From: Alloascoidea africana
Lineage: Eukaryota; Ascomycota; Alloascoideomycetes; Alloascoideales; Alloascoideaceae
NCBI GenBank assembly: GCA_030581615.1
Contig: JAKTTT010000029.1
Span: forward strand, 124,001-188,000
DNA length: 64,000 bases
Reading direction: 5' to 3'
The stretch's first letter is position 1. Every line of letters starts with the position of its first letter. A model generated the notes under the pieces. The model searched no databases and had not been told where the DNA came from. It saw nothing but the letters and a program-made list of their open reading frames with translations. The translations under genes and the position numbers were made by a program. This document shows, one piece after another, positions 1-64,000 of the stretch.

Positions 1-148
1 TTGTTCCCCTTGTCCAAATTCAATATAAACAATAGTGCCCCTATCTCAGATGTCTATAAAAAAAGCGCATTGGCTCCAAATAACTTCTTCCATCTTATTC
101 CGCTTTATCCCGTCTACTTCTGCTTCAAAAAAACTCTGAGAAACTGCC

Positions 149-508
149 ATGGTTACTTACGAACTTTCCAAACCCGATTTTCTGTTCCTCCAGCCCTTCT
201 GTCAATTAGGCGAAGGTGGATTTGGAAAAGTCTATCTTGCTCGCTATCAATGCCAACAAGAAACCAGACTCTATGCCGTAAAGGCCATCTCCAAAGCCAA
301 ATTGCTGAAGAGAAAAGCCACCAAGTACGCCGAGCAAGAGAAACGTATCATGGAGGAACTCAGCCATGGCGCTTTCAACACTACGCTGAAAGCTGCTTAT
401 CAATCACCGGACAAGATTTTCTTCATACAAGTGATTGACTACTTGACTCCCCTTGATAAGAGTGAGAGTAGAGACCAGGCTTTGTTCCAAGACTTTGAAA
501 TACTCTGA
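149..508 (+). pseudogene. Truncated PDK1/PKH-like protein kinase, N-lobe only
   Basis: An open frame of 119 codons starts at ATG 149 and encodes only the N-terminal lobe of an AGC-type protein kinase. Visible are the glycine loop GEGGFGKV (residues 21-28), the VAVK-type lysine in LYAVKAI (K45) and a helix-C segment AEQEKRIMEEL holding the expected glutamate. The KxKY-xx-xEKrI arrangement is most like PDK1/Pkh kinases, which phosphorylate other AGC kinases at the plasma membrane. The frame stops about where the hinge would begin. No HRD catalytic loop, DFG motif or APE motif is found in the next 750 bases in any frame. A TATA box (TATAAAAAAA, about 55-65) sits 85-95 bp upstream, so it may be transcribed. 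It could be a dead partial duplication, or a deliberately short protein. A donor-like GTGAGA lies near the end, but no downstream kinase exon was found. Confidence 0.6.
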
Positions 509-1261
509 ATGCACACTTGAATATGCATTTTGTTTTGTTAGTTTTGCTTCGCCTTCTGTTTGTCTTTCATTGGTGTTTTGACTTGAATTGATGTATAATG
601 TTTTTGTTTTCTTTGACTTGCTTTCTGCTGGCGTTTTGATTTATAACATTATAAAATACTATACAGTGTAATACACTCGCTTTTAGAGTTATGTTTGAAC
701 AAGGGAAAAGGGACTTGGATTGGTATAGTTACCGCCATTGTACACGCCAGGGGCATTATCCTCTTTAAGCTTAGTTTCCACTTGTTGGCCCTTCGGATAA
801 CCTACTTTAAATGAATAAAAGTAAATGAGATGTAATCTTGTCAGTCACGTATCATAGATTCGCTATTTCAAATGCAGTGAGAACTATCTGTTTCTAGTTA
901 CCCGTCTTTCTAGAGCTGTCTCCACAAGACTTTGACTTTTACTGTCTTTTCAATCTGTTTCGAAACCATTCGATACTATAGTCATTTTTAGCTTACATAG
1001 AACTATTTAGAGGGCAGAACCCATCTTTGAACAACTTCGATCATCCTCAAACCCGAACTTGATAGCTTCAGGCTCCAGGAACCTAGGGTTATCTCAAGTT
1101 TAAGGCTCAGAGAATTAACTTTAAGTAGTTTTAGAAGTTGAAAACTAAAAGTACAGGCAAATTTCTATTGATAATTCTTGGCTCCTGTCCCAATGCTGCA
1201 TTGTTCTTCAATATACTTATACATTCATTAACAAGAATCACATTTTTCACACATATCAAAT
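509..1261. other. Intergenic, no gene seen
   Basis: AT-rich sequence between the kinase fragment and tRNA-Asn. No open frame of useful length, no kinase C-lobe motif and no RNA gene was recognised. The last part should include tRNA-Asn 5' flanking DNA. Confidence 0.6.
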
Positions 1262-1335
1262 GACTCCGTGGCCAAGCTGGTTAAGGCGCACGACTGTTAA
1301 TCGTGAGATCGAGAGTTCAATCCTCTCCGGGGTCG
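1262..1335 (+). tRNA. tRNA-Asn (GTT)
   Basis: The 74-nt sequence folds as a complete cloverleaf. The acceptor stem pairs GACTCCG with CGGGGTC (one T-G wobble), the anticodon stem-loop is ACGA-CTGTTAA-TCGT with anticodon GTT at 1296-1298, and the T arm is GAGAG-TTCAATC-CTCTC. The discriminator base is G1335 and CCA is not encoded, as expected for a eukaryotic nuclear tRNA. There is no intron. A run of five T follows within 10 nt and fits a Pol III terminator. Confidence 0.97.
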
Positions 1336-2173
1336 TCATTTTTGCTCTCAGATCATCTGAGCGGTTCTATTTTTGTGTTTTATGTCCAACTCTTGGTTAG
1401 CGCGGAACCTTCAGTAACACAAACCTTACTCGAGGACATGGTCAAGTCCGAGACCAGAGGCGTTTCTCCAAACACATCGTGACATCAGATTAAAAGGGCA
1501 GGCTGTAAAAGCTTTGGGGAACTGATCAAGTCACAGATTTTGCATATCCAATTCACCAATGCAAGGGTTAGTACAGAAACCAGTGAAAGTGCATTCTTGT
1601 ATCATAAATCAAGCCCATTCTGCTGGCAGGAGCTTAAACGAAGCTACCAAGCCATACCAATCTAAGACATAAGAAACCTTCCACGAGATTCATACAAGTT
1701 TTGTTTGTAGGAAAAGCCAGGGTAGACACAATCTTTGTAAACGGGCCGTTTCTTAGTGCCCAACTCAGCTGGTATCTTGGATCTTTCGTCTCGCTTATTC
1801 TTACACGGTCTCAGAAACGCTAACTTTGTTTGTTTGGCAGCCTTGCGGTTCAAAGTTTTCTTGTACTATTGCGTGGTGTCCTGGGCTTACAGCATGTAAA
1901 CAAGCTAAGGACCAAATATCGTATCACTCCATATCCAAACTCTTCACTTTCGCCACGCACAAGCCGAACACTTGCCGAACCAAACCATTTTCCACCCTTT
2001 TTTCGCTTCACATATCTATCAAGACCAGTCTCCTTGGACTAAAAACTATAGTGGATTATATTGCGCAGCTTAAACCGATACCTTTGAAGAGACTGTGACC
2101 TTTTAGGTTATAGTGCTAAACATCCGCGAAGCTTAACGCTCTCCCCCTTTTTTTCTGTGCATCACCATCATCT
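1336..2173. other. Intergenic, one doubtful short minus-strand open frame
   Basis: This holds the SSK1 upstream region. On the minus strand an open stretch ending at 1662 and reaching back to about 1868 reads as a basic peptide (about 67 residues, rich in K/R, beginning after a possible AATAG acceptor). It lacks an ATG of its own and I could not find a convincing first exon or recognise the product, so it is not called as a gene. Confidence 0.4.
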
Positions 2174-4052
2174 ATGAGTAACAGTGCTCCAGAAACGGCC
2201 GAAACCTTACGAAGAGTATGGGTAAAGAAACCTCCGTCGGTGACGCCCACTTCTTTCGTCGTGTCTGGCGATGTTCTCGTTGGTAAGTGATTGTGTCTGG
2301 CTGTGTGCATTAGAGGGCAACCAAATGCTAACTGAAACAGACGATCTAAAGTCTCTGACTTTAAGTAAATACCCACAATCTCTAGGAAAATTATGGGACA
2401 CGCCAGACATCTCGTTTTATTATCTTAGCCAAGAAGGCCCTATAAAAGGAATTAAGCTTTTAAAGGAAAGCGACTATGCTAATGGAGTTTCAAGTTCCCC
2501 GTTAGGCACCGACTCTCGGCCTTCAAGTGAATCAAAAGTGCTTGTTTATCTCGAACCAGACCTTCCAATATGGACGATTCTGGACACCTATTTCCCACAT
2601 GGGATGAAAGCTGTTGATGCGCTCTTGATTGGAACCCCCCTAGAGTCTAATGCTAAAGATAACCGACTATTTTCTAGCCAACCTAATAATACCATCTTTT
2701 CCAGCCTCCCAAATGGAGCAGACATAAATGCGAATCCTCGCATCACTTTCCATCAACAGCAGCAAGAAAACAAAAACCATGGAATATCGCCTCCACGAAG
2801 AGCGAGCACAATGGGAGCGTTAGAACCTCCGATTAGACATAGAGGCTTCCATAGTAAACAGCATTTACCACGCTCGCTCTCTTTTCAACAGCAGCCGCAA
2901 CATCAGAACCATGCCGGGTCTAGTAATTATCAACAACCTGAGTCGGAGCTGAACGCTGCAGGGACGGTTCTATTATTACCAAAAGATGGAATGAATCTGA
3001 CTAGCAATAATCGGAAGCGACGATCATCCGCTTCAAGGACGGAATCAACTCATAATTCCAATGGCATGAAAAGTGAAGAAGACGTTTCAAATAATAGCAC
3101 ATCAACGTTGACAGGTAATGATCATAGTCATAACCACAACGAGCAGAATGGAGAGAGTACGAGCTCAAACACATACAAGCGTAATGAATTATCAGACATA
3201 AGGAACGTTAATTATCAATCTCATAATAACGATGACAACAAATCTCATCAAGGCAAAGATATCAATAACTCGGACAATTTTAGATCAAGAAGGGAGCGCT
3301 CAAGGGCCAGAAGAACTGAGGAAGAGGACAAACCCAAGCGTCTACCTTCAGTGAAACGAAATACTTCTAGAAAAAACATCAAGAGAGAAACTGGCAAAAA
3401 GCTTAGTTTAAGGACTTTACAACCACCCGAGAAGATTCTCCCTAACATTAATGTTCTAATTGTGGAAGATAATAAGATTAACCAACAGATTATGGGAACT
3501 TTTTTTTCGCGGCATAGTATACACTTTACTATTGTGAGCACAGGGGAGGAGGCTGTTGCAAAATGGAGAGCAGGAGGACTTCATTTGGTGTTAATGGACA
3601 TTCATTTACCGGGGATATCAGGAATCGAAGCTACGCAAGAAATTAGAAGACTTGAGAAATGCAATAGGATTGGCATATTTTCTTCATTAATCAGCAAAAA
3701 GAAGGAAATCGAAGAAAAAGACAGGCTAGATGTGGGAAAGTTTCGCTCGCCAGTAATCATTGTGGCCCTCACTGCAAACACGCTGGCCAAGGATAGACAA
3801 GAGGCCCTAGCTGCTGGCTGCAATGACTATTTGACAAAACCTGTCAAACTTCAGTGGCTTCAAAACAAAATTACGGAATGGGGGTGTATGCAAGCTTTGA
3901 TCGATTATACTGGATGGTCCAGCAGAAGACAAACTCCTTCTCCTGGAACAGCGAATAGTTCAGGATCCAACACAGGAAATCGATTAAAAAGGGCTTTTGG
4001 GCCTCATACAGACTATTTTTCTAGTGTTCAAAGGAGTGGGGAAGCAGCTTAG
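2174..4052 (+). CDS. SSK1: SSK1 response regulator (HOG pathway)
   Basis: Two exons, 2174..2282 and 2341..4052, give 606 residues. The 58-nt intron has donor GTAAGT, branch TGCTAAC and acceptor AACAG; the join restores the Ssk1 N-terminal block (RRVWVKKP ... GDVLV-DDLK) across a split Asp codon. A Ser/Asn/Gln-rich linker occupies roughly residues 130-395. A receiver domain follows from about 405 (NVLIVEDNKINQQ) with the phospho-acceptor aspartate at about D456 in LMDIHLPG and the conserved lysine in LTKPVK. An insertion before the VALTAN strand is usual in Ssk1. In known yeasts Ssk1 receives phosphate from Sln1-Ypd1 and, when unphosphorylated, activates the Ssk2/Ssk22 MAP3Ks and Hog1. ECM11 follows 209 bp downstream on the same strand with its own start. 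Confidence 0.95.
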
Positions 4053-4261
4053 TTGTTAAAAGCATGTGTAATTTTTTTTTTATGATTTATTCATGATAAT
4101 TTTGATAGCATTGTTTTTCTTATTTTGTTATTTAAATCAGTTAGAAACTGGTGGTAGCAGTTCCAGCACACATAAATATCCTTCTAACTTCCAGAACCCA
4201 CAGATGTTGCCAAGGCTCTCATCTTTTTCAGTCCAGTTTACTACACAAACTCTTTAAGATC

Positions 4262-5357
4262 ATGGTGAAAACTGAGCCAAAAGCCAATTCTAGCGGCGAT
4301 TCCAAGCCAAAGAATAGCTTCAAATTGAAAGCGCCAAAGGCTCTCAAGGCTCCCTCGAGTTTTCCATTTTTCAACTCTAGAGCGCAGCCAAGCACCTCGT
4401 CATCTGTGGCGAGCACCACAACAGCGAAGATGTCATCATCCCCAGCTCCCTTTTCTGATAGCAGCACACCAATAAAGATAAAGGTTGAGACTAAAAGTGA
4501 GGATAGCCCTTTGCTAGGAAAAGGAAAGATGGGTATTTCTCAATCTCGTTTAGATAAGTTTAATGCCTATTATCTACCAACAGCGCCTATCGATGACGAA
4601 GAAGATCATGATATGTATTCTGTCTCAGATAAGAATCAGAGTCCCAGAAAGCTCCAAAAGGCAAAGTTGAAGGAAGAAACCGACAAAAAGTTGCCTCCTG
4701 GGTTTATGATGGGTAATGATTCCAGTTCGCCCTTGCAACGGTTCTACAAATCCACGATTCCAAAGCAGGAGCCAAACAATAGCAATGGCCCACTAACTAT
4801 AGCCCGGATTCCAAATGACCATGAAACGTCAAAAGAACGGTTTCCAGATGATGGAATCACTATTCCAGAGAGCAAAAGCATGGAAGCCAAGCTTGAAGAG
4901 CAAATAATGCTTGGCAATGCAGATGCAGTTATTGAGTATCCATACTATTCAGTTCCGTTATCCACTCCATTAGAAGATGAGCTTTTAGCAATTTCCAAAG
5001 AAGAGGAAACGGAAGAGACGCGCATGAGTTTGAAATATGGCAATATTACGTTTGAAGAATGGGAAAAATATGGAGAAGAGTTGGCAGAACGAGCGTGTGC
5101 AATTATTCGCAAAGCGATTGAGCTTCGCAAGTATGGATTATTATCAGTAATTCTTTTGGAAAAGAATTCTTAACACTTTAGCCTCTTTTTTTTTTTATCA
5201 CAGAAACAAAATCTTAATGTTTTCGAGGTTACAAAAGTCCGTGGATCAACACGCAGATGCTCTCAGTCACCGAGACAAATATCTAACAGAGCATATGACG
5301 AGAGTCCGTTTGAAAGCAAGCGAAATCCTCGAAGAGGTGGAAGGGAACAATGTGTAA
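4262..5357 (+). CDS. ECM11: Ecm11-like meiotic synaptonemal complex protein
   Basis: Exons 4262..5130 and 5204..5357 encode 340 residues. The first ATG of the frame is 4262; upstream codons open only from GTG. The body is Ser/Lys-rich and disordered. The last about 75 residues form an Ecm11-type C-terminal helical domain: EEWEKYGEELAERACAIIRK runs across the splice into KILMFSRLQKSVDQHADAL. The 73-nt intron (GTATGG donor, TTAAC branch, CACAG acceptor) sits inside this domain. Reading through the donor instead gives a short wrong tail ending at 5173. In S. cerevisiae Ecm11 is a SUMOylated partner of Gmc2 that helps load Zip1 in meiosis. The family call rests on the C-terminal helix pattern alone, since the rest is not conserved. 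Confidence 0.75.
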
Positions 5358-5459
5358 CTCCAGCTGCTATAAAATAGTCAATAAAGGGGGATCACAAGTT
5401 TATTAATTTACATAAGAATTAATAACATTTGTTATTGTTGCATTATTAGTAGAGTTTTT

Positions 5460-6097
5460 CTACTTTCTGTTTCGGAAACCTCTTTGAGCAACGCGCTGGG
5501 AAGAAACTGGGATGACGTTCAGTGGCAGTTTGGTGAAGCCAAGCGACTTGATCAAAGCAGCGGTATCATTATCCACATCCAACTTTCCATCTGTCTTGGA
5601 CAGGTCCAAAGCAGAGACTTCTGGGACGTATTGATCTTTTCTCTCACGCTCCTCTTCTTGTAGTTTGAAAGAGATACCACGGACAGGGCCCTTTTGAATA
5701 CGCTTCATGAGATGTGTTGTGTAGCCAGCAATCTTGTTACGGAGACGCTTTGATGGGATGACTGCAATTTCGTCCGCAAGACGTTTGTTGGTCTCGAAAT
5801 CAAGCGTAAGCTTGGGGTAGTATCGTTCAATCAGAACCTTTGAAGCACGCTTAACTGTCTTGGTACGAACGCGACCCTGTAGAAATAAACATTATTAGTA
5901 TTCTTGTTGTTTGTTTCCAACACAAGGGTTCTTAGCTGATATAGGAAAAATGTGCTTCTTGATTGAAATCTGTATACTTGAAGACAAGTCAAATCGCATT
6001 GATAATGTCAAACAGTTCAGAAAACAAAACTGTTCCAAATGTCCACTATGCTTTCTAAACCCAACAATAAACAAAAAGTTCGGTTCCTACATACCAT
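5460..6097 (-). CDS. RPS17: 40S ribosomal protein eS17
   Basis: Exon 1 is only the ATG (6097..6095); exon 2 is 5876..5460. Together they give 139 residues that match eS17 almost throughout, starting [14 protein letters not shown] and including the invariant [15 protein letters not shown]. The 218-nt intron has donor GTATGT, a branch within TACTAATAATG and acceptor CTACAG. An intron straight after the start codon is also known for S. cerevisiae RPS17 genes, so the position is conserved. The intron contains a 7-bp hairpin (AACAGTT/AACTGTT, near 6014-6037 on the plus strand). eS17 sits in the beak/head side of the small subunit. The promoter, to the right, carries adjacent Tbf1-like and Cbf1-like sites. 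Confidence 0.98.
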
Positions 6098-6401
6098 CTT
6101 GAATAAATGCTTTGTATCCTGTAAATTTACACAGACTTTCAAGAGGTGAATTTGGTGTGAGCCCTGTACCCCCATTCACAGTCTCCATGCTGAAGTTTAC
6201 GCTTTTGGTCAAAACCACAAGGGCACAACCCTAATGTAATCACGTGTAGCCCATCAAGTCTGTACAAATTAACTTTATCCAAGGTAGAATAGCAAGATTA
6301 TTGTCCTAACCAAACGTGTTCATTCATCTATGATACTCTTTTTTGTATGAATTAAATGACATTAACGAGCACTATGTACAATACCAGATATAATCGTTGC
6401 T
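6098..6401. other. RPS17 promoter / YML6 3' flank
   Basis: About 300 bp between the RPS17 start and the YML6 stop codon. Apart from the paired motif at 6227-6246 and the expected UTRs, nothing gene-like is seen. Confidence 0.6.
6227..6246. promoter_or_regulatory. Tbf1-like plus Cbf1-like sites upstream of RPS17
   Basis: AACCCTAA (6227-6234) matches the Tbf1 core and ATCACGTG (6239-6246) matches the Cbf1 E-box; they are 4 bp apart and 130-150 bp upstream of the RPS17 ATG. This pair is the ribosomal-protein promoter arrangement described for Candida-type yeasts. Binding is inferred from the motifs only. Confidence 0.6.
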
Positions 6402-7392
6402 TTAACTGGACGCGTATTGTTCAGCAAGGTATTCAAGAGCTGGCAGTTCAATAATTAATCTTTGAGCTTTGAGCAAGTCTCTAATTTCAACACCTTCTTT
6501 TTCAAGAATGTCAACTTTTTTGGAAAATTCGTTGCGGGTTGCTAAGGACAGATTGTTTCTGTGCTCATTCGTGATAAAAGTAATGCGTTTTCCAATGAAA
6601 TCTTGCTTCTCCATAAACTCACGAGCAGCTCGAGACTTGAATGTTACAAAATCGCAGACTGTTGAATCGGATTCTGGGATATTAACGTCACTATTTGGCT
6701 TATTCCCGGGGTTTCCAATGATAATAAGTCGACCACTGCTGTATAAATAGCTGAGCGCTGTTCTAAAAGCAAGTGCATAAACCTTTCTTTGAAGATCAGT
6801 TGAAAAATCATTTGGAGCATTTCTTGCAAGTGCTCGACCACCATCATGTCTAACTGGACTTCCGCGGTGACCTTGTCGTGCTCTACCACCTCCCTTTTGT
6901 GGAAAGAGTTTCTTGTTACTGTAACCCATTTGCGATCTGCTTGGAGGGTTGCTTGATCCCACTCGAGCTCGATCAGCTTCAAAGACGACAGCTTTCCAAA
7001 GAATATCTCGACGCAATGGCTCATTCAAAAGAGATGCTGAAATTGAGCCAAATTCGTGGGGCTTTAAAGATGGGAAACTTCGAATAGATGCAAGCACATA
7101 TTTCGGAGGTTCTTCATATCGCATTAGCACAAAACTACTCTAATAACTCATGCAAAAACAACTTACGTCTGGCACCTGGTAACAAGTCATTTGATGCGAC
7201 TGTCGCTAGTCCTGCGAACCTGCCAAATGATGGCTTTAAGATCTTTGGAAGTCGTTAGTTTGTGTGTTCAACACCCTCTCTCTACCCAAAACAACAAAAC
7301 AAAAAGTAGGCAGATCTTCTTACCTGTACAGTCGGCCAACTGCTCTTGAGCCCGCTGAAAGACAATAGCCGAGTCGTAGTTCGTACAAACAT
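6402..7392 (-). CDS. YML6: Mitochondrial large-subunit ribosomal protein uL4m
   Basis: Three exons, 7392..7324, 7242..7167 and 7111..6402, give 284 residues. The bulk (third exon) is clear uL4: a basic loop SNKKLFPQKGGGRARQGHRG, then HDGGRALARNAP and the C-terminal globular part. The first two exons supply a basic, Ser/Thr-rich, acid-free N-terminus (MFVRTTTRLLSFSGL) expected of a mitochondrial presequence. Intron 1 (7323..7243, 81 nt) has GTAAGA, branch ACTAAC and acceptor AAAG; intron 2 (7166..7112, 55 nt) has GTAAGT, branch GCTAAT and acceptor GAAG, and rejoins the frame at Q-PPKYVLAS. In-frame GTG/ATG codons at 7130-7124 would otherwise be taken as the start but lie inside intron 2. It is divergent from RPS18. 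Confidence 0.9.
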
Positions 7393-7455
7393 TGCTGAAC
7401 TTGGCTGGTTATTCGCCCATTCACGATCTCAACAGTGAAAATCCGATAGGTTGTG

Positions 7456-7515
7456 GTGTATGGGTGTTTATCTTCCTCCCACCCAACTTCCCAGTCGAAG
7501 TGGGTGTATGGGTGT
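7456..7515. promoter_or_regulatory. Two Rap1-like sites in the YML6/RPS18 divergent promoter
   Basis: The 12-mer GTGTATGGGTGT occurs at 7456-7467 and again at 7504-7515; its complement ACACCCATACAC matches the Rap1 consensus core. The two copies are in the same orientation, 48 bp apart, 64-124 bp from the YML6 start and 122-181 bp from the RPS18 start. Between them CACCCAACTTC and GAAGTGGGTG form an imperfect palindrome. Confidence 0.65.
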
Positions 7516-7636
7516 ATTGAGAGGTGGAAAAACAGTCACAAAAAGACCCCGAAGTGGAAAAGCTGGATGCCACCTCTTTCTGGGTACCCATCAACTTCCT
7601 CTTCAAAACTAAGATATCGATCACAGCAGCTTCAAA

Positions 7637-8360
7637 ATGTCGTTTGTTGTTCAGGAACAAGGAAGCTTTCAGCATATTTTGCGGTATGTTTTCGGCCTGT
7701 TTAAATTTTTTTTTCTCTTCAAGAGACATCTGTGAAGTTTTCGGTTTGATTTGTCAAACTGAAGGAATGAAAAACGATATTTGATCAAGGCAAACGCATT
7801 TTACCCCGAATCAGATTCATATTGGCCTCTCCATATCATGAGCAGCTTTTCTCGAGAAGTGTTATGAGGGGTTCTAGTTTTTCAAATCCTCAGATGGTTC
7901 TATATTCGACTTGAAACCCAGAGTACTAACAGAAATGTCTAGTCTGCTCAACACGAACGTCGATGGTAGAATCAAGATTATGTATGCCTTGACCACGATT
8001 CGTGGTGTCGGTCGCCGATATGCCAACTTGGTCTGCAAAAAGGCAGATGTCGATCTCAACAAGCGTGCTGGTGAGCTCACCCAGGAAGAGTTGGAACGTA
8101 TTGTCACTATAATGCAAAACCCAACTCAATACAAAATCCCTACTTGGTTCTTGAACCGTCAGAGGGACATTGTTGATGGCAAAGACACACACATCTTGGC
8201 AAATCAGCTTGAATCGAAACTCCGTGAAGATTTGGAGCGACTCAAGAAGATGAGAGCCCACAGAGGTTTGAGACACTACTGGGGTCTCAAGGTCAGAGGT
8301 CAACATACAAAGACTACAGGAAGAAGAGGAAAGGTTGTTGGTGTTACCAAGAAGAAATAA
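7637..8360 (+). CDS. RPS18: 40S ribosomal protein uS13
   Basis: Exons 7637..7683 and 7943..8360 give 154 residues. Exon 1 encodes [15 protein letters not shown] plus part of Arg16; exon 2 continues [18 protein letters not shown] and the rest of uS13, ending in a basic tail [11 protein letters not shown]. The 259-nt intron has donor GTATGT, a perfect TACTAAC branch and acceptor GTCTAG, 13 nt past the branch A. An earlier in-frame open stretch from 7911 is intronic. uS13 lies in the 40S head and contacts the P-site tRNA and the large subunit (bridge B1). The long intron was checked for a snoRNA; no convincing C/D or H/ACA boxes were seen. Confidence 0.98.
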
Positions 8361-8848
8361 AGTACGAGCATTTATCTGTAGTTTTTTCAACTTTTTAATG
8401 TAACTATTTTATTTGTGGACACCTTGAAGCAAGCACGGGTGGTTAATGTACTCTTTGACTGATATCTAGAAAGCCACACTGCAATCTAGGGATCAATAAT
8501 CACAAGCGGTTTTTCAATGTAGCACAGAAGTACACATTGTAGTCATTAGTTTTAATCTTTTGAGTAAAAGTCAAGTTGATTTGTCGTTAATTTACTTTGA
8601 CAATGTTCGTATACTGTTGGTCTAACTTTGTATGAAAAAAAAGCTAACATTAGAAGAATAAGCAAGATATCATAGCTTTAGACGGTTCCCAACTGACAGG
8701 ATCTCCCCACAGCTCGAGATAATTGCGTCTTTCTTGCTCCATTAAATAAGAAAAGTGAAATATTAAAAAAAAGAAAAAAAAGAAAAAAAAAGGATCAATG
8801 CGTAATCTCCCCCATACCTATAAATACCGGAAATCCCATTAAACGCAG
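8361..8848. other. Convergent 3' flanks, no gene
   Basis: Between the RPS18 stop and the stop of the first WBP2-like gene. It holds an A-rich run (about 8763-8790), TAATGTA/ATAAA-like 3'-end signals and nothing gene-like. Confidence 0.6.
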
Positions 8849-9469
8849 TCACGTAGAGTATGGAGGCGGTCCTCCTGCTGGAGACATCGGAGGTGGTGGA
8901 CCTGAAGGAGGAGCACAAGTGGCGTCAGAACCGTTATTCTCTTCATATCGAGGCAGCAGCTCAGCATGTTGCACACCCTGGCTCAGGTTTTCGCTCAGTC
9001 TTTCGTAACAGCTCATGAAATCAAAGGCCCCTCCTTCTTTGAACTCGGCCCCTATTAGCCATAACGCATTCCAACAATCGTCAAGACCCCCTTTGTGCGT
9101 GGGGGTAAAATCAGCGACCCATCTATTGGGACCAAACCAGGGCTGTTCAAGTCTGCTGTCTTGCACCTGTCCGATCGGTATTCCCAATGTTCGGAATTCC
9201 TCTGTGACACTGTATATCCCGTCTTTTTCATATTTTGTAGGAACATCGGCAATGTATACAAGTCTTTGATTTGTCAGGTACAGTTTTCCGCTGGAAACAA
9301 CAATCTTTGTGGTGTTATTCATTCTTGTGGGGGTAGGGATACTAGCGGATGGCGGAGTCCTGATGATCATTGCAACGCGACGGAATACTGGAGTAACTAC
9401 ATTCTCATTCGGAAGAAGAACGAATCCATACGGACTCGCAGACGATTCCATCACCCAGTTCACAGACAT
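8849..9469 (-). CDS. WBP2/GRAM-like protein with C-terminal PPxY
   Basis: The first ATG is at 9469, and the paralogue at 10.8-11.3 kb starts at the same point (MSVN), so upstream GTG-opened codons are left out. The 206-residue product has a GRAM/PH-like half with GKLYLTNQRLVYIA (about 61-74), the hallmark of WBP2-family proteins, then a conserved TLGIPIGQVQDSRLEQPWFGP block. The tail is proline-rich and ends PPPYST, a PPxY motif for WW domains such as those of Rsp5/Nedd4 ligases. Animal WBP2 binds YAP and Nedd4; the fungal role is not established, and an Rsp5-adaptor role is only an inference. It is a tandem duplicate of the next gene, and both have CACGTG upstream. Confidence 0.85.
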   Translation of the reverse strand: MSVNWVMESSASPYGFVLLPNENVVTPVFRRVAMIIRTPPSASIPTPTRMNNTTKIVVSSGKLYLTNQRLVYIADVPTKYEKDGIYSVTEEFRTLGIPIGQVQDSRLEQPWFGPNRWVADFTPTHKGGLDDCWNALWLIGAEFKEGGAFDFMSCYERLSENLSQGVQHAELLPRYEENNGSDATCAPPSGPPPPMSPAGGPPPYST

Positions 9470-9544
9470 CACGGTCGATTTGGCGCACGTCGAAGAGGAA
9501 GGAAAGTAGGAGAATTGTTGAGCTGGAAGATGGTCCCTAATGTG

Positions 9545-9550
9545 CACGTG
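9545..9550. promoter_or_regulatory. CACGTG E-box upstream of WBP2-like gene 1
   Basis: GTGCACGTGA lies about 76 bp upstream of the start codon. The paralogue has GTGCACGTGG in a similar place, which suggests a retained Cbf1/bHLH-type site. Confidence 0.45.
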
Positions 9551-9654
9551 ATTCTCTTAGCAATGACTACAAACGCTAGGCAGCCAAAGCGATCTCTTTT
9601 GCAACCCGAGAGTTTAGCACTTGGCTTCCACAACACGAATCGTATGCGACGCTT

Positions 9655-9762
9655 TCAAACTCTACATTCTTGCTTTCGCGTTTACGTGTTAACCTCAATA
9701 TTGAATTTTGCCACAATGTTGAGGTCAACACGCAAACGCGAAAGCAAGAATGCAGAGTTTGA
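9655..9762. repeat. 49-bp inverted repeat with 10-nt loop
   Basis: Left arm 9655-9703 and right arm 9714-9762 are reverse complements at 45 of 49 positions; the spacer 9704-9713 is 10 nt. All four differences are transitions. No terminal duplication of flanking DNA is obvious. It could be a miniature foldback element, a hairpin transcript precursor, or a large palindromic control site about 190 bp upstream of the WBP2-like gene. Confidence 0.85.
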
Positions 9763-10774
9763 GATCACTTTGGCTGCGAAGAATATACGCAACTTTAAAT
9801 GTGCACAAATGCACAGAACAAACAGCGGCCAGTGGCTAATGATCCGGGTGAAAGTTCAACCTGAAGGAAGTTTCAAAGCTTTGCCTTTACTGGGACACTA
9901 TTACTACTTGTAATCTCTTTGCATTTCACGTTTCTTGTAGGTCTCAGAATGGCAAGTCTGGCTACTCGCCAATAAACCACATGGATTCGGTGCTGAAAAG
10001 GCTGGGACAAACACAGAGCAAGAAAGCCCGATTAAAAAGGAAATAAACCAGATCTACACAAACCTAACCAAGGCTATAAAACTTTGGATTGCACAGCAAC
10101 CTCATTGCTCTGTGCCTTCCTGACAAGAAGAAGAAAAGAAAAATCTGTCAAGGGATAGAGCAAAGTGCTATGTCAATTGCATTTGATGGGAGTATTGCAA
10201 GGAAATTCTAAGAAAATTATTGCAAGAAATTATCACAAAATAAAAGAAATTTGTCATGGGCGGAACCACAAGGATACAAATATGGGGTTGGAAGTTCCAA
10301 GTTCAATCATATGGCAAATTTTGCAAGAAATATAGAATTCAAAATTTTGACACTGGTGAAGTAACATGAGAGAGCAATAGCATCAACAGACCAATTGAGT
10401 TTTTCGAACACAAAACCTGGCTAAAATAACTCTCTGTGTGAATCAAAGAGCTTGTCTAGGAGGCATTGTGGTCTATCCTTGTCCATCTCAAGAAGTAAAA
10501 CACATGTACTTAGTTGCAAATGGGCCTAAGAAAACATGTACGCCCAGTTGCGTAGGGGTCTAGCACAAGATGGGAAATTAAGTCAGTTCATGATAGATGA
10601 ATTTGCCACATTCATTCCGAGCACTATGACTGGCTTTCCAACAAATCGAGTTCAATGGGCTTTCTCTGCTCCTCCATCAAATATGAAACGCAAAAATAAA
10701 CCCCAAAAAAAAACAAGCGAAATGCATAATCTCCTATGTGGTGACGATAAATTGGTTTAACCTCTAGCTTGAAC
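9763..10774. other. Intergenic between WBP2-like paralogues
   Basis: About 1 kb with no supported gene. A 74-codon plus-strand frame at 10536-10760 has no recognisable similarity and reaches into the 3' flank of the second WBP2-like gene; it is not called. Confidence 0.55.
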
Positions 10775-11335
10775 TCACCAAGCGTATACCATGCTTCCAA
10801 TCTTAATCATTTTACCTATAGGCATCTCGATGCCTATTTCGTTCAGACCCAAGGTCTTACTCAATTTTGTGAGAGAGTCCACAAGATCACAGGTTGATTC
10901 TCTATCTTTCAACTGGACCTCAAGTTCCCATATTCCTTTCTGATATTCATCTAGAGCCTCTCCAGAGTTGGGGACAAATGTGGTCTTCCAACTGACTGGA
11001 CCACGATAAGAGTATGCAGTTGAGTTGCTTCGTACCTGTCGGAGTGGTATTCCCAGTGTTCGGAATCCATCTTTCACATTGGTTGTCCCGTGTTGTTTGT
11101 CGCCTGTAGGATCATCCGGAATGTATACAATTCTTTGATCTGTTAGGAATAGTTTTCCATTCAGAACTTCAATCTTTTCTGATTTGCTGGTTATCCAGCT
11201 AAAGCCCTTTGGTGTTACCGGCCTGATGGCGACCAATTCACAAGAGAATCCAGTTGTGGTAACTACATTCTCATCAGGAAGAAGGACAAATCCATATGGA
11301 CTTGTTGGTGATTCAGTCACACAGTTAACAGACAT
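10775..11335 (-). CDS. WBP2/GRAM-like protein lacking the PPxY tail
   Basis: This 186-residue protein is the tandem paralogue of the gene at 8849-9469. It starts MSVNCVTESPTSPYGFVLLP (gene 1: MSVNWVMESSASPYGFVLLP) and keeps the GKLFLTDQRIVYIPD signature and the RTLGIPLRQVRSNS block. It diverges after the GRAM-like region and ends in a short hydrophobic tail (IKIGSMVYAW) with no PPxY motif. So it probably keeps the lipid- or protein-binding half but cannot recruit WW-domain partners the same way. The ATG at 11335 is the first in frame. The likely sequence of events is duplication followed by loss of, or failure to copy, the proline-rich tail. Confidence 0.82.
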   Translation of the reverse strand: MSVNCVTESPTSPYGFVLLPDENVVTTTGFSCELVAIRPVTPKGFSWITSKSEKIEVLNGKLFLTDQRIVYIPDDPTGDKQHGTTNVKDGFRTLGIPLRQVRSNSTAYSYRGPVSWKTTFVPNSGEALDEYQKGIWELEVQLKDRESTCDLVDSLTKLSKTLGLNEIGIEMPIGKMIKIGSMVYAW

Positions 11336-11436
11336 TCAGAAATAGTAGAAGAGAGAAAGCTGGCGAATTGCTGAGTTGGGAGAGGGAAGGAAAGTGGAGA
11401 GTGAGATGTGTTCGAATAAATAATATGCGAAGTGCA

Positions 11437-11442
11437 CGTGGA
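11437..11442. promoter_or_regulatory. CACGTG E-box upstream of WBP2-like gene 2
   Basis: GTGCACGTGG is about 102 bp upstream of the start codon, matching the element upstream of the paralogue. Confidence 0.45.
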
Positions 11443-13079
11443 GCTTTTGTTACTATGAGTTTTTATCATACACTGGTCTGTCAAATATTCATATGGAAAC
11501 AGTAGCCACAATAGTGAGCCTAACTTTTACTGGTGAAAGCTCAGAAGTCATCAGTGTTGTGAAAATGAAGTGTTGAGCTCTTTGTGTTGAAAATGCGATC
11601 AGTACATGCAGCTTTAAACTAACATCTCCCACAGCCGCCGGTTTATTTATGATCTAGGGTATATATATTTAAAAGGATAAAATATTGGTTAAAGTTGTAG
11701 AGGTTGCTCATTCTTACAGTAGGTGAAATGTTTAAACAAACAAGAAAAGACTATATAGTAATTAGATCTCATGAAATGCAATGTAGGGCAATTGATTGAC
11801 GAGGAACAATTTAGACTCTTGATCCGCATCCTTTTGTGTTTTGAAACAGGTACTCCATTACAAGAGATACGGCTATTGTCAAAAAAACCCAACTTGTAAT
11901 AGTATTTCTCAAATGGGAACCTTCTCAATCACCTCCTTTCTAACCAAATATATCAAAGCGCTTATCATTTATCCTAAAACCAAAACCTGTTCTTTTCCTT
12001 TTCATTCTAGCTCTCTAACGAGGTTCAGGGTTAAGCGCTCCGAAGGTTTCCCAGATCTATGCTGTCGGTCAAACTGTCTCAGACCAAAGCTCGTCACCCT
12101 CAAACCTGCTCCAACCAATTTGAAGAAATTTACTTCTGTAGAAGAGAGAATTTTAGTCGAGTTTATTCTCAACCTCGCTGGATGAGAGTTTTCTTCCCGG
12201 CCTTCCAGGGTTGAGAATATAACCAGTCTCATGATAACATCGGGAAGCACTGATAATTGGTAAACAGACTGCAACCACCTGTATTCTTGGTCTATCCGGT
12301 TTACTAAGGATGAATGATCTGATAACGCAACTGCAAGAGAAAGAGGCGCATCTCGAAGGTTGGCATTTGATGGACGCACGAGGGCAACTCATGGATCTCT
12401 TTGACACCTCAGATGCTCTCCAAGATTCATCTCAACCAATATTAATAAATTGAATTTCCCAATATCGGAGCAAGTTTCCAACACCAAATTATACTACTAT
12501 CTACATGGTACTTAAGGAAATCCTTTTCGTAAAAGTCAAATCTCTTTGAGAGGCAAACAAAACACTTAGCGAGAACCGTAGGGCTAAAAAAAAGGCTTGC
12601 TTAGGGAAAGAACATTTTGTTATCTGAGTTTGTCTTAAACAAGTTTTGAATGTAAAAGGACACTAGAAAAGTTTCCCTTTAGTATATGTGATCAATGCAA
12701 ACGTCCAAAAATGGATATTCATGCCAAGCATTGTTTCCTATTTTGGATTTAAGTGCATAGCGCTAAATAGAAAGGAAAAAGACAAGAAGCTAAATGAAAA
12801 CCTCTGTTGTACTATTGAAAGATACATGCTCTATTTATCCTTTTCCGGCTGTGATCTGTTTAACAAGTCATGCCAATACCAATTTATTTGAACTTTTCAA
12901 TACCATCAACAAATATCCAGCATTTAACAGCAAAGCTTACAATAGAATAATCGAAGAAAAGTTGCCTCCAAAACATGACCATCACGTCTGGAAGGACTGG
13001 CAACCGTGATATAGTTGCTGAAATCTCTATTATCAGTGAGGATCTTGCAAATTCGTTTCCCCCATTTACTGATCACAGT
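11443..13079. other. Long non-coding stretch, nothing supported
   Basis: Several short overlapping frames on both strands (for example 12002-12379 minus, 125 codons) show no domain, no credible start context and no splice pattern. The right end may contain older pieces of the retroelement remnant that follows. Confidence 0.5.
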
Positions 13080-13690
13080 TGATTGCAACGTTTCTGTAGA
13101 TATCGTTCACGCTCGCCGACACAGAGTACACTCATCAGTTCCTCGTTAACGCCAACCGGAAGCGTGCCAACTTTTGTTAGGTTGAGATTTTTCCATCAAC
13201 ACCAACTGACAGTCCCATTACAAGATCATCACCAAGAATTGCAAAACCTACAAAAGGTACTCGATAGTTATTCCCCCGATCTGTTTGCTCTTCCTCCCAA
13301 TAGCGAGTGCGACTATCGACTTCAATCAACACCTTCAAGTCCCGCCCTCTCATTAAATTTGCACCGGCAAGACAGTAGCTTCCTACAAACCGAAATAAAA
13401 AGGCTGCCTGCAGGATATGGAGTTCATTAGGCGTGTCGTGTACCACCAACACTTCACTAAGTGGTGGCCTACGCAGTGGTCTTTGTCGTGAAGAAACCTC
13501 ACTCAGAAAACAAATACCGTCTTGACTTTGCCTATCGTGCGTTAAACGAGTTCACAGTTCGTATCCCAACAGAAATCTCTCATCTACGCGAACCACTTTT
13601 CAATATGGGCAATGCAACCTCTTTGTCGATTTGTATTCCAGGGGAACAACAAATCTTACACAAGATGGTGTTTGGATATAAAAACGGTTG
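13080..13690 (+). mobile_element. Ty3/gypsy-type pol relic (reverse transcriptase region)
   Basis: Broken fossil of an LTR retrotransposon of the Ty3/gypsy family. The right part (about 13440-13690) shows reverse-transcriptase N-terminal features, including a KKP motif and YRALNEFTV, the equivalent of the family's YRxLNxxTV. The left part resembles the linker before RT (an LPP motif). Neither LTRs nor integrase were found nearby. It looks old and has several breaks. The limits are approximate. Confidence 0.65.
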
Positions 13691-14059
13691 AAACATGACA
13701 CATATTACGCAACAACGCGTAAAACTCAGCACCATCAAACAAACAAAAAGTTTCTCTCTCTCTCACTTTTTTTTTTTCTTTCTATCTTTCTTTCTTGTCA
13801 ACAAACATCATAATCAACGCTACAGTATTGTAAGTGAAATCATCACACTGTGATGATACTCACTTACTCATCCAAAAAGATATTGAAATGAAGGCGCTTG
13901 TTCATCGTTTGTAAGCGTTTGGAGATTACTGATTTCTTTTCTGCTTACAGATTCTGAACCAAGAGGGGCTTTTATACTCAACATCTTTGTGTATGTTCCA
14001 ATGTTTTCTCTGACTTTATTAACAAGCAAGCCTCTTGCAAATCAATAGGATAATTTATA
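13691..14059. other. RPS22 upstream region
   Basis: It holds a pyrimidine tract (about 13754-13798), the palindrome at 13830-13867, a TATA-like TTTTATACTC near 13970 and a possible short 5'-UTR intron (GTATGT near 13991, TTAAC near 14020, then CAAG). None of the Tbf1, Cbf1 or Rap1 motifs seen at the other ribosomal genes was found here. Confidence 0.5.
13830..13867. repeat. 38-nt quasi-palindrome upstream of RPS22
   Basis: GTAAGTGA pairs with TCACTTAC at the outside and ATCATCACA with TGTGATGAT inside, around a 1-nt centre and one small bulge: 17 of 18 arm positions pair. The short centre favours a protein-binding palindrome over an RNA stem-loop. It lies about 190 bp before the RPS22 ATG. 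Confidence 0.7.
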
Positions 14060-14452
14060 ATGACCAGATCATCAGTTTTGGCAGATGCCCTTAAGACAAT
14101 CACAAATGCGGAGAAGACGGGTAAACGACAGGTTCTCATTCGTCCTTCTTCCAAAGTAATCATCAAGTATTTGTCAGTTATGCAGAAGCATGGATATATC
14201 GATGAATTTGAATATGTTGATGATCATCGATCGGGCAAAATTGTGGTTCAGTTAAACGGTAGATTGAACAAATGTGGTGTTATTTCACCTCGTTTCAACA
14301 TCAAAATCGATGATATTGAAAAATGGGTGATTAATTTGTTACCATCTCGTCAATTTGGATACATTATTTTGACCACAAGTGCTGGAATCATGGATCATGA
14401 AGAGGCTAGAAGAAAGCATGTTGGAGGAAAGATTCTTGGGTTTGTCTATTAA
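14060..14452 (+). CDS. RPS22: 40S ribosomal protein uS8
   Basis: A single uninterrupted frame of 130 residues matches uS8 over its whole length: [19 protein letters not shown] at the N-terminus, the central [20 protein letters not shown] and the C-terminal [19 protein letters not shown] and GGKILGFVY. Length and ends equal those of yeast Rps22. uS8 binds helices of the 18S central domain early in 40S assembly. S. cerevisiae RPS22B has introns in the CDS and the 5' UTR; here the CDS has none, and a 5'-UTR intron is possible but unproven. Confidence 0.98.
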
Positions 14453-14927
14453 ACGACAGTTTTGTTAATAGGGTTTTACAGAAAATATGTATTGACAAAA
14501 AAAGCATCGTTTCATGAAGTCTCCCATGTAAACAAAGAAAATGAAATAGTGTAAAATGAAATCAAAATAAATCAAAACCAAATCAGATAAAGTAAAACCA
14601 AAAAAAGCAGACTCTTGAAGTATTCGTCTTAAAACCCTGATTTTGAAGATCGTAAAGCCTTCTACTTAGCCAATATATGAACCCGAATGTGGTTTTTCTC
14701 AGGCTGCTGAGAATGCTCCTTGTTTCTCTTGCCATGTGCTCCAAAAGTGTACTGTCGTTTCAGCAATAGGCAGTGCTTTGCTAGAGCACCGATTTGCATT
14801 CTGTGCCTACTCCTACTAGACGTTGCGCCAATCCAAACGCATGAAATTCCTCTGGGAATGAAAAAAACAAGCAGCAGGATTCGAAAAAGCAATTTGATTT
14901 TGAACAAAAAAAAAAAAGGATGACGGG
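14453..14927. other. Convergent 3' flanks of RPS22 and the RING gene
   Basis: About 475 bp with A-rich blocks (14563-14606) and no supported gene. Confidence 0.6.
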
Positions 14928-16377
14928 TTATCTCGTTCCTGGAGCTATCTGATTTTCTATATCCGACGGTCGGTGTTGTTGTTGCTGCCATCTTAGTCTA
15001 GGAAAAGAGTAGGAACGAGTAATATGTGGGATTGATGCAGGAGAAAGTCTAAGGCTGAATCGGCGATCAATAATGTTTCTTTCATCTGTAATTGTGTGGT
15101 TATTGTTTAGGTGTACTGGTTGTGGTGAGTTGATAGTTGGAGCATTGTTTGTAGGATTGGGATTTGTTCCTGGTCTTTCTAATTCCTCTTGCTCTTGCTC
15201 TTGCTCTTGCTCTTGCTCTTCATCTTCCTCTTCCTCGTCTTCTTGATTCTTATCCTTGTTTTCAACAAGGGAATAAAAATCCATTTTACACAAGGGACAG
15301 AAGGTATTCCTCTTTGTAAACCAGGGATCTATACAATCCCTATGGAAGATGTGTCCACAATGTAGAACACGTACTTGTTCATCTGGTTGCATAGGACCGA
15401 TGCAAATTGCACAAGAGTCAATTTTGTAAATGTTGTGGGTTTCCTCTGTTCCCGTGAGTTCGTGATTATGATCATGATCATGATCATGATCATGATCGTC
15501 TTCTTTTAGTGATCCCGTGCCATTTCCATTCACTATAGTGGCCATCTCTATCGTCTCTGTGGTGACGAGAGATACGCGGTTACTTGGAGCAGTTGTTTCG
15601 TTTTGTTTCGGTTTTTGTCGCTGTTCAACGGAGACAATTGTGGTTGCATCGTGTTCGTCTTCTTCCTCGTCTCTGTGATCAGTCGTACCGTTTCTGGCCA
15701 CTTTGCGTATTCTGTCTCGGTCTTGATCTTGGTCAGAAATCTGCTTGCTTTGATGATTCCGATTTGAGGTGTTCCCACTTCCACTTGCCTCAGGCATGCT
15801 TTCGCCATGCCCATCCACACTATCGTGAAAATGGACCATGTTGACCTGGGATGCATTAGCGGATTCCTTTAAATCTTGGGCCTGTACATCTTTGTAGAGA
15901 CAGACGGGGAAAAGGTCCGCAATCTGCTCGGGTTTGAGCAGTTTTTTGTTTCTTTTCCTGGCTCTTCGCCTCTGTCTTCTCTGAGCTGCGGATTCCAAGT
16001 TTTCTCTAGTCCGGAGATCATTCATGTCGACCCCTGAAGCCAGGATTCTACGACGTTGTCGCTCGCGTGCATAGTTGAAACCAAACCAAAGGCTAGAGAA
16101 CAGTTGCGGGCTCTGTGTTAGTGAAAACTTGAAAACTTGTTTGGCAAACACTTGTAGATCGACAGAGCACAAAGTAACTGGATTTCACTTACAAGACTAC
16201 CAATATGACCACACCGATGGCAACTGCAATGTAGAACAGCGTGGAGGTGGACCTTGTGCTGATGATGTTGTTTGGGTTCGAGCCCGCGGTGCTTGAGGCC
16301 GTCGCGGACTCTGAAGCCGAAGCCGGGGTCGCCGCGGCAGATGCTGGAGTGGAAACGGAGGTTGTGGAGCTGGACAT
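14928..16377 (-). CDS. Membrane-anchored RING-H2 E3 ubiquitin ligase
   Basis: Exons 16377..16193 and 16092..14928 give 449 residues. A Ser/Thr/Ala-rich N-terminus leads into one hydrophobic segment (TLFYIAVAIGVVILVVF, about 46-62) that ends exactly at the splice; exon 2 continues LWFGFNYARERQRRR, a typical cytosolic stop-transfer. The RING-H2 is at about 288-331: CAIC, then LHCGHIFHRDCIDPWF, then CPLC (C3H2C3). A His-Asp repeat precedes it and an Asp/Glu/Gln run follows. The C-terminus has Ser-Arg motifs. The intron uses GTAAGT, branch CACTAAC and acceptor CTCTAG; a second in-phase acceptor (ACAGAG, 7 nt after the branch) would add six residues. It is probably an endomembrane or vacuolar ubiquitin ligase; I cannot name an orthologue. 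IOC4 lies 61 bp upstream on the same strand. Confidence 0.8.
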
Positions 16378-16438
16378 TATTGGCACGAGCAGCAGCGGCG
16401 AAGGAGGGCGTGGAGAGGAGCGACTGCCGCCGGATATA

Positions 16439-17788
16439 TCAGCCCGGGCCTGGCCGGGGCGCGGACCCGGGGCTCTGTGGCTGTGCTGTCGCTGCTGTCT
16501 CTGCGGGTCCGGGTGCAGCAGCCAGTGTTGTCGTTCCGGACGCTGTTCCGGCCAGGCCGCCGATCCGGCGTTCGGCGGCGACCAGCGCGCAGATGTGGTA
16601 CAAACAGTGCGGGACGGGGGCCAGGCGGGCGCGCAGCGGCGGGTCGAGTTCGGGCTCCATCCGGCGCCAGATGGCCCAGATGGTGTCGAGCCGGGTGCGG
16701 TGCCACACGTCCCGCCACGCCAGGTGCTGGCGCCCCAGCCACGCCACAAGCTCCAGCGCGTCCTCCATCGCGGCACTGGCATTCGAGTCGAGGTCCAGCC
16801 CGTACAGCAGCGCCAGGCTCTCGCGCGCGGGACGGGGCCCATCGCTCACCTTCAGTCCCAGATCCACTCCCTCCGTGCTGTCGGCGCCCACGGAGTCCAG
16901 AAACGAGTGCACAGCCTTGATGACATCGGCAGTGTCCTCTTCTTGCGGCTCCTGCAGAATGACTTGGTTCTGGATCGCAAACCGTAGTTTCCGCGCTGAC
17001 TCCGCTATAACCTTCTGGCGACTGGCCGTCTGAGCCTTCAGCTCTGCCAGCCGCGCCCGGTGCCCGTCCGCCACGCTCTGGTCCAGCATCGCCCTGACCT
17101 CTGTCGGGTCCGGCTGCTCGAACGCATACTCAACTTTCCTGAATCGTTCGTACTGCGGCGGATTCAGCCCCACTGTATACGACTCGTTGAGTTTTTGCAC
17201 CGTTGTTGTTGATAACTTCTTTTTGCATGATGATCCTGATCCAGGCGGTTTGCTATTTGTCAGGTACTGTGCACACTGGGTGCTTGTCAAGGGCTGGGCC
17301 TCCGTCGCCGTAATCCACGAGCTTATCATGTGTTAACCATAATTACTGCCAATACCAATACCCCACAAGTGAATTGAATTGAATTGAATTGAATTGAGCA
17401 GATATACTTACTAGGACTGGTCTGCAAAGAACCGCACACACACTGCTTCACTACCTGTCTCCACTGAAGCGTTCGTGACACCAGTTTTGATTCTTTTTTT
17501 CCCATCTCTTGATCCGTTCCCTCTGGCCCTTGACTTGGACTTTGATTTAGACCTAGGCTTTTGCGCACATACGTTCTTGGGCAAAAACCGCTCTTCAATA
17601 ATCTTTATACGGTTAGTCCTATATCACCCTTTGGACTCTATCAAACCTACCATTGCTGGCCATGGCGGGAACCCCTTAACCTTAGCCAACACCACCTGGC
17701 CCCCACAAAGCCTTGCGCCTGCATCTTCTGTCTTGTTGTTGATGTTCACGTTGCCGCTGTCTTTATCCAGACGCCGCTTCGGTGCCAT
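16439..17788 (-). CDS. IOC4: IOC4-like PWWP-domain chromatin protein
   Basis: Three exons, 17788..17651, 17602..17412 and 17321..16439, give 403 residues. Exons 1-2 build a PWWP domain: QVVLAKVKGFPPWPAM joins IIEERFLPKNV, then a basic Ser/Lys insert, then EAVCVRFFADQS joins YSWITATEAQPLTS. This order (VKGFxxWPAMII, LP, then VKFFxDxSYxWV and LTS) matches S. cerevisiae Ioc4, the H3K36me-binding subunit of the Isw1b remodeller. Intron 1 is 48 nt (GTAGGT, branch GACTAAC, acceptor TAAAG), intron 2 is 90 nt (GTAAGT, branch GTTAAC, acceptor ATAAG). The C-terminal half is helical and very GC-rich (16.2-17.1 kb), like the Ioc4/LEDGF-type C-terminal domain in position. An ATG at 17329 looks like a start but lies in intron 2. 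Confidence 0.82.
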
Positions 17789-18050
17789 TTTTGTCCAACA
17801 AAAGCCTCCTGGAGCTGCTCACCAGACACAGAAATAGACGCAAAGAGAGGGTAATCTGGGTGAGCGCCAGAGTGCCAGGCCAGCCCGGCCCGACACCCTA
17901 CCCGATCCCGACCAGTTCCGACACCGACACTTGCTATGTGTGGTGTGTGTGCGTTGGCATGGCAACCCCTTCTTTTCTTAAACACAAACATACACGGCGG
18001 AAATGCGTCGCGGAGCTCCTTTTCGCTCTCCACACAGAACTAAAACCACC

Positions 18051-19334
18051 ATGAGCGTTAACCTAAGATCTTTGAAAAAGGGCGAGCTGGTCGAGCTGGC
18101 AGACTCGCTGGGGCTAGAGTAAGCACATTCCACATCTTCAATTTGCATTCTTGCATCACCATAATACACATGTGTGTGCTCTATCTAACACCACCATTGT
18201 TTTGCGGCTGCTTGTTTAGTTCTTTAGGCGTCAAAGCTGTTCTCGAGACCCGTATTGTTGATTTCTTGGAAGGAAATCGGGGATTGGCTTCGGATTCGCG
18301 TTTTTCAAAATTCTTTGCATCTCCTAGAAAGTCGAGATCTCCTCGAAAGCAATTATTGCCCAAGGCCGGGCCGCAGAGCCTCGTATGTACTTGTCATTTT
18401 CGTATTTCTTTCAAACCTGCATGTCTCTAACATCTGATATTTTTTTGGGGTGGGGGGATTACTATAGACACACAAAGCCAAAGCTGCTGTTGCTAAAAGC
18501 TTTACTTCCGATGATGATGAGGAAGAAGATGACGATCAAAAGTCCACCGAATTGATTGAAAACTCCATAAGTGGCTCAGACGGCGACGATGATGAAGATA
18601 TTGATGAACATGAAGATAACGATGAGGATGAGAATGAGAATGAGAATGAAAGCGAGAATGAAACTGGAGGTGAACACAACCTGTCCACAGTCAAACAAAA
18701 ACTCTCCGATTTCTGGAACTCGACTCTCGTACCAAAAGTAACCACTTTGAAAGAGGATTTGGTCGACACTGCTCTTGACTTTGACGATTCCGTTCGCACC
18801 TCCTTGAGCTCCACCACAGCGGTTAACGTCACGGGCTCTACTCTCGAGGCCTTCTATCTCATCAACACCTTGGCCCCGAGAATTCCTCTGGACTCCTTGA
18901 TCACCTCCGTGTCCAATGGCACTCTGAATGTCCCTTCATGGTTGGGATATATAAAGATTAACGACCCCAGAGTTCTCAAGGGCCTCGAAATATACTCTGT
19001 TTTGGGATTCTGGCTCTTTGTCCAAGTGGCTTTGCCTCTCTTGATTTCTTACTACGTCAACTTTATTGCAATTTCTGCATCCAAAGGTGGTAAAAAAACC
19101 AAATCCAAATATGCCAAAAACATATTTGATCCGTTGTCCTTTAACATTGCGAAAGTGTTGATCGCTTACTTGTTGTTCAAAGGATCTCCTTCTATCTTGG
19201 GTTCAACGGGAAATAACCAAACTTGGAACTTTGTTGTCAATAATGGTAGACTTCTCAAACTCGTACTGGGCGAAATCCCTTTTATCGGGGGTCTCATAGG
19301 TATGATTGTCGCGGTTTATGTCGCTCTTCTCTAA
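18051..19334 (+). CDS. SAP/HeH-motif membrane protein
   Basis: Exons 18051..18118, 18220..18382 and 18468..19334 give 365 residues. Exons 1-2 join into a SAP/HeH-like helix pair (SLKKGELVELADSLGL-D then VKAVLETRIVDFLEGN), normally a DNA- or chromatin-binding motif. Then come a basic SPRK segment, a long Asp/Glu run (about 92-130) and, in the C-terminal half, hydrophobic segments: WLFVQVALPLLISYYVNFIA, IAKVLIAYLLF and a terminal IPFIGGLIGMIVAVYVALL. The layout recalls HeH/SAP proteins of the inner nuclear membrane but could also be organellar; I do not recognise an orthologue. Intron 1 (GTAAGC, branch TCTAAC, acceptor GTTTAG) and intron 2 (GTATGT, branch CTCTAAC, acceptor TATAG) keep the frame. 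It is divergent from IOC4 with 262 bp between the starts. Confidence 0.78.
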
Positions 19335-19808
19335 TGATGCGACTATTTATCTGCCCTAATCTAAATCTGAATCTTAACTGGAACCTGAACCTGAACAACT
19401 AATTACTCTGTTTTTGTCTCTTAACTCTTACTCTAATTTTTATATCTTTATCTCTACTCTACTCTACTCTACTCTTCTTCTTATTCCTTCTTTTATTCTT
19501 ATTCTTAGTATTACTATTAGTATTATTCCTGCCCGTAGGACGAAAATGAAATGCAAGGTGTATTTTTAACAAGCTGTTCTCCCGTAGCACATACTAAATG
19601 TACCATCTCTATCATCGTGCACATGCCGTCCACCGCACTTGTGCCACAAAGCTCACACCCACCCCCGACACGACCTCCCCCCAAGTCTCTCATGCAGGCC
19701 ATCTCATTTGGATCAAAAAGAAAAACATTTTCAGCTCTTATATCACCACCCCTTTAGATCCCGTGTATACCACTCCACCCCTTTCTCTCTCCACACAAGT
19801 TTCCACAC
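19335..19808. other. TOM70 upstream region with CTCTA microsatellite
   Basis: It contains TCTAC/CTCTA pentamer repeats (about 19451-19474) and T-rich DNA. Short plus-strand frames here overlap TOM70 in other phases and are not genes. Confidence 0.55.
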
Positions 19809-21680
19809 ATGCCACAGCCATCTACATCCTCCTCGTCCTCTTCCCTCATAGACCGCGCCTCAAAGTTTGTGTCAGACCACAAAATTGCAGTCGCGGCAAC
19901 CACAGTTGCCGTGGCGGCTGTGGGAGGTGCAAGCGCATACTACATCCTTAGTACTAAACCAAACCCCCTTAGAGGTGGCTCAGGCTCAGGCTCAGGCTCA
20001 GGCTCTGGTTCTGGGGCTCAAGGCTCAGATGGCTCCAAAGCTACAGGCTCCAAGAAATCGAAAAAGAATAAAAAGAAGAAGGGCAAAAAGCCTTCTGTTT
20101 CTGATACACAGCAGGCGACGACAGGGGCACAAGCGCCAGCAGGAGAGGAGGAGCTCCCACCACTAAAGGATGAAATACTCAATACCTTGTCCACTGAAGA
20201 GAAATCAGCGCTTTCTCTCAAATACAAAGAAGTTGGCAATGTCGAATTCAACAGAAAGAACTATGAGAAGGCGATTCAGCGGTACGATGATGCTTTGAAG
20301 TTGAAACAGGATGCAATCTACTATTCAAACAGATCTGCCTGTTACAATGGTCTAGGTCAATTTGAAAAAGTGATTGAGGACACGACAAAAGCGTTGGAAT
20401 TGAAACCCGATTACATAAAATGTTTGATCCGTCGAGGTGGAGCCCATGAGAAATTGGGCCAGTACGAAAAAACTTTGGTGGATCTAACCGCTGCCACTGT
20501 TTATGGTGGATTTAAAGATCAAAGTCTAAATACCGCTATGGACAGAGTTCTTAAACAACATGCACAAGCAATTGTTGATGAACGGTTTAAAACTCACGTT
20601 TACAGGTTCCCCTCCGTTTACCAGATGGTGTCTTTCTACCGTGGATTTAGAAAAGTAGAGATCCCTGATGATTTGGCGGCTGTTGAAGACGAAACCAATG
20701 GTGATTATTACACCAAACTTGGTCTCCAGGCTTTAGAGAAGGAAACGATAGAAGGTTACAAGGAAGCAGATGCACTGTTTGACAAGAGCATTGTACTTGG
20801 AAACGGCGAGTATTTGACTCTGGCCTATGAAAGCAGAGCCACGTTGAGCTTCCTCAAAGGTGACATGTTGGCAGCAACCACTGATTTGGAAAAAGTTATG
20901 GATCTTGAACCCACTGAGAAAACACACATTTTGAGAGGAATAGTGAACGCAGATTTGTCAAGACTAGTTGCTTCCAGGATGGATTTTAAAATTGCTTTGG
21001 AAATGGACCCCCAAAACCCAGATGTTTACTACCATAGAGCACAGACTTACTTCCTTACTGGCGAGTTGGCTAATGCAGGTGCGGACTATGAGAAATCGTC
21101 AAACTTGGATCCAACCTTTATGTTTGATCAGATCCAAAACGCTTGCACGTTATATAGACTAGGCGCTCAAGGTGAAGCCGACAAAATGCTTAAAGCGGTG
21201 ATTAAAAAATTCCCCGATGCTCCCGAACCTCCAAATTACTACGGTGAGATTCTGGCAGATGAAAAGAAATTCGACGAGGCAATTGTACAACTTGACAAGT
21301 CTCTTGAACTAATTGCAAAATCTTCAAAAATTGATAGTCTCGGTGTGACACCTCTGGTCAATAAGGCATCTGTTTACTTGAATAAAGGCGATTTTGTCCA
21401 AGGTGAAAAACTCTTTGAGGAGGCTCTTGAGAAAGATCCACTGTCGGATGTTGCCTGCAGTTCCTTGGCACAGCTCAAGCTTCAACTGAACAAAGCAGAT
21501 GAAGCGATCAAGTTGTACGAACGTGCAAGTGACCTGGCAAGGACTAAAGAAGAGATGCTCGTGCCTATTCAGTTTGCAGAAGCTGCCAAGACCCAATTGA
21601 CTTTACAGAGCGATAAACGTTTACAGGAACGGTTACAATCGCTAATGGCCGAGAGCATGATGATGGGTGGGGGATTTTAA
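19809..21680 (+). CDS. TOM70: Mitochondrial import receptor Tom70
   Basis: The 623-residue product has Tom70 architecture. A short Ser-rich lead is followed by a signal anchor (IAVAATTVAVAAVGGASAYY, about 29-50), a Gly-Ser repeat and a Lys-rich linker (about 56-95), then TPR repeats from about residue 134 (KYKEVGNVEFNRKNYEKAIQ, SNRSACYNGLGQFEKVIEDT) to the C-terminus. The first three TPRs would form the Hsp70/Hsp90 clamp and the rest the preprotein-binding domain. The length is close to S. cerevisiae Tom70 (617). The GSGSGS run is codon-repetitive (GGCTCA units) and probably length-variable. The protein sits in the outer membrane facing the cytosol and hands carrier preproteins to the TOM pore. 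Start is the first ATG, in context CACACATGCC. Confidence 0.97.
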   Translation: MPQPSTSSSSSSLIDRASKFVSDHKIAVAATTVAVAAVGGASAYYILSTKPNPLRGGSGSGSGSGSGSGAQGSDGSKATGSKKSKKNKKKKGKKPSVSDTQQATTGAQAPAGEEELPPLKDEILNTLSTEEKSALSLKYKEVGNVEFNRKNYEKAIQRYDDALKLKQDAIYYSNRSACYNGLGQFEKVIEDTTKALELKPDYIKCLIRRGGAHEKLGQYEKTLVDLTAATVYGGFKDQSLNTAMDRVLKQHAQAIVDERFKTHVYRFPSVYQMVSFYRGFRKVEIPDDLAAVEDETNGDYYTKLGLQALEKETIEGYKEADALFDKSIVLGNGEYLTLAYESRATLSFLKGDMLAATTDLEKVMDLEPTEKTHILRGIVNADLSRLVASRMDFKIALEMDPQNPDVYYHRAQTYFLTGELANAGADYEKSSNLDPTFMFDQIQNACTLYRLGAQGEADKMLKAVIKKFPDAPEPPNYYGEILADEKKFDEAIVQLDKSLELIAKSSKIDSLGVTPLVNKASVYLNKGDFVQGEKLFEEALEKDPLSDVACSSLAQLKLQLNKADEAIKLYERASDLARTKEEMLVPIQFAEAAKTQLTLQSDKRLQERLQSLMAESMMMGGGF

Positions 21681-22309
21681 ATAAAGTGAGACAAGACGAG
21701 ACGAAATGAAATGAAATGAAACAGAACAAAACAAAACAAAACAAAACAAAACAAAACAGAACCCAGATATTATACTTGTATATGATCGTATTTTCTGGAT
21801 TCTGGAGGGAGAATAAGAAAATGAAAGCACTAGAGGAGAGGAATGAAGAGTGGGGAAAATCATTTGATATGAAACGTGTTTGATGGAGAATATAAAAGAA
21901 AATCAGAGCTTCAAAGTCTTTTTTCATTTTCTTTCTGTATTCAACAACTGTGTATACTTGTTCCATTGAACAAAAGTCATGAGATACTTGTTTTATTTTG
22001 TATTGTGTTCCAAATTTATGCATTATTGTTAAAAGAAAAGAAAAAATACAACATCAACAACAAGATAATGAATCGGCTATTCTACATCCTACACAGAATT
22101 TTAGTTTTAAGGATCTGGGAACCGGCACAAAAATGAGAAGCAAAAAAAAAAATCTTTGTCTCAAAAACTATAACATATATATACGATATAAGATAAGACC
22201 TTACAATTGTGCTTGTTTAAAACCATTGATTCCATTTGGTCCATTTTGATAATGATGCATCTCTCTTCCCGCTCTGTCTGTGTATCAACATTTATGAATG
22301 AACATCTGT
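21681..22309. other. Convergent 3' flanks of TOM70 and VMA3
   Basis: It contains GAAAT and AAAAC pentamer repeats (about 21708-21755) and A/T-rich UTR sequence. No gene is supported. Confidence 0.6.
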
Positions 22310-23112
22310 TTAACAAGTAACGTCTTGAGTTGCTCTGGAGTTCAACAATAGAGCAACAATCAATCCATAAAGACCCAAAACTTCGGCAAAAATGAGAATC
22401 AAAATCATCCCTACAAACAGTCTTGGTTGTTGTGCTGTTCCTCTCACGCCGGCATCACCAACAATGCCAATGGCAAATCCAGCTGCGAGTCCAGAAAGTC
22501 CCACTGATAAACCTGCGCCCAATTGGATAAAACCGGTGTATAGTGCCTGTTGTTGCTTCAATGAGTCTGTGACGAGAACAGACACAACAAGACCGTAGAT
22601 AGCAATAATACCGGCCATAATGACGGGGACAATGTTTTTCACCAACAGATCTGGACGAAGAACACATGTTGCACAGATTCCGACGCCAGATTTAGCTGTG
22701 CCATAGGCAGCTCCAAAGCCTATAAAAAAACAAGAATAGAAGCGGTTAATAATGGAATATGGCTGGAACCCAGGAAGATGGGGGTTTACTCACAGGTAAA
22801 GATGATGGCAGCAGCACACCCGATAGAGCCAAAAAATGGCTTCAATACTTGTGGTTAGATGCTTTATTCCAATCCAGATCTCGAGCTTATAAACATACAG
22901 CATAAACAGGACTAAAAATGTTGTTAGTTTCTTTTTGTTTAATTAAACCACCCACCACAATGGAAAAAGAAAGATAAGGACAAAAAATGAACCAAGGACG
23001 ACGACAGATGCCGGAGACACAGAGAGAACATGCACCCACAAGCAGTTGAGAAAAAAGCAATTCCCATTACAAATTGCACTTTCAACAAGAAAACTTACCA
23101 AAGATCGGACAT
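22310..23112 (-). CDS. VMA3: V-ATPase proteolipid subunit c
   Basis: Four exons, 23112..23099 (14 nt), 22911..22899 (13 nt), 22839..22794 (46 nt) and 22719..22310, give 160 residues, the exact length of S. cerevisiae Vma3. The spliced start reads [20 protein letters not shown]; the microexon supplies PVYA. The rest contains four membrane helices and the essential proton-carrying glutamate in [13 protein letters not shown]. Introns of 187, 59 and 74 nt use GTAAGT, GTATGT and GTGAGT, with branch sites ACTAAC and TCTAAC for the first two. The [20 protein letters not shown] region is closer to Vma3 (c) than to Vma11 or Vma16. The c-ring turns with the rotor of V1Vo in vacuole and endosome membranes. 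Confidence 0.96.
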
Positions 23113-23417
23113 TTTGTAGACAATGCTCAGGGACGGAGAGATGGAAACCCTTTAGTTCCGTCCAAGGGCCAGTAAAGAGGTCCGTGCTGAGATAAACCCG
23201 CACACGGTGTATATATCAGCACAGTAACTGCCTGCCAGGTCCCCCTGTACCGGTCTGAAATATACGCTGGCGGACCCTGGTGTACGCGCACCGGGTCCCT
23301 GCAACACCCTGGTTTCTGCCATGTGTGTGATTGTTTCCCTTGTATCTCGCACTCTTCCCTTTCCTCCTGTCCAATTTCGCTTCATCTTCCCTTACCGACA
23401 GTAGTAGCGCTGAAAGA
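23113..23417. other. VMA3/PEF1 divergent promoter
   Basis: About 300 bp between divergent starts, with a TATATA-like element near 23210. Short frames on both strands look accidental. Confidence 0.5.
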
Positions 23418-24390
23418 ATGGATGCTGATGATGAATTACAGGTTAGGGAAGAGCTTGATATGCTTAGATTGTTCAGAGAGCGTACCACGGCTCAGAAGAC
23501 TAACTGATCTGCGGTAGGCAAACCCAACACCAAGTCAAGCATTTGGTGAGAAGCCAAAGCCAAGACCGGCATCATTCTCTCACTCTTCACGGCCTCAGAA
23601 TGTTGCTTATAAGCCCCCGACTCAACAGCAACAGCAACAACAACAACAGCAGCAGCAGCAGCAGCAGCAGCAGTATCAAAGCTATGGTATAAGCCGACCA
23701 TCCACCGTAAGCTCCCAAGGCTTCCCAAGTCCTGGGCTTGCGCATTCAAGAATCGATTCAATGGCAAGCTCCATCTGCAGTACTGCCCCTTCAACCACAC
23801 AATCCCAATCGTTTTACCAAAGCAAACCGTACATGCCGCAGTCAGAAACAGAGGCTCAACGTCTTGAATACCGACTTCGGGAATTGTTTAGCAAGGTTGA
23901 CGTGAACAAAACGGGTGTGCTTTCAGAGCACGAACTTTCCAGTGCATTGTTGAACAATGACTATAGCAGATTCAATTCACAAACTGTTCGTCTCATGATT
24001 AAACTTTTTGACAAGGATGGTTCGGGTAGTTTAAACTTTTCCGAGTTTTATCACCTCTGGAACTATATTGCCTATTGGCGCAAGGTTTTCCAACAATTTG
24101 ACAGAGATGGTAGTAAAACAATTTCTTTTGAGGAGTTTCAAAATGCTCTTGAAGCATTCGATTTCCACATGTCAACAGATGCCGTTTTTTACATTTTTCA
24201 AAAATTTTCAAATTTTAATGATGTTCGAGCAAACGGTGGGATCGCTGTAATGCAGTTTGATACCTTTGTTGAATCTGTTATTTGGCTCTTGAGATGTACA
24301 AACTCTTTTAAAAAATATGATAAGGGAACTACTGGAGTAGGAGTAATCCAATTCGAAGACTTTGTCAAAGAGGTTGTGAATTTTCGGTGA
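23418..24390 (+). CDS. PEF1: Penta-EF-hand calcium-binding protein
   Basis: Exon 2 (23518..24390) is certain; exon 1 (23418..23441) is the best candidate start, giving 298 residues in all. Exon 2 opens after a branch ACTAAC and acceptor GGTAG; the proposed donor is GTTAGG, a weak form but similar to the GTTAGT used in SMX2. The N-terminus is Pro/Gln-rich with a CAA/CAG run of about 17 Gln. The C-terminal half is a penta-EF-hand domain: EF1 DVNKTGVLSEHEL, EF2 DKDGSGSLNFSEF, EF3 DRDGSKTISFEEF, then two degenerate hands. This is the ALG-2/sorcin/Pef1 layout, where EF5 pairs two subunits. Yeast Pef1 is linked to cation sensing, polar budding and COPII coats. Confidence 0.9.
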
Positions 24391-24649
24391 ACCTTATATG
24401 CAATCTGGTAAAGCGAGCTTCATCAACCCATGAACTTCACCAGATGTACGATTTCAATCTTGGTTATACATTTGCCATTATTTATGAAGAGTATATACGT
24501 TATTTATGTTTTAGTATTCGTATCAACGATATATCAAACAATCTGAAAAAGAAAAAAAAAAAAACATTTTAAAATGCATCAAAAACAACATTAGAAAAAA
24601 ATATATAAGCTATGCGTTCATTTTCCTATTGCGTACGGATTGGATTGAT

Positions 24650-27600
24650 TTAACGATCCTTCTTCATCAAATTTGAAAAAAAAGTGCGCTTCTTTTGAAA
24701 CCCTGCACTACTATTTCTCACATGTCCCTCATCTGGATATCCATAGGCGGCCCCGGTCAAAGCGTCTCTATTATGGTTGCTATTTATCGAAATAGATCCA
24801 TCTGTACTCTGGTAAGATATTGCATCGCTGTTGACAGAGTGCTTCCGGTGTAGTTGAGGTTGCAATCCGGGGGTCAAGCCAGAGGTTCCAGAACCGCTGA
24901 ATCGATCCATTGAATACTCGGATTCGGTGCCCTTGGTCGAAACATCGCTGATTTCTGAAGTTGCGTATCTCCTCGAGTTGTAGTAGTCGTCACTATCGCC
25001 AAACGGCGGCTCTTGTTGTGGTTTTTGGCCATTTCGTTCTTCTATCTTGATCTTATCATCGATCTTGATTTCATCTCGATTCAAATGTTTTTCAAACTTT
25101 GCATCCATCTCCAAAACCTTGGCAATGCTATCAATCAGTTTGGTGTCGTTTACAAGTGCAGCAATGTCAAAGATCGTTTCAAGAAGTGCAATTGATGAAC
25201 CAGTTTCCGAAAAACCTTTGGAACTTGCCAATGTTTGAACATCCAATTCCAGCAGATCCGAACCACTCAATAACATTCGCGCAAGGTTCCCCTCTTTCCC
25301 ATACAAATGATTACCCATGGAAAAGTCTCTGTGTTTTTGATTTAGTTGTTTAAAAGTGGCAATGACTGGATCCTCCAGATTTAAATTCCCCTGACGAAGA
25401 GGTTTATCCATGTATAGTTTAGAAATGTGATCGAGTGGACTGGTATCTGCTTCACGCTTCTCATCGTCTCCCAACTCCTTGGATGCCTTATCCAACAATG
25501 CAGATTCAAAATTGATAACAATACTGAAAAGCAAAAGTGAAATCTGGTGATATAGAAATGGAATCTCATAGTACTTGCTCATGAAGAAAAGATCCACCAG
25601 AAGCGAAAGTTTCCAATCAGGGTTCAGAGCACCCGTATAGAAAAACTCCATCAATGCAACGACAGAGTTATGTGGAAAGGGAATGTAAAAGACCCTAGGA
25701 ATGGCTATCGATTCCAAATACGTGATCTCGGACGCTTCTCGGCTTTCACTTGCATTTGTTCCAACATTCGGATTAATTGGGGAGTTTGTTCTCAAACTCG
25801 CTTTGCTTTCGATCCGCCTTAAAGAGGCAGTTGCAGAGACAATAGACATTTTAGACTGCCTGAACAGAGAAGCTGCATCACTGGCATGTTTCCCTAATTC
25901 TACGCCTTTGAATCCTTTAATAGAACCTCCCGGAAGCGATGGAAGAGGAATGCTTGGAACCGGGGTTGGTGGGTTAGATGAGGTAGAAGGAGACGGGGCA
26001 ATAGCCGAAGTTGATGGTGACAAGCTCAGGGTATCAAACGGTCCAACACCAGTTGGAGTTCTTTTCACAGACATTCCATGTTCGTCGCCTTCGGTTTCTT
26101 CAGCAAGATGTGGATTATGAGTACCTTGAGCAGCTTCAAACACAGATTCTTCTCGCAGCGGGGTGCTTGAAATAGTGGATGCATTTCTGGACCTTGGCTG
26201 GGAAATACTCCAGATAGAAGAAGAATGCGACATAGATGGTGACAGTGAGGCAGTGTCATCTAAAAATGAGGACCTAAAGATGGAATATGCCTTGTTACCA
26301 GATTTGGTGTATCCTCCTCCACCACCACCACCTCCTCTGGTGCTACTCGTCATGGTGCTCATCGCGCCAAGTGTGCTACTGCTATCCTTTTTCGTAAGCG
26401 TGCTTTGCACATCATTGTCTTCGCCATGTTGCAACCGTTCCTGTTGCAAATGCTCATTCACAGCATTGTAAGCCTGTTCCAAATTCTCCAAAAAACTGAT
26501 CCCATCACGCTTTTCATTAGCAGTTGTATATGCTTTGATCAAATTTCTCTCAAAGTAGCTCCCCCATCTCGTCCTTAATAACTTTATCGAGGCAGGAACA
26601 GTCGTATTTGAAGCAGTTCGAATTTCACAATCGCTGAGAAACTTCCCATACCTATACAATATATCATTCCCAAGTGAAATTGCTTCACTGCTGAAAATAG
26701 ACTTTGGAAGATTTACAATGCCATGGGCTGGTAAGTCGACAATCATTAATCGCTTGAAACGTTGTGTAAAAGGATTAAACTCCTCTGACTCAACTTTATC
26801 TCCTCCCACAAGAACTAATTTATGATGCGAATTCCATAGAAATGAGCCCCAGAAATTGCCGATAGAACAATCAATGTTCAGCCGAGACCAACCTGAAGAA
26901 GGCACATGGTACGTGTAGATCTCAAAAGTCTTTCGGGATGCGGAGTTCCCACAAATGAAAATGTAATCGCCGAAAACCCCACCAGACGGATATACCAGAT
27001 CGCAGGCCTTTAGCTTTTGTGATTTGAACTTGAGTGGAGCGCGGTATCCAAAACTTGATGACATTGTGGGGATGAAAGGGAATGAAATCAATGGCTGATC
27101 AATTTCAGTCTTCTGATCTCCGTTTGAATCATCTGCTCTAGGTGATGGTGCTTGTTTCTGAACTGAACCACGGGAATAGAGAAATATTGTCGACGCATTC
27201 TTACTATAGATTACAGGGAGGGCAGAGTCCAGAGTACAGGGAACATCCGCAGAATCGGTATTCGCACTCGCATCGTTTAGCCTTGGCTTGTAATTTGCCT
27301 CGACGAGGTCCGTTCCATTTGAAATCCAAACCCTTGTGCGAAAATCGAATATGGAATAATCGCATAGATCAACATCTTTTTGAGATCTTCCGCCAATTAA
27401 AACAAGACCTGCAAATGAGGTCGACTTGGGTTGAGAAATGGAGTTCGCCGAACGTGCACCATCTTTAGAAGATGCTGTCTCTGGTCTAACTATTGTTGAA
27501 GCCGGGATCTTGGAGTTGCAAATAGTAGTGTGTCCAAATCGTGGAGTGGGGAAGTACAATCCAGTATCAGTTGATGATCTCTTTTGGCAGCCGCTGGACA

Positions 27601-28048
27601 GTAGTTGCCATACATTTGTGTTAAGATCAAAAGTCCATAAATCGTTTGCAGCTTTCAATGTTTTCCCTTCCTGGGTAGAATTTTCGGTATTATCCTCGTT
27701 CTCCTCCGAATTGGTGTAAACAAGGCCACCGAACAAGATTATACTATTCTTGTAGCTTGTGATGGAATGGAACAGGCGGGGAGGCGGTATTGGCGAATGT
27801 GCAGCTGGCTTTACTCTTGTCCATTGCGTTTTGGCAAGATTCAGCACGTAGAGGTTGGAAGATAGAATAGAGTCCCACTCCGAGGGATCCTGAACACAAG
27901 CGTTGATCTCATCAAGAGTAACGGAGGAAATGTCGAGTTTCTTGGAACTGCCGCCACTGATAAATAGATAGGTGCTTGTTATGGTGGAGGCAGCACCCGT
28001 AAGCTGCTCGGGCATAATGTCCTGCTTCTTGGAATTCTGAGCAGGCAT
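24650..28048 (-). CDS. MDS3: Kelch/BTB regulator of the Mds3/Pmd1 family
   Basis: An uninterrupted 1132-residue frame. The N-terminal half has kelch-type strands (STYLFISGGSSKK, RLFHSITSYKNSIILFGGLVY, RFGHTTI ... LVLIGGRSQ, GDYIFICGNS, HKLVLVGGD) that would form a six-bladed propeller to about residue 460. A BTB-like region is split around a Ser/Gly/Pro-rich insert: SDCEIRT before it and PFPHNSVVALMEFFYTGAL after it (about 780-830). This kelch plus interrupted-BTB plan is characteristic of yeast Mds3 and Pmd1, partly redundant regulators of meiosis entry, pH response and TOR-linked growth. With one copy here I cannot say which paralogue it equals. It is shorter than the S. cerevisiae proteins (1487 and 1753), mostly because of smaller inserts. 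Confidence 0.85.
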   Translation of the reverse strand: MPAQNSKKQDIMPEQLTGAASTITSTYLFISGGSSKKLDISSVTLDEINACVQDPSEWDSILSSNLYVLNLAKTQWTRVKPAAHSPIPPPRLFHSITSYKNSIILFGGLVYTNSEENEDNTENSTQEGKTLKAANDLWTFDLNTNVWQLLSSGCQKRSSTDTGLYFPTPRFGHTTICNSKIPASTIVRPETASSKDGARSANSISQPKSTSFAGLVLIGGRSQKDVDLCDYSIFDFRTRVWISNGTDLVEANYKPRLNDASANTDSADVPCTLDSALPVIYSKNASTIFLYSRGSVQKQAPSPRADDSNGDQKTEIDQPLISFPFIPTMSSSFGYRAPLKFKSQKLKACDLVYPSGGVFGDYIFICGNSASRKTFEIYTYHVPSSGWSRLNIDCSIGNFWGSFLWNSHHKLVLVGGDKVESEEFNPFTQRFKRLMIVDLPAHGIVNLPKSIFSSEAISLGNDILYRYGKFLSDCEIRTASNTTVPASIKLLRTRWGSYFERNLIKAYTTANEKRDGISFLENLEQAYNAVNEHLQQERLQHGEDNDVQSTLTKKDSSSTLGAMSTMTSSTRGGGGGGGGYTKSGNKAYSIFRSSFLDDTASLSPSMSHSSSIWSISQPRSRNASTISSTPLREESVFEAAQGTHNPHLAEETEGDEHGMSVKRTPTGVGPFDTLSLSPSTSAIAPSPSTSSNPPTPVPSIPLPSLPGGSIKGFKGVELGKHASDAASLFRQSKMSIVSATASLRRIESKASLRTNSPINPNVGTNASESREASEITYLESIAIPRVFYIPFPHNSVVALMEFFYTGALNPDWKLSLLVDLFFMSKYYEIPFLYHQISLLLFSIVINFESALLDKASKELGDDEKREADTSPLDHISKLYMDKPLRQGNLNLEDPVIATFKQLNQKHRDFSMGNHLYGKEGNLARMLLSGSDLLELDVQTLASSKGFSETGSSIALLETIFDIAALVNDTKLIDSIAKVLEMDAKFEKHLNRDEIKIDDKIKIEERNGQKPQQEPPFGDSDDYYNSRRYATSEISDVSTKGTESEYSMDRFSGSGTSGLTPGLQPQLHRKHSVNSDAISYQSTDGSISINSNHNRDALTGAAYGYPDEGHVRNSSAGFQKKRTFFSNLMKKDR

Positions 28049-29382
28049 GGCTGAAACGAAAGCCTATATAGAGAGCAGAAGGGAAAGTGAAGTGATGGGG
28101 GAAAGGGAAAGGGAGCGAGGATGGGGAACGAAGAAGAAAAAGATGGGAGAAAGGGGACAGAAGGAGTAAAAAAAGGAAGGGAAGGAAACACTGAAATCTC
28201 CTCCGATTATAGGGCGTTCGCCAATTTTTTGTACCTGTGCTGTACTCTGCTGCTGTGCTGGAAACGCCGACACAGATGTGGGTTTGGAGATATTATAGCA
28301 ATTAATGCTTTCCAGGGATACTGCCATAAACGATGAGAAACAGGTTGAAAAAGAGCGGGACACAAACATCAAAAGGCTCAGGAACCCTGGCTCTGGATCT
28401 AGCACTGGCCTTGACGGCGGTGTCCGACCAGTTTCCTTTCTTGGCAGCAGCCAATCGGCTCAGTTTACTTCCAAACCTTCAGGAAAAGGAAACATTTGCT
28501 CCAAGCGGTACCAACTACATAGTCCCGGGACAAACCACGGTAGGGGTTCCAAAGCGTGAATGTAGGCGATGAGTTACAGCATTTGAGTTGGATAATGGTG
28601 GTTGGCTGCTTCATTTGAGACATTTGGCATAATAGTAGGTCAGATTGCCCGCGCTGATGAACTTTTGTCCAGGCTTAAACGCGCACAGACACATATACGC
28701 CTTGTGCCAATCTGGTCCTGTGCTGCAAAGAACTCCTTAATCCGGATGCCCGCGGAGTGGATAAACGTGGAAGAAAAACGCAAAAGGACTACCTGAGGGA
28801 AATAAGAAAGCTTCCATACCCGAATCTTCCTACTATCACCAAAAGAAGGAAATAATCCATTCAAACTTCTCTTGTTTATTACGTTTGAAAGAAAACGGCA
28901 GCGCAGTATGGCCTAATGGTCTCTCGATACATGATTTTGCCTTTAATCTCAACTTTAAGCCGAAGCTCCCTTTCTCTCTGTCTCTCTCTCTCTCTCCAGT
29001 TGCCAAGCATTTTTCATCAAAAGTAAAAGACGTTCGTCATAAACTGCACTTTCGCACGTTAGCAGAACTGGCTATAGCCAAGAGATTCGAGACACAGAGC
29101 TGTCAGGGATAGACCGCTGGATACCGCAAGACAATGCAAGGGACTGGCTATTTAAAACACACTTTTGGAAAGATCTAAGTTTTGATAAAAGTTGAGAAAG
29201 ACTCATAGTAAATGAGGCCTGTCAAAAAGTTGATTTGGCATGAGCCGGGTAATACAGAGTATTTGGATCGAAACATCCATAGACCCAATCGCGAAAAATG
29301 CACGAAAGCGACAGCAACAAGAGGGACGAAAAGAAAATAGGTGTGATACAGAGATTGCCACCGACACGCCGTTTTCAAGAAG
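28049..29382. other. Gap with an unresolved small gene candidate
   Basis: Between MDS3 and RAD18. A plus-strand frame 28333-28572 starts at ATG and reads like a folded protein (SGTLALDLALALTAVSDQF, then LPNLQEKETFAPSGTNYIVP). A second plus-strand frame ending at 28796 (DELLSRLKRAQTHIRLVPIW) could be a later exon; a CTGAT branch and TCCAG acceptor lie at about 28653-28673, but no donor joins the two convincingly in phase. I recognise neither half. The rest (28797-29382) shows a TCTC microsatellite near 28980 and nothing else. Confidence 0.35.
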
Positions 29383-31122
29383 ATGATGACGAAACTGGAA
29401 GATGTTTCTGATCCTACAGATTGGAGAACATCTCGTTTCCCCTTCTTGGAGGCACTGGAGTCAAATCTCCAGTGTCATATATGCAAGGAATTCTTTACGG
29501 CTCCTATGATGACATCTTGTGGACATACATTTTGCTCTCTGTGCATTCGGCGATGCTTGGGTATGGATAGATATTGTCCTGTATGTCGGTGTGAACAAGG
29601 AGAGGAACAACTTCGAAAGAATGCGTTGGTAGAGGATCTGGTTTTCATATACAAGGGCAACCGGGCTGTTCTTGCTGAATCTGCCAAAATCGAGAGTCTC
29701 AAAGCAGGCGAATATACCGATATTGGTGTAGAAACCATACCCACTCAAACAGAAAGCAACGGTTCGCGTTTTCTCAGAAATAATGGCGGACTGGTGGAGA
29801 CTGAGGATACCCGTGAGAGCGACTGTGGCACAATTGCGGATCGTACAGCAAGCAGAAGGAAAAGGAAAGCATCATGTCAAGATAAAGAGAAAGATACAGA
29901 AAACTTGGATCTGATAGTTCTTGATTCCGACGATGATTTCATGTCAACCGGTAACAATCATAACGAAGACGAAGAGTATGAATACAAACCGGAGCATGAG
30001 AGTAAGAAAAGTACAAAATCTCCCAAGTTAAGAAGTTCAGTTGGCAACACAAAAAAGCTGAGAAGTTCAAGGTTTTTCTCACCAGAAGTGGATATTACCA
30101 ATACAACCAGCAAAAACAAGAGAAGTAGTTCAGAGAAGAGATCTCAAGCAGGTACCAACCAAACTGAACAAGGTGAGACTGGGATTTGTCCAATTTGCAG
30201 TAAGAGCTTCCCATTATTGGAACTACAACGAACGCATATCGATCAATGCTTGGGTCATAAAAGCAATGGAAATCATATTTCTAGCCCCCTTTTCCAACAA
30301 CAACAGCAGCATCAAATGCAGTCTTTCTTCACACGGCCTGCCAAGTCATCAGATGCTAGGCCAGTTTCTACCACTAAATCAGCACCATCTGTAGCTGAAG
30401 CAGCGTTAGCCAGAGCAAAGAAAAGAAAATTGAACAAGCATGAGTCCTCAAAACGTCCCAACTTGAAACGTCTCCCGAAAATAACGTATTCCCTGTTCAA
30501 AGACACAAAGTTAAAGCAAAAGTTACAAGAGTTGGGACTCTCAACAGAAGGCAACAGATCCAAGCTAGAATCGAGGCATTCATACTGGGTTAGTTTATGG
30601 AATGCGAATCTAGATTCCAAGTTCCCAAAGCAAGAGAGTGACTTGAGAAAGCAACTATCAGAGTGGGAAAGAGCAAATAGTAGCGTACATGTTTCCAATG
30701 GTCATATACATTCTCTGAATGGCGGAGAAAAGGAAACAGAGATCAAAAAGCTTGACGGGGAAAAATGGAATATGATGCATGGTGAAGCATTTTCGGACTT
30801 GATTTCAAAAGCGCGAATGTCTTTAAAGAAGAAGAAAGAGACGGGACAGATAGAGAATAAACCAAATGGGGGAAACAATACAGAGCTCAAGAACAATGAT
30901 GAACAGCCAGATGCTGTAACGTCATTAGAAACAGTTGAAGAAAGCATTCTCGATTCGGATATAGACCCTGAGTCAATGGCTTTAGATATTAACGCCAAAA
31001 CTGCACAGGAAAGCAGTACTATTGACCTGGAGAATGACATGAAAGAAGATACCTTAGAAGACAGCAATATGCCATTCCCTTCTACACAAATAATGACCAC
31101 GCCCACGACCATGGAGAAGTAA
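29383..31122 (+). CDS. RAD18: Rad18 postreplication-repair E3 ubiquitin ligase
   Basis: The 579-residue product has the full Rad18 domain order. A C3HC4 RING is at about 31-70 (CHIC, SCGHTFCSLCIRRCL, CPVCRC), a UBZ4 zinc finger at about 267-290 (CPICSKSFPLLELQRTHIDQCL), and a SAP motif at about 365-400 (KITYSLFKDTKLKQKLQELG). Between RING and UBZ lies a charged linker with SIM-like LDLIVLDSDDD. With Rad6, Rad18 monoubiquitinates PCNA at Lys164 to start translesion synthesis; UBZ binds ubiquitin and SAP binds DNA at stalled forks. The C-terminal about 100 residues are acidic and weakly conserved. The second ATG directly follows the first, so the start could be either. Confidence 0.95.
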   Translation: MMTKLEDVSDPTDWRTSRFPFLEALESNLQCHICKEFFTAPMMTSCGHTFCSLCIRRCLGMDRYCPVCRCEQGEEQLRKNALVEDLVFIYKGNRAVLAESAKIESLKAGEYTDIGVETIPTQTESNGSRFLRNNGGLVETEDTRESDCGTIADRTASRRKRKASCQDKEKDTENLDLIVLDSDDDFMSTGNNHNEDEEYEYKPEHESKKSTKSPKLRSSVGNTKKLRSSRFFSPEVDITNTTSKNKRSSSEKRSQAGTNQTEQGETGICPICSKSFPLLELQRTHIDQCLGHKSNGNHISSPLFQQQQQHQMQSFFTRPAKSSDARPVSTTKSAPSVAEAALARAKKRKLNKHESSKRPNLKRLPKITYSLFKDTKLKQKLQELGLSTEGNRSKLESRHSYWVSLWNANLDSKFPKQESDLRKQLSEWERANSSVHVSNGHIHSLNGGEKETEIKKLDGEKWNMMHGEAFSDLISKARMSLKKKKETGQIENKPNGGNNTELKNNDEQPDAVTSLETVEESILDSDIDPESMALDINAKTAQESSTIDLENDMKEDTLEDSNMPFPSTQIMTTPTTMEK

Positions 31123-31536
31123 TATGAATTTAGTTGTTTGCAGTACGAACATAATGGTTTCCCCTTTTGATAAAAAAAATGGCCATACATCGAAAAGCAT
31201 CTAATTTGGAGGCTAGATCTACAAGAATAAGATGTATATTTATTTTCTGAAGATGTCTAGAATTCCTTTAGTAATAGTTGTTGTGTTACTACAATCCCCA
31301 CGATACCAACATTGATAATTGAAGAAAAAATCAAAAAATATATTAAATATCCCAAGCTTTGATCGCCTAGCCTTCCTATATTACTATCTAACTGTACAAT
31401 TGTTGTGCCCACAAAGAAAAGTAACAAAAGAGGTTAAATCATGGGGTGCTGCCTAGGCTTAAAAGAAATCCAAAAGACAAAAAATCCATTTCGTTTATTC
31501 GTATAAATTATTGATCAATTGTTTGTTTCTCCATTA
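31123..31536. other. Convergent 3' flanks, no gene
   Basis: AT-rich region between the RAD18 stop and the CYSTM gene stop. Nothing gene-like is seen. Confidence 0.6.
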
Positions 31537-31912
31537 TTAACTGCAATCACAACAGCAGCATTCTCCTATGGCTTCACAGTGACAACAGTAAAATAGGAAC
31601 CCCCAGCTTAAACAGGATTAGAAACATGATCATCAATATAGTTCTTAGATGGAGACTTACAAAGACCTCCACCATCCCCCGTGACAAAATTTTAAATCTG
31701 GAAGAGTTGGCTGCTGCTCTTGCTTTTGGGGTTGTTGTTGCTGTTGTTGTTGTTGCTGATTCTTGGCTGGTTGTACAGGGTTCTTCCCCGGTTGTGTCTT
31801 CTCAAATTGAGGTTCTGGGGTCTTAACGTATTGCTGTGAAGGGTTTTCGATCAGTATTCACTCTTACAGTAGTAAGCTCTTTGGTTTCACAGATTCCGAT
31901 CCTTACATTCAT
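31537..31912 (-). CDS. Small CYSTM-type cysteine-rich membrane protein
   Basis: Three exons, 31912..31907 (ATGAAT only), 31833..31661 and 31606..31537, give 82 residues. The N-terminal part is hydrophilic and Gln/Pro-rich (QYVKTPEPQFEK, a Gln run). The C-terminus is hydrophobic and cysteine-rich: WWRSFWGFLFYCCHCEAIG, then ECCCCDCS. This is the plan of CYSTM proteins, small tail-anchored stress-linked proteins of eukaryotes. Intron 1 (73 nt: GTAAGG, branch TACTGAT, acceptor TTCACAG) and intron 2 (54 nt: GTAAGT, branch TTCTAAT, acceptor TTTAAG) keep the frame. A TATA box at 31966-31972 supports this start. The function of yeast members is poorly known; they associate with the plasma membrane and are often palmitoylated. 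Confidence 0.72.
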
Positions 31913-31965
31913 AATTATAAAAGTGAACGATGTTGTAGAATAGAAAACCAGGGTTTTCCAGATGC

Positions 31966-31972
31966 TTTTATA
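31966..31972 (-). promoter_or_regulatory. TATA box of the CYSTM gene
   Basis: TATAAAA on the minus strand, 54 bp upstream of the proposed 6-nt first coding exon. It supports a separate promoter here and so separates this gene from the one at 32530-33129. Confidence 0.55.
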
Positions 31973-32529
31973 CCGTTACAAGAGATGTTCTCTTCAACAA
32001 GCGCGGCGCTTCATAATCCAAGCGGCGAGTGCACGCAGGATCGAAAGCTTGGCTGTGCTTAAGTTTGGACATGCACGTCTACTTTGACAAAACAGCTTGG
32101 AGTTACAACATCTTGTTGTTTAACAATGACAGTTCTTCTGCTTTGCATAGAATAAGTTAAATTTTCGATCACAAATACTAGACCTTCCAATCTGCATTTT
32201 ATTTTTCCTTCTTATTTTCAATTTTGACATGGAAACACTTAAAGGATCTCCAATGAGGGACCAAGCATTCACAAGTCGGGAAATGGATGCCCTGCCTAAA
32301 AAAAGTCTAATTCGACCTAACGGTCCAAGAACCGGTTTATTTTTATTCAAGACTTGGATTGATCAATTGATTGAAGTTGAAGCAATGCCTCTTATTTTCT
32401 AACATTTGGTTTTATCTATTTTTGTGATTTCTATTGAAAATCATTCTGAAAAAATGATGTTGCCAACTGCATCCTTTCTCAGTTGGCATTTTGAAAAAGA
32501 GAGACACTCCAATCATATTCTCTTTCGGT

Positions 32530-33129
32530 CTACTTTAATTGTGATTTGATAAATCCAAATCTGGTGTCTTTGCATTAGTACTCAAGAAAAGGGAAAAAAG
32601 GGAACATGCATATTGTACAAAACTTACGCAGATTTAGCCACATCTTTGGCATATGCTTTTGTAGAATTCTTATCGAATCCCATAAATGACTGATCCGGGC
32701 TCGAACTATTGGGCTTTATTGTGCTTTCAATCACATTCTGAGTGGAGATAGATCACAGACTGGTTAAAAAGTAAAGTCAACCAAAAAAAAAATGCCAAAA
32801 AAGTGACCTTACAGGATTGTCTTGGTAGACGTGGATTGAGGCTTGATGACCAATGTATCCATATTGAAAAGGTGGGGGTGGACCACTAAAGTATTTATTA
32901 TAGTCTGCAGGCAAATCTGGAGGTCTATAGTAGGGCTGTATTGATGTCAGTTTCCAACTTGTTTTTTCCTCTTCTTCACGATCATCTAACAGCTGAGAAC
33001 AGATAAAGAGTTCAAAAGTTTGTGGCATACGTCGTTAGATAGATGAACCCGATGACCGTCTCTGGTCTTTTCCATCACTTTGTCCAATTGAGTATTGAAC
33101 TGCTGTTTAAGGGATTCTCTGAATGGCAT
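32530..33129 (-). CDS. Unrecognised small four-exon protein
   Basis: Proposed exons 33129..33031, 32992..32813, 32737..32628 and 32560..32530 give 139 residues. Exon 2 is the most protein-like: an acidic start (LLDDREEEEKTSW), then YRPPDLPADYNKYFSG, a Pro run and YGYIGHQASIHVY. Exons 2-4 join cleanly in phase; the last intron has GTAAGT, branch TACTAAT and acceptor CCAG and yields a natural end KSAFGFIKSQLK. The first intron is doubtful: GTATGC to TTCTCAG is only 38 nt, and an alternative donor GTGATG upstream would drop 16 residues but place a CTAAC inside the intron. The tyrosine/proline pattern is a little like the N-terminal part of CYSTM proteins, but there is no Cys tail. I do not recognise the family. 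Confidence 0.5.
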
Positions 33130-35303
33130 TGTTGCGGATCTACAAGAAAAGAAAAAGGTTCTTTGAGCTTTGAACCCGATGGAAGAGCATCATCAGTAGG
33201 CCTTTGGGTGTGATAAACTGAACCGAAAAAAAAAACGTGTGTGTATGCCGATCCTAACCTGGTTTATGTGGATCTTCCGTATGCCTTGTTCATGTCTTGT
33301 GAGCGGTCACCTTAAACAGGTTCATCTGAGACCTCTACAGACACGAAATGTCTGCCCTTAAGACCTTGATGGGTGATGATGAGTCCGATGTAAATCGTCT
33401 TGTCTAGCATATAGGATCTTGACACAAGCGAATTACATGTATGAACCTGAGACAATGGACAAAGCCACTGATCGTGAGGCTGGATATAGGAGCAAAAATG
33501 TATAACCAACTAGCCAAAATTCAATTAGATAGTTTAAAATTTAAGTGTGTTAAGATCGCCAAAATAAATATCTTTCCAATAGCAGAAATGTGTGCCAAGC
33601 ACAAGGCCAGAAGTGCTGTCTGAACTACGATGAGAATGAAAGATGATGACTGTGGAAACCTTAAGAATAGATTGAAAAAGCAAATTCGTATGAACAGTAT
33701 TCGTTGAAATGGTTCAAAAACAAAGAAAGAGTAAATTAGCCAATTGTTTAGTTCTTCAAGCTTTCTACTATTTTTTGACTTTTGAAATGTTGAAAAACTG
33801 ATGGCATTTTAGTGATTCTTTCAAGATGCATTGGGTTCAAACACCACCGACTGTATATGTATATATTTTTAAAGGGGATAACCTGCTTTGTTAGAGGAAT
33901 TCCTAAACAAGCAAAAAAATCGTTGTATTGAGTCCGAACAAGCGTAACCTCCTGTGAAAGTAGACCAGACTCGAAAGTGAATTCATCTGGTTTAGTGTTC
34001 TGTTATGAGAGCTTTTGATTTAATAGCAGTAATCTGAAGGGGGGTACCATTCAAAATTAGGCCAAACATCGCACTGGAATAAGGAAAATCGTTTGGTACA
34101 TTTCATTTGTCTACAATTCTAATGTTGGAGTTTTACTGAAAAGCAGACTCAGCTTTCCAAGTATTTTCTTTTTTCCTTTTTGATTCTTTCAACAGAAGGT
34201 AATTTAAAGAGAATGTTCAACATAGGTAAAACAGGTGCTTCAAACTTGAGTTGATATATTGCAATCTCAAACATGTCTAACAAAAAGTCCCAAAAGGGTT
34301 TCTAATCGCTTGTGGATATGATGAAAAGGGAGTATCTGGACAGGGCCTCGATGCCAACCAAAAAAAAAAGAAATCAAATTCAAATAGTAGACCGATGGAC
34401 TGAAAGGTCCTCGTTTCTAATAGAACAAACATTCAGTTAGTCACCTTTGTGAATGAACTCCTCTGTGTGTTTGCTAGAAAATAGACGAAACTAGAAGTTG
34501 ATTCAAAAGAACTACAAAAAGAGGCAAGGTAAGTGTGCAAACCAAATGAAACTTGGAGGTTTTCTCTATACTGGAGATCTAAGCCATCTCATGTAAAGTA
34601 AACGTTCTTCATATCCGTAAGACCAACTTTCCAAAACCTTTTGCAGCTATCATAAGATATTGAGCTTCCCTTATTGTTAGAATTCTTACTTTGTTGTATC
34701 TGTGCCTTTTTAATCCTCCCGTGCATCTTCTTACCAATTATGATATTGCGACTTAACTACATTGGTCCAAATAGCTTTTTACAGTCTTATTAAGCTTCTA
34801 TCTAGAATATAAAAGAGGTCATAAGTCAAAAGTAGGGGGGTTAAGATCTTTAGTGCTTACATTTATAAGAAAATTTACACTCTTACAACGCACTATTCGC
34901 TACGACCATTACTAATGTCAACAAAGAGTTTTAACTATGCTTTGACTAAGCAACAATATTTGCTTTCAAAAGAGAAACAGTTCGCCTTGTAGTCAAAGTG
35001 CTTCAAAACTATCACTTGAACAGATTCCCGACATTAATAGAATTCAGTTTCTCTCGAATGTCTGTAATTGCTGGGTTTCAAGGTAAAAAATCAGCAAAAA
35101 CTCTTACATTACGCTCCAAACTGAATATACAATTCCCACAATTTGCAAGGTGTTTGATCTGGACGTATAGAACTCTCAAGTATAAATTGGAAAGCGGAAT
35201 TTCATCCAATATTCTATTTCCCAATGTGAATTTTTTCCCAAGAATGTTTATCCATCTTTGCTTAAGACAGATGCTCGGGAACAAACCAAAGATTCAGATA
35301 TGG
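33130..35303. other. Long AT-rich non-coding stretch
   Basis: About 2.2 kb with no domain, no credible splice chain and no RNA gene. A 125-codon plus-strand frame at 34998-35375 overlaps the candidate below and has no recognisable feature. Confidence 0.5.
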
Positions 35304-35730
35304 CTAGGGGTTGTTCTTGGGGATTTGATAGAACGATTTATATTGGGGACTCGACCCAAAATCATTCTGGTTTGAGATCTCACCTAAAACAAGCGAAATC
35401 AAAGGAGTATCTTCTTCTTCGTTCTGATTGTTGAGTTCTGAGTTTTTGATCAGGTCCATAGGTAGCAAGCTTGTTTGATTTGTACTATTCAAGAGATTCA
35501 TTGTGAAGCATTGGTTATTTATGGGCTTGAGAAAGTGACGGCGGGAATGGGTTCTTATTAGAATGGATTTGTTGGGATATGAATTGAAACTGGACATTAA
35601 AAGATACCTTTCCAAAATATCGGGATTGTGTGTTTTGAAGTTGCTTTGCAGGCAGAGACATAAGTTTTTCGACACCAAAAAAAGTCTTGGACGAGCTCTG
35701 GAGAGGAGGTGAAGGATATGATGAATCCAT
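35304..35730 (-). CDS. Weak candidate: two-exon Ser/Asn-rich protein
   Basis: ATG at 35730 opens exon 1 (35730..35608), reading MDSSYPSPPLQSSSKTFFG to SRYFGK. A donor GTATCT, branch TTCTAAT and acceptor CTCAAG (82-nt intron) lead in phase into exon 2 (35525..35304), which reads an Asn/Ser/Glu-rich peptide (LLPMDLIKNSELNNQNEEED) and stops after 73 codons: 114 residues in total. The composition resembles a disordered regulatory protein, but no motif is recognised, the donor is unusual, and further exons cannot be excluded. It may not be a gene. Confidence 0.3.
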
Positions 35731-36131
35731 GAGAGAAGATGATCAAGAAACTAAAGAAAACAAAAGAATTTGTATTCGATAACCCTAGAAACGATGGGAA
35801 ATATATCACTATTTATGCCTCAATATCTATGAGTGTGAAACAACCAAAAGGCCGCAAAAGGCCGTGAAGAGAAAAAAAAAACCAAATGGTGCTTTGTACA
35901 TGGATGTCTATCACCAACAAAAAGAATCACGATTCTTACAACAAAATATAAGAGCACTGCCCCAGTCTAGCTGTTCTTACTTTTCTTTGATCTTCTTAAT
36001 TAACTTTTTTTTTATTCTTTGCTTCCTTGCCCCCTTTTCCTTTTAGGGAGACCAGGTTCTTTAAGTAGTGCTTCCAAAATATCTACATCCAGAGGGTTTA
36101 ACTTAGTAGGGTTTTTTAAACAAAAAAAGTG
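35731..36131. other. Intergenic, tRNA-Phe 5' flank
   Basis: AT-rich, with T-rich blocks (about 35990-36040). No gene is supported. Confidence 0.6.
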
Positions 36132-36138
36132 GCGGCCT

Positions 36139-36180
<42 letters not shown>

Positions 36181-36204
36181 TGTGTTCGATCCACAGAGTT
36201 CGCA
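36132..36204 (+). tRNA. tRNA-Phe (GAA), intronless
   Basis: The 73-nt sequence is close to S. cerevisiae tRNA-Phe, with D arm GCTCAGTTGGGAGAGC, anticodon GAA at 36165-36167 and T arm CTGTG-TTCGATC-CACAG. Unlike the S. cerevisiae genes it has no intron. The acceptor stem GCGGCCT/AGTTCGC contains a C5 x T68 mismatch next to a G4-T69 wobble. The discriminator is A36204, and T-rich terminator sequence follows within 10 nt. Confidence 0.96.
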
Positions 36205-36740
36205 TATATTTTTCTTCTTTTTCTGTTCCTATCAGAACTCTAATTATCTTTTTTTGTCTAGCAGCGTTTAAATGGAAACTCTCGAAATATCCAACAAAAC
36301 TTGAAATGTGTCCGAGATGTAAGGGTTCGACAAGGTAGGAGGCTTCAAGCAACACTAGAATCGTTGATTCTTTCTCATAAGGGAGAACAGATGGGTTAGT
36401 TATATACACCACTATTAGAGAGTGGGGGAGATCATCCGTCTGAGGCTAACACGGGAAACCCCCATTATTTACAAACTTATTAAACAATAGGTTAATAATA
36501 TTAGAACAAATATACATGAAAGCAGTAATAATAATAATAATAATAATAGTAGTAGTAGTAATAATTGTAGATGATTTATAAAAAGGTATAGATACAGAGT
36601 GAGAAGCATGAATAGTATGTGCCTATAACATGAGAAAAGGATTTGAATCCATAATTATAACAAGCAAACAAAAAAAACCAAAGCATGAAGAGAGGGTGGA
36701 AGGGTATTGAACAGGGTGAAAGGGGGGAAAAGCTACCTAA
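36205..36740. other. 3' flank of the APSES gene with ATA/GTA microsatellite
   Basis: It contains ATA repeats passing into GTA repeats at about 36521-36563. No gene is supported. Confidence 0.6.
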
Positions 36741-38156
36741 TTACATTCTGGGTCTTTTTGAGACTTGAGATTGGGGATCCATTGGCATTCTACCATTCGT
36801 GTGTGACAAGGGAGAAGGGGTTGGATTTGGATTTGGATTTGAATTTGGATTTGGATTTGGATGTTGGCCATTCATGTTGATATCTCCGTTATCGCGTTTC
36901 AAACCAGAACTTATCGAAGGAGTTGAATTGGCGCTTGTGTTGGTGTTAGCACTTGTGTTTGTAATGTTGGTGGAAGAAGAAGTGGTGCTGGGGGAAGGCT
37001 GAGGGTAGCGATATCCGTAGTAACTGCCGTTGGACTGATGATGATGGGACTCGTGAGACTGAGACAAGTCCTGGGGCTGTTTGTGTAGGTGATTTGGATA
37101 AGGAATTTGCTTTTGGTTTTGGTTTTGGTTCTGGTTTTGGTTCAGGTCTCTCAGCATGTTCATATTCATATTCACAGGTATGTTTGTGTTTGGATTCATG
37201 TTATAAGGGACGTTCATGTTCATATTCATGTTATAGGGCACATTCATGTTCATGTTCATGTTCATGTTCATCTGCATGTTTGGGTCCGATCCGTTTGGCA
37301 TGTTTTGCGCCAACGGGGGCAGCGGGCCCTTGGAGTAGAGCTGGTGCGGATAGTAGGGATGGAAGTACGGGTTCTGGCTCTGATTCTGGCTCTGGCTCTG
37401 GGGGAGTGCCTGATTCTGGCTGTAGAAGCCGTCCTCGGGGGCCGCGTTGACAGATCCAGATCCGTTCACGGTGCCAACAGAGGCCACAGCGGCGGCCGCG
37501 GCGGCAGCAGAGGCCGAGGCCGTGGACCCAGGGGCCATGGAGCCAGGGGCCATGGAGCCAGGGGCCATGGACCCAGCGGAACCAGAAGAGCCAGAGGAAC
37601 CTGAGGAACCTGAAGAACCTGAAGAACCTGAGGAACCCGCGGCGGCCGCTGTAGGATCCTGATAGTGGCCCGAGGGCAGCTCTGCGCCGGTGTAGAGCAG
37701 AGTCTTGACAAAGCTGGACGGGTTGTAGAGAAAGGACTTGATATCGTGGACAAACAGCGGGTACAGCAGGTCGACGATGTTCTCTTTGTTCGCAAGCCTC
37801 AGGGCTCTGTCGTAGGGGATCCACACGCCCTTGAGGTTCATGGAGCCGAACTTGACAACGTGCCTGTTTTTCTCCATTTTGAGCAGGCCGTCGCGGCGGC
37901 CGCGGGTGATGTCGCGGACCACGTTGAGCAGCTTGGTGCCGTTGATGTAGTTGTTGTCTTCTCTGCGGGCGACGGACACGCCGTTGACCTGGACCTGGAA
38001 GCACACGGTGCCCTCGTCCTCCCACAGCGTGGTCGTGACGTTGGGCTTGATGCCCGGGGGAAATCGCTGGCCCGAGGGGTCGAAGATGGTGGTGACTCGC
38101 ACGGGCTGCTGCTCGAAGGGCTCGGGGCCCAGGAAGGAGGCCGGGGGAGCACGCAT
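36741..38156 (-). CDS. EFG1: APSES transcription factor (Efg1/Sok2/Phd1/StuA type)
   Basis: The 471-residue frame begins almost directly with an APSES DNA-binding domain (about 38-150): [40 protein letters not shown], and [20 protein letters not shown], with the KilA-N-like wing-helix core. The remainder is low complexity: Ser-Gly, Ala, Gln, Met-Asn and Asn-Pro runs, including MNMN repeats (about 295-335). Efg1, Sok2, Phd1 and StuA act below PKA to control filamentous growth and development; with one gene visible I cannot decide orthology, so the symbol is provisional. GC content rises strongly across the APSES-coding half (37.3-38.2 kb). The start is the first ATG after an in-frame stop about 50 nt upstream. 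Confidence 0.93.
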
Positions 38157-39236
38157 GGGGAACAGATGGGCAGAACTCGCAACTCGCTCGCGACGGAGGA
38201 GGTTTTACGTGCTGCTCTGCTCTGCCGCTTCGTGCCCGGTCCGCGATGAGGATGAGGAGGTACGGAGGTGATCCGCAAAACCTTTCCTCTGCTGCTCTGT
38301 GCTCTGCTGCTCTGCTGCTCTCGTGGAGCCCTGCCCGGCGTTGCGGCGTTGCGGCGTTGAGTCCAGCTCTGGCGGTCTGTCCAGGCCCCGTCCCATGCCC
38401 CGTCTCCCTCTGGCTGTCTGCTCCCCTGGCGGTGTCCCCGGCGGTGTCCCCGGCTCGATCCCTCCTCGTGTGTCTTCGTTTCGAGAGACCCGGCTCGAAA
38501 ATCCTCGAGTTGCCTCAAAAAGCCTCAAAAGCCCTTGCTCTAGCTCGTTTCCCAAGGCTTTTCTGTTTTTGCCTTTTTGCTTTGCCTTTTTGCCTTTGCC
38601 TTTTTACTTAGTCCCCTTCGCTTCGGCTCGTTCTGATAACGTCATCATTCCTTACCCTTTTCTCCCTCCTTGGTATATGCTCAAAACGTCTACCATGACC
38701 TCATGATGACATCCCACAACCCAAACTTTATAAAACTTTGTGAACTTTGTAAACTTTGTAAAGCCTAGTCGATCAATCATCGTCGATCGATACTGCTGTC
38801 TCATGCTCATGCCGATATACCTAATCCCTCATCCTAATCCTTATCCTTTATCCGTGAAAATCCTGACACTTTAACCTACTACACTTTTGATTGCATTGCA
38901 TTGACATAGATAGAAAACCATATACTCATAATAAATTGACCTATTAAGAATGAATGTAAACCGGATCAAAAAACAATAATAATTTTTCTTTCTTGAATTA
39001 ATAAAAAAGGAACCTCAAACAATGGGGTATGATATGGACAAACAAAAAAAACAGACCAGCAATAGATATAGACTTTTTCGTTTTTTATCAAAAAAAAACA
39101 AAAAACCAAAAAAAAAAATGATGATTAAATCCAAAGTTCCTTGAGAAACAATTAAAAAAGAAAAAAAAAAAATCAAAATCAAATCAACAGCAATATAACA
39201 AAACAAAATAATAAAGATGTTTTCATAATGATGATG
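38157..39236. other. Upstream region of the APSES gene
   Basis: About 1.1 kb. The first 400 bp are GC-rich with short overlapping frames on both strands (possible upstream ORFs in a long leader, as is common for this gene family). The rest is AT-rich with A-runs near 39088-39172. No gene is supported. Confidence 0.5.
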
Positions 39237-42200
39237 CTATTCCGTGATCGTGGATAGTGTCATTGACACTACAGGTTGGTGAACATTATCCAGTCGATCC
39301 AAAATCTTGCCAATGCTAACCCTCAAATCCTCCTCCTCCTCTTCTTCTTCTCCTTCCTGGTCATTTCCATTTCCATTTCCATTTTCATTCTCATCTTCTT
39401 CTCGTTTTCTCTCTGATTCACTCAGCTTATCCACATCCCATTCAAATTTTATCCCTTCCAATTCGGAAATCTTGGGCAACACAAAATCATTCTTGAGTCG
39501 TGATGATACTCCTCCAATTGACTTGGCCCGCGAGTGCAGAATCGTTCCCTTTGGCCCAGTTTTATCTCCATCATTCCCATTCCCATTTTTTGAACCAACA
39601 ATACCACTGTTGTTATGTCCCTCACATATCGGCGGCGACTCGGACCGAGGTGACCCAACCCGCGTCCCCCACGTAGGCGACCACATGTCTCCAAAATTCA
39701 ACTCCAAACTTTTCGAAGGATGATGAACTGATATCCTTGTCCTAACCTGCCTTTCCTGCTCCACATGCGATGAAGGAGACCGTAGCTCCTGCTTGCGAAC
39801 ACTCACCGGAGATGCAAAACTAAACGTCTCCCGCTGTGGGAATTTAGGTGACTGTAACGGTGTTGTTGTTGTTGTGGTTGTTGTTGTCATCGTCGTCGTC
39901 GTTGTCGTCGTCGAGTACAAACTTGTCTTCGTCATCGTCGTCGTCGTCTCATTCCCAACCCCATGCTCACAACTTATCGTAAAAGACCTTCGCGGAGACG
40001 CCTGAACTCCACTCCTTCTCCCTCCTCCCCCATTACTGTTGTTGATACTGTTACTGTTACAGGTTGGACTGATCCCGATCCCGTTGTCGTGGAGAACTCG
40101 CCTCGCTCGGCTCCCCAAGGGCCCACCTCCTAATGAAACAGATCGTCCAAGCCTGGTGGCCCTGCGAACGCCACCACTATTACTGCCAGAAACCTGTTGT
40201 TGTTGACTCTTTTGATCCTGCTGTTCCTCAAATTTCCCTTCCCCTTTGTAACCCAAAATCCCCGGCTTCTTCCTACCGCTATTGCTTCGGTGAACCGCGT
40301 TTCTAATAGACTCCAAATCCACTACCTTGAAAGGTCCTTCTCCTTCTGCTTCTCCTTCCGCTTCTGCTTCCACTTCCACTATCGCTTTCGTTTTCGTTTT
40401 TGTTTTAATTGTGGTTTTGGTTGCTCCCGGTATGGCTGAGGTATGACGCCGGAATGATGATGAAGCAGGAACTGGACCCAACCGTGGGACTCGTGGTCCT
40501 GAACCCCTGCTGAGACACACATCCTCTATTTCCTCGGGAATCATCGTTGCGTTCACTTGGTTCTGCGCCGGGCCTGAACTAGCTGAAACGGAAACGGGAG
40601 GGATGGCAAAAGAGTGAAGCGTGGTGGGAGCAGCCGAGTACTGATGGAGGTGGTCATCGTGGCCTAAGCGATTATAAGCCTGCCCCTGGCACCCACGCCC
40701 ATGCTGCCCACACCCTCCACCTCCTTCACGGCCATATCCATCACCAGCTACAAACCTTCCTCCAACGGTCCCACCCCCATCTTCATTCTCATTCTGGTGC
40801 TCGTTCTGGTTCTCGATCTCAGTATCATGCTCGTTCCAAGCTAGTTCCTCCCTCGCTGCCTCACCACCAAGGTCCAAGGCCATCATCGGCTGCGGTGGTT
40901 CTTCCTTTGTGTCCAACACTTTTTCATTGCCCAAAACACTAGTCACAACCATTTCAACAGCATAATCCGCCCCTCGTAACTCGTCTTCAGGTACATCCTT
41001 TATGCCAGTACTTTTCGCCACACCCGTGTCTCCAGATCCTTCTAGAATCGTATTGGCCCCCGAGTCGAAAAGTTCCTGACTCTGCTCCAGAGTCTTTTGC
41101 TTTTTTATCGAGTCGGAAAGGAGAATGGGCAGGGAAAAGTAGTTTGAATGCACAGAGCCAGACTTTGACCTTGATCTTGAAACCATACTTTCACCACCGC
41201 CTTCATGTACGCTCTCATTCTCATTCTCGTGGGAGTCGTGTTCGTGCTCGTGCTCGTGCTCGTGCTCGTTCTCATTCTTGTTCAGATCTTTGGTCTCATT
41301 CTCGGCAGACCCTGGCTTACTCCGAATCAGACACACGTCATCACCCATTTTCATTATGCCCAGGTTAACAAGTGACTCGAATGAAGGATTACCCAACAAG
41401 TCTGCATCCTGCTCGTTCTCGTTCTCGTTCTCGTTCTCGTAGCTCATAATAGAATCGGGCCGTGCGCTCGTCGTAATCACTTCTCCGCCTCCAACTCCAA
41501 TTCCAATTCCAATTCCCATATCATCTTGCATGGGCTCATCGCTATCAAAATCTTGGACAAACCGATTCATCATAACCACGCCATTGGTCTCTCCCGCAAA
41601 CATTGCATCCTCTTTCATATCATCAAACCCGTTATCGTAATAATCTTCAACCTCTTCCTCGCTAAAATCGTTATCCTGCAGTTCGCAAAACCGACCAAGA
41701 AATGGGTCTCCAGTCTCGATTTCCCTATTGTTATAACCTCGGTTTCTCCGATCCTTTTCCATCTCTTCCAACTCTTTGTAATACCGAATAGAACAATTCC
41801 GACCCGTTTTTTTATCCTCTTCAAATGAAAACGCAGATACGGAATTGACATCGTCATTCTTCTCCACAGATCCCTCCATTATAGTGGTTGTTGTTGTAGT
41901 GGGCTGTGAACGAAGCGGCTTGCAACTATACTCTACACTCGAACAGGATGATAGAGTCTGAAGATCAATGTAAATGTCATTTGCATGGCCATGACAAGAT
42001 GGTTGTTCATCCCTTGCAGAGCTTATTCCCCCCCGATGTTGTTCATGGTTGTTTTCAACATCTTCAAGACTGGGTTCTGGCTCAACTTTGTGTAAACTGG
42101 AATTGCTCTGCTCCTGTTTCAAAGCTGGAATGTCTTGAGGTGAAGAGTCTTCCATATCCATCTTTTCATCCTGCAATTGTTGCTCGTTTTGCCCCCCAAA

Positions 42201-43529
42201 GTACCCCGTAGAAGCAATGTCAAAAACATTCTGGGATGGCGGGATAAAGGCGACAGAAGTAGGCGACAGGTTCCCTCCGTTCTGAAGACGAGGACGGGCC
42301 ACTATCTGAGGCACAAGCCGGTTAGACGACCGTCTCGACCCATCGCCACCGGAAACACTGCTGCTGTTTGTCGTGGTGTTCCATTCATGGGTCCGGCTGC
42401 CAAAGATCACACCGCACTCTTTGGTAAGCTCGGATTCAGGGTTCAGGGCTCGAGATCCAAGTGAAAATGACCTTTGAGGACGGTCCTGATGGCGCCCTCG
42501 CCCGCGTGCAACCGACGCAATGTAATAGTAGTGGTCGTGGTGTCCACGACGATAACGATCACGATCACGATCACGATCGCGATCACGACTGTGGCCATCG
42601 CTGGAGTCGCCCGTCTCGGCCTTGACGACAAACAAATAGCGGGCGCGACGCCCAATTGGCGGCGGCTTCAAGGCCCGGAGGTTGAGGTTGAGGTTGAGGC
42701 CCTGGTACGACGCTGATCTGGAGCGTTTGGCATAGTTCCCAGGCTCCAGAGTCGCCGCTCTCGGTCGTTTTGGCTTGAACCAGCTTCTAATGTCCAGTTT
42801 CCTCAATCGGGACTTGGTGCTGGAGCTCAGAATCGTCACCGGTGTTTTGGGCTGTTCCTGTTTCTCGTGAAGCTCTTTCTGGTGGATGCTCTTCGTGCCA
42901 CTAACCGCCGTAGTGGATGAAACCGACGAAGACGACTGGGCACTCCCGTAGTCCTCCTCATCGACTCTGACTGTCGTAGCAGTAGCAATTCCCGTAGCAC
43001 TGGCCTTGTTCCCAGAGCTCAAGGCAGGTTTCATCTTCACGACATGTTCCGTGGAGGTGCCATTGCCCAGGTCTTCTTCTTCTGCTCCACCACCACCACC
43101 ACCACCACCACTAGGAAAGAAAGGCGACTGAGCCGGTGCTATATCTCGCCCCTGCGACTCTTTGGTATCTCCAATCTTGCCCTCCAGCCCGACTGTCGCA
43201 GCATTGGGCGATGCAACCTGTTTCTCTTCCGATTTTGCCTTTGAAAGACGCAGGGATAGCAATCTTCCACGAGAAAACAGCCCAGAGACAGCCTGTGAGG
43301 GCTCGGTGGTGATCGCCATGTTCACTACGGGCCCGCTAGATCCAGACGACGGGAATCGTGGCAAAGAACTGGCGAAAGCGACACCTGTAGCAGGATCCAG
43401 GGGAGAGCTGGAACTGAAGCTGGAATTGGAAAAGGAACTGGGACTGGAACAGGGCCCTCTTCCAGCCATTGCAGAAGAATGATGACTCTTGGCTCTGCCC
43501 CGGCGACGCGAATTGATGAAAGATTTCAT
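39237..43529 (-). CDS. Large low-complexity protein, 1430 residues, unrecognised
   Basis: A single open frame from ATG 43529 with no stop for 4.3 kb, so certainly coding, but I recognise no domain. The N-terminus is basic and Ser-rich (MKSFINSRRRGRAKSHHS). A stretch LRKLDIRSWFKPKRP is followed by an Arg-Asp repeat (about 320-330). The middle is acidic with short codon-repeat tracts: Gly-Ile-Gly, Glu-Asn, and Glu-His (about 700-810). Later come Lys-Thr, Ala-Glu and Thr runs (about 1245-1265), and the end is acidic before VSIGKILDRLDNVHQP. These repeats are pure at DNA level (for example GTGCTC and GTTCTC units near 41240-41440), implying slippage. It may be a scaffold or cortical protein; this is a guess from disorder only. 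Confidence 0.75.
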   Translation of the reverse strand: MKSFINSRRRGRAKSHHSSAMAGRGPCSSPSSFSNSSFSSSSPLDPATGVAFASSLPRFPSSGSSGPVVNMAITTEPSQAVSGLFSRGRLLSLRLSKAKSEEKQVASPNAATVGLEGKIGDTKESQGRDIAPAQSPFFPSGGGGGGGGAEEEDLGNGTSTEHVVKMKPALSSGNKASATGIATATTVRVDEEDYGSAQSSSSVSSTTAVSGTKSIHQKELHEKQEQPKTPVTILSSSTKSRLRKLDIRSWFKPKRPRAATLEPGNYAKRSRSASYQGLNLNLNLRALKPPPIGRRARYLFVVKAETGDSSDGHSRDRDRDRDRDRYRRGHHDHYYYIASVARGRGRHQDRPQRSFSLGSRALNPESELTKECGVIFGSRTHEWNTTTNSSSVSGGDGSRRSSNRLVPQIVARPRLQNGGNLSPTSVAFIPPSQNVFDIASTGYFGGQNEQQLQDEKMDMEDSSPQDIPALKQEQSNSSLHKVEPEPSLEDVENNHEQHRGGISSARDEQPSCHGHANDIYIDLQTLSSCSSVEYSCKPLRSQPTTTTTTIMEGSVEKNDDVNSVSAFSFEEDKKTGRNCSIRYYKELEEMEKDRRNRGYNNREIETGDPFLGRFCELQDNDFSEEEVEDYYDNGFDDMKEDAMFAGETNGVVMMNRFVQDFDSDEPMQDDMGIGIGIGVGGGEVITTSARPDSIMSYENENENENEQDADLLGNPSFESLVNLGIMKMGDDVCLIRSKPGSAENETKDLNKNENEHEHEHEHEHDSHENENESVHEGGGESMVSRSRSKSGSVHSNYFSLPILLSDSIKKQKTLEQSQELFDSGANTILEGSGDTGVAKSTGIKDVPEDELRGADYAVEMVVTSVLGNEKVLDTKEEPPQPMMALDLGGEAAREELAWNEHDTEIENQNEHQNENEDGGGTVGGRFVAGDGYGREGGGGCGQHGRGCQGQAYNRLGHDDHLHQYSAAPTTLHSFAIPPVSVSASSGPAQNQVNATMIPEEIEDVCLSRGSGPRVPRLGPVPASSSFRRHTSAIPGATKTTIKTKTKTKAIVEVEAEAEGEAEGEGPFKVVDLESIRNAVHRSNSGRKKPGILGYKGEGKFEEQQDQKSQQQQVSGSNSGGVRRATRLGRSVSLGGGPLGSRARRVLHDNGIGISPTCNSNSINNSNGGGGRRSGVQASPRRSFTISCEHGVGNETTTTMTKTSLYSTTTTTTTMTTTTTTTTTPLQSPKFPQRETFSFASPVSVRKQELRSPSSHVEQERQVRTRISVHHPSKSLELNFGDMWSPTWGTRVGSPRSESPPICEGHNNSGIVGSKNGNGNDGDKTGPKGTILHSRAKSIGGVSSRLKNDFVLPKISELEGIKFEWDVDKLSESERKREEDENENGNGNGNDQEGEEEEEEEDLRVSIGKILDRLDNVHQPVVSMTLSTITE

Positions 43530-44605
43530 CGCATACTCCTTTTTCCCTTGAGTTTTTATAGATCTTCTCTTACTCTGGACCTGGACCTGGACCTGGACCT
43601 GAGGGGATGGAGAAGTGAACGAGTGATGGAGGAAAGATACAGGTTATTATTAGTATTATTAGCCAATTATTTGAATTCAGGAACCACAGGATTAATATTA
43701 TACGACCCATGCGCAAGAGACCTACGTTCTTTCTTCACAAGCGAATATACACTAATAAGAGACAAAAAAACAAAAAAAACAAAAAACAACAGGAGATAAC
43801 AACCAGAAAAGCATGTTTCTATTTAGCCCTCTTTTGCTGTGAACAAAGAGGATGGACGTGGGGGAAAAGAAACAAGCGTTTGCTATTCAGATCAGTTTGA
43901 CATGGACAAAACTCCTAGACAGGTCAGATGATTCCCGAGTTCTGTTTTTCAATTTTTGTCCCCCTTTTTTTTCAGCATCGATCGATTGACTTGTGCCTGT
44001 GCTTATGCTTATGCTTGCACTTGCACTGGCCATGCGATTTTCTCAGAAACTCTATCCTTTTGCAAAACCAAGTGAGTCTAGTTTCCAATTGGAACCTAGA
44101 TAGTGGGACCTGAGACACGGTTCGCGTCTCCTTCCTTATCCACCCCCTTAAATCATCATCCCTAGCCTCGCAAGTGTGACCGGTCAAACAAATGAGAAAG
44201 ACAGGGATGGCGTAACGATGGCCACTACAGGACTAGAAGACTCGCTGGGCTGGCTTGCTGGGCCCGCTGGCCTGGGAGCGCGGTCTCAAGCGATGCACCG
44301 TCCATTGTGTCAGAGACACATTGTTCTCGACAAGCAGCAGCCGGCAGAAAGCTTGAGAAGAAAGCAAAGGTTTGCATCACAAGACGATCAAAAAAAAAAA
44401 AAAATCAAGAGTATTACTATTGCCGAATTCACTCTATGCTAACATCAAACTGCACTCCCTTATGACTACCAGAATTATAGATAAGAAAAAAAAACAAAAA
44501 AAACACACTCACAATTATGAACAATTGTACTAAAGCACCTATTCATCTCAATGCTAATAGCGGTGCAAAAATGTGTACACATGTTTGCCAGCGCCCAAAT
44601 GGCGC
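43530..44605. other. Intergenic with CTGGAC repeat
   Basis: It has CTGGAC hexamer repeats just upstream of the 1430-residue gene (about 43576-43599), A-rich DNA near 43765-43800 and 44390-44405, and no supported gene. Confidence 0.55.
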
Positions 44606-46906
44606 TCAAGGGTTATAAGCAAAATGCCATTCTGACCTTGAAAAAGGCTGAGTGTTGAGCCCTGGCTTCTTCAATGATCGATACTGTGAACTTGACAAAA
44701 TGTCTTGTAACGTAAGGCTCTTGCGACTGTCCTTCAATAAACCATGTCCACTCCTCTTGTTTTGATAACTCGCAGAGTAATGACCCTCAACTTGGAAACT
44801 TTGGGGGATCGATTGCGAGAAATCGTTCAAAATCTCTTGCTGTCTACTTGAAATCTTGACGGCTCGGTCCTTGCGTTCAGTCCTGCCATCTTTGTTCGAT
44901 TCTGCTCCTCTTTGGGCAACTCTTCTTTCGTTATGTTGAAAGACTGTACCGTAGAGATCACAATTGCTATTGGTGCTCTGAAGAGTAGGGTGGAAAATTA
45001 GTGGTGCTGGTTTATTGTCCTCAGGCTTTACACTCTCAGTCTCAAAACTGAAGAGTTGAGATGCTCCCATATGTCCATCAACAAGCTTCTCTGTGCCTCT
45101 GTCTAGTTTATTTGTATTCAGCCCCAGTGAATCAATTCCAAGATGATCAGGTTCAAAGCTGTGCGAATTAGAATGCAAAGGTATGCCTGTGTGTTGCTGC
45201 TCCAAATATGATCCGTCTCTATGCCTGATGTCGGGCTCAGTTCTTTCAGAATTTAGATTTGTGTGTGTTTCTGATGTATCTGGCCGCTTCTGAAGCTTCA
45301 CAGATCTATGGATCGCACCCATCCTAGATATATCCCGATGGTTCAATGGAAAAAGCACTGGTTCTGCTAATGGCCTTTTGGGTGTCTCGCTATTGTTTGT
45401 ATTTGAGATCATTTGCAGCTCAAAGCTGCCATCGTTAAGCTCCACATATGTTACCTGAGACTTGCCTGATCTCGGGGCATCCATATGGCTACCTTCAAAA
45501 CCATGCTTCTCGTGAATCACATTATTACAACTTGAAGCGTCATCATCGTCATCAATAACAATTATGAGTGAGTCTGTTATGCTGGCCGTTGAAGACTTGG
45601 GCTCAATTGACGAGTGTAAGGAAACCGTAGCACTTGAACAAGAATCACTAAATTCAAAGCTAGTCGCGTTTTCAGAGCAGGTGAAAAATTCCGAGCTGTC
45701 ACGCTTCACAAGAGAATCTGAAGATGACACTGGGGGCGATTCTGGTTTCAACACTTTAGGGTCGTTCCTAGTTACTTCCCCAGATAGCCGCTCTTTATTC
45801 AATGTACATGGCTCTATCTTTGTCTTTGGGGATGGAAATTGTTCCAAACTATGCCCATGTCTCATACCGGTATATAAAGTAGAAGACGATTGCTCTTTCC
45901 TTAAATATCTCACACTCGTATCATCTCCTTTTGTTAACCTCGGGGGCAGACTCAGTTCAACGGGGATAGGAGCAGGATAGTAAGCATAGTTTTGAGGATA
46001 CCATGAAGCTCTTTTATCTATTTTCGACGTTCGTGACAGAGGAGATGGCGGTTTAGTCTCGTATCTATTATCACAAGAATTCAGCAAACTAGAGTAATGT
46101 AACGTTGGCTGAAATAGTAAAGGACTTGAAACACTATGTGTCAATTCTCTCATTTGTGGTAGTGTAGAAAGATTGAGGCTTGATCTTTTGTCTGGCGCAA
46201 ACTTTGAAGATGACTCTTGAAGGCAAATCGATGAATTATATGTCCTTAACTTGGAGATGGTATTTGCAACACGGAGCTCGTCGTTGACAAGTCTTTTGAA
46301 ATTCCACTCATTTCTGCTAATCTTCTGGTCTAAACAACCTGTTTGTAAATCTCTATCTTTCTGCAACGCAGAAGATGTTCCAGGATTTTGGAATTTTCGA
46401 GCAGTTCCTTGAATCGAATCCACATTCTTTACTTTTGTAGGAGTAGCTTGTTGACCCCGCATTTCAATCAGGCTTTTCATGTTGAGCAATTGGGGTCTTG
46501 ATTTAGATGTTGGTTTTGTCTCGTTTTTAGACCCCAAATCCATCAGACTAAAGCTGTTGCGTAAAGGCGATCCAGCTCGTGGTCGACTGGTAGGAGACTT
46601 TGGAGAAGTGTTCGCAGTTCCACTTTGGGAATTCTTCCCATCCCCGTTTACTTCACACAATAGTGGCGGAATATTTATCAAAAGCCCAGGTCTTGAATTC
46701 CTTTTCTCAATGCTATTTCGATTATTAGAACGCGACATCTGCTTATCAAGATAGGCACTTGATTTCGAGAGTCTTAGATTCCTCTTCCATGCCTCGTTCT
46801 CCATAGTAGTATCCATGCTATCTGGTGTGGAAAATGTAAAACGAGCAAACCCATCCATGAATATATGCTGAACTGCGTTTGAGGTCTCCATTTGCACTGT
46901 AACCAT
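44606..46906 (-). CDS. Ser-rich 766-residue protein, unrecognised
   Basis: A continuous frame from ATG 46906. The protein is Ser/Asn/Thr-rich and mostly disordered. Near-conserved-looking islands are AWKRNLRLSKSSAYLDKQM (about 38-56), LLNMKSLIEMRG (about 138-149), NEWNFKRLVNDELRVANTI (about 199-217), an acidic LIIVIDDDDDASS (about 445-457, a possible SUMO-interacting motif) and a C-terminal block SLTLQDILSSSQYRSL, ending SEWHFAYNP. No known domain is identified. The pattern of short islands in disorder fits a regulatory or adaptor protein. The gene at 47142-47927 is upstream on the same strand with 235 bp between. Confidence 0.75.
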   Translation of the reverse strand: MVTVQMETSNAVQHIFMDGFARFTFSTPDSMDTTMENEAWKRNLRLSKSSAYLDKQMSRSNNRNSIEKRNSRPGLLINIPPLLCEVNGDGKNSQSGTANTSPKSPTSRPRAGSPLRNSFSLMDLGSKNETKPTSKSRPQLLNMKSLIEMRGQQATPTKVKNVDSIQGTARKFQNPGTSSALQKDRDLQTGCLDQKISRNEWNFKRLVNDELRVANTISKLRTYNSSICLQESSSKFAPDKRSSLNLSTLPQMRELTHSVSSPLLFQPTLHYSSLLNSCDNRYETKPPSPLSRTSKIDKRASWYPQNYAYYPAPIPVELSLPPRLTKGDDTSVRYLRKEQSSSTLYTGMRHGHSLEQFPSPKTKIEPCTLNKERLSGEVTRNDPKVLKPESPPVSSSDSLVKRDSSEFFTCSENATSFEFSDSCSSATVSLHSSIEPKSSTASITDSLIIVIDDDDDASSCNNVIHEKHGFEGSHMDAPRSGKSQVTYVELNDGSFELQMISNTNNSETPKRPLAEPVLFPLNHRDISRMGAIHRSVKLQKRPDTSETHTNLNSERTEPDIRHRDGSYLEQQHTGIPLHSNSHSFEPDHLGIDSLGLNTNKLDRGTEKLVDGHMGASQLFSFETESVKPEDNKPAPLIFHPTLQSTNSNCDLYGTVFQHNERRVAQRGAESNKDGRTERKDRAVKISSRQQEILNDFSQSIPQSFQVEGHYSASYQNKRSGHGLLKDSRKSLTLQDILSSSQYRSLKKPGLNTQPFSRSEWHFAYNP

Positions 46907-47141
46907 TTCGGATTAAGGTAAACATTGATGCAATTGCAACCATTACACCTCTGCAGGGTCAAGGGCAGATGTGTCAAAACATGATACGAACCGAGAAATG
47001 CTAAATAGCAAGTTTTTGACAGGAACTGTCAAACGTGGAGAAGCTGAAATATGACTTCTTTTTAAGGTAAAAGGCAAACATGCCAGAGAGAGAGATAAAA
47101 AATGATAATTTGTAACAAAATGGAAAGTTCACATGTGAGCG

Positions 47142-47927
47142 TCATAGTAAATCGTCAAGCCATTTCTGTTTATCTTGATTTATTCCTCCACGTTTTCCGT
47201 TCTCTGCTTTACCATCTCGGGTTGTTTTTCTTCTTCTAGCCGCTGCTTGACCATAGAGGTCCACCATTGGCTTTTGAAAAGTTGATTTGCCAACATCAGC
47301 CAACAAATCGTCAACATCATGCACTCTGTTCTTACAGCTATCATCATCATCGTTTGGTTTATTATTAGCACGGAACTTGGCTTTCAGTTTATGTTGAACA
47401 TTCAGCTTGTCAATAGCCAAATTCAAAGAATTGAACTGCTCATTATCCTCCGGCCTTGTCAAAATTGCTTTTCGGTGCGTTTCATCATTTTCTTCCCCTC
47501 CCTTGTTTTGCTTTTCAATCAGTTTATCAAGATAATCCTCTCTTTCCCTTTGAGTCATCTTGTTGCTGGATTTTGTCCCCTTGATCGGCTTCATCTCCCG
47601 TGCCTTTAAACTCATCTGGACATAATCTGGCTCGTCAGGCTGTTGTTGCTCAGGCTCCTGCTTCTCGTTGGCTTGGTTTGCTCTTTCCTCAAGAACTTTA
47701 ACAAGTGCTTCATCTTCGGAATCACTATGCTCATATCTCCAGTGATTATTTCTCATCTTTCTATGGAAATTTTTGTTCTCTTCTTCCCCCTCACTATTCT
47801 CGCCCTCCGAGGTGGCGGGCGAGTTGTCCTCGATTGCAGTTGCATTATTATTCTGGTTTGAAATGCCATGCTTATTCCTATATCTTCGAGAAGCTTTTTT
47901 ATCCCACTTGGAGTTGTGAAGCACCAT
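47142..47927 (-). CDS. Charged coiled-coil-like protein, unrecognised
   Basis: The 261-residue frame starts MVLHNSKWDKKASRRYRNKH, a basic N-terminus that looks conserved but that I cannot place. A Ser/Glu-rich acidic region follows (about 37-75), then a helical stretch with TQREREDYLDKLIEKQNK, SLNLAIDKLNVQHKLKAKFR and a basic tail AAARRRKTTRDGKAENGKRG before a final KWLDDLL. Charge pattern and length suit a nucleolar or ribosome-biogenesis factor, but this is inference. It is divergent from the EDC1-like gene, with 192 bp between starts. Confidence 0.7.
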   Translation of the reverse strand: MVLHNSKWDKKASRRYRNKHGISNQNNNATAIEDNSPATSEGENSEGEEENKNFHRKMRNNHWRYEHSDSEDEALVKVLEERANQANEKQEPEQQQPDEPDYVQMSLKAREMKPIKGTKSSNKMTQREREDYLDKLIEKQNKGGEENDETHRKAILTRPEDNEQFNSLNLAIDKLNVQHKLKAKFRANNKPNDDDDSCKNRVHDVDDLLADVGKSTFQKPMVDLYGQAAARRRKTTRDGKAENGKRGGINQDKQKWLDDLL

Positions 47928-48119
47928 GACAAATTGTTGTTCTCTCTACAAAGAGACAGGCTAGTGGTCATAAAACCAAATCAGCGTGACCCGGCCTTTG
48001 TATATTCCGGGTAATTTATCCACGCTAACGCAAATGGCTGGTTCCACCAGATTCTCCTCCAAACAGCAATCCGTCACAAAACTTTGACTACCATCTCTAT
48101 CAATATCTTACCATTATAG

Positions 48120-49817
48120 ATGCTTCAAACACCTATAGTACCAAGTATATCCTTGCCCCGAACAGATCAAATGGAAAAAGCAACTATGAAGCGATCATCT
48201 CCATCGACGACATCCTCATCTTCATCATCAAAAGGAACCTCCATAATCCGTAATCCCAAAGTTTTGGCCGCCATCGCCCAATCTCAAACCAAGATACTGC
48301 AACCACAGCGGTCTTCATCGCCGTCTTTTAGGAAGACTGAAAACTCGAATGTCGCGCGGAAAAGGACTCAGCAACCTCAAAATCGTAAACAAGGGTCATC
48401 CAAGGAGTCCCCTTCACTGGAGATTGCGACGCAAAAGGACAAGAAATCGATTACACCCCAGTCTAGTCCAGAACCTGTCAATGGTAGCACTTTGAATACC
48501 GATACAAGCTCTGTAAAGGCTTCTAACACTGGCCGATCCAAGAAAAGTGGTCGTTCGAAACAAAAGATGACCAAGTCCCCATCAACCAAGAGTCTTCCGA
48601 ATCTTAAAACACCAAACAAAGCCAAGAGCAAACAAGCTGTTTCAGCTTCGGCGATGGCATCATCATCTTCAGTATCATCTCAGAAGAAGGAGCCCCTACC
48701 AACGTTAAAGACTCCAAAGGAAAAAGAGCAACCCGCTATAGCAACTGGGTTGGTTTTGCAGCTCTCAGACAAATCCTCTTCATCGCAATTCACCGCCATA
48801 ACAGATGGCACTTTAAGCGATGGTAGATACGCAGGCTCCTCATTCCACCAGTCTCCAGCTGCAACTTTCTTGCCAAAGCCTGCTTTCTCTGCAAAGTCTG
48901 CATTGACCCAAAAGTTAGAATCGATGGGTGACTACTCTAACAATGATGAACATTACGAAATTTCTACTGATTCAACTCCAATACGAAAAAACCCTCTCAC
49001 AGCTAAAAGTGTCGATAGATTTGGTTCTGGGAGAGTGAAACTGTCCTTTAATGATTTAATTAACGAAAAGAAGACAGAAGATGCGATAAATGGCTCTGTT
49101 ACTTCCTCCGACATCAACAAGCCAGATTTAGATGGCCCTGAACATACAAACTTGGAAAGCTCCTCTTTAGAACTGAAGAATTTGTTATGGTCAAGTCTTG
49201 ATCGAGAAAAGCAAAAGTCTTCAGAATCGTTGCCTTTGAATTCTCCTTCATATTCTACCTCGAATATGGCTTCTGATGCCAATTATGTTTCACGTCCGCC
49301 ATCGGTTGCTTCTGGTATGTCCAACCCCATTGCAAACTCCGCACTAAACTTGCCACGAGCGGAGCCTTTTTATAGCTATCCGGGATATTCAGGATTACCA
49401 GTTGCACCACCACCACCTCCTCCACCTCCGCCTCAACAATCTTACCCTCTTCACTCGCAGATCTCTCAGTCTCACGGACCGGGGTCTCAATTTATGTATC
49501 CAGGGCCGCCGCCGCCGCCCTTTGCTCAAGGACATCCCGGCTTTTTGCCGTATAATCCTTATGTACCAACTTCTTCATCGCCATTTATGCCGAATGGGTA
49601 CAACCCACAATTGCCAACCCAGTTTCCTGGATCTAACATTGGTGCCAGTATCCCTATAAATGGTCCGGGTGAAGGGTTTACAGGCACTAACGAAAGTATG
49701 AATGGAAATGCCTTTAAGCTTGATCCAAAACAAGCTGTAACTTTAATGGATGATTCGCATAGAAAGAAAAATGCTGATATTGCAAATGACATTCGAAATA
49801 TATTGAAGATTAACTGA
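48120..49817 (+). CDS. EDC1: EDC1/PNRC-type mRNA decapping activator
   Basis: The 565-residue protein is basic, Ser/Pro-rich and disordered. At about 236-256 it has GRYAGSSFHQSPAATFLPKP, which fits the YAG-x-[ST]F ... LPKPxF short motif by which Edc1-like and PNRC proteins stimulate the Dcp2-Dcp1 decapping enzyme; Pro-rich flanks normally bind the Dcp1 EVH1 domain. An N-terminal IIRNPKVLAAIAQSQTKILQ and a C-terminal short helix RKKNADIANDIRNILKIN look conserved, and a Pro-rich block (PPPPPPPPPQ, then YPGPPPPP) lies at about 430-465. It is far longer than S. cerevisiae Edc1 (175), closer to filamentous and fission-yeast types. The first ATG is used; another in-frame ATG 17 codons on is possible. 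Confidence 0.68.
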   Translation: MLQTPIVPSISLPRTDQMEKATMKRSSPSTTSSSSSSKGTSIIRNPKVLAAIAQSQTKILQPQRSSSPSFRKTENSNVARKRTQQPQNRKQGSSKESPSLEIATQKDKKSITPQSSPEPVNGSTLNTDTSSVKASNTGRSKKSGRSKQKMTKSPSTKSLPNLKTPNKAKSKQAVSASAMASSSSVSSQKKEPLPTLKTPKEKEQPAIATGLVLQLSDKSSSSQFTAITDGTLSDGRYAGSSFHQSPAATFLPKPAFSAKSALTQKLESMGDYSNNDEHYEISTDSTPIRKNPLTAKSVDRFGSGRVKLSFNDLINEKKTEDAINGSVTSSDINKPDLDGPEHTNLESSSLELKNLLWSSLDREKQKSSESLPLNSPSYSTSNMASDANYVSRPPSVASGMSNPIANSALNLPRAEPFYSYPGYSGLPVAPPPPPPPPPQQSYPLHSQISQSHGPGSQFMYPGPPPPPFAQGHPGFLPYNPYVPTSSSPFMPNGYNPQLPTQFPGSNIGASIPINGPGEGFTGTNESMNGNAFKLDPKQAVTLMDDSHRKKNADIANDIRNILKIN

Positions 49818-52270
49818 TCGGCTATAATGTCAAAACATCTTTTTTTCTCGTTTACTCTATCGTTTTTGATTTTGTGCTTCTATCATTGTTATAATTATTT
49901 TCCTTTGAACATGTCACTCTTCAATGTCCATGCATTTCGAGGATTGTATTCCATTTTTTTTCTTTCATTTTGATTTTTTTTTTCTTTTATTGTTTACCTC
50001 TCGGTTTAATCTGTTTGCTTCCTTTTTTACGGCTTTGGAGATTTGTAAACTGAATGTTTTTAGGTCACCTCTTTACTTTTTTTCGCCCAGTGGCCGTGTT
50101 CTCTAATCTTTTGTTGAGAAAACAACAGCATGAACTGATAGGAGATCTGCTATGGTTCAGATCAATTCTTTCTCTAGACTTTCCCCATGAATGTTATGTT
50201 TCTTTATAGACGCTTTTTTTCTCTACTTTCTTCTGGTGTCCATGAGGCTAGGAAATGTGTAGAGTTTTTTTTGAAATACAATTTATAAAGGAATTTAATG
50301 ACATTTTTTTTTCATCTAGCATATGAACGTAGTCAGTTGATTCAAGAGTATGTTATAATTAACTGGATAGGCAATTAGATATTGAACTGGTGGACCGCTA
50401 GAGTCCAGGTGAGATCAAATAAAATGTAACATAATGAATCATTACGTACAATAAAGAAAGGCAGAGCTATATTCCACGAAGAGAAATGGAGAGCAATGAC
50501 AATTCATTACATGTACCGATTAAAGAGGATGAGAAAATGTTGATCCTAGTGTGAGATAAGGAATCTAACTAGTACAGTTCACAGACAATGTATGAGACTC
50601 CTTCTGTGATGTCAAAATCAAGGGGATGATTTACCATCTTGATTTTGTTCGGTAAATTCAAAAAGAAACTGAGGAGTTCATGGGCTTGTGTAGTTAGTGT
50701 TGGATAGTTACTTGAAACTTTAGCGTATGAGATGGAAAGAAACTACAAGTGCTCGATAAAATGTGCTCTTCTCCATTTCCTATGCTCTGTCTTCCTTCAA
50801 AAACTACTATCTTTTAGTTTGATTGAGACAAATTAAAAGTACATATTCTTGAAACACAAAGTTCGTTCATATTACAATGCCTGGACATGAGATGTCTTCC
50901 TGCCCTGCAAAAAAATGTAAACACGTACTTCGAACTGAAGTTTGAGCGCAGCTTGGGGCATATCAGTGCCTGCTGTTTCAGCGCGGATCTAAGCTCAAAT
51001 CAGCATTGACTCTGAAGTAATAGAGTTAGCCAGTGTTACGCAAAATACACCACCTTCGTAATTTCAACCGACATTTGGGGCTCTCAGCACTGAATGCATT
51101 TGAGTAGAAAACGAAGCCCTCCAAACCCGGTACCTTCTTTTTGAAGGACGCAGAAAGTTCTTTCGATGTGAGATGAACTTTCTGCTTTTGCAAGATTTTC
51201 TTTCCTAATTTGGCATAAACTCTAAAATCAATAGTTTCTGCTGGACAAACTCAGTTGAGCCGTCCCAGCATTCTAGAGCCAGATATAAGATCATTCCATA
51301 GCAGGCTAATAGTTTCCGGCTTCTCTTATAAATTACAAGAGCGGTATAAAAAACAGAAGTGTAAAGTTCTGAGCCATGAATCAGCCCTTGCTAGTTCGAG
51401 TTAGAGAGATGGGGTTTGAGCTTTCTATGGTCTATTCTGCTGTGTGTAAAAAGAATCAGGACGCAGAATGAATAAGTAGCAAAAAAAAGCCCTATCAGGT
51501 AGAAAAAAAAAGGCATCAATCACTTTATTTAAAGACCTCTCTGTCTCGTTTTTTCTCTCCTGTTCCTCAGCATCTTGATTATCGTTCTGCTTATTTTTTT
51601 CTCATCTTGTGAAGTCAAAAAAATGAATCAATTGCTTAACCATTCGAGTTTTCCAGAAACTTCCGCTACCTATTTTCTATATTTTAAGCCAAATCCAGCT
51701 TTTGCGTCGTTTTCTAATTTTTTTTTTGGCTGGTTATTGTAATCAATAGTGAAGAGTATGTGCTTTGATTTAACTCAGCTCAAAGTGAAAGATGAGAGCT
51801 GTAAAAAGCAAAAGAAAACTACAGAAGATGGAGAAGTACGCCCTAGCGTTCGGCCTTTTATAGTTTTGGCTTTGTGCAAACAAGTGTTATCTATTTGCGT
51901 CATTGGAACACCACAAAACGGATTATGCAAAGCGGCAAACACCTTGAACCAAAAGATTTATAGAACGCACAGCTTGAACAGCTGGCGTTAATCGTTGACT
52001 AAAAACTGGAACTTCAATTGAGCGTTTAGTGGTTCAAAAAGGCATGAGTAATCTCTTTGTTTGATTAAGCGCCGACATCAAAGCGTTGGGTCACTTCTCC
52101 TAATGGGCTTATGCCTTTTCTTTATTCTTTGTAGAACCTACAAAGCCTAGCACACATCATTCTTTCACCCACTTTCTATTCTGCCTATCTACTCTGTTTT
52201 TAAATAACAGACCCCACAGTAGGACGTATAACTATATAGTGGGAATAGCAAACACATTTTCAACAATTGT
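49818..52270. other. 2.4-kb gap with no supported gene
   Basis: The left part is T-rich 3' flank of the EDC1-like gene. A minus-strand open stretch without ATG (about 51010-51240) reads like a lysine-rich peptide, and an 80-codon plus frame lies at 51749-51991; neither has a splice chain or known domain. No tRNA or known snRNA was recognised. Confidence 0.5.
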
Positions 52271-54298
52271 TTACAATCCAAGGTCTTTTTTAACCAACGT
52301 CCTACAAATAGGGTGGTAGAAATCTTTGAATTTCTCAAAAGTGCTCTTTGCCAATTCCTCGTCAACAGATTTAAGCAACAGATATCCTGGTCTCACAAAC
52401 TTCATTCTCCCCACGGTTCCAAGCCAATCTGCAAAGTCCTGGTACGTGTCCTTGAGGTGAGCTTTGATATTGATTCTGAACCAACGGAAAAGAACCTCTG
52501 CGTTGTTGGATTCAGGATAAGTCTTGTAAATCTCCGCCATTGTCTTGATAGCAATTGGATACTTGGGCCAGGAATCATATTCATCAAGGGAATCGAGGAA
52601 CAAAACACCTTGGTTTGCAGACCAGCTAGAGACATCCTTATCTGTGAACTTTTCTTTCAGCTCCTCTTTTGGCAATTCAGAAGAAGCGGCCTTTATCCAT
52701 TCGTCTGCCAATTTGTAACATTCATCAGCGAGGCTTGTGTCAAATTTTGGCTTTGGTGGCAGTCCTGGAGCATAGAGCCAAAGATCCCAATCTATGCTAT
52801 CGAGGATCTCTTTTGATTCCTTATCATTAAAGAATTCGTAAAGAGTATCCATAAACTGGAATGTGTCTAAAGACTTGTACTTGAACTTGTTAAAGTAGTA
52901 CGGGATAAATGGATCAAACTTCTCTTTCCCACCAAGCTTTGTCTCGATGTGAAAGAGCAAGTTGAATCCTCGCTCATAGGGAACAGTACTGAATGCGTCA
53001 TCAGGGTCTCTGTCACCTTTCAAGTCATGTACCAATGGCGTGAAATCTTCCCATTCTTTGCCCTTGTATTTCTCAACCGTTTGAACAAGGTCTGTCCATC
53101 CAATGATTGCTGAAAAGTGTCTATGAGCCTCGCCATGAATAGCGCCGATAATCCTTCGTTCCAGGTATACAGTCCAGCCTTCATTTAGCCAGAAATGTTC
53201 CCAAGATGCATTTGTGACCAAGTTTCCACTCCAAGAATGAGCCAACTCATGGGCAATAACATCTACATTTTGGCGATCGCCTGAGATCAAAGTTGGCGTA
53301 GCAAAAGTAATGTTGGGGTTCTCCATTCCGCCATAGGGAAAAGCAGGAGGCAATACAAGAACGTTGTACTCTTTCCATTCGTATGGGAATACCAGCTTTT
53401 CTGCCGTCTTGATAAAGTTCTCTGTATCTGCTTCAAATTCGTACTGACACTTGCGGACTTCTCCAGGTTCACTATAAACAAGAGATCGTGGGCCAATCGA
53501 GGCAGAGCTCAGATCTCCACTTGCAATGGCAAAAAGATAAGAAGGAATTGGAATTGGCTGGTTAAACACATATTCCTTTAGGTCATTCTCCAACTCTGAA
53601 GTCTTTTCAAGAAGGCCAGTGGCCACAACGGGATAAGGAGACGCTACCTTAATACTGAATGGCGATTTGACAGATGGAGTATCAAAAGACGGGAACAAAG
53701 ATCGGGCATGAATGGCCTCACACTGAGAAAACAAATAGGGATACTTTTTCCCAGCAGTGAGCTGGGGAGCCAGCCATTGTAAAGCAGTGCATTTTTCTGT
53801 GGTTGCAAAGTCAATGGCCAGGTTGTATGAGACTCCTTCTGCGACATCAAAATCGATGACAATCTTGGAGCCAAGCGGCTCTTTTCTCGGACTCACTGTG
53901 AAAGGAACAGCTTTATCATTAATGGAGACGGTATTGATATCCAGAAAGGAGGAATCAAGCAGAATTTGGGGAGTTGGTTCCAATCCTACAAGGTCGTATG
54001 CCACGGTCCCTGATATGGTCTCCTTGGCAAAGGATACACTAATGTCAAGAGAGGTGTGCTTGACATCGAAATGCGAATAGTTAGATAGGGTCGATGGATC
54101 ATGCTCAGGCAATTTCTTCGGCCGGTTTGCGTTCAACTTTGCGGAAGGCATTTTTGGAATGGATCGAGGGTGTTGGAAAGAAGAAGGTGCCGTATGGAAA
54201 AGGGAAACTGGAAGAGTGGGCTGAAGTAGCCTTTTGGCTGGGCCCGCAAACGGTCTGCGCAGTCCTCCAGCACGGAGAGAGCACAGACTTTTCCACAT
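52271..54298 (-). CDS. LAP2: Leukotriene-A4-hydrolase-like aminopeptidase (M1)
   Basis: From the first ATG (54298) the product is 675 residues; codons upstream open only from GTG. The M1 metalloprotease centre is complete: the GxMEN exopeptidase motif as YGGMENPNITFAT, zinc ligands in VIAHELAHSWSGN (HExxH at about 345) and the third ligand in WLNEGWTVYLER, about 18 residues on. The C-terminal helical domain is also present to the end. The family removes N-terminal residues from tri- and tetrapeptides and has epoxide hydrolase activity; S. cerevisiae Lap2 has 671 residues. The first about 45 residues are basic, hydroxylated and acid-free (MWKSLCSLRAGGLRRPF), a likely mitochondrial presequence. 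A second ATG at residue 50 (MPSAKLN) could give a cytosolic form. Confidence 0.96.
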   Translation of the reverse strand: MWKSLCSLRAGGLRRPFAGPAKRLLQPTLPVSLFHTAPSSFQHPRSIPKMPSAKLNANRPKKLPEHDPSTLSNYSHFDVKHTSLDISVSFAKETISGTVAYDLVGLEPTPQILLDSSFLDINTVSINDKAVPFTVSPRKEPLGSKIVIDFDVAEGVSYNLAIDFATTEKCTALQWLAPQLTAGKKYPYLFSQCEAIHARSLFPSFDTPSVKSPFSIKVASPYPVVATGLLEKTSELENDLKEYVFNQPIPIPSYLFAIASGDLSSASIGPRSLVYSEPGEVRKCQYEFEADTENFIKTAEKLVFPYEWKEYNVLVLPPAFPYGGMENPNITFATPTLISGDRQNVDVIAHELAHSWSGNLVTNASWEHFWLNEGWTVYLERRIIGAIHGEAHRHFSAIIGWTDLVQTVEKYKGKEWEDFTPLVHDLKGDRDPDDAFSTVPYERGFNLLFHIETKLGGKEKFDPFIPYYFNKFKYKSLDTFQFMDTLYEFFNDKESKEILDSIDWDLWLYAPGLPPKPKFDTSLADECYKLADEWIKAASSELPKEELKEKFTDKDVSSWSANQGVLFLDSLDEYDSWPKYPIAIKTMAEIYKTYPESNNAEVLFRWFRINIKAHLKDTYQDFADWLGTVGRMKFVRPGYLLLKSVDEELAKSTFEKFKDFYHPICRTLVKKDLGL

Positions 54299-54821
54299 GG
54301 CCGAGCTTATGATAAAACAATCGCAAGGCACAAATAATGGGCCAGTATCAATGTATTTCCCCACAAGCGTTGAGACTTTGACTCTCTCTTGGTGGTTCGT
54401 CAGACTTCTTTGTGCCACAGGACACCCCAGACTGATTTATGAATCAAACATAGTTATCCTGTACTAGTTATAGAAAAGAGTGAAGGAGTGGAATGTTCAC
54501 AATTCAGACCAATGTTCTTAATGGACAATGTCTCGTGTATGCGGTTTCCACAGCTTGAACTTGATCTCCAACGGTGTTAGATACTCCTCCGTGTTATTGT
54601 TTCCGCAACTTATACAGTTCCATTGCGTAAACCGCACTTACGAAGGCCACCTAAGATGTTACTTTGTTCTTATTCCCGTTGTTTGAATACACCATCGACT
54701 CTCGCTAGTGCATTCGGTACAAGCGGTACAAAACAATAAATCATAAACTAGAACGCCGAATTGGTATCAAAATCATAAACAAATACTCATCATAGAAATG
54801 TGCGTAGGGTATACGAATCCC
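54299..54821. other. LAP2 promoter / nucleoporin gene 3' flank
   Basis: About 520 bp with no supported gene. The GTG-opened extension of the LAP2 frame (to 54418) has no ATG. Confidence 0.6.
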
Positions 54822-57356
54822 TTAAGCAAGCTCATCAGTTATAAAAACCCAAGTTCCAGTATTTGGATCGTAGCTCTGAAACTTTGCTCCTCTAATGCTT
54901 TTCAACCTTTTCAAATGTTTCACAAGTTTCGGATGATCTGGCTTTGTGATTGGCTTTTTGCTATCCTTATGCAACGGATATGATTTCTCTAGAGTTATCC
55001 TAGCCTTCACATTCAACTCTTTGCCTTTCGGGGGCTTTTCAAACCCAGAGGATGCAGGATACGCTATACACGACGTTTTCTCAAATGCGATTATTGAATC
55101 AGGAATGCCCTCAATTGAACGTATAGTGGTCAAATCAACGGGTTCTAAAAATTCAATCTGCCCGTACCCCTTACGGCCTACTTTGAAATTAGAGACATGC
55201 TGTAACTCTTCCCGAGAATAATCTCTAAGTGAATCAATAGAAGGCGACATCCAATATCCCTTCTCATCAACAAAGTCCTCGTCTCTTATCGTAACATGCT
55301 TTTGTTTTCCTGTTTTGGGAGATTTATACAATTTTTCATCTGGGTCTGAAATATTTTCATCATCTCTTAGCGCCCCAGCTTCTTGATTCTGGACAGATTC
55401 TGGGGTGGTCATCACATAGTCCTCGTTTTCTCCGCTACTGGTTGTCGGGCTTCCTCCATGCAACGATCTGGTGGGGTTCGTCTCAGGACTTGTTTGGTGG
55501 CGGTCAATTATCAACTTCTTTATGTCTCTCCTTGGCTCAAAAATCTCAGAGCTTAGAATTGCACTATCTGTTTGTGCGCTGAATAGACTTGGTTTGAAAT
55601 AGTTTTCAGATCCCCAAACTGTTGAAGCTCGTCTAAATCCATCATGATCTCTAGGACTTGAAACCCCCGAGTCAGTGATGGCTGCACTAAAGCTCTTGCT
55701 TCTTCGCGTTGGGGACTTTGCCATTCTAAGCGAATTGGCCAATGGCTTTGGAGACAATTTGTAAGAAGCCAAGAATGAATTTCTCTTCCTACGTTTTTCA
55801 GATGCAACTGGAGTGGCAATTGGGCCCAAGGAGGCATCTGGACCGGCGTCAGATATTTTTATATTTGAGAATAGGGAATTGCTCCCGTAAAGACTCTGAT
55901 CTAGAGTTGCAACAAGCTGTGGCTGGAACTGAGCTTGCTCTGGGTTTGTCACAAGCATGTTGGAGTTGGAGTTGGAGTTGGAGTTGGGGTTTGTTTTAAA
56001 CCGAAATTGGAATTCTTGTCCTGGATTGTTCAACAAGGCAGAATTTTGTGAGCTGTTAGGTGCACCAAAAACACTATTGCCCTGGTTAGTACCATTGCCA
56101 AAGAATCCTGTACTTGGTTGTTGGTTGCCGCCAAATTGTCCACCAGTACTTCCGAATAATGAATTGCTATTTACATTTCTACTCCCAAACATTGTGCTAC
56201 CTGCTGATCGCGGATTCTGGCCAAAAAAGCCTCCATTATTATTACTATTTGGTGGGGCCCCGAAACTAAAGCCTGTTGAGTTGCTGTTACCAAATCCAAA
56301 TCCACTGGAATTAGCATTTGATCCAAATGGATTGTTTGTGGTGCTGCCAAATCCAAATCTAAATCCACCACTGGAATTGTTGTTATTGTTATTCCCAAAT
56401 CCAAAAGAGCCAAAACCAGAAGGTTGGGTTTGAGAAGCATTTCCACCAAAGGTGAAACCTGATCCGAAAGCGTTGTTAGAATACCCATGGCTTCCAAAAG
56501 AAAAGCTTCCCCCAGTATTATTTAATGGCTGTCCAAATACCCCTGTGCCTGTACTGCTGCTTCCCGAATTTGCTTGGTTTCCGAAGCCACCGAATCCAAT
56601 GCTATTGTTACTGTTGTTGTTCCCGAAATTACCAAATGAAGGCTTTGAGCCGAAAGCTGTGCTTTCCGAACCAAAAGAAAATGCGTTTGAGCGCTGACCA
56701 AAGCTCGATAGAGGAAATCTTCTACCAAGCTTGTAATCTTGAACTCTGAGCTCTTCAGCTGAATACTGTTCAAGGCCTGGCAAAGCACTAATATTCTCGT
56801 AGTGTAAGGTCCCTTGCAATGGATCGTGGTCGGTGAAAGCTTTGTACTGAACATTCACAGTCCCTTGATTCTCGGTGGATGCTCCGAAACTAAAAGGCCC
56901 AGAAAGAGAATTCTTGTTGCTCATGGGACTAGCTCCACTACCAAAACCACCAAATGTAGTTGAAGTAGCAGGTTTCGATCCAAAAATCCCCCCTTCACTT
57001 GAAGGAGTTTGTCCAAAGGGGCCTGAACCAAACGCCCCACTCCCTAACCCAGAACCGCTTCCAAAGATAGGTTTCGAGAGCGAAGAACTCCCAACATTTC
57101 CAAATATTCCACTTCCGCTTCCACCTCCTCCTACGTTTCCGCTTGTACTATTGGATTGTGAACCAAAGCTAAATCCTGACCCTGGACGGTTGATACTGCT
57201 TGAGCCAAAAAGAGGTGAGCCATCTGCATTGCTGCTGGAACCGCCAAAGATAGACCCTGACGAGCCTGAGCCGAATATGGATGGCGTCTTACTTGAACTC
57301 GAGCCGAATCCGCCAAAAGCTCCACTGTTGGGATTCGCGTTCCCAAACACTGACAT
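54822..57356 (-). CDS. NUP116: FG nucleoporin of the Nup98/Nup116 type
   Basis: The 844-residue protein begins with FG/GLFG-like repeats, interrupted at about 162-212 by a GLEBS motif (TVNVQYKAFTDHDPLQGTLH ... YSAEELRVQDYKLGRR), the binding site for Gle2/Rae1. A second long FG region (about 215-460) follows, then a Ser-rich linker and the Nup98-type C-terminal beta domain (about 695-844: GYWMSPSIDSLRDYSREEL, VGRKGYGQIEFLEPVDL, to GTWVFITDELA). In S. cerevisiae only Nup116, of the three Nup98 relatives, has GLEBS, so I use that symbol. The chain ends at the domain, so there is no downstream partner to release by self-cleavage. It would help form the permeability barrier and anchor mRNA export at the pore. 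It is divergent from RAD27. Confidence 0.93.
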   Translation of the reverse strand: MSVFGNANPNSGAFGGFGSSSSKTPSIFGSGSSGSIFGGSSSNADGSPLFGSSSINRPGSGFSFGSQSNSTSGNVGGGGSGSGIFGNVGSSSLSKPIFGSGSGLGSGAFGSGPFGQTPSSEGGIFGSKPATSTTFGGFGSGASPMSNKNSLSGPFSFGASTENQGTVNVQYKAFTDHDPLQGTLHYENISALPGLEQYSAEELRVQDYKLGRRFPLSSFGQRSNAFSFGSESTAFGSKPSFGNFGNNNSNNSIGFGGFGNQANSGSSSTGTGVFGQPLNNTGGSFSFGSHGYSNNAFGSGFTFGGNASQTQPSGFGSFGFGNNNNNNSSGGFRFGFGSTTNNPFGSNANSSGFGFGNSNSTGFSFGAPPNSNNNGGFFGQNPRSAGSTMFGSRNVNSNSLFGSTGGQFGGNQQPSTGFFGNGTNQGNSVFGAPNSSQNSALLNNPGQEFQFRFKTNPNSNSNSNSNMLVTNPEQAQFQPQLVATLDQSLYGSNSLFSNIKISDAGPDASLGPIATPVASEKRRKRNSFLASYKLSPKPLANSLRMAKSPTRRSKSFSAAITDSGVSSPRDHDGFRRASTVWGSENYFKPSLFSAQTDSAILSSEIFEPRRDIKKLIIDRHQTSPETNPTRSLHGGSPTTSSGENEDYVMTTPESVQNQEAGALRDDENISDPDEKLYKSPKTGKQKHVTIRDEDFVDEKGYWMSPSIDSLRDYSREELQHVSNFKVGRKGYGQIEFLEPVDLTTIRSIEGIPDSIIAFEKTSCIAYPASSGFEKPPKGKELNVKARITLEKSYPLHKDSKKPITKPDHPKLVKHLKRLKSIRGAKFQSYDPNTGTWVFITDELA

Positions 57357-57497
57357 GCTCTTTAGTTGTCAATTGCTCGTTGAATGGCCGATCAGCAGAA
57401 GCTGTTCTCCATCTTTTTGGTCATCAGATCATTATCAACATGACCTTAGGGGTTACAGTTACCCGGGAACACTACACCCGAACGCCCAAATGGCAAA

Positions 57498-57503
57498 ACG
57501 CGT
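57498..57503. promoter_or_regulatory. MCB box in the NUP116/RAD27 divergent promoter
   Basis: ACGCGT, followed at once by CGCGAC, lies 66-72 bp upstream of the RAD27 ATG. MBF/Swi6-type G1/S control of RAD27 is known in S. cerevisiae; that it also works here is inferred from the motif. Confidence 0.55.
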
Positions 57504-57569
57504 CGCGACTTGTGACTATTCTTCCATTCTGTTTCTTCCCGTTTTATTGTCAAACGTGGTGTGTACAAC

Positions 57570-58972
57570 ATGGGTATTAAAGGTATGTAGACTGTGAGTA
57601 GCAGGTTCATGAAGAGGTTACTAATTTGTGCAACCAGGACTTACACACTTGATCGCTGATAATGCACCAGCTGCCATTAAAGATTGCGAGATCAAGAGCT
57701 TTTTTGGCAGAAAAGTTGCAATTGTAAGTGAATTTATCATCAATCATTTTATCTTTGGTTTTTTTTCCCCCCTGATACTGACATTTGAATTGGCACATAG
57801 GATGCGTATGCTTTTCACAACTGTTTGCTTGACCCGGTTGAGCGATAGATCTAACTTTTAAAGTTCCATGTCTCTGTACCAATTCCTTATAGCGGTGCGA
57901 CAACAGGATGGGTCTCAGCTCTCAAATGAAACTGGAGAAACCACGAGGTAAGCTCATTTTTAAAAGATTATAAAAGGAGATGACTGACTTTAAGAATTCA
58001 AGTCATCTGATGGGCATGTTCTACCGAACGTTGCGAATCGTTGATAACGGTATCAAACCGGTCTATGTTTTCGATGGACGGCCTCCAGTTATGAAAAATG
58101 GAACTTTAGCAAAGAGACTACAGAGAAGAGATGAAGCTCAAAAGCAACAGGACGCAATTAGAGAAACAGGTACAGCAGAAGAAGTCGCGCGATTTGAACG
58201 ACGAATGGTAAAAGTCACCAAGGAACAAAACGAAGAAGCAAAAAAGCTACTCAAGTTGATGGGCATACCGTACGTGAATGCTCCTTGTGAAGCTGAGGCA
58301 CAATGTGCTATTTTAGCAAAAAGCGGGAAGGTATACGCTTCTGCCTCCGAAGATATGGACACACTCTGTTTTGGCACACCCTATTTACTTCGGCATTTGA
58401 CTTTTTCCGAAGCCAGAAAGATGCCCATTTCAGAAATCAGTTATGAAAAGGCCCTTGAGGGACTGGAATTAACGTATGACGAGTTTATCGATCTCTGTAT
58501 GCTGTTAGGATGCGATTATCTTGATCCAGTTAAAGGTGTTGGTCCTGTTACAGCCTTTAAATTGATCAAACAATTTAAGACTCTGGATGCTATTGTAGAC
58601 CATATAAGGAGCAACCCAGATTCAAAGTATAAGATTCCCGAAGACTGGCCGTATAAAGAAGCAAGGGAACTATTTACAAAACCCGATGTCTTGGATGCGA
58701 AGGACATTGAGTTTAAATGGGAACAGCCTGATGAAGAAGGACTAATTGACTTTCTGGTTAAGGAGAAAGGTTTTGCGGAGGATAGGGTTCGTGGTGGCAT
58801 TGAGCGTTTAAAAAAGCAATTGAAAAAAGCGCCTCAGGGAAGACTGGATAGTTTCCTGAAAGCTGTTCCGAAAACTAAAGAACAACTAGAAGCAGAAAAA
58901 AAGAGGAAGGCTAAAGGAAATGGGAAAGCTAAAGGGAAGAATGCAAAGAATGTAAAGAAAGCAAGAAGATAG
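57570..58972 (+). CDS. RAD27: Flap endonuclease FEN1
   Basis: Five exons, 57570..57582 (13 nt), 57638..57723 (86 nt), 57801..57805 (5 nt), 57864..57947 (84 nt) and 58003..58972, give 385 residues (S. cerevisiae Rad27: 382). The 5-nt exon GATGC encodes catalytic Asp34 and part of Ala35 and restores VAI-DA-SMSLYQF. Further active-site acids are in [20 protein letters not shown] and GCDYLD; the H2TH motif [17 protein letters not shown] and the PCNA-binding QGRLDSFL follow, with a Lys-rich tail. Introns of 55, 77, 58 and 55 nt use GTATGT, GTAAGT, GTATGC and GTAAGC with ACTAAT, ACTGAC, TCTAAC and ACTGAC branches. It cuts 5' flaps in Okazaki-fragment maturation and long-patch base-excision repair. 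An MCB box precedes it. Confidence 0.97.
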
Positions 58973-59409
58973 AAACATTAATGTCCTGTGGTATTTATTC
59001 ATTGTACAGATCTTTAGATCTCTACTCGTGTAACATCCACCTTGACCTTGGTTTCGGGGTGAAGGATCTTGTTAATAGCCCTTGTGGTCAGACACTGCCT
59101 TCTGGTAGAACTTCTGGCTATGTGCTTTGAATCTTTTTCCAGTCGTGATGAGAAATCAACTGCATCAAAATAGAAGGAACGATCTTTTGGTTTTACTTCC
59201 ACATTAGTCCCTAATTATTTGATGCCGTAATTGGTCTAGGAAGTTGCCAAAAAACCACCATTGTTAATAAACTAGGTCAAAAGAATCAACCATAAAGCCA
59301 TTTTATTTTTCAATTATCATGAAACTCATAAAAATCAGTTTAAAGCACAAAGCAATCTAACATCCCAATTAACCAAACTCCTCTTCTTCCATGTATCCAA
59401 CTAATTAAA
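58973..59409. other. Convergent flanks with a doubtful minus-strand open frame
   Basis: On the minus strand an open stretch ending at 59014 reads FYFDAVDFSSRLEKDSKHIA ... LTTRAINKILHPETKVKVDV (about 63 residues from GTG 59202). It looks protein-like and an ACTAAT branch lies just upstream, but I found no in-phase first exon and no family. It may be the last exon of a small gene or chance. The rest is AT-rich 3' flank. Confidence 0.35.
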
Positions 59410-60774
59410 TTACCAAAACTCTCCCTGAGCTTTCATAGCTTCAGCAACCTTCACAAAACCTGCAATATTAGCACCCTTGACCAGAGAGGGCAAAGCATCG
59501 CCTGTCTCGGAAGAGTAAGCCAACGCAGTCTCAATACAATTATTGAAACAGTTGATCATAATATCCTTCAACTTGGCGTCAACCTCTTCAGCAGTCCAGC
59601 TGATTCTCTGAGAGTTCTGGGCCATCTCCAAACCAGAAACAGCAACACCGCCACAATTCGAAGCCTTGCCTGGAGCATACCAGATAGTGTTAGGATTCTT
59701 CACACGCTCAGCTTCAAAAACATCAATTGCTTCTTGAGTGGAACCCATATTTGAGCCTTCGGCAATGTACTTGCAGCCAGCTTCAATAAGAGCCTTAGCC
59801 TCCTCACCACTGACTTCATTCTGGGTTGCTCCTGGTAAAGCAATATCGACTTTGCCGACGTTAGTCCATGGTCTGGCACCAGGGATGTACTTGAATTTGC
59901 CCTCTTTGAAGTTGGATTGGATAGTGGCCAACTGTTCAAACTTGACCTTAGCCGCTTGGATAGCTTCAACCTCCTCTGGAGTGAATCCTTCTTCACCAAC
60001 TGTCACTAAGCAGCCCTTGGAATCGGATAGGGAGACTACTGTTCCTCCAAGTTCAATAACCTTCAGGGCAGCATACTGGGCCACATTTCCGGCGCCAGAA
60101 ATGGCGACTCTCTTGCCTTTGATCGAGTCTTTACCCTTTGAAGCGTACTCAATCATCTTCTCAACATAGTAGACCAGACCGTAACCTGTGGCCTCAGATC
60201 TGATCAAAGAGCCACCCCAGGTTAGACCCTTACCGGTGAGAACGCCCTCCCAACTGTTTCTGTACTTCTTGTAAGATCCAAAGAGATAGCCGATTTCACG
60301 GCCACCGGTACCAATGTCACCTGCAGGAACATCTGTGTCCTGACCAATGTGTCTGGAGAGTTCCCTCATGAAGGAATCACAGAACTTGCGAATTTCATTA
60401 TCAGACTTTCCCTTGGGGTTAAAGTCAGAACCACCTTTGCCGCCTCCCATGTTAAGACCAGTCAGAGCATTTTTGAAAATCTGCTCATAACCCAAGAACT
60501 TGAGAATGGAAAGGTTCACTGAAGGATGAAGTCTGAGGCCACCTTTGTATGGACCTAGAGCAGAGTTAAACTGAACTCGGTATCCTCTGTTAACTTGGCA
60601 TTTGCCTTCGTCATCCTCCCAAACGACTCTGAATTGGATGATTCTCTCTGGAATTGAGACAATTGGGATCAATGATTCCAATTCCGGACGCTTTTCAAAC
60701 AGAGTAGAGTCCTTTAGACAAGAGTAAAGCTCGTTAAAGGCTTGTTCAAATTCGGGTTCTGAAGGAAGGACCAT
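59410..60774 (-). CDS. GDH1: NADP-specific glutamate dehydrogenase
   Basis: The 454-residue enzyme matches the fungal NADP-GDH length. Substrate-site motifs are [40 protein letters not shown] and [19 protein letters not shown]; the Rossmann domain has [19 protein letters not shown], and SLSDSKG at the second strand favours NADPH over NADH. It makes glutamate from 2-oxoglutarate and ammonium in the cytosol, the main ammonium assimilation step. There is no intron. The promoter has a TATA box (60856-60862) and nitrogen-type motifs. The symbol GDH1 is preferred, as one copy is visible; GDH3 is the duplicate in S. cerevisiae relatives. Confidence 0.97.
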
Positions 60775-60855
60775 TGCTGTAGATGTATATTTAGATAGTT
60801 CAAGAAAGATGATGATGAGAAGACACAGATTGGAACCCAGGGAAGATCCCCAACC

Positions 60856-60980
60856 TTTTATATTGTTACTTGATGCCCTTTCGATGGAGTGACAAGTCTA
60901 CACAGGTTATACACGATAACGAGAAGCGCTTACTCGGGGTTCCCGATGGGACCTTTGCAAAGGGCCTGATACAAGATAAC
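60856..60980 (-). promoter_or_regulatory. GDH1 promoter: TATA box, CGG-N5-CCG palindrome, two GATAAC sites
   Basis: TATAAAA on the minus strand lies about 82-88 bp upstream of the GDH1 ATG. Further up are GATAAC at 60915-60920 and 60975-60980 (GATA factor sites, as for Gln3/Gat1) and, between them, CGGGGTTCCCG at 60935-60945, a CGG-N5-CCG palindrome of the kind bound by Zn2Cys6 dimers. Factor identity is inferred from motifs only. Confidence 0.5.
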
Positions 60981-63291
60981 GCACTGGTGGAGCCAATCAA
61001 GCACCAGACCCCTGTGTATTTTCATACTGCATCTGGGGACCATCGGATCAGGTTATGCGCAGATCGTGGAGTTGAGCACTGCTCTTCCACTCTGTGCCTC
61101 GCAAACTCCAGATCTTCTCCATTCTGGCAACGCTGGCTCTCCGGAAAGTGGTCGAATTGGAGCGTAGATAAGAATTCGAGAGCTGATTCGAGCAATTGCT
61201 GACAAGCTCAAATCAGAATATCCAATTGACTCAGCAATTCTGGAAGGGGGTAAAATCAGGTAGAAATCATTAGCACTCTGCAATCAGTGGCTTCAAAACA
61301 TCTTCACCATACTATTCTTCCTCTTGTTTTTTTTTCACGTTATGGAAGTCCTCTATAACAGTATATTCTTCAGCAGTCCGTCCGTGATATTCCGCTGCAA
61401 CCAAGGTTTGGAAACGTCAATCTGCTTTACTACGTCGGCGAGCAAGAAATCCAAGTGGGCCTAAGTTCGGCGGTCGCAAATGTTGTCAATTGGCTCCTTT
61501 CATTTGTCCTCATGTTCGCTCCTGCTTCCTATTATTGTCGGCGGTTTCCATTTTCTCGCGGCCCGCCAGGCCCGCTACTTGGACAGCCGAATAGTATTAT
61601 GTTTAAATCAAAAGCACTTAAAAATACAGTGCTCGATCTCAAAATCGCACTTTAAGACAAGGCTGACGGGCTTTTAATCTAATTTTCTTGATAAGGTGCA
61701 TTCTGTTTTCGTCACCAAGAGTTTGGTCTTCATGAAGGACAGTGGTAAACCTAACGAATTTTAGAGCCCCATATAGATAGAGTCTGAATTTTCACACCAA
61801 AACTAAAAATCAGTATCGTCTTGTTGAAGGTCTTTCTTTTTTCCAGTTTTCAGCTTCCGATTATGGGTGTACTTGTCCTTGTTACGGTTCCTATTTATTC
61901 CGCTATAGCGAAGAGGTGGAGAGACATCAACATTTTAATCATGAGACATGCTAGAATGCGTCTACTTTTCTCTTGTGATTCTGTTGCCATATATACGCTA
62001 CTGCAACTTGCACATTTATCGGAAACGTCTTTACCGAGTCTGATTTTTTTTCAAAATTTGACTATGAATCGACATCAAAAGGATATGAATCTGGTCTTTC
62101 AAGTTCTGGGAGATCTGATCGTATCTATTTACTTACGCATGCATTACAGCGAGGGCACAGTTGCATGCACCACCAGTAGCTTGGCTTTTCCATCCCCCAC
62201 GCTGTGAAGCGAGGAGTAATGAGGGAAAATTCCTATAATATAGAATACTACGTCATGAGACTATTATAAGACGTATTATGGGAACTTGGAATTAAAAAAG
62301 GCGCTTTAGCGTTATGTGATGGGAAAGGTCTTTCTAAAGGCATATTTTCATGTTTGAAGCTGGCGCTGAAAACACAAATGTCTCTTGTAGAATTCGTAAT
62401 ATCTCAGTAAACTAAAACTCATTTATCGGATGCACCAACTCGGCGAGAGGCTGCAAAATGCAATGTATTGAGAAGAAAGCGCGGGGAAAATGGGCCCCGA
62501 CATGGGCACAGAAGGAGGACATGCCATTTGCCTGATCCGGGATTCTGCTCAGAAGAAATTACATAACCTGTTTGTCACAACGTGATTAATGCTAGGTTTT
62601 CATATTAGTGCTAGAACAAATCGAGAATTTTCTTTGAGAGTAGATTCTAATTTGAGGCAAACCCTTGTGGCATAACCTCCTTTTCAAAACTTGGGAACTT
62701 GGATGAAACCAAGGTAATTATTGGCATCTTCTTTTCAAGCTTGTTGCTTTTAAACGATCTTGAGCTAATCATGGTTTATCAAGCTCTAGGAGACAATCCC
62801 CACCATGATCTCTATTCAGTAGTCAATACCGTTCTCACATTATTATAATGACAAACAAGAATAATTTCACTTTGAAAATCCCAAAGCCGTTGGGATTTCA
62901 CTTTCAATATTATAGGATCTACTACTAGAAAAAGCACTTGATCTGATCCAAAGTTGATTTACTACTGTTGGACTATACCTTATAAGCGAATGGAAAATGC
63001 GTTTAAAAACCGCGGGCAAAGCACAACACAATGGCACAAATTATAAACAATTGCCCCTCAATACCATTGACATGTTTTTCTTTATTAATATACACAGAAT
63101 TTTCAGACCTCAAAGAATTGAGAGTTAATTGAATAGCGCTAACAGAGTTCAAAAGTGACTGTCGACCAGACCTTTTTGCAATCTACTTTACACAAGAATC
63201 AGGATCTTTCAACATATAAACTTCATTAGAATCAAATTTACATCCCATCACAGAGAATAACGCTGTAAACGGTAACACATTCTTTTCTTCT
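60981..63291. other. 2.3-kb gap, no gene supported
   Basis: Protein-like open pieces exist on the plus strand, at about 61163-61262 (IRELIRAIADKLKSEYPIDS) and about 61362-61655 (RFGNVNLLYYVGEQEIQVGL, then a hydrophobic stretch), but the obvious GTAAAA to CAGCAG junction between them is out of phase. They may be remains of a gene or chance. The 128-codon frame at 61821-62207 begins with TTG and has no known domain. Nothing else is recognised. Confidence 0.4.
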
Positions 63292-63861
63292 CTATATTCG
63301 TTCAAGGGCCTATCAAATAGTTAGCAAATCGTCTGACCAACTTATCCTCTGTATAGAAAAGTATACCTCAATCATTACTACCGAGTTTCCTCGTATCACC
63401 TAGGGATTGTTAGTCAACAATAAACCTTAACCCAGCAAAACATTCACATCCAGGAAAATGACTGTTTTATCAGATACATACTATAGTCCCAATACTGATT
63501 TTTTCGCCATTTGGCTTATCCTCAACAGCATCGTCAAGAACAAGATTTAGAAAAGGCTGAATATATCTATTAGTTCGTTTTCACTCTTGGTCGTAAGCTT
63601 CAAAGCTGGTAATACTAACATCGTATCCTCGTAGAACGCCAATGACTTTTCTCGTTCCATTCAATTCGATAGATAGTTTCTTATCAATGTACTATATATA
63701 TGGCAAATCTCAATTGTAACTACTTGTGCAGGTGGTGAGGAACTCTCTGTACGCTCACCGTTGCACGTTACAACGCGACCAGACACATCAGGTTAGTCCA
63801 GTCTACCAACTCAGTATAAAATATGAAATACCTTCTTAACATCTGGAAGTTGGGGAGCCAT
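63292..63861 (-). CDS. SMX2: Spliceosomal Sm protein G
   Basis: Five exons, 63861..63832, 63691..63620, 63556..63482, 63399..63367 and 63309..63292, give 75 residues, all joined in phase 0. The product reads MAPQLPDVKK, YIDKKLSIELNGTRKVIGVL-RGYD, PFLNLVLDDAVED ..., VIRGNSVVMIE, ALERI: the Sm1 fold with NGxRxVxGxLRGYDxFxNLVLD and the Sm2 motif IRGNSV. SmG (S. cerevisiae Smx2, 77 residues) is part of the heptameric ring on U1, U2, U4 and U5 snRNAs. The introns are 140, 63, 82 and 57 nt with donors GTATTT, GTTAGT, GTATGT and GTATAC; branches ACTAAT, ACTAAC and GCTAAC lie 10-16 nt before the last three acceptors. Confidence 0.95.
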
Positions 63862-64000
63862 CTTTGGTTTGAACCGAAAATGTGTTTGCCAGTGCTACAT
63901 AGAGTGCAGTTCAATTTTCATGAAGAGTGTTACCCGGAACACCTTAGTAAACACGAAAAACACGAAATGCGCGTCAAACTCTGACATTTAGTTCTTAAAG
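63862..64000. other. SMX2 upstream region to window end
   Basis: 139 bp upstream of the SMX2 start; no gene or clear motif is seen. Confidence 0.5.

Follow-up and report, generated by a model that had tools for sequence, protein, structure and literature searches.

A predicted five-nucleotide exon encoding Asp34 of the replication nuclease FEN1 in Alloascoidea africana

Can an exon of only five nucleotides encode part of the active site of a replication nuclease, and how would such an exon be spliced? The question is raised by the FEN1 gene in a 64,000-nucleotide stretch of Alloascoidea africana DNA (the window), for which a first-pass annotation had proposed a microexon, GATGC, at 57801-57805, between a TAG acceptor and a GTATGC donor. 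The sequence and our enumeration of splice models agree on this placement. The modeled gene occupies 57570-58972 on the forward strand and comprises five coding exons encoding 385 residues, as supported by splice-model enumeration and spliced alignment to human FEN1, the latter reaching 58861, where the query ends. Exon 1 (57570-57582, 13 nt) encodes MGIK and the first base of Gly5. It is followed by intron 1 (57583-57637, 55 nt; GTATGT...CTAAT...CAG) and by exon 2 (57638-57723, 86 nt), which ends with the Ile33 codon, in phase 0.

Intron 2 (57724-57800, 77 nt) has a GTAAGT donor, a TAG acceptor, and a putative branch-site match, CTGAC (57778-57782), whose A lies 19 nt before the intron end. 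The microexon then supplies the Asp34 codon together with positions 1 and 2 of the Ala35 codon, in the context GGCACATAG|GATGC|GTATGCTTTT, with CATAG before it and GTATGC after it. Intron 3 (57806-57863, 58 nt) combines a weak donor, TGC|GTATGC, with an AAG acceptor and a putative branch-site match, CTAAC (57851-57855), whose A lies 9 nt before the intron end. Exon 4 (57864-57947, 84 nt) opens with the last base of Ala35 and is separated by intron 4 (57948-58002, 55 nt; GTAAGC...CTGAC...AAG) from exon 5 (58003-58972, 970 nt including the stop codon). With a length of 5 nt and a spliceosomal intron on each side, GATGC falls well within the size range of microexons (internal exons of about 30 nt or less), as judged from sequence and homology.

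The identity of the gene is clear from its product. The 385-residue protein matches human FEN1 with an E-value of 1.3e-133 and 200 identities over 345 aligned positions, and the alignment is free of gaps around Asp34. This residue lies in the five-nucleotide exon, as the first-pass annotation had it. It contains both an XPG_N (120.5 bits) and an XPG_I (109.8 bits) domain and retains 9/9 checked residues (seven acidic, one Lys, and one Arg) of what we take to be the human FEN1 active site. In the whole genome, the XPG_I profile matches four loci and the XPG_N profile five. The window locus is the sole FEN1 among the XPG loci read, the three others being RAD2-, EXO1-, and GEN1-like; a fifth XPG_N locus, on C1 (46.7 bits), lies outside that set. 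We looked for introns at the same motif in these paralogues, and the EXO1-like, GEN1-like, and RAD2-like frames run uninterrupted across it.

We then asked whether the protein requires the five-nucleotide exon. From 20 donors and 12 acceptors, we enumerated every way of joining exon 2 to exon 4 by a single GT/GC..AG intron or by two, with a minimum intron length of 25 nt; 19 one-intron and 160 two-intron models stayed open. A 12-residue stretch was kept by 3/19 and 43/160 of them, respectively. GATGC served as an exon in six of these 43; the other five, which use earlier donors, delete conserved residues before Asp34. The FEN1 core VAIDASMSLYQF, with VAIDAS, was kept in a single one of the 179 open models, the one that uses the GATGC exon as described above. 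On the exon and its frame, the first-pass annotation was right.

Domain scores point in the same direction. XPG_N scores 124.4 bits with the five-nucleotide model, compared with 104.9 and 112.5 bits for two alternatives. Asp34 alone does not single out the five-nucleotide exon, because the 112.5-bit alternative, a 26-nt exon ending at a GC donor, keeps Asp34 too. What singles it out among the predicted models is the intact block around that residue.

The same five exons were returned by our own spliced aligner with human FEN1 as the query (score 1056). When the microexon splice sites were barred in this motif-scored alignment, the score fell to 939.0 (acceptor), 970.5 (donor), and 930.5 (both, a loss of 125.5); with the acceptor alone barred, the best local alignment simply starts at GATGC. 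Under a flat intron cost, with no motif beyond GT and AG, the alignment scored 1018 with the exon and 981 with it barred, a loss of 37. The aligner accepted GT donors only, and GC donors entered through the enumeration alone. Together, the VAIDAS models, the barring losses, and the XPG_N scores indicate that GATGC is needed for both the frame and the conserved protein block.

To set these scores against chance, we shuffled the stretch between exons 2 and 4 1000 times, preserving composition and keeping the first 6 and last 14 bases. The real score of 192.5 was reached in none of the 1000 shuffles (mean 141.7, maximum 179.5). In 531 shuffles, however, the best model included an internal exon no longer than 15 nt, though never at the real score. 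A microexon call is therefore weak evidence in itself, and it is the score and the exact residues that count. From the gene models, alignments, and shuffles, we conclude that the proposal is confirmed at the level of sequence and homology and that GATGC is most likely a real five-nucleotide coding exon of the FEN1 gene.

How well do the flanking splice sites fit the habits of this genome? A search for introns by coding statistics returned none, codon bias being too weak (0.13 bits per codon), and a search for introns within open frames gave 27 candidates, against one in the reversed sequence, with mixed donors and, in part, poor lengths and coding scores. The reference set was therefore rebuilt from spliced alignments of small GTPases. 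It holds 47 introns from 20 loci (L026-L045), placed by our own aligner; the loci were chosen out of 70 matches for looking split, and an outer piece at the very start of L034 is doubtful. The reference donors are GTATGT (8), GTAAGA (6), GTAAGT (5), GTGAGT (4), and GTATGC (4), with the rest fewer. CTRAY occurs within the last 30 nt of 30/47 introns, and nine end in AAG. At donor position +4, A (20 introns) and T (21 of the 47) are evenly split; in budding yeasts, this position has been linked to METTL16 and SNRNP27K (PMC10581693).

Ranked with hand-set motif scores, and hence leaning on our own choices, FEN1 donors 1, 2, and 4 exceed 47, 26, and 44 of the 47 reference donors, while donor 3 exceeds just three. 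Its predicted pairing with U1 (-2.1 kcal/mol) beats that of four reference donors. A candidate U1 snRNA, compact at about 148 nt, was located at L046 1501-1648, with the 5' end ATACTTACCTG; its Rfam match of 64.9 bits (E-value 7e-15) is under the gathering score of 69.5. We also considered RNA folding as a helper of splicing and rejected it: the stretch is less folded than its shuffles (z +1.91), all 200 of which fold at least as well.

Use of the exon is supported by the presence of its donor hexamer, GTATGC, at 4/47 reference introns and of AAG, the acceptor of intron 3, at 9/47. Against inclusion by default stand the intron 3 donor, which is among the poorest, and the putative branch site of that intron, just 9 nt short of its 3' end. 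The poor pairing of U1 on the exon side of donor 3 follows from the Asp-Ala codons, which fix those bases.

On balance, we consider it likely that GATGC is included by default, with the two introns removed sequentially, intron 2 first, and with failures at intron 3 appearing as retention. Five nucleotides would be too few to accommodate both the factors that bind the 3' splice site of intron 2 and U1 on intron 3. With no room for two complexes, the introns would be removed in turn through intron definition, a mode proposed in PMC3925392 to be prevalent in fungi, where failed recognition typically leads to retention. Intron 2, with its GTAAGT donor, CTGAC, and TAG, would most likely go first and fuse GATGC to exon 2, so that the weak donor TGC|GTATGC would then act from a 91-nt exon. 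The microexon itself is probably what remained between introns that had come to be near neighbors.

The order of removal is a less secure part of this proposal. Upstream-first removal is expected because intron 2 has the better donor, and we lean towards it. According to PMC10250204, strong upstream sites accompany upstream-first removal in animals and plants. The same source reports, against this order, that SRRM4-dependent animal microexons are mostly spliced downstream-first (58 versus 26 percent), with a non-significant tendency of the downstream-first ones towards shorter lengths. Weak U1 pairing, including on the exon side, accompanies dependence on U2AF in fission yeast (PMC8624252), which suggests that intron 3, with its weak donor, would likely be the limiting step. 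Failures would then be expected mainly as intron 3 retention, with a stop after 48 residues and a truncated null protein, rather than as skipping. The predicted products of skipping (54 residues), intron 2 retention (69), and intron 3 retention (48) all stop before the catalytic core.

The FEN1 microexon is most likely not alone, since spliced alignments predict further very short exons elsewhere in the genome. A second microexon lies in the same window, in a V-ATPase proteolipid gene (VMA3-like, with an ATP-synt_C domain) on the minus strand. Its exons map to 23099-23112 (a 14-nt first exon), 22899-22911, 22794-22839, and 22313-22719, and the 13-nt exon at 22899-22911 raises the alignment score from 691.5 to 728.5. 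Elsewhere, a Rho4-like gene (L045, C6:14050-15200) has a predicted 6-nt exon, GAATAT, encoding Glu-Tyr (711.5 with it and 685.0 without it) and a 19-nt exon (526.0 without it). Two exons, 20 and 27 nt long, are predicted in a Rab5-like gene (L041, C44:16400-17500; score 568.0 with them, 512.5 and 514.5 without). The 6-nt exon is the weakest case, because a length divisible by three gives no frame argument and because the sequence of the closest reference protein was entered by hand.

By hand count over the 20 small-GTPase loci, 6/27 internal exons measure 30 nt or less and 1/27 measures 15 nt or less; the loci having been chosen for looking split, these shares provide no estimate for the genome. 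Since very short exons are called in three other conserved genes, no device specific to FEN1 is needed. The first-pass annotation called microexons this short rare in yeasts. That may be true of classical budding yeasts, but the present genome is not poor in introns, 47 having been called in the 20 loci chosen.

Several features of the surrounding genome were noted in passing. The small GTPases include look-alike pairs (L038/L039, L042/L043, L027/L030, L031/L044, L034/L035, and L028/L029), and these six pairs, compared near their 3' ends, are 72.8 to 84.5 percent identical in DNA. RPS18-type loci number three (C9, C29, and C31), and FEN1 appears single. The GTPase pairs and the RPS18-type loci hint at an old genome duplication or at wide gene-family growth. 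The window also holds an open frame of 487 residues (36744-38204, minus strand) with a KilA-N domain, the domain of APSES transcription factors.

Four other readings of the locus were weighed against default inclusion with sequential removal. The one that survives best, though we regard it as improbable, is that the weak donor of intron 3 makes its removal slow or dependent on conditions and thereby sets the level of FEN1. The low rank of donor 3 (above only 3/47) and its U1 duplex of -2.1 kcal/mol would fit this reading, as would the association of weak U1 pairing with U2AF dependence in fission yeast (PMC8624252). The Asp-Ala codons, however, fix the exon bases, so that a weak donor needs no regulatory reason; the GTATGC hexamer recurs in 4/47 introns, and U1 pairing at the donor of the 13-nt VMA3 exon is equally weak (-1.9 kcal/mol). 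If such control did operate, the same logic could fit other codon-constrained tiny exons in a microexon-rich genome.

A much less probable reading is the one put forward initially, in which FEN1 is switched on or off by cued inclusion or skipping of GATGC. One part of it stands: the length of the exon is not a multiple of three, and skipping is predicted to shift the frame and yield a product of 54 residues. A regulated fungal microexon also exists, in Trichoderma Xlr2 (PMC11121469). Yet the short flanking introns, 77 and 58 nt, favor pairing of splice sites across each intron, the failures proposed for fungi take the form of retention (PMC3925392), which is also null here, and three other genes of this genome, unrelated and with housekeeping roles, have very short exons too. 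We saw no sign of regulated skipping, and the switch finds no support.

Two further readings question the exon itself, and we give each of them very little credence. In the first, the GC donor at 57827 is used and GATGC becomes part of a longer exon, 57801-57826. Although this model is among the open two-intron models and keeps Asp34, it inserts YAFHNCF into the conserved block and accounts for the lower XPG_N score (112.5 versus 124.4 bits). In the second, five bases have been lost at the start of exon 4, in the assembly or in one allele, and the upstream GATGC is a coincidence; the motif AG|GAYGC|GT arose in only 48 of 200,000 shuffles, and a branch-site match and a TAG acceptor are correctly placed before GATGC. 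Removal of 57724-57863 whole, as a stwintron, was rejected, as it shifts the frame (54 residues) and the five coding bases are required.

If confirmed by cDNA, GATGC would be among the shortest exons proposed in a fungus, and it would carry an active-site residue of a replication nuclease. A genome with called exons of 5, 6, 13, 19, 20, and 27 nt in four genes could serve as a convenient one-celled system for studying how the spliceosome copes with exons that leave no room for two complexes. It also calls for caution, as catalytic residues may drop out of automatic gene models here.

Exons this small are already known in plants, animals, and fungi. The fission-yeast cgs2 microexon, in a different gene, resembles that of FEN1 in having a short intron on either side and in belonging to a yeast that uses intron definition; in experiments attributed to Romfo et al. 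(2000; cited in PMC11121469 and PMC7138796), its skipping reportedly could not be induced. In our search of open-licence papers, we found none joining FEN1 and microexons and none joining microexons and Lipomyces; in PMC3990503, the mention of microexons concerns a mapping option only. A scan of viral_contigs for relatives gave 20 pattern matches, with no relative among them.

Among the closest parallels, two constitutive plant microexons, one of 1 nt in Arabidopsis APC11 (PMC4674806) and the other of 5 nt in rice Os08t0562700 (PMC8831610), likewise restore the frame of a protein that needs them, and both were missed by annotation. They belong to other genes and are RNA-confirmed, and the APC11 exon is conserved across land plants, whereas the FEN1 exon is known from its DNA. 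The 5-nt exons of Drosophila Ubx, as cited in PMC8042270, match it in length and differ in gene and kingdom.

Among fungi, the Trichoderma Xlr2 microexon (PMC11121469) shares with that of FEN1 the presence of metal-binding residues, in its case two zinc-binding cysteines; unlike the FEN1 exon, it encodes six residues and is included in a glucose-dependent manner. Exon 2 of Rhodosporidium DAO1 (6 nt; PMC4624585) and the 6-bp exons of Phanerochaete P450 genes (PMC1184071) come close in size, although they belong to other genes and their length, greater by one base, is divisible by three. Finally, the stwintrons of Lipomyces (PMC7138796) resemble the FEN1 arrangement in having two packed introns that are removed successively by intron definition. 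There, however, the inner intron splits a splice signal of the outer one, whereas the predicted FEN1 arrangement keeps five coding bases in the mRNA.
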